Shown here: positions 1-11,955 of the stretch, in pieces
How the letters are laid out: each line of letters opens with the position of its first letter
Numbering within the stretch: position 1 is the first letter of the stretch
Source of the DNA: Desulfovibrio sp.
GTDB taxonomy: Bacteria > Desulfobacterota > Desulfovibrionia > Desulfovibrionales > Desulfovibrionaceae
NCBI GenBank assembly: GCA_020217165.1
Contig: JAIWOE010000119.1
Location: 1-11,955, forward strand
Length of the DNA stretch: 11,955 nucleotides
Reading direction: 5' to 3'
The notes under the pieces: model-generated
The model's input: only the letters and a program-made list of their open reading frames with translations
Database searches by the model: none
Told to the model about the DNA's origin: nothing
Position numbers and translations under genes: made by a program

Positions 1-342
1 GTGGAGAACCAGGCGCACCTGGAGGACAATTTTCCCATCTGGCTATGCATGGACTGGCGGGCCCCGGCCTTCCGCAAGGGCGTGTTTGATGTGGTTTGGG
101 CGGGGGATGTGGTGTACGAGCACCGCTTCATCCCGCCGGTGGCGGATTTTCTGGACCGCGTGGTGGCGACCCAAGGCGTGGCCTGGATTGCCGAACCGGA
201 TCGCGCCGTGTACCGCCCCTTCATCGACGCCATGCATCGCCGCGGGTTCGACGCAACCAAGGCCTACGCCACCACCGTCAAGGCACGCAACTGGCCCGCC
301 GCCGGCGTGCCCGCCAGCCTGTGGGAGTTCCGCCGCCGCTGA
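1..342 (+). CDS. C-terminal part of a class I SAM-dependent methyltransferase
   Basis: The frame is open from the first base of the window and ends at TGA 340-342, so 113 C-terminal residues are visible and the true start probably lies upstream. A segment with a tryptophan-arginine motif (MDWRAP, residues 17-22) precedes FDVVWAGDVVYE (29-40). This resembles the strand-4/motif IV region of the Methyltransf_16 / nicotinamide N-methylase-like group, where an acidic residue, often followed by a tyrosine, closes the SAM or substrate pocket. Next come a helix with a conserved proline (IPPVADFL), a GVAWIAEPDR strand-turn and a C-terminal strand (LWEFRRR), the usual end of this Rossmann fold. The SAM-binding GxGxG motif would be outside the window. 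The substrate cannot be told; small-molecule and protein-lysine methylases both occur in the family. This is probably ordinary chromosome flanking the island. Confidence 0.7.
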   Translation: MENQAHLEDNFPIWLCMDWRAPAFRKGVFDVVWAGDVVYEHRFIPPVADFLDRVVATQGVAWIAEPDRAVYRPFIDAMHRRGFDATKAYATTVKARNWPAAGVPASLWEFRRR

Positions 343-407
343 AGCACCGGCGCCTGCGGACGCCCCACACCGGGCCTGCCGCCGCGCAGTGTCTCGCAAC
401 ATTTTAC

Positions 408-434
408 TTGTCTTGCCGCGGCCCATCCGATAAG
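408..434 (+). promoter_or_regulatory. Possible promoter of the tRNA-Ala gene
   Basis: TTGTCT (408-413) and GATAAG (429-434) are weak matches to sigma-70 -35 and -10 boxes, with a short 15-base spacer. They would start transcription about 8 bases before the mature tRNA. The spacing is below optimum and no stronger pair is visible between the methyltransferase stop and the tRNA, so this is tentative. Confidence 0.3.
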
Positions 435-448
435 AAGAGAAATTCCGT

Positions 449-524
449 GGGGACGTAGCTCAGCTGGGAGAGCGGCGCGTTCGCAACGCGTAGGTCGAGG
501 GTTCAAATCCCTTCGTCTCCACCA
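449..524 (+). tRNA. tRNA-Ala (anticodon CGC), CCA encoded
   Basis: The 76-nt sequence folds as a standard cloverleaf. The acceptor stem is GGGGACG (449-455) with CGTCTCC (514-520), discriminator A521 and encoded CCA 522-524. The D-arm is GCTC/GAGC. The anticodon stem GCGCG/CGCGT closes the loop TTCGCAA, so the anticodon is CGC, reading GCG (Ala). The T-arm is GAGGG-TTCAAAT-CCCTT, ending in a G-T pair. The third acceptor pair is G3:U70, the classic identity element for alanyl-tRNA synthetase, which independently supports the alanine call. An integrase gene starts 184 bases downstream, so the 3' end of this tRNA is the probable attachment site (attL side) of the island. The tRNA is intact. Confidence 0.97.
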
Positions 525-599
525 CAATGGTCATCAAGGCCGTCCTGCAGTGTCCTGGGCAATCCAGAAAATCAAATGATTTCAAGGATTATGCTCCAG

Positions 600-621
600 A
601 AAGGCGCAGGGCGGCCTTTTT
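600..621 (+). terminator. Rho-independent terminator-like hairpin after the tRNA
   Basis: AAAGGCGC (600-607) can pair with GCG (611-613) and CCTTT (615-619), with one bulged G and a three-base loop. The stem runs into TTTTT (617-621). It lies about 75 bases past the tRNA and before the integrase promoter, a sensible place to separate the two transcription units. Confidence 0.5.
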
Positions 622-628
622 GCGTCCG

Positions 629-659
629 TTGACATCCGGTAATTGTAGGGGCAGATCAT
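629..659 (+). promoter_or_regulatory. Possible integrase promoter with a perfect -35 box
   Basis: TTGACA (629-634) matches the sigma-70 -35 consensus exactly. The best -10 candidate is GATCAT (654-659; 4 of 6), at a long 19-base spacing. The first GTAGGGGCA repeat (645-653) falls between the boxes, and a second copy lies downstream at 674-682, so a protein bound there could repress the integrase gene. The -35 is convincing; the -10 is weak. Confidence 0.4.
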
Positions 660-682
660 GACCATTTGCCCCCGTAGGGGCA
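645..682 (+). repeat. GTAGGGGCA repeat pair and TGCCCC hairpin upstream of integrase
   Basis: GTAGGGGCA occurs at 645-653 and again at 674-682, 29 bases apart start to start. TGCCCC (667-672) forms a 6-bp inverted repeat with the GGGGCA of the second copy (677-682; loop CGTA) and also complements the first copy. Short repeats between attL and an integrase gene are often arm-type integrase or excisionase sites. That role is inferred from position only. Confidence 0.5.
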
Positions 683-707
683 TTTCATGGAAAATCCAGG
701 AGGCCCC

Positions 708-1936
708 ATGCCCCGCAAGGCCGTGCCCCTCAGCGATGCCAAGTTCGGGCCGCTAAGCCCCAGGACAAGCCCTACAAACTTTTCGACGGCCAAGGGCTGT
801 ATATCGAGATTTCCCCGGCCGGCGGCAAGCTCTGGCGCTGGAAATACTACTTCCAGGGCAAGGAGAAGCGGCTGGCCCTGGGCAAGTATCCGGCCGTGTC
901 CATTGCCGCGGCCAGGGGCCTAGTGAAGGGGCATCAGGAGGTTCTGGGTAGGGGCATGGACCCCGCCCAAGAGCGCGTAGGGGCATCTGCATCCCCGGCG
1001 GCTCCCCTGTTTGAGGAAGTGGCCCGGGAGTGGTTTGAAAAATTTCAGCCCAAGTGGACGCAGGGGCATGCCGAGACCGTCCTGGCCCGTCTGACAAACA
1101 ACGTCTTCCCCTATCTCAAGGATCGCCCCATCAGCACCATCACCGCCCCGGACCTGCTGCCCGTGTTGCGGCGCATCGAGGCCCGCGGGGCGATGGAGAC
1201 GGCCCACCGCGTCCGGGGCATATTGTCGCAAATCTTCCGCTACGGCGTCGCCTGTTGCTATTGCGACCGCGACCCCGCCGCCGACCTGCGAAGCGCCCTT
1301 GCCCCTGCCGTGGTCAGGCCCATGGCCGCCTTCACCACCGCCAAGGATGTGGCTGGCCTGCTGCGGGCCATTGATGACTTTCAGGGTACGCCGGTGGTCC
1401 GCGCCGCCTTGCAGCTCGCTCCCTTGACCATGGTCCGGCCCGGCGAACTCCGACATGCCGAGTGGGCGGAGTTCTCGTTCGACATTACCGACGCCCCCAC
1501 TTGGACCATACCGGCCAGCAAGATGAAGATGCGGCGCGACCACATTATCCCTCTCTCCCGACAGGCCGTGGCCATTCTGGTGGACCTCCTGCCCTTGACC
1601 GGGCACGGGCGATACGTGTTCCCATCGGCCCGCACGGCCTCCGGTTCCCCCAGTGAACGGCCCATGAGCGAAAACGCAGTCCTGGCCGCTCTGCGGCGCA
1701 TGGGCTTTTCCAGGGACGAGATGACCGGCCACGGCTTCCGGGCCATGGCCACCACCCTGCTGGTGGAAGCCGGCTGGGAGGCGGACCTGGTGGACCTGCA
1801 GCTTGCCCACGCCCCGGCCAACAAGGTCAAGGCCGCCTACAACCGCGCCAATCGCCTGGAGGATCGCCGCCGCCTCTTGCAGGCCTGGGCGGACATGCTG
1901 GACGGACTGCGGGGCAGGAATTGCGAGGGACGCTGA
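708..1936 (+). pseudogene. P4-family tyrosine recombinase (island integrase), frameshifted near its N-terminus
   Basis: The gene starts at ATG 708 after AGGAGG (698-703). It reads MPRKAVPLSDAKF, then loses frame near 746-750. From 752, one frame over, it reads AKPQDKPYKLFDGQGL, the expected DUF4102 arm-binding N-terminus of P4-type integrases, and stays open to TGA 1936. Restoring one C or G in the TTCGGG stretch yields about 409 residues, the usual family size. The catalytic set is complete: Arg (codon 1436, VRPGELR), His-x-x-Arg (1730 and 1739, HGFR), His (1808) and the nucleophile Tyr (1838, AAYNRA). A Lys in the beta-hairpin region (ASKMKMRRD) is also plausible. The position beside tRNA-Ala marks it as the island's integration/excision enzyme. 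As written, the frame after the shift could start only at an internal GTG (896), which would lack most of the arm-binding domain. Either the element is immobilised or a base is missing from the assembly. Confidence 0.9.
948..985 (+). repeat. Second GTAGGGGCA pair, inside the integrase gene
   Basis: GTAGGGGCA recurs at 948-956 and 977-985, again exactly 29 bases apart. A degenerate relative (GAAGGGGCA) lies at 925-933. The copies sit in the integrase coding sequence at the linker between the arm-binding and core domains, so coding constraint could explain them. The identical spacing to the upstream pair is what draws attention. Confidence 0.4.
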
Positions 1937-1987
1937 AAATGCCAACAAAATCCAACCGCCCACCCCACGCCCATACTGCGGCAGGGA

Positions 1988-2049
1988 ACACGTCATCACG
2001 TCATACACGTCATGCGCCCAAGTCTGGCGCGGCCTGCGGAGCATGACGT
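1988..2049 (+). repeat. Iteron-like cluster A: three ACGTCAT direct repeats plus one inverted copy
   Basis: ACGTCAT occurs at 1990-1996, 1998-2004 and 2007-2013 (steps of 8 and 9 bases). An inverted ATGACGT lies at 2043-2049, 30 bases beyond the last direct copy. The block 1988-2012 matches the reverse complement of 4638-4662 at 24 of 25 positions. The inverted outlier is also shared, within the common string GAGCATGACGT. The sequence between the array and the outlier is not conserved, so the two parts look like separate protein sites kept at a fixed distance. The cluster begins 51 bases after the integrase stop. Confidence 0.8.
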
Positions 2050-2349
2050 TTTGCGGGATCACCTCATGGAGAGGGCGTGCTTCACAAAATGCACACCTAA
2101 AAAAAGGAGTGGACGCTGGCCGAGCGGGCAGCCTTTTGCTGCTTTCGGCAGCTGTTGACGGCCGTTGGCCGCGTATACAGCGTCTTGGTGTTGATTGACG
2201 CATGGTGATTTCGTCCCGTGCACACGAAATGCATGCGTTACGCTGTTGAAAACTTTTATTGTCACTGATGTGCAACAGCTTACTGTACTAACCTGGGAAA
2301 AGATCCGAGTCGATCTGGTGATCAATCCATTAAAATCACAGACTTTTAT

Positions 2350-2367
2350 TTGTGATCATTTTCACAA
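2350..2367. promoter_or_regulatory. Perfect CRP/HcpR-like palindrome TTGTGA-N6-TCACAA
   Basis: TTGTGA (2350-2355), TCATTT and TCACAA (2362-2367) form an exact 6-6-6 palindrome, matching the consensus half-sites of CRP-type regulators. As I recall, Desulfovibrio HcpR (a CRP/FNR-family regulator of the nitrosative-stress response) uses a very similar site. An overlapping inverted pair, ATCACA (2335-2340) and TGTGAT (2351-2356), adds a second dyad. No clear -35/-10 pair could be assigned next to it. The nearest downstream gene is alpA, about 360 bases away, so the target is uncertain. Confidence 0.45.
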
Positions 2368-2484
2368 TTGTGTATTTGAGGGCAGTCGTGATGTCTTCCT
2401 TGAGAGGATTATGCAAATATGCAATGCATTTTCTTGCTTAATACCAGTCGAAATTTGACCACAATCCAGAAGTGGCCCAATAAA

Positions 2485-2516
2485 AACGCCCCTCACGTTG
2501 GCGCGTGACGGGCGTT
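2485..2516 (-). terminator. Strong hairpin with U-run in minus-strand orientation
   Basis: AACGCCCCTCACG (2485-2497) pairs with CGTGACGGGCGTT (2504-2516) over 13 positions with one C-C mismatch, around the loop TTGGCG. TAAAA lies just left of the stem, so read on the minus strand the hairpin is followed by a run of T. The plus-strand side has only TTCCTT, making it a good minus-strand terminator and a weak plus-strand one. No minus-strand gene is evident to its right. It may insulate the alpA operon or end an antisense RNA. Confidence 0.6.
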
Positions 2517-2727
2517 CCTTGGGGCCTCACCTCTGGGGGCATTGGCGTGCCTGGCAGAGGATGCGGAGACGATGCTCCTTGGCCTCCAGTTCCAATGGAT
2601 TTTCATGTAGCAAGTTTTTTTTCCCCAGTCCAATGAAAGTTGTGTAAACCGCTTTGGATTGGCGTCTCGCTTTCCTGCCCGGTGCTGCCTGCCCCCGGAC
2701 AACCTCCCGAGTAGGGAAGGAGTCTTC

Positions 2728-3021
2728 ATGCAGGCATCTGCAAGCCGTTTGCTGCGCCTTCGCGATGTATTGGCCCGAGTCCCTGTTTCCAAGTCCACCT
2801 GGTTTGCCGGTATCAAGGCCGGCCGGTTTCCCAAGCCCATTGCGGTGGGGGAACGCGCCCGCGCCTGGCGGGAAGCCGACATCAACGCCGTGTGCGACGG
2901 CACCTTCCTGGCCGAAACAGCACCAGCCGCCCCGCCGGCCGCTGCTGCAGCATCCCGGCCTCGCCGGGGCAGACCGCCCAAGAATGTCGTGACCTCCAGC
3001 CCCAGGGAGGCCGCCCGGTGA
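2728..3021 (+). CDS. alpA: AlpA-family DNA-binding regulator with AT-hook-like tail
   Basis: This 97-residue protein starts at ATG 2728 behind AAGGAG (2717-2722, 5 bases away). Residues 1-55 follow the AlpA/MerR-like helix-turn-helix pattern: LLRLRDVLARVPVSKST, then W-F-AGIKAGRFPKPI, and RARAWREADINA at the end of the wing. AlpA, named from prophage CP4-57, controls excision and integration genes in satellites, usually as an activator of integrase or excisionase transcription. The C-terminus (61-97) is an Ala/Pro linker ending in RPRRGRPPK (77-85), whose GRP core flanked by basic residues matches an AT-hook. It could hold the protein on AT-rich DNA such as the block just upstream. The stop overlaps the next gene's start (GTGA at 3018-3021), so the two are translationally coupled. 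The family assignment is firm; the role here is inferred. Confidence 0.88.
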   Translation: MQASASRLLRLRDVLARVPVSKSTWFAGIKAGRFPKPIAVGERARAWREADINAVCDGTFLAETAPAAPPAAAAASRPRRGRPPKNVVTSSPREAAR

Positions 3022-4505
3022 CAGCCATCCTCCTGCAGGACGCCCGTGAGAAGTATCTGGAGCGGCGGCGCGTGGGGGAGGAGCTGGTGGACAGGTCACA
3101 GCAAGACGATGCATCCCCTGCGTCGTCCTGGCTGCCTGCGCCCCCACCCTTGCCCGTGCACGTCTTCCCCGAATCCATCCAACACATGCTGCAGACGGCG
3201 GCAGAGGCCTTCACCGTGCCCCTGGAAGCGCCAGCCTGCTGCCTCCTGGCCCTCACCGGGGCCTGCATCGGCCGCACCCGCGGCCTGCAGATCAAACCCG
3301 GCTGGATCGAGCACCCCAACCTGTATGTGGCGTTGGTGGCCCGCTCCGGCATGGGCAAGAGCCCCTGCGCCAAGGCCTTCTTTGCCCCGCTTTGGGAGGC
3401 GGAAAAAGCCTGCACCCAACAGTGGCAGGAAGCCAATGTCCAGTGGGAAGCCGACGTCGCGGTCTGGGAGGCCCAGAAGCGAAGCAAAGAGCCCAGCACC
3501 TCACCCCGGCCGGCACCGCCGCCGCGGCAACAGCTCATCACCGACGACGCCACGGTGGAGAGTCTTACGGACATCTTCGCCGACAACCCCCGCGGCCTGC
3601 TCTGGTATCGGGACGAGCTGGCCGGGTTGATCCTGGACATGGACAAATACAGCAACGGCCCCCAGGGTTCCACCAAAACACGATTGATGACGGCCTATGA
3701 CTCTGGCCCCTGGAAGGTCTCGCGGGTGAACAAGGCCCGCACGGGATTCATCCCCGCGGCCTGCCTCTCCCTCTTCGGGACCATCCAACCTAGCGTGTTG
3801 GCAGACATCTTCACCGGCAAGGACGCTGCATCCGGCCTGCTGGCCCGCGTATCCTTCATCCGCGCGCCCAGGGACAAGCCGTCCCTCTGGACGGAAACCG
3901 CCTTCAACGGCCCCGCCCGCGCCACCCTGGTACAGCTCGTGGCCGGCCTGCTTCGGCTGGACTTTCACGAAGACGCCCCCATCCATCTGACCCTGGAGCC
4001 CGACGCCAAGCAGCTTTTCATTGCCTGGCATGACGACCTGGCCCGCGAGCAGTGGCTGGGCGATGGGGAGGATCAGGACTCCCTGCTCTCCAAACTCCGG
4101 GGCCAGTGCCTGCGGCTGGCCCTGCAGCTGCATTGTCTGGAGGACGTGCTGGCCGGACGGGACTGCATCGGCTGCATCCGCGCCGCCACCATGGCCGGGG
4201 CCATCGAGTTGGCCAACTGGTTGCGCGGGCATCAGGAACAGTGCTGGACGCTCCTGGGTCAGGCGGGACGCGTCCAGGACCCGCCACCCCTGCATCGCCG
4301 GGTGGCCCTGGCCGTGCTGGGGTTGGCAAAGGACATCCAGGGCGATGTCCAGGGCGGCCGGCTAGCTACGGCGGCCATCCACGCGCGCGTCAACGCCACC
4401 CTGGACGCCCGTTTCCAGGTGGACAGCCGGGCCGTGGGCAAGGCTTGCAGCAAGATCGGCCTGCGTTCCAGCCGGAACATGGATGGCGGGGGGGTGGCAT
4501 ATTGA
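3018..4505 (+). CDS. DUF3987-like P-loop protein (island replication/helicase-like)
   Basis: I chose GTG 3018, with AGGGAGG (3004-3010) seven bases upstream and a 4-base overlap with alpA, giving 495 residues. An N-terminal stretch of about 60 residues contains a Pro-rich linker. A core like that of DUF3987 proteins follows: EAFTVPLEAPACCLLALTGA leads to NLYVALVARSGMGKS, with a Walker A motif at 110-115 (S-G-M-G-K-S; Lys114). Then comes LLWYRDELAGLI, with a Walker-B-like Asp199-Glu200, and a charged C-terminal region. DUF3987 proteins are common in integrative islands beside AlpA and small primases. They are thought to act in element replication as primase-helicase-like ATPases, but no reaction is established. 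In phage P4 the alpha protein combines primase, helicase and origin binding; here those jobs may be divided between this protein and the downstream primase. No truncation is seen. Confidence 0.8.
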   Translation: MTAILLQDAREKYLERRRVGEELVDRSQQDDASPASSWLPAPPPLPVHVFPESIQHMLQTAAEAFTVPLEAPACCLLALTGACIGRTRGLQIKPGWIEHPNLYVALVARSGMGKSPCAKAFFAPLWEAEKACTQQWQEANVQWEADVAVWEAQKRSKEPSTSPRPAPPPRQQLITDDATVESLTDIFADNPRGLLWYRDELAGLILDMDKYSNGPQGSTKTRLMTAYDSGPWKVSRVNKARTGFIPAACLSLFGTIQPSVLADIFTGKDAASGLLARVSFIRAPRDKPSLWTETAFNGPARATLVQLVAGLLRLDFHEDAPIHLTLEPDAKQLFIAWHDDLAREQWLGDGEDQDSLLSKLRGQCLRLALQLHCLEDVLAGRDCIGCIRAATMAGAIELANWLRGHQEQCWTLLGQAGRVQDPPPLHRRVALAVLGLAKDIQGDVQGGRLATAAIHARVNATLDARFQVDSRAVGKACSKIGLRSSRNMDGGGVAY

Positions 4506-4600
4506 TGCCCAGGCCCTGACCCATTGCCGGGCCATCGCCGGCATTGCGCCGACGTATCCGGCCGGTCAATCCATGACATGATGCAGTGAGCACGGGGAAG

Positions 4601-4662
4601 ACGTCATGCTCGCAACCGCATATCATCACAGAAAAAGTGACGTGTATGACGTAATGACGTGT
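4601..4662 (-). repeat. Iteron-like cluster B, mirror image of cluster A
   Basis: ATGACGT-type units lie at 4637-4643 (first base G), 4646-4652 and 4654-4660 (steps of 9 and 8). An oppositely oriented ACGTCAT lies at 4601-4607, 30 bases before the first unit. Read on the minus strand, the order, step sizes and the 30-base gap equal those of cluster A at 1988-2049. The array ends 11 bases before the primase ATG (4674), so a bound protein would also be expected to affect primase expression. Together with cluster A it brackets the alpA-DUF3987 operon. Confidence 0.8.
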
Positions 4663-4673
4663 GCGGGGCGCGC

Positions 4674-5659
4674 ATGAACGTCTTCCCCATTGACCAGATG
4701 CGCCGGGCTGGCAGCACCGCCGGGGGCGAGTGGGCCGGCCCGTGCCCGCGCTGCGGCGGGAGGGATCGCTTCCGCGTCTGGCCAGACCATCCCCGCGGCA
4801 AGGGCGGCCGCTTCTATTGCCGGGGCTGCGGCTGGACGGGTGACGGCATCCAGTACCTGCGGGACGCCTGCGGGGCCAGCTATGCCGAGGCCTGTCAAGC
4901 CGTGGGCTGCCCAGCCGCTGCAGGACGGGGATGGATGCGCCAACGCCCGCACCGCCCAGCCCTTCCGCCCAATGGAAGGAAGCCGCCGCGGCCTTCGTGG
5001 CCCAGGTGGCCGGCCCATCGGACTACAGCCGCGCCCGTGGCCTGGAGGACGCCACGGTCCAGGCCCTGCGCCTGGGCTGGAATCCGCGGGATTGCTTCGT
5101 GGATCGCCCCGCCTGGGGCCTGCCGCCGGGCAAGCGGCTCTGGCTTCCCGCCGGGCTGGTCATCCCGACAATTCCTACATTGGAGCAGGGCGAGGTGCTG
5201 GCCCTCAAGATTCGACGCCTGGCCGCCGACGGGCCAAAATATGTGGCCATCCCCGGCGGCAGCACCGCGCCCATGGTCCTGGCCCGCGCGCCGGCAGGCA
5301 GCCCCGCCAAACCCATCATCATAGTAGAAGGCGAGCTGGACGCCATCCTCCTGGCCCAGGCCGCCCGCGACTTGGTGACGGTCCTGGCCCTGCGCAGCGT
5401 GTCCAACAAGCCCGACGCCGCCACCTGCGCTCTGCTGCACGCCGCCCCGGCCATCCTTTGCGCCCTGGACTTCGACCGCGCCGGCCAGGCCGCCTGGCCC
5501 TGGTGGCACGACACATTCCGCGCCCGCTACCACCCCCCAGCCACGGGCAAGGACGTGGGGGACATGCTCGCGGCGGGGGTGGACGTCAGGGAATGGGTAG
5601 GGTGGGGGCTGGAGGGGATATTGCCTACTGCTGCAATCAAGGCGAGAATCCCTCGTTGA
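4674..5659 (+). pseudogene. P4-type zinc-finger/TOPRIM primase, split by an apparent one-base loss
   Basis: ATG 4674 opens a zinc-ribbon domain: CPRC (Cys24, Cys27), then GRDRFRVWPDHPRGKGGRFYC, then CRGC (Cys49, Cys52) and GWTGDGIQYLRD. This is the template-binding finger of small phage and island primases. The frame then drifts into Pro/Arg-rich nonsense after about codon 80. The continuation is one frame over: PSAQWKEAAAAFVAQ, LGWNPRDCF, a KYVAIPGG loop, and a TOPRIM core with VEGELDA (Glu codon 5327) and DFDRAG (Asp codons 5468 and 5474). It ends at TGA 5657-5659. Restoring one base between roughly 4905 and 4965 gives about 328 residues. ATG 4931 could start the TOPRIM half separately, but no ribosome site stands out and the first frame does not stop nearby. 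A break or assembly error is therefore likelier than two genes. There is no Shine-Dalgarno before 4674; GTG 4659 is an alternative start. Confidence 0.82.
5530..5592 (+). repeat. 63-bp direct repeat, copy 1 (primase 3' end)
   Basis: This copy matches 6980-7042 at 61 of 63 positions, at a constant offset of 1450 bases. The differences are A5539/G6989 and C5587/A7037. It encodes the primase C-terminal motif HPPATGKDVGDMLAAGVDVR. The pair brackets the hydrolase block. Confidence 0.92.
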
Positions 5660-5675
5660 TAGTGATATGTGGCCA

Positions 5676-5709
5676 TTGCTTTGCCTCCCCACCTCTGCCA
5701 TAGTCTAAA
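5676..5709 (+). promoter_or_regulatory. Possible promoter of the hydrolase gene
   Basis: Two overlapping weak sigma-70-like pairs are present: TTGCTT (5676-5681) with CATAGT (5699-5704), and TTGCCT (5681-5686) with TCTAAA (5704-5709). Each has a 17-base spacer. They lie between the primase stop and the hydrolase start, where a promoter is needed if the cargo is expressed on its own. Confidence 0.3.
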
Positions 5710-5783
5710 CTAGGTCCAACAACCAGCGATGCGCCCTGGTAAAGGCTGCGAGGCGCATCGTGCCCTCTCCCCGGAGATCCGCC

Positions 5784-6923
5784 ATGATCCTGCCGCGTCG
5801 CCAGTTCCTCTCCCTCCTGACTGGGACTGCGGCCTGGAGCCTGCTTCCCTCTCCCCTGCATGCCGCCTCCAGGGACATCTCTGCCGCTGGGCTGCTGGCC
5901 GAGTTCCCCACCGTGCCCGGGCTGGGCTGGTCCGTCTTCGACACGGAAGAGTCCCTCCGCATTGAGACGGCGGGCATGACCCTGGCCCTAGGGCCGGACG
6001 GCGTTGAGGCTGGCACCCGATTCCAAGCATGTTCCATCAGCAAGCCCCTGGCTGCAGCCCTCACCCTGCTTTTATGGCGTGAAGGCTTCGTGCAGCTTGA
6101 CCAGCCCGTCAATGAGATGCTGCGCAGGTGGACACTTCCTGGGGGCGATGCCGTCACCATACGGCTGCTGTTGAGCCACGGAGCCGGTGTGAACGTTGCG
6201 GGTTTTCCAGGCTATGCCCCCGGTGCCCCCTTGCCGGATCTGGATGCCATCCTTGATGGTCGCCCTCCTGCCAACACCCCGCCCGTGCAGGTGGAGTCGC
6301 CACCCGCCGGGGTGTGGTCCTATTCCGGCGGAGGCTACCAGGTTATAGAGCGGCTGCTCGGGGACGTCACCGGGCTTGATTTTCCGACCCTGCTCGCGGA
6401 CCGCCTCCTCGGCCCGCTGGGCATGACAGATTCAGGCTGTTTCCAGCCGCCGTCTGAAGCACTGGTTCAAACGCCTTCGGCCCTGGCCCGCGGGCACGAT
6501 CTCCATGGCGTCCCCCTGCCTGGCGGTTGGCATGTCTATCCCGAGCACGCCGCCGCGGGAGTGTGGTCCTCGCCTCGGGATCTCGCCCGTTTCGGCCGGG
6601 CCATCCTCCGGGGCTTGGGCGGCAAGGGGCTCCTGCGGGATGTGGCCGAGGCCATGACCACGCCTGTCACCGAATCCTGGGCCCTGGGCCTCAAGCATGT
6701 GGCCGACGCCGGCCGCAACCTCTGCCTGCATCTGGGCAGCAACGCGGGCTTCCGGTGCCTGCTGCTCCTAGATTTAAGCGCCGGCAAGGGACTCGCCGTG
6801 ATGACCAATGGCGACGGCGGGGAATTGCTTTTGGACGCGGCGGCGCACGCCCTCTCCGCCCGGGAGGGCTGGCCCCTGCCCGAGGGATTCGTCCCCACCG
6901 ACCGCGGCTACGGAGGGCCCTGA
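5784..6923 (+). CDS. Tat-exported serine hydrolase of the beta-lactamase (class C/esterase) family
   Basis: ATG 5784 follows GGAGA (5773-5777) by six bases and opens a clear Tat signal peptide. PRRQFLSLL has twin Arg at residues 5 and 6; a hydrophobic stretch and a likely AxA-type cleavage at LHAAS follow. The 379-residue product carries the serine beta-lactamase-fold motifs. SISK gives nucleophile Ser84 and Lys87. YSG (Tyr180) is followed by GGYQVIERLL. HLGSN (His316) stands in place of the KTG box. The HxG form is usual in esterase- or peptidase-like members rather than true beta-lactamases, so antibiotic hydrolysis is not implied. It should act in the periplasm on an ester or amide substrate that cannot be read from sequence. 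It is cargo-like: unrelated to its replication-gene neighbour and bracketed by a 63-bp direct repeat. GTG 5760 is a less likely start because it would bury the Tat motif. Confidence 0.88.
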   Translation: MILPRRQFLSLLTGTAAWSLLPSPLHAASRDISAAGLLAEFPTVPGLGWSVFDTEESLRIETAGMTLALGPDGVEAGTRFQACSISKPLAAALTLLLWREGFVQLDQPVNEMLRRWTLPGGDAVTIRLLLSHGAGVNVAGFPGYAPGAPLPDLDAILDGRPPANTPPVQVESPPAGVWSYSGGGYQVIERLLGDVTGLDFPTLLADRLLGPLGMTDSGCFQPPSEALVQTPSALARGHDLHGVPLPGGWHVYPEHAAAGVWSSPRDLARFGRAILRGLGGKGLLRDVAEAMTTPVTESWALGLKHVADAGRNLCLHLGSNAGFRCLLLLDLSAGKGLAVMTNGDGGELLLDAAAHALSAREGWPLPEGFVPTDRGYGGP

Positions 6924-6979
6924 TCTGCAGCATCACGCGGAGGCTTTCTGTGGCTCCTGGCGTGCGAGCGCTTGCGCCC

Positions 6980-7042
6980 CCACCCCCCGGCCACGGGCAA
7001 GGACGTGGGGGACATGCTCGCGGCGGGGGTGGACGTAAGGGA
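6980..7042 (+). repeat. 63-bp direct repeat, copy 2 (after the hydrolase)
   Basis: This is the partner of 5530-5592 (61 of 63 identical). It begins 57 bases past the hydrolase stop. Flanking bases on both sides differ from copy 1, so the edges of the repeat are sharp. Confidence 0.92.
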
Positions 7043-7091
7043 TCTGCAGGCAATCATAGAATTGCAATGGGTTAAGATGGATTATCGATGA
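6980..7091 (+). pseudogene. Orphan C-terminus of a second primase
   Basis: The repeat reads in one frame as HPPATGKDVGDMLAAGVDVR, identical to the primase tail at 5531-5590. It continues differently as DLQAIIELQWVKMDYR before TGA 7089-7091, whereas copy 1 continues EWVGWGLEGI. Upstream, the same frame back to the hydrolase stop (LACERLRPHPP) has no start codon or TOPRIM motif, so this cannot be a working gene. It is either the displaced tail of the primase at 4674 or the end of a lost related primase. The divergent ending makes the second, or a recombination between two relatives, slightly more attractive. Confidence 0.65.
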
Positions 7092-7106
7092 GTAATGATG
7101 TATAAG
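7078..7106 (+). promoter_or_regulatory. Possible promoter of the restriction-modification gene
   Basis: TATAAG (7101-7106) matches five of six bases of the -10 consensus. A weak TGGATT (7078-7083) lies 17 bases upstream. This would give a leader of roughly 95 bases before the chosen start at 7208. The -35 is poor, so confidence is low. Confidence 0.35.
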
Positions 7107-7122
7107 CCAGGCACCTCGGTTA

Positions 7123-7132
7123 TCTCCACCAC
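7123..7132 (+). repeat. Ten-base copy of the tRNA-Ala 3' end (weak attR candidate)
   Basis: TCTCCACCAC repeats bases 516-525, which are the last acceptor-stem bases, discriminator and CCA of tRNA-Ala plus one base. Attachment cores are usually longer and begin further inside the tRNA, so the match may be chance. If real, the island would be 524-7132 and the restriction gene would lie outside it. Confidence 0.2.
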
Positions 7133-7207
7133 CTAGCCAAGCCCCGTCAAATCCGCTACCCAGTCCATGCCCATATTGCCATGGACCACTTGATTGACGA
7201 GGCCGCC

Positions 7208-10200
7208 ATGACCGCACTGCAGACCCTGTTGGATTCCTTTCGCCACGCCGCCGTCACCGAACGCGAGAAGGGGACCTACTTTGAAGCGCTGATCCTCTGC
7301 TACCTGCGCCATGAGGCCAGCTACCGCGACCTCTACAGCCAGGTCTGGACATACGCCGACTGGGCCAGGGAGCAGGGCCTGGACAAGCGGGACACCGGCA
7401 TTGACCTGGTGGCCAGGACCAGCGGCACCGGCGAATTCCACGCCATCCAGTGCAAGCTGTATGCGGAAGACCACAAGATCGCCAAGAGCGACATCGACAG
7501 CTTCTTCACCGCATCGGGCAAGAAGCCCTTTACCCATCGCCTCATTGTCTGCTCCACGAATCGTTGGAGTGAACACGCCGAAGACGCCTTGCGGGACCAG
7601 CAGCCGCCCGTCAGCAAGATTGACCTCTTCGACCTGGAAAACAGCCAGATCGACTGGTCCAGATACCAGCCCAAGGCCGCGCCGGTCCTCAAGGAAAAGA
7701 AGCAGCCCCGCAAGCATCAGCAAGACGCCATTGCCGCCGTGGTCCAGGGCCTGGCGGATGCGGACCGCGGCAAGCTCATCATGGCCTGCGGCACGGGCAA
7801 GACCTTCACCAGCCTCAAGATTGCCGAGACCATGGCCGGCAGGGGCAGGCGCGTGCTCTTCCTGGTGCCCAGCCTGGCCTTGCTCTCTCAGACCCTGACG
7901 GAATGGACCCAGGAAAGCGCCACCCCGCTGCACAGCTTTGCCGTTTGCTCCGACAGCGACGTGGGCAAGAAGCGCAAGAAAGACGACGACAGCGTGCAAA
8001 CCTTTACCCATGAGTTGCGCTTCCCCGCCACCACCGAGCCCGCCCGCCTGGCGGACGAGATGGCCAAACGCCACGACGCCCAGCACATGAGCGTGGTCTT
8101 TTCCACCTACCACTCCATCGACGTCCTGCACCGCGCCCAGCAGGAGCATGGTCTGGCGGATTTTGACCTGATCATCTGCGACGAAGCCCACCGCACCACC
8201 GGCGCCACCTTTGGCGACGACGACGAAAGCGCCTTCGTCAAAGTGCACAACGCCGAATATCTTCGGGCCTCCAAACGGCTGTACATGACCGCCACGCCGC
8301 GCATCTACGGCGACGCGGCCAAGGCCACCGCGGAAACCCAGCACGTGACCCTTTGCTCCATGGATGACGAAGCCCTGTATGGCCGGCAGCTCTACGTCCT
8401 CACCTTCTCCGAGGCGGTCAAGCGGCAGCTGCTGGTGGATTACAAGGTGCTGGTGCTGGCCGTAGAGGAAAAACACATCAGCCGGCGGCTGCAGGAGCTG
8501 CTCAGGGACGAGAACAACCAGCTGGTGGTGGACGACGCCGCCAAAATCGTCGGCTGCTGGAAGGCCCTGGCCAAGCAGGGCGTGACCAACGACCTGCCCG
8601 ACGACGACGCCCCCATGCGCCGGGCCGTGGCCTTCTGCCAGGTCATCGACCCCTCTCCCAAGGCCCGGACCCACAAGGTCAGCTCGCGAAACATTGCCAG
8701 CATGTTCCAAAAGGTGGTGGAAGCCTACCAGCGGTCTGAAAAGCTCGACCCCGCCAGCCAGCTGGTCTGCGAAGCCGAGCATGTGGACGGCGGCATGAAC
8801 GCCAGCGAGAAGGAAGCCAAGCTCGCCTGGCTCAAGGCCGAGGCGCCGGAGAATACCTGCCGCATCCTCAGCAACGTCCGCTGTCTTTCGGAAGGGGTGG
8901 ACGTCCCCGCCCTGGACGCCGTGCTCTTCCTCACCCCGCGCAACTCCCAGGTGGACGTGGTCCAGTCCGTGGGCCGGGTCATGCGCATGGCGCCGGGCAA
9001 ACAACGTGGCTACGTCATCCTGCCCGTGGTCATTCCCGCCGGCATGGAACCCCATGAAGCCCTGAACGACAACAAAGTCTACAAAGTTGTCTGGCAGGTG
9101 CTGCAGGCCCTGCGTTCCCACGACGACCGCTTTGACGCCATGATCAACAAGCTGGACCTCATCGGCAAGGACCCCCGCAAAATGGAGGTCATCGCCATCA
9201 TAGACAAGGCGCCCAAAAAGCGCGAGGCATGCGCCAAAATCAAGGACAACACCGGCCGCAACAGCTTCAGGTTAGGCAAGCGGGCCAACGGGCCATTCCA
9301 GCAGGACCAGCATGTCGTTGATTTTCTCATCAGTGACATCGAGCGCGCCATCTACGCCAAACTGGTGCAGAAGTGCGGCAACCGGCATCACTGGGAAGAC
9401 TGGGCCAACGACATCGCCAAGATCGCCCGCACGCATATTGACCGCATCACCGGCATCCTGGAGAATCCCGCCCACGAAGAGGAGCGCGCCGCCTTTGCCG
9501 CCTTTGCCGCGGAATTGCGCGACGACCTGAACCCCAGCATCACCGATGCGGAAATCATCGAGATGCTGGCCCAGCACCTCATCACCAAACCCGTCTTTGA
9601 CGCGCTGTTCGAGGGCTACAGCTTCGCCAGCCACAATCCCATTTCCCAGGCCATGCAGGGCGTGCTGGACCTCTTGCAGGAGCACCGGCTGGACAAGGAA
9701 GCCGAGACCCTGGAAGCCTTCTACGATAGCGTGAAGCTGCGGGCCGAAGGCATCGACAGCGCCGCGGGCAAGCAAAAGATTGTGGTGGAACTCTACGACA
9801 AGTTCTTCCGCAACGCCTTCCCCCGCATGACCGAGCGCCTGGGCATTGTCTACACCCCCGTGGAAGTGGTGGACTTCATCATCCACAGCGTCAACGACGT
9901 GCTGCAGCAGGAGTTCGGCCAGACCCTGGGCAGCCAGGGCGTGCACATCCTGGACCCCTTCACCGGCACCGGCACCTTCATCACCCGCCTGTTGCAAAGC
10001 GGGCTCATCACCCCGGACGAATTGCCCCATAAATACCGGCACGAAATCCACGCCAACGAGCTGGTGCTCCTGGCCTACTACATTGCGGCCATCAACATCG
10101 AGGCCGCCTACCACGAGCTTGCGGGGGGCGACTACCAGCCCTTCCCCGGCATCTGCCTCACGGATACCTTCCAGCTCCACGAAGGCGACGACCTCTTGAA

Positions 10201-11955
10201 CACCCACCTGGCGGACAACAGCACCCGCCGCACCCGGCAGAAAAAACTGGATATCCGAGTCATCCTCGGCAACCCGCCCTATTCCGTGGGACAGGCCGAT
10301 GCCAACGACAACAACCAGAACGTGACCTACCCCCTGCTGGACAACCGCATCCGCGACACCTACGCCGCCCGCTCCACGGCCACCAACAAGAACGGACTTT
10401 ACAACAGCTATATCCGGGCCATCCGCTGGGCTTCGGATCGCATCGAGACAAGCGGCGTCATCGCCTTTGTCACCAACGCCGGCTTTGTGGATGCCAACGC
10501 CGCCGACGGCATGCGCAAGTGCCTGGCCAGGGAGTTTGCCAGCCTCTACGTCTTCCACCTGCGGGGCAATCAGCGCACGTCCGGCGAACGCTCACGCAAG
10601 GAGGGCGGCAAGATTTTCGGCAGTGGCAGCCGCGCGCCCATCGCCATTTCCGTGCTGGTGAAGAACCCCGACGCCGCCCGGCAGGGCCAGATATTCTTCT
10701 GCGACATCGGCGACTATTTGACCCGCGAGGAAAAGCTGGCGCGGATCGCGGCCTACGGCAGCATCGCCGGCATTGCCCAGGCCGGTGACTGGCAGGTAAT
10801 CACTCCCGACGAGCATGGGGACTGGCTCACGCAGCGGGACGCAGGCTTTTCGGAGTTCCTGGCCATGGGCAGCAAGGAGGCCACCACCGCGCCGGCGCTG
10901 TTCCACAACTACTCTTCCGGCGTGAAGACCAAACGTGACGCCTGGTGCTTCAACGCCTCCAAGTCCAGACTGACATCTACCATGCGTCGCATGATAGACT
11001 TCTACAACAGCGAAGTGACGCGATTTGAGCAGGCCCATGCCGGCAAGGAGAGAAAGCAGCGCGAGGTAGCGGTGGATGATTTTATCAATACCGATCCCAC
11101 ATTGTTCAGTTGGTCGCGAGCCTTGAAACAGGATGTCGTGAAAGCAAAGCGCTTCAACTTCGATCCTGTCGCTTCGGCTCCCAGCTTATACCGACCTTTC
11201 TTCAAGCAATGGCTGTACTACACGCGTCCATTCAGCGAAGAGATTGGTCAAATGTCCCGCATCTTCCCCGATGCCGAGGCGGACAATGTGGTGATTTGCG
11301 TCTCAGGGCCTGGTTGTATCTCTGGATTTACCGCACTGATTTCGAATATTCCTGTCGAGCTGTGCATCTCTGCAATGAAAGGCGGAAGCCAGTGCTTCCC
11401 ACTCTACCTGTTCGACGAGCTCAAAAACTCGCCCAAGGAGGTCGCGACAGAAGTTCCCTTGCCGGGCGTTGCAAAAGACGCTGCTGCCCCCATGCATCGT
11501 ACGCGCACCCGGCGCGAGGCCATCACCGACGCCGGGCTGGCCCATTTCCAGGCCGCCTATCCCGGCGAGACCATCGGCAAGGAAGATATTTTCTACTATG
11601 TGTATGGTCTGCTCCATTCGCCGGACTACCGCGAACGCTACGCCGACAACCTGGTCAAGGAGCTGCCCCGCATCCCCTGCGTCAAGACCGCGGCGGACTT
11701 CTGGGCCTTCAGCAAGGCCGGCCGCAGCCTGGCCCATTGGCATCTCAACTATGAGCGTGTCGCCCCCTATCCCCTGACCATGCAGGTCGCCGGCAATGCC
11801 CCCCTCACCGACGCCGACTACCGCGTGGAAAAGATGAAGTACGGCAAGCAGGGCAAGGAGACCGACCGCAGCATCCTCATCTACAACCACAGGATCACCC
11901 TCACGGGCATTCCCCTGGCGGCCTACGAGTACGTGGTCAACGGCAAGCCGGCCCT
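7208..11955 (+). CDS. Single-chain Type ISP restriction-modification enzyme (nuclease-helicase-methyltransferase), 3' end outside window
   Basis: One frame is open from ATG 7208 (GAGG at 7199-7202, five bases upstream) to the last base: 1582 codons without a stop. Upstream ATG 7181 is an alternative start without a ribosome site. Domains run in Type ISP order (LlaGI/LlaBIII-like, about 1570-1650 residues). First is an Mrr-like nuclease, EREKGTYFE, DTGIDLVA (Asp66) and QCK (Gln81, Lys83). Then an SF2 helicase: Walker A MACGTGKT (192-199), DEAH (325-328), TATP (361-364), QSVGRVMR (586-593). Then a gamma N6-adenine methyltransferase: DPFTGTGTF (916-924), NPPY (1022-1025). A target-recognition/C-terminal region follows (EDIFYYVYGLLHSPDYRERYA). 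Such enzymes methylate one strand of an asymmetric site, translocate along DNA and cut when two converge; no separate specificity subunit is needed. All motifs are intact. Bases 10921-11460 are only about 53% G+C, against about 70% alongside. Perhaps 50-60 residues are missing. Confidence 0.93.
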   Translation, partial: MTALQTLLDSFRHAAVTEREKGTYFEALILCYLRHEASYRDLYSQVWTYADWAREQGLDKRDTGIDLVARTSGTGEFHAIQCKLYAEDHKIAKSDIDSFFTASGKKPFTHRLIVCSTNRWSEHAEDALRDQQPPVSKIDLFDLENSQIDWSRYQPKAAPVLKEKKQPRKHQQDAIAAVVQGLADADRGKLIMACGTGKTFTSLKIAETMAGRGRRVLFLVPSLALLSQTLTEWTQESATPLHSFAVCSDSDVGKKRKKDDDSVQTFTHELRFPATTEPARLADEMAKRHDAQHMSVVFSTYHSIDVLHRAQQEHGLADFDLIICDEAHRTTGATFGDDDESAFVKVHNAEYLRASKRLYMTATPRIYGDAAKATAETQHVTLCSMDDEALYGRQLYVLTFSEAVKRQLLVDYKVLVLAVEEKHISRRLQELLRDENNQLVVDDAAKIVGCWKALAKQGVTNDLPDDDAPMRRAVAFCQVIDPSPKARTHKVSSRNIASMFQKVVEAYQRSEKLDPASQLVCEAEHVDGGMNASEKEAKLAWLKAEAPENTCRILSNVRCLSEGVDVPALDAVLFLTPRNSQVDVVQSVGRVMRMAPGKQRGYVILPVVIPAGMEPHEALNDNKVYKVVWQVLQALRSHDDRFDAMINKLDLIGKDPRKMEVIAIIDKAPKKREACAKIKDNTGRNSFRLGKRANGPFQQDQHVVDFLISDIERAIYAKLVQKCGNRHHWEDWANDIAKIARTHIDRITGILENPAHEEERAAFAAFAAELRDDLNPSITDAEIIEMLAQHLITKPVFDALFEGYSFASHNPISQAMQGVLDLLQEHRLDKEAETLEAFYDSVKLRAEGIDSAAGKQKIVVELYDKFFRNAFPRMTERLGIVYTPVEVVDFIIHSVNDVLQQEFGQTLGSQGVHILDPFTGTGTFITRLLQSGLITPDELPHKYRHEIHANELVLLAYYIAAINIEAAYHELAGGDYQPFPGICLTDTFQLHEGDDLLNTHLADNSTRRTRQKKLDIRVILGNPPYSVGQADANDNNQNVTYPLLDNRIRDTYAARSTATNKNGLYNSYIRAIRWASDRIETSGVIAFVTNAGFVDANAADGMRKCLAREFASLYVFHLRGNQRTSGERSRKEGGKIFGSGSRAPIAISVLVKNPDAARQGQIFFCDIGDYLTREEKLARIAAYGSIAGIAQAGDWQVITPDEHGDWLTQRDAGFSEFLAMGSKEATTAPALFHNYSSGVKTKRDAWCFNASKSRLTSTMRRMIDFYNSEVTRFEQAHAGKERKQREVAVDDFINTDPTLFSWSRALKQDVVKAKRFNFDPVASAPSLYRPFFKQWLYYTRPFSEEIGQMSRIFPDAEADNVVICVSGPGCISGFTALISNIPVELCISAMKGGSQCFPLYLFDELKNSPKEVATEVPLPGVAKDAAAPMHRTRTRREAITDAGLAHFQAAYPGETIGKEDIFYYVYGLLHSPDYRERYADNLVKELPRIPCVKTAADFWAFSKAGRSLAHWHLNYERVAPYPLTMQVAGNAPLTDADYRVEKMKYGKQGKETDRSILIYNHRITLTGIPLAAYEYVVNGKPA

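Follow-up and report, generated by a model that had tools for sequence, protein, structure and literature searches.

What two mirror-image clusters of short repeats do on either side of the alpA-DUF3987 operon of an integrated Desulfovibrio island, and which protein recognises them, is the question raised by the 11,955-nucleotide stretch of DNA analysed here (the window). We consider it probable (roughly 0.78) that the two clusters, A and B, serve as origin iterons for replication of the island, and that its DUF3987 initiator helicase binds them through a C-terminal winged helix. The relevant features are:

449..524, + strand: tRNA-Ala (CGC), the island insertion site, attL side; blastn homology with a sister island starts inside its 3' end
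896..1936, + strand: tyrosine integrase, C-terminal part in frame (Pfam PF22022, PF00589)
1990..2049, + strand: cluster A, three ACGTCAT at 1990, 1998 and 2007 (+) and an inverted copy at 2043
2200..2500, no strand: AT-rich non-coding stretch (~37-45% GC), a possible unwinding element, beginning ~150 bp after cluster A
2728..3021, + strand: alpA (Phage_AlpA; PF05930, 4.7e-10 for the longer frame 2659-3021)
3018..4505, + strand: DUF3987 protein, predicted helicase/initiator (PF13148, 1.1e-61; phrog_2373, DNA helicase)
4573..4579, - strand: degenerate unit with one mismatch, adjoining cluster B and also present in the sister island
4594..4688, + strand: extended imperfect hairpin with 11-bp perfect outer arms, enclosing cluster B and the primase start
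4601..4660, - strand: cluster B, ACGTCAT at 4654 and 4646 (-), ACGTCAC at 4637 (-) and an inverted copy at 4601 (+)
4674..5659, + strand: zinc-ribbon/Toprim primase (PF08273, PF13155)

Exact positions bore out the description in an earlier note of three ACGTCAT-type units per cluster, at steps of 8 and 9 bp and in opposite orientations in A and B, with the inverted unit at an equal distance in both (36 bp from the third unit, start to start). The single difference claimed between the 25-bp arrays holds when they are counted as ACACGTCAT..ACGTCA, and becomes two once unit 3 is counted to its last base. The stretch between array and inverted unit differs between A and B, as stated, but 11 bp around the inverted unit (GAGCATGACGT) are common to both. 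The two clusters are real and not a product of chance: a 7-mer triple with an inverted copy within 70 bp occurred in 0 of 1000 dinucleotide shuffles and once in the window (cluster A; cluster B, with one unit mismatched, was not counted), any 7-mer triple occurred in 7 of 1000, and ACGTCAT with at most one mismatch was found 52 times (19.3 +/- 4.2 expected). A and B lie ~2.6 kb apart and flank the AT-rich stretch at 2200-2500, with alpA and the DUF3987 gene also between them; only B, with a GC content of ~52%, is 3' of the initiator gene. An array of short direct repeats thus adjoins the initiator gene, as in iteron origins.

DUF3987 proteins are predicted helicases (PMC5862659), and the predicted model of the island's protein contains a winged helix at residues 424-495 (pLDDT 84.5). 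Foldseek matched this model mainly to MCM helicases, and also to SCCmec Cch, at low TM-scores, and sequence searches of the PDB gave best E values of 0.19 for the DUF3987 protein and 0.39 for AlpA, the latter to an AlpA-family regulator. The alpA start at 2728 is our choice. The integrase frame appears broken upstream in the window and the primase is split into two overlapping frames (to 5012 and from 4931), so this island copy may be inactive; in the sister island (genome G213, locus L036) the integrase is intact and the primase is a single frame of 335 aa. A search with the tRNA end for a second attachment copy matched once in G000 and once in G213, where the match is not at the island, and five other islands that were checked occupy different tRNA or tmRNA genes. 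The window contig ends inside a type ISP gene. No packaging gene was matched among the window proteins scanned.

Both clusters and the 36-bp spacing are retained in the sister island, which belongs to the same genus, as was to be looked for according to the earlier note. Scattering of the motif through host chromosomes, named there as evidence against the idea, was not seen in the family: the composite pattern occurred in only 2 of 288 genomes, namely the island's own (both clusters) and G213 (cluster A; cluster B, with one unit different, misses the exact pattern and was detected by alignment). Identity between the two islands is 90-98% over 1901-2080 and drops to 29-75% over 2081-2500; cluster A is conserved to the degree of coding DNA, while the surrounding spacer has diverged, and an AT-rich stretch is likewise found in the sister island (4900-5300 of L036, 30-47% GC). 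The exact array pattern had 0 matches in IMG/VR. In more distant islands the ACGTCAT word itself was not kept, and an array with an inverted unit at similar spacing recurred in several. Two close relatives have the same build with different words, the three units lying at 9-bp steps with the inverted unit 37 bp on in L037 (AACGCCAC) and 39 bp on in L038 (ACACGTCC).

DUF3987 genes were found in 75 of 199 genomes of the class and in 37 plasmid records, with relatives at 7 loci in IMG/VR (22-30% identity) and 3 matches in INPHARED phages (24-26% identity). Repeat density behind these genes was scored at 71 loci (59 from a class-wide search, 11 from a second search, and the window), a dense cluster being defined as an 8-mer that occurs at least 6 times within 160 bp. 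The class-wide set comprised 60 stretches among 116 listed places, mostly near-full-length matches and picked blind to repeats, and the second search 12; L152 (frameshifted) and L045 were dropped. Domain ends were estimated for L038 and L043, the frame of L043 being reset by hand, and L048-L062 were left unscored (several contigs among L048-L055 seem to duplicate those of G loci; ten were judged by eye). Of the 71 loci, 26 had a dense cluster at 250-550 bp beyond the DUF3987 domain, versus 16 of 1369 control bins, the 26 being partly non-independent in that several share a word (nearly the same word in L039, L040 and L122-L124, in L041 and L043, in L093 and L096, and in L036 and the window). 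At a threshold of at least 7 copies, the figures were 14 of 71 and 3 of 1369. The other 45 loci had fewer than 6 copies at the expected place, among them the window (5 copies) and L044 (4 copies). Density peaked 300-449 bp after the domain, where 25.4% of scanning windows across the 71 loci held at least 6 copies; the proportion fell to 4.2% and 3.4% in the next two bins, which end at 749 bp, and was 0-1.9% in all others. The best post-domain scanning window beat all others of its locus in 26 loci and at least tied in 46 of 71, so that elsewhere another one is better.

The repeat word varies between loci. A GTC core was noticed in the units and is not claimed as shared, since several positive loci are without GTC. 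A step of exactly 9 bp separated neighbouring same-strand units in 74 of 110 cases versus 36 of 130 in control clusters, in which this step, a multiple of the codon length, is thus favoured too, and in only 18 of 49 in the plasmid set. For that second set, 16 of the plasmids were taken among 30 listed, so as to cover a range of hosts and sizes, blind to repeat content; 13 of the 16 are cyanobacterial, and 14 have downstream sequence (L157 and L159 are without it). With domain ends extrapolated from the tblastn match, 11 of the 14 loci had a scanning window of at least 6 copies starting 182-550 bp past the domain, L156, L164 and L168 being negative there by the 6-copy rule; 4 of the 14 also had such a window elsewhere. 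The GC content at +250 to +449 showed a small dip, its mean lying 2-4 points under the locus mean in 27 repeat-bearing loci, and was 2-6 points under the locus mean in the 14 plasmid loci.

As to the recognising protein, for which AlpA, the DUF3987 protein and the primase had all been proposed, the DUF3987 protein is favoured, because scans of the neighbours gave no AlpA, or no separate primase, at some loci that carry such clusters; the gene that all loci so examined share is DUF3987. No AlpA match was found among the proteins scanned at L037, at L041 (which has a Prim-Pol fusion) or at L093 (which has a fused primase), and neither an AlpA nor a primase match among five genes at L153, the scans of these four loci covering part of the neighbouring frames. 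At L039, AlpA is present and MobC and a relaxase lie downstream, with no primase match. AlpA and the primase as general binders were ruled out on the gene content of the scanned loci.

It is quite improbable that the repeats are instead AlpA sites or arm-type sites of the integrase, bound by AlpA/Xis or integrase and serving excision. The AlpA protein does match PHROG families described as excisionase and as transcriptional regulator, and cluster A is near the integrase gene. Arm sites, however, are expected between tRNA and int, where a separate repeat, AGGGGCA, is found; the distance to the attachment tRNA is ~1.5 kb for A and ~4.1 kb for B, arm-type sites were ruled out on position, and comparable clusters occur at the four loci without an AlpA match. 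A reading of A and B as paired operators, through which DUF3987 (or AlpA) would repress or couple the alpA-DUF3987 operon and the primase while replication uses another site, is unlikely, though less so. The proposed position of B, ending 11 bases before the primase ATG, proved right (4663-4673), the transcript hairpin covers the primase start, and A falls in the space separating int from alpA. Against this, A is ~680 bp from the alpA ATG, a simple promoter scan of 1880-2780 for sigma-70-like sites gave no match, and such clusters follow DUF3987 elsewhere with a relaxase downstream (L039), with fused primases (L041, L093) or on small plasmids. B may in its own right control primase expression, and the hairpin over the start adds to that; an in-frame GTG at 4659 overlaps the cluster B array, and the primase ATG codon is GTG in the sister island.

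The hairpin folds with z scores of -5.04 (window) and -5.74 (sister island) as RNA and of -4.93 and -4.62 as DNA, and three of its pairs vary between the islands with pairing retained, the structure used being the one predicted for one island; 2.3% of random sets of same-type substitutions fold as well as the sister hairpin. We regard it as very improbable that cluster B mainly marks such an RNA or single-stranded DNA hairpin, for translational control of the primase or as a stem-loop origin like that of pRN1, with repeat identity secondary: support for the hairpin comes from two sequences, and cluster A, with the same units and equally conserved, shows little fold excess (z of -0.87 in the window and -2.39 in the sister island).

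That A and B are probably origin-type iterons is well supported by the position after the initiator gene, the recurrence behind DUF3987 genes and, by analogy, published precedents of initiator-bound origin repeats (PMC7581432, PMC6092414, PMC4234260). The kind is already known, as the Rep of SaPI/PICI and Cch2 of SCCmec work similarly. PICI/SaPI resemble the island in int, an alpA-type regulator and initiator/primase genes (all found by Pfam in the window), in an origin (putative in the island) directly 3' of the initiator and in two iteron sets, which according to PMC6092414 always flank an AT-rich region. The island differs in its DUF3987 initiator with a separate zinc-ribbon/Toprim primase and in having its two sets separated by 2.6 kb that include alpA and the initiator gene. 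In SCCmec, the C-terminal domain of Cch2 recognises 23 bp of DNA directly past the Cch2 gene, which contain three 5-nt direct repeats and form a putative origin (PMC7581432); the arrangement of initiator helicase and repeats past its gene is alike, and a stretch of that length would accommodate 9-bp steps. Instead of DUF3987, Cch2 has a Primase_Cterm-type domain, and its primase partner is another, and the account there is of one array, with no mirrored distant copy. The origin of the crenarchaeal plasmid pRN1 likewise lies just past an initiator with a C-terminal winged helix, needs a stem-loop of ~100 nt for replication and, unlike the island's putative one, is described as having no iteron structure (PMC4234260). 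The Vibrio satellites PICMI count int, alpA and a DUF3987-type primase among their marker genes; they belong to marine Vibrionaceae, fis is mandatory in their model, and the word 'iteron' does not appear in the main text of the paper (PMC10803314). By Pfam, the window has 3 of the 4 PICMI genes (int, alpA, DUF3987/DUF5906 primase, Fis), no Fis match being found among the seven proteins submitted.

Phage P4 needs two separate alpha-bound regions, and its repeat sequence and layout differ from those of the island. The island is not P4-like in the sense of an alpha-type fused primase-helicase with ori and crr: alpha is primase and helicase in one protein, whereas here the initiator is DUF3987 and the primase a separate gene. 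The likeness is in a winged-helix initiator that binds origin repeats (PMC4234260). In PMC9942202, crr and a P4 origin are given as separate parts (PMC6092414 names the ori site 'ccr'). For two distant sites, ori and crr would be a reasonable parallel. What is unusual in the island is the mirrored cluster 2.6 kb off, beyond the initiator operon, and the hairpin that holds both B and the primase start.

Computation shows that the repeats exist, are conserved in the sister island and recur behind DUF3987 genes, and it predicts the winged helix; from these we infer binding, hexamer loading and origin activity, and any contact between A and B. At B, which follows the initiator gene directly, as do the repeat clusters of many DUF3987 genes, three units ~9 bp apart and the inverted unit would seat the helicase in opposite orientations, and the neighbouring primase would then prime. 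A, the second, mirror-image copy 2.6 kb upstream adjoining the AT-rich stretch, would form a bipartite origin with B, or be a copy-control or regulatory site; that is, it may be a half-origin (crr-like as in P4) or an operator. Its role rests on two genomes, because, when 22 loci were scanned, each for its own word, an A-like distant cluster turned up in the sister island only; the scan reached ~3.5 kb before the domain in L093-L151 and further in L036-L047. At L111, a further cluster, of three copies on the same strand, lies 1.6 kb upstream of the main one. More doubtful is a split mirror-image origin, with half-origins that face each other across the initiator operon and loop together on loading, the hairpin of B hiding the primase start and so coupling origin state to primase synthesis.

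Islands and plasmids commonly carry DUF3987 genes, and no description of the origins of such elements was found in the literature searched for DUF3987 together with iteron. The positional rule, by which repeats lie some hundreds of bp beyond the domain and often at 9-bp steps, locates candidate origins from sequence in a good part of these elements, and the mirrored distant copy would offer a naturally divided origin for probing the contact of two initiator complexes.

The island in the window (contig C260 of a source genome assembled in 340 contigs) starts at a tRNA-Ala gene, followed by a tyrosine integrase gene, a long intergenic region, alpA, the DUF3987 gene and a Zn-ribbon/Toprim primase gene; downstream of the primase, a gene of the beta-lactamase family precedes a type ISP restriction enzyme gene that the contig end cuts off. 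The features of concern here are:

449-524: tRNA-Ala gene
1990-2049, forward strand: repeat cluster A
4601-4660, reverse strand: repeat cluster B
5760-6923: beta-lactamase-family gene

The integrase and primase (4674-5659) frames look broken in the window assembly, which could reflect decay or assembly error; the copies in the sister island of G213, a genome of the same genus, are intact. Between the tRNA or tmRNA gene and the integrase gene, an AGGGGCA/GGGGGCA-type repeat was seen by eye, with inverted copies, at about 640-690 in the window, and the same type occurs at 3341-3388 of L036 (the stretch carrying the G213 island) and at 1859-1917 of L037, a DUF3987 locus of another genome. GTGAGTA copies lie soon past the tRNA or tmRNA gene in two further loci (L038, 1776-1826; L040, 2724-2771). 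Both kinds of repeat might be arm sites for the integrase or sites for Xis.

Clusters A and B are probably the iterons of a DUF3987 origin (probability roughly 0.78). Each consists of three ACGTCAT-type units at steps of 8 and 9 bp plus an inverted unit, with 36 bp from third to inverted unit (start to start) in both, and the two clusters face opposite directions; the unit scan thus bore out the layout described in the earlier note. No tripled 7-mer with an inverted copy arose in 1,000 shuffles of the window. The composite pattern was present in 2 of 288 family genomes, the window's own and G213, whose island has the same core and keeps both clusters (A matching the pattern, B with one altered unit); it is inserted at a tmRNA gene rather than at tRNA-Ala. 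Cluster A has been kept despite being non-coding, since identity between the two islands is 90-98% across 1901-2080, in which it lies, versus 29-75% across the adjoining non-coding 2081-2500.

Beyond the primase, no blastn match was found between the cargo regions (window 5760-11955 and L036 8510-16001, the latter partly masked) except a 63-bp repeat. This piece of the primase 3' end (5536-5598) has a second copy in the window at 6978-7040, past the beta-lactamase-family gene; this second copy and the end of the G213 primase match at 92%. The cargo may have been acquired via recombination between related islands. G213 cargo frames, named by eye from translation, include ParA-like and macro-domain-like ones. 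A 404-residue protein (P0057), possibly the product of a rearranged island, has an 84%-identical DUF3987 part fused to a type ISP C-terminal domain.

The window's DUF3987 protein was matched in 31 of 149 family genomes, and PF13148 in 75 of 199 genomes of the class. In total 71 loci, including the window, were scored (from 60 stretches fetched for 116 listed class-wide PF13148 places, plus 12 family-search stretches) by the largest set of 8-mer copies per 160-bp window, allowing at most one mismatch and counting both strands. Windows with at least six copies made up 25.4% at 300-449 bp past the domain end, 4.2% at 450-599 bp, 3.4% at 600-749 bp and 0-1.9% in all remaining bins within 3.3 kb on either side. 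At the expected place, at least five, six and seven copies were found in 32, 26 and 14 of the 71 loci, against 99, 16 and 3 of 1,369 control bins, respectively; a looser cluster rule was satisfied by 39/71 loci versus 139/677 control regions. The post-domain window topped all others of its locus in 26/71 and tied or did better in 46/71, so a large minority of the DUF3987 genes, but not the whole set, follows the positional rule. Among the 12 loci nearest the window's protein, scores were 9 (L037), 8 (L041, L042, L043), 7 (L039, L040, L047), 6 (L036, L038, L046), 5 (the window) and 4 (L044).

Unit words vary between loci (ACGTCAT in the window, AACGCCAC in L037, ACACGTCC in L038, AGGTGTCA in L039 and ACCGTCGG in L041), and exact 9-bp steps prevail (74/110 versus 36/130 in control clusters). 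A spacing like that of A and B, with the inverted unit 36-39 bp beyond the array, recurs in L037, L038 and L043, and in L129 with an array of two units; in L039, L093, L095 and L099 the distance is 24-50 bp. In L037, some 120 bp hold an array, an inverted unit, two additional units and a second array in mirror image; clusters A and B seem to resemble an origin of this build whose halves lie 2.6 kb apart.

DUF3987 relatives also turned up in 37 plasmid records (of the 30 listed, most are from cyanobacteria); 16 stretches were fetched, giving 14 loci with downstream sequence. Windows with at least five copies made up 43, 50 and 48% of bins across 150-599 bp past the domain, 12% in the next bin and 0-9% elsewhere; the best post-domain window held at least six copies in 11 of the 14 loci, and such a window also occurred elsewhere in 4 of 14. 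The 9-bp step was weaker (18/49). The plasmid repeats are often located within the long 3' part of the DUF3987 gene, as coding for protein repeats might produce; this origin fails to explain the clusters, because in many loci of the first set they are found beyond the stop codon and both sets contain inverted copies. One plasmid is 7.6 kb, the DUF3987 gene being the sole Pfam match among its five genes scanned. In a Bacteroides plasmid (L168), HTH, DUF3987 and DUF6371 genes follow one another next to mobilisation genes, so that the gene order resembles the window's; no repeat cluster was detected there.

The earlier note had proposed AlpA, the DUF3987-like protein or the primase as recogniser. 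In L039, genes for AlpA and DUF3987 precede those for MobC and a relaxase, and none of the four neighbours scanned matched a primase; L041 has a Prim-Pol domain fused to DUF3987 and no AlpA match in two upstream neighbours scanned; L093 has a Toprim fusion; and L037 has a primase, the protein ahead of DUF3987 being without Pfam match. Among the neighbours scanned, DUF3987 is the sole gene common to all loci compared, which favours its product over AlpA and the primase. In the structural model (pLDDT 84.5), residues 424-495 form a C-terminal helix-strand-helix-helix-strand-strand, a predicted winged helix. Foldseek against the PDB gave a single match with E below 0.001, to an MCM helicase, followed mostly by MCM proteins with SCCmec Cch fourth; with TM-scores of about 0.3, the fold assignment is weak. 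Against predicted viral proteins, 54 matches fell below 0.001, many being phage primases, helicases or DUF3987 proteins.

RNA of 4585-4700, spanning cluster B, folds at -51.7 kcal/mol (z -5.04) and its G213 counterpart at -53.9 kcal/mol (z -5.74); folded as DNA, the two have z-scores of -4.93 and -4.62. The primase start lies within the right arm. Of the nine positions at which the islands differ here, four are in paired columns (three pairs change without losing their pairing, one pairs in G213 only), and 2.3% of random same-type substitution sets folded as well as G213. The hairpin may be partly a by-product of inverted iterons, because these by themselves form hairpins of z about -6 in L037 and L038; weaker hairpins occur in L039, L041 and L046 (z -2.1 to -2.6).

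Phage P4 requires crr as a second alpha-bound region, and for cluster A the role of a half-origin or crr-like site is a reading with somewhat less than even odds. That A, flanking the alpA-DUF3987 operon, is instead an operator or copy-control site is somewhat less likely. The reading of both clusters as iterons of a DUF3987 origin has parallels in the literature: the origin of PICIs directly follows the initiator gene on its 3' side and has an AT-rich region between two sets of iterons, and plasmid maintenance depends on rep and ori (PMC6092414); the Cch2 C-terminal domain binds a direct-repeat stretch downstream of its gene (PMC7581432); DUF3987 is predicted to be a helicase, with winged helices suggested to recognise origins (PMC5862659); P4 alpha binds origin repeats via a winged helix, and the pRN1 origin is a stem-loop (PMC4234260); and alpA and DUF3987 are among PICMI markers (PMC10803314). 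In the literature collection searched, no paper mentions both 'DUF3987' and 'iteron'. Systems of this kind are already known; the new elements are the DUF3987 class, the rule on repeat position and a split layout with mirrored halves.
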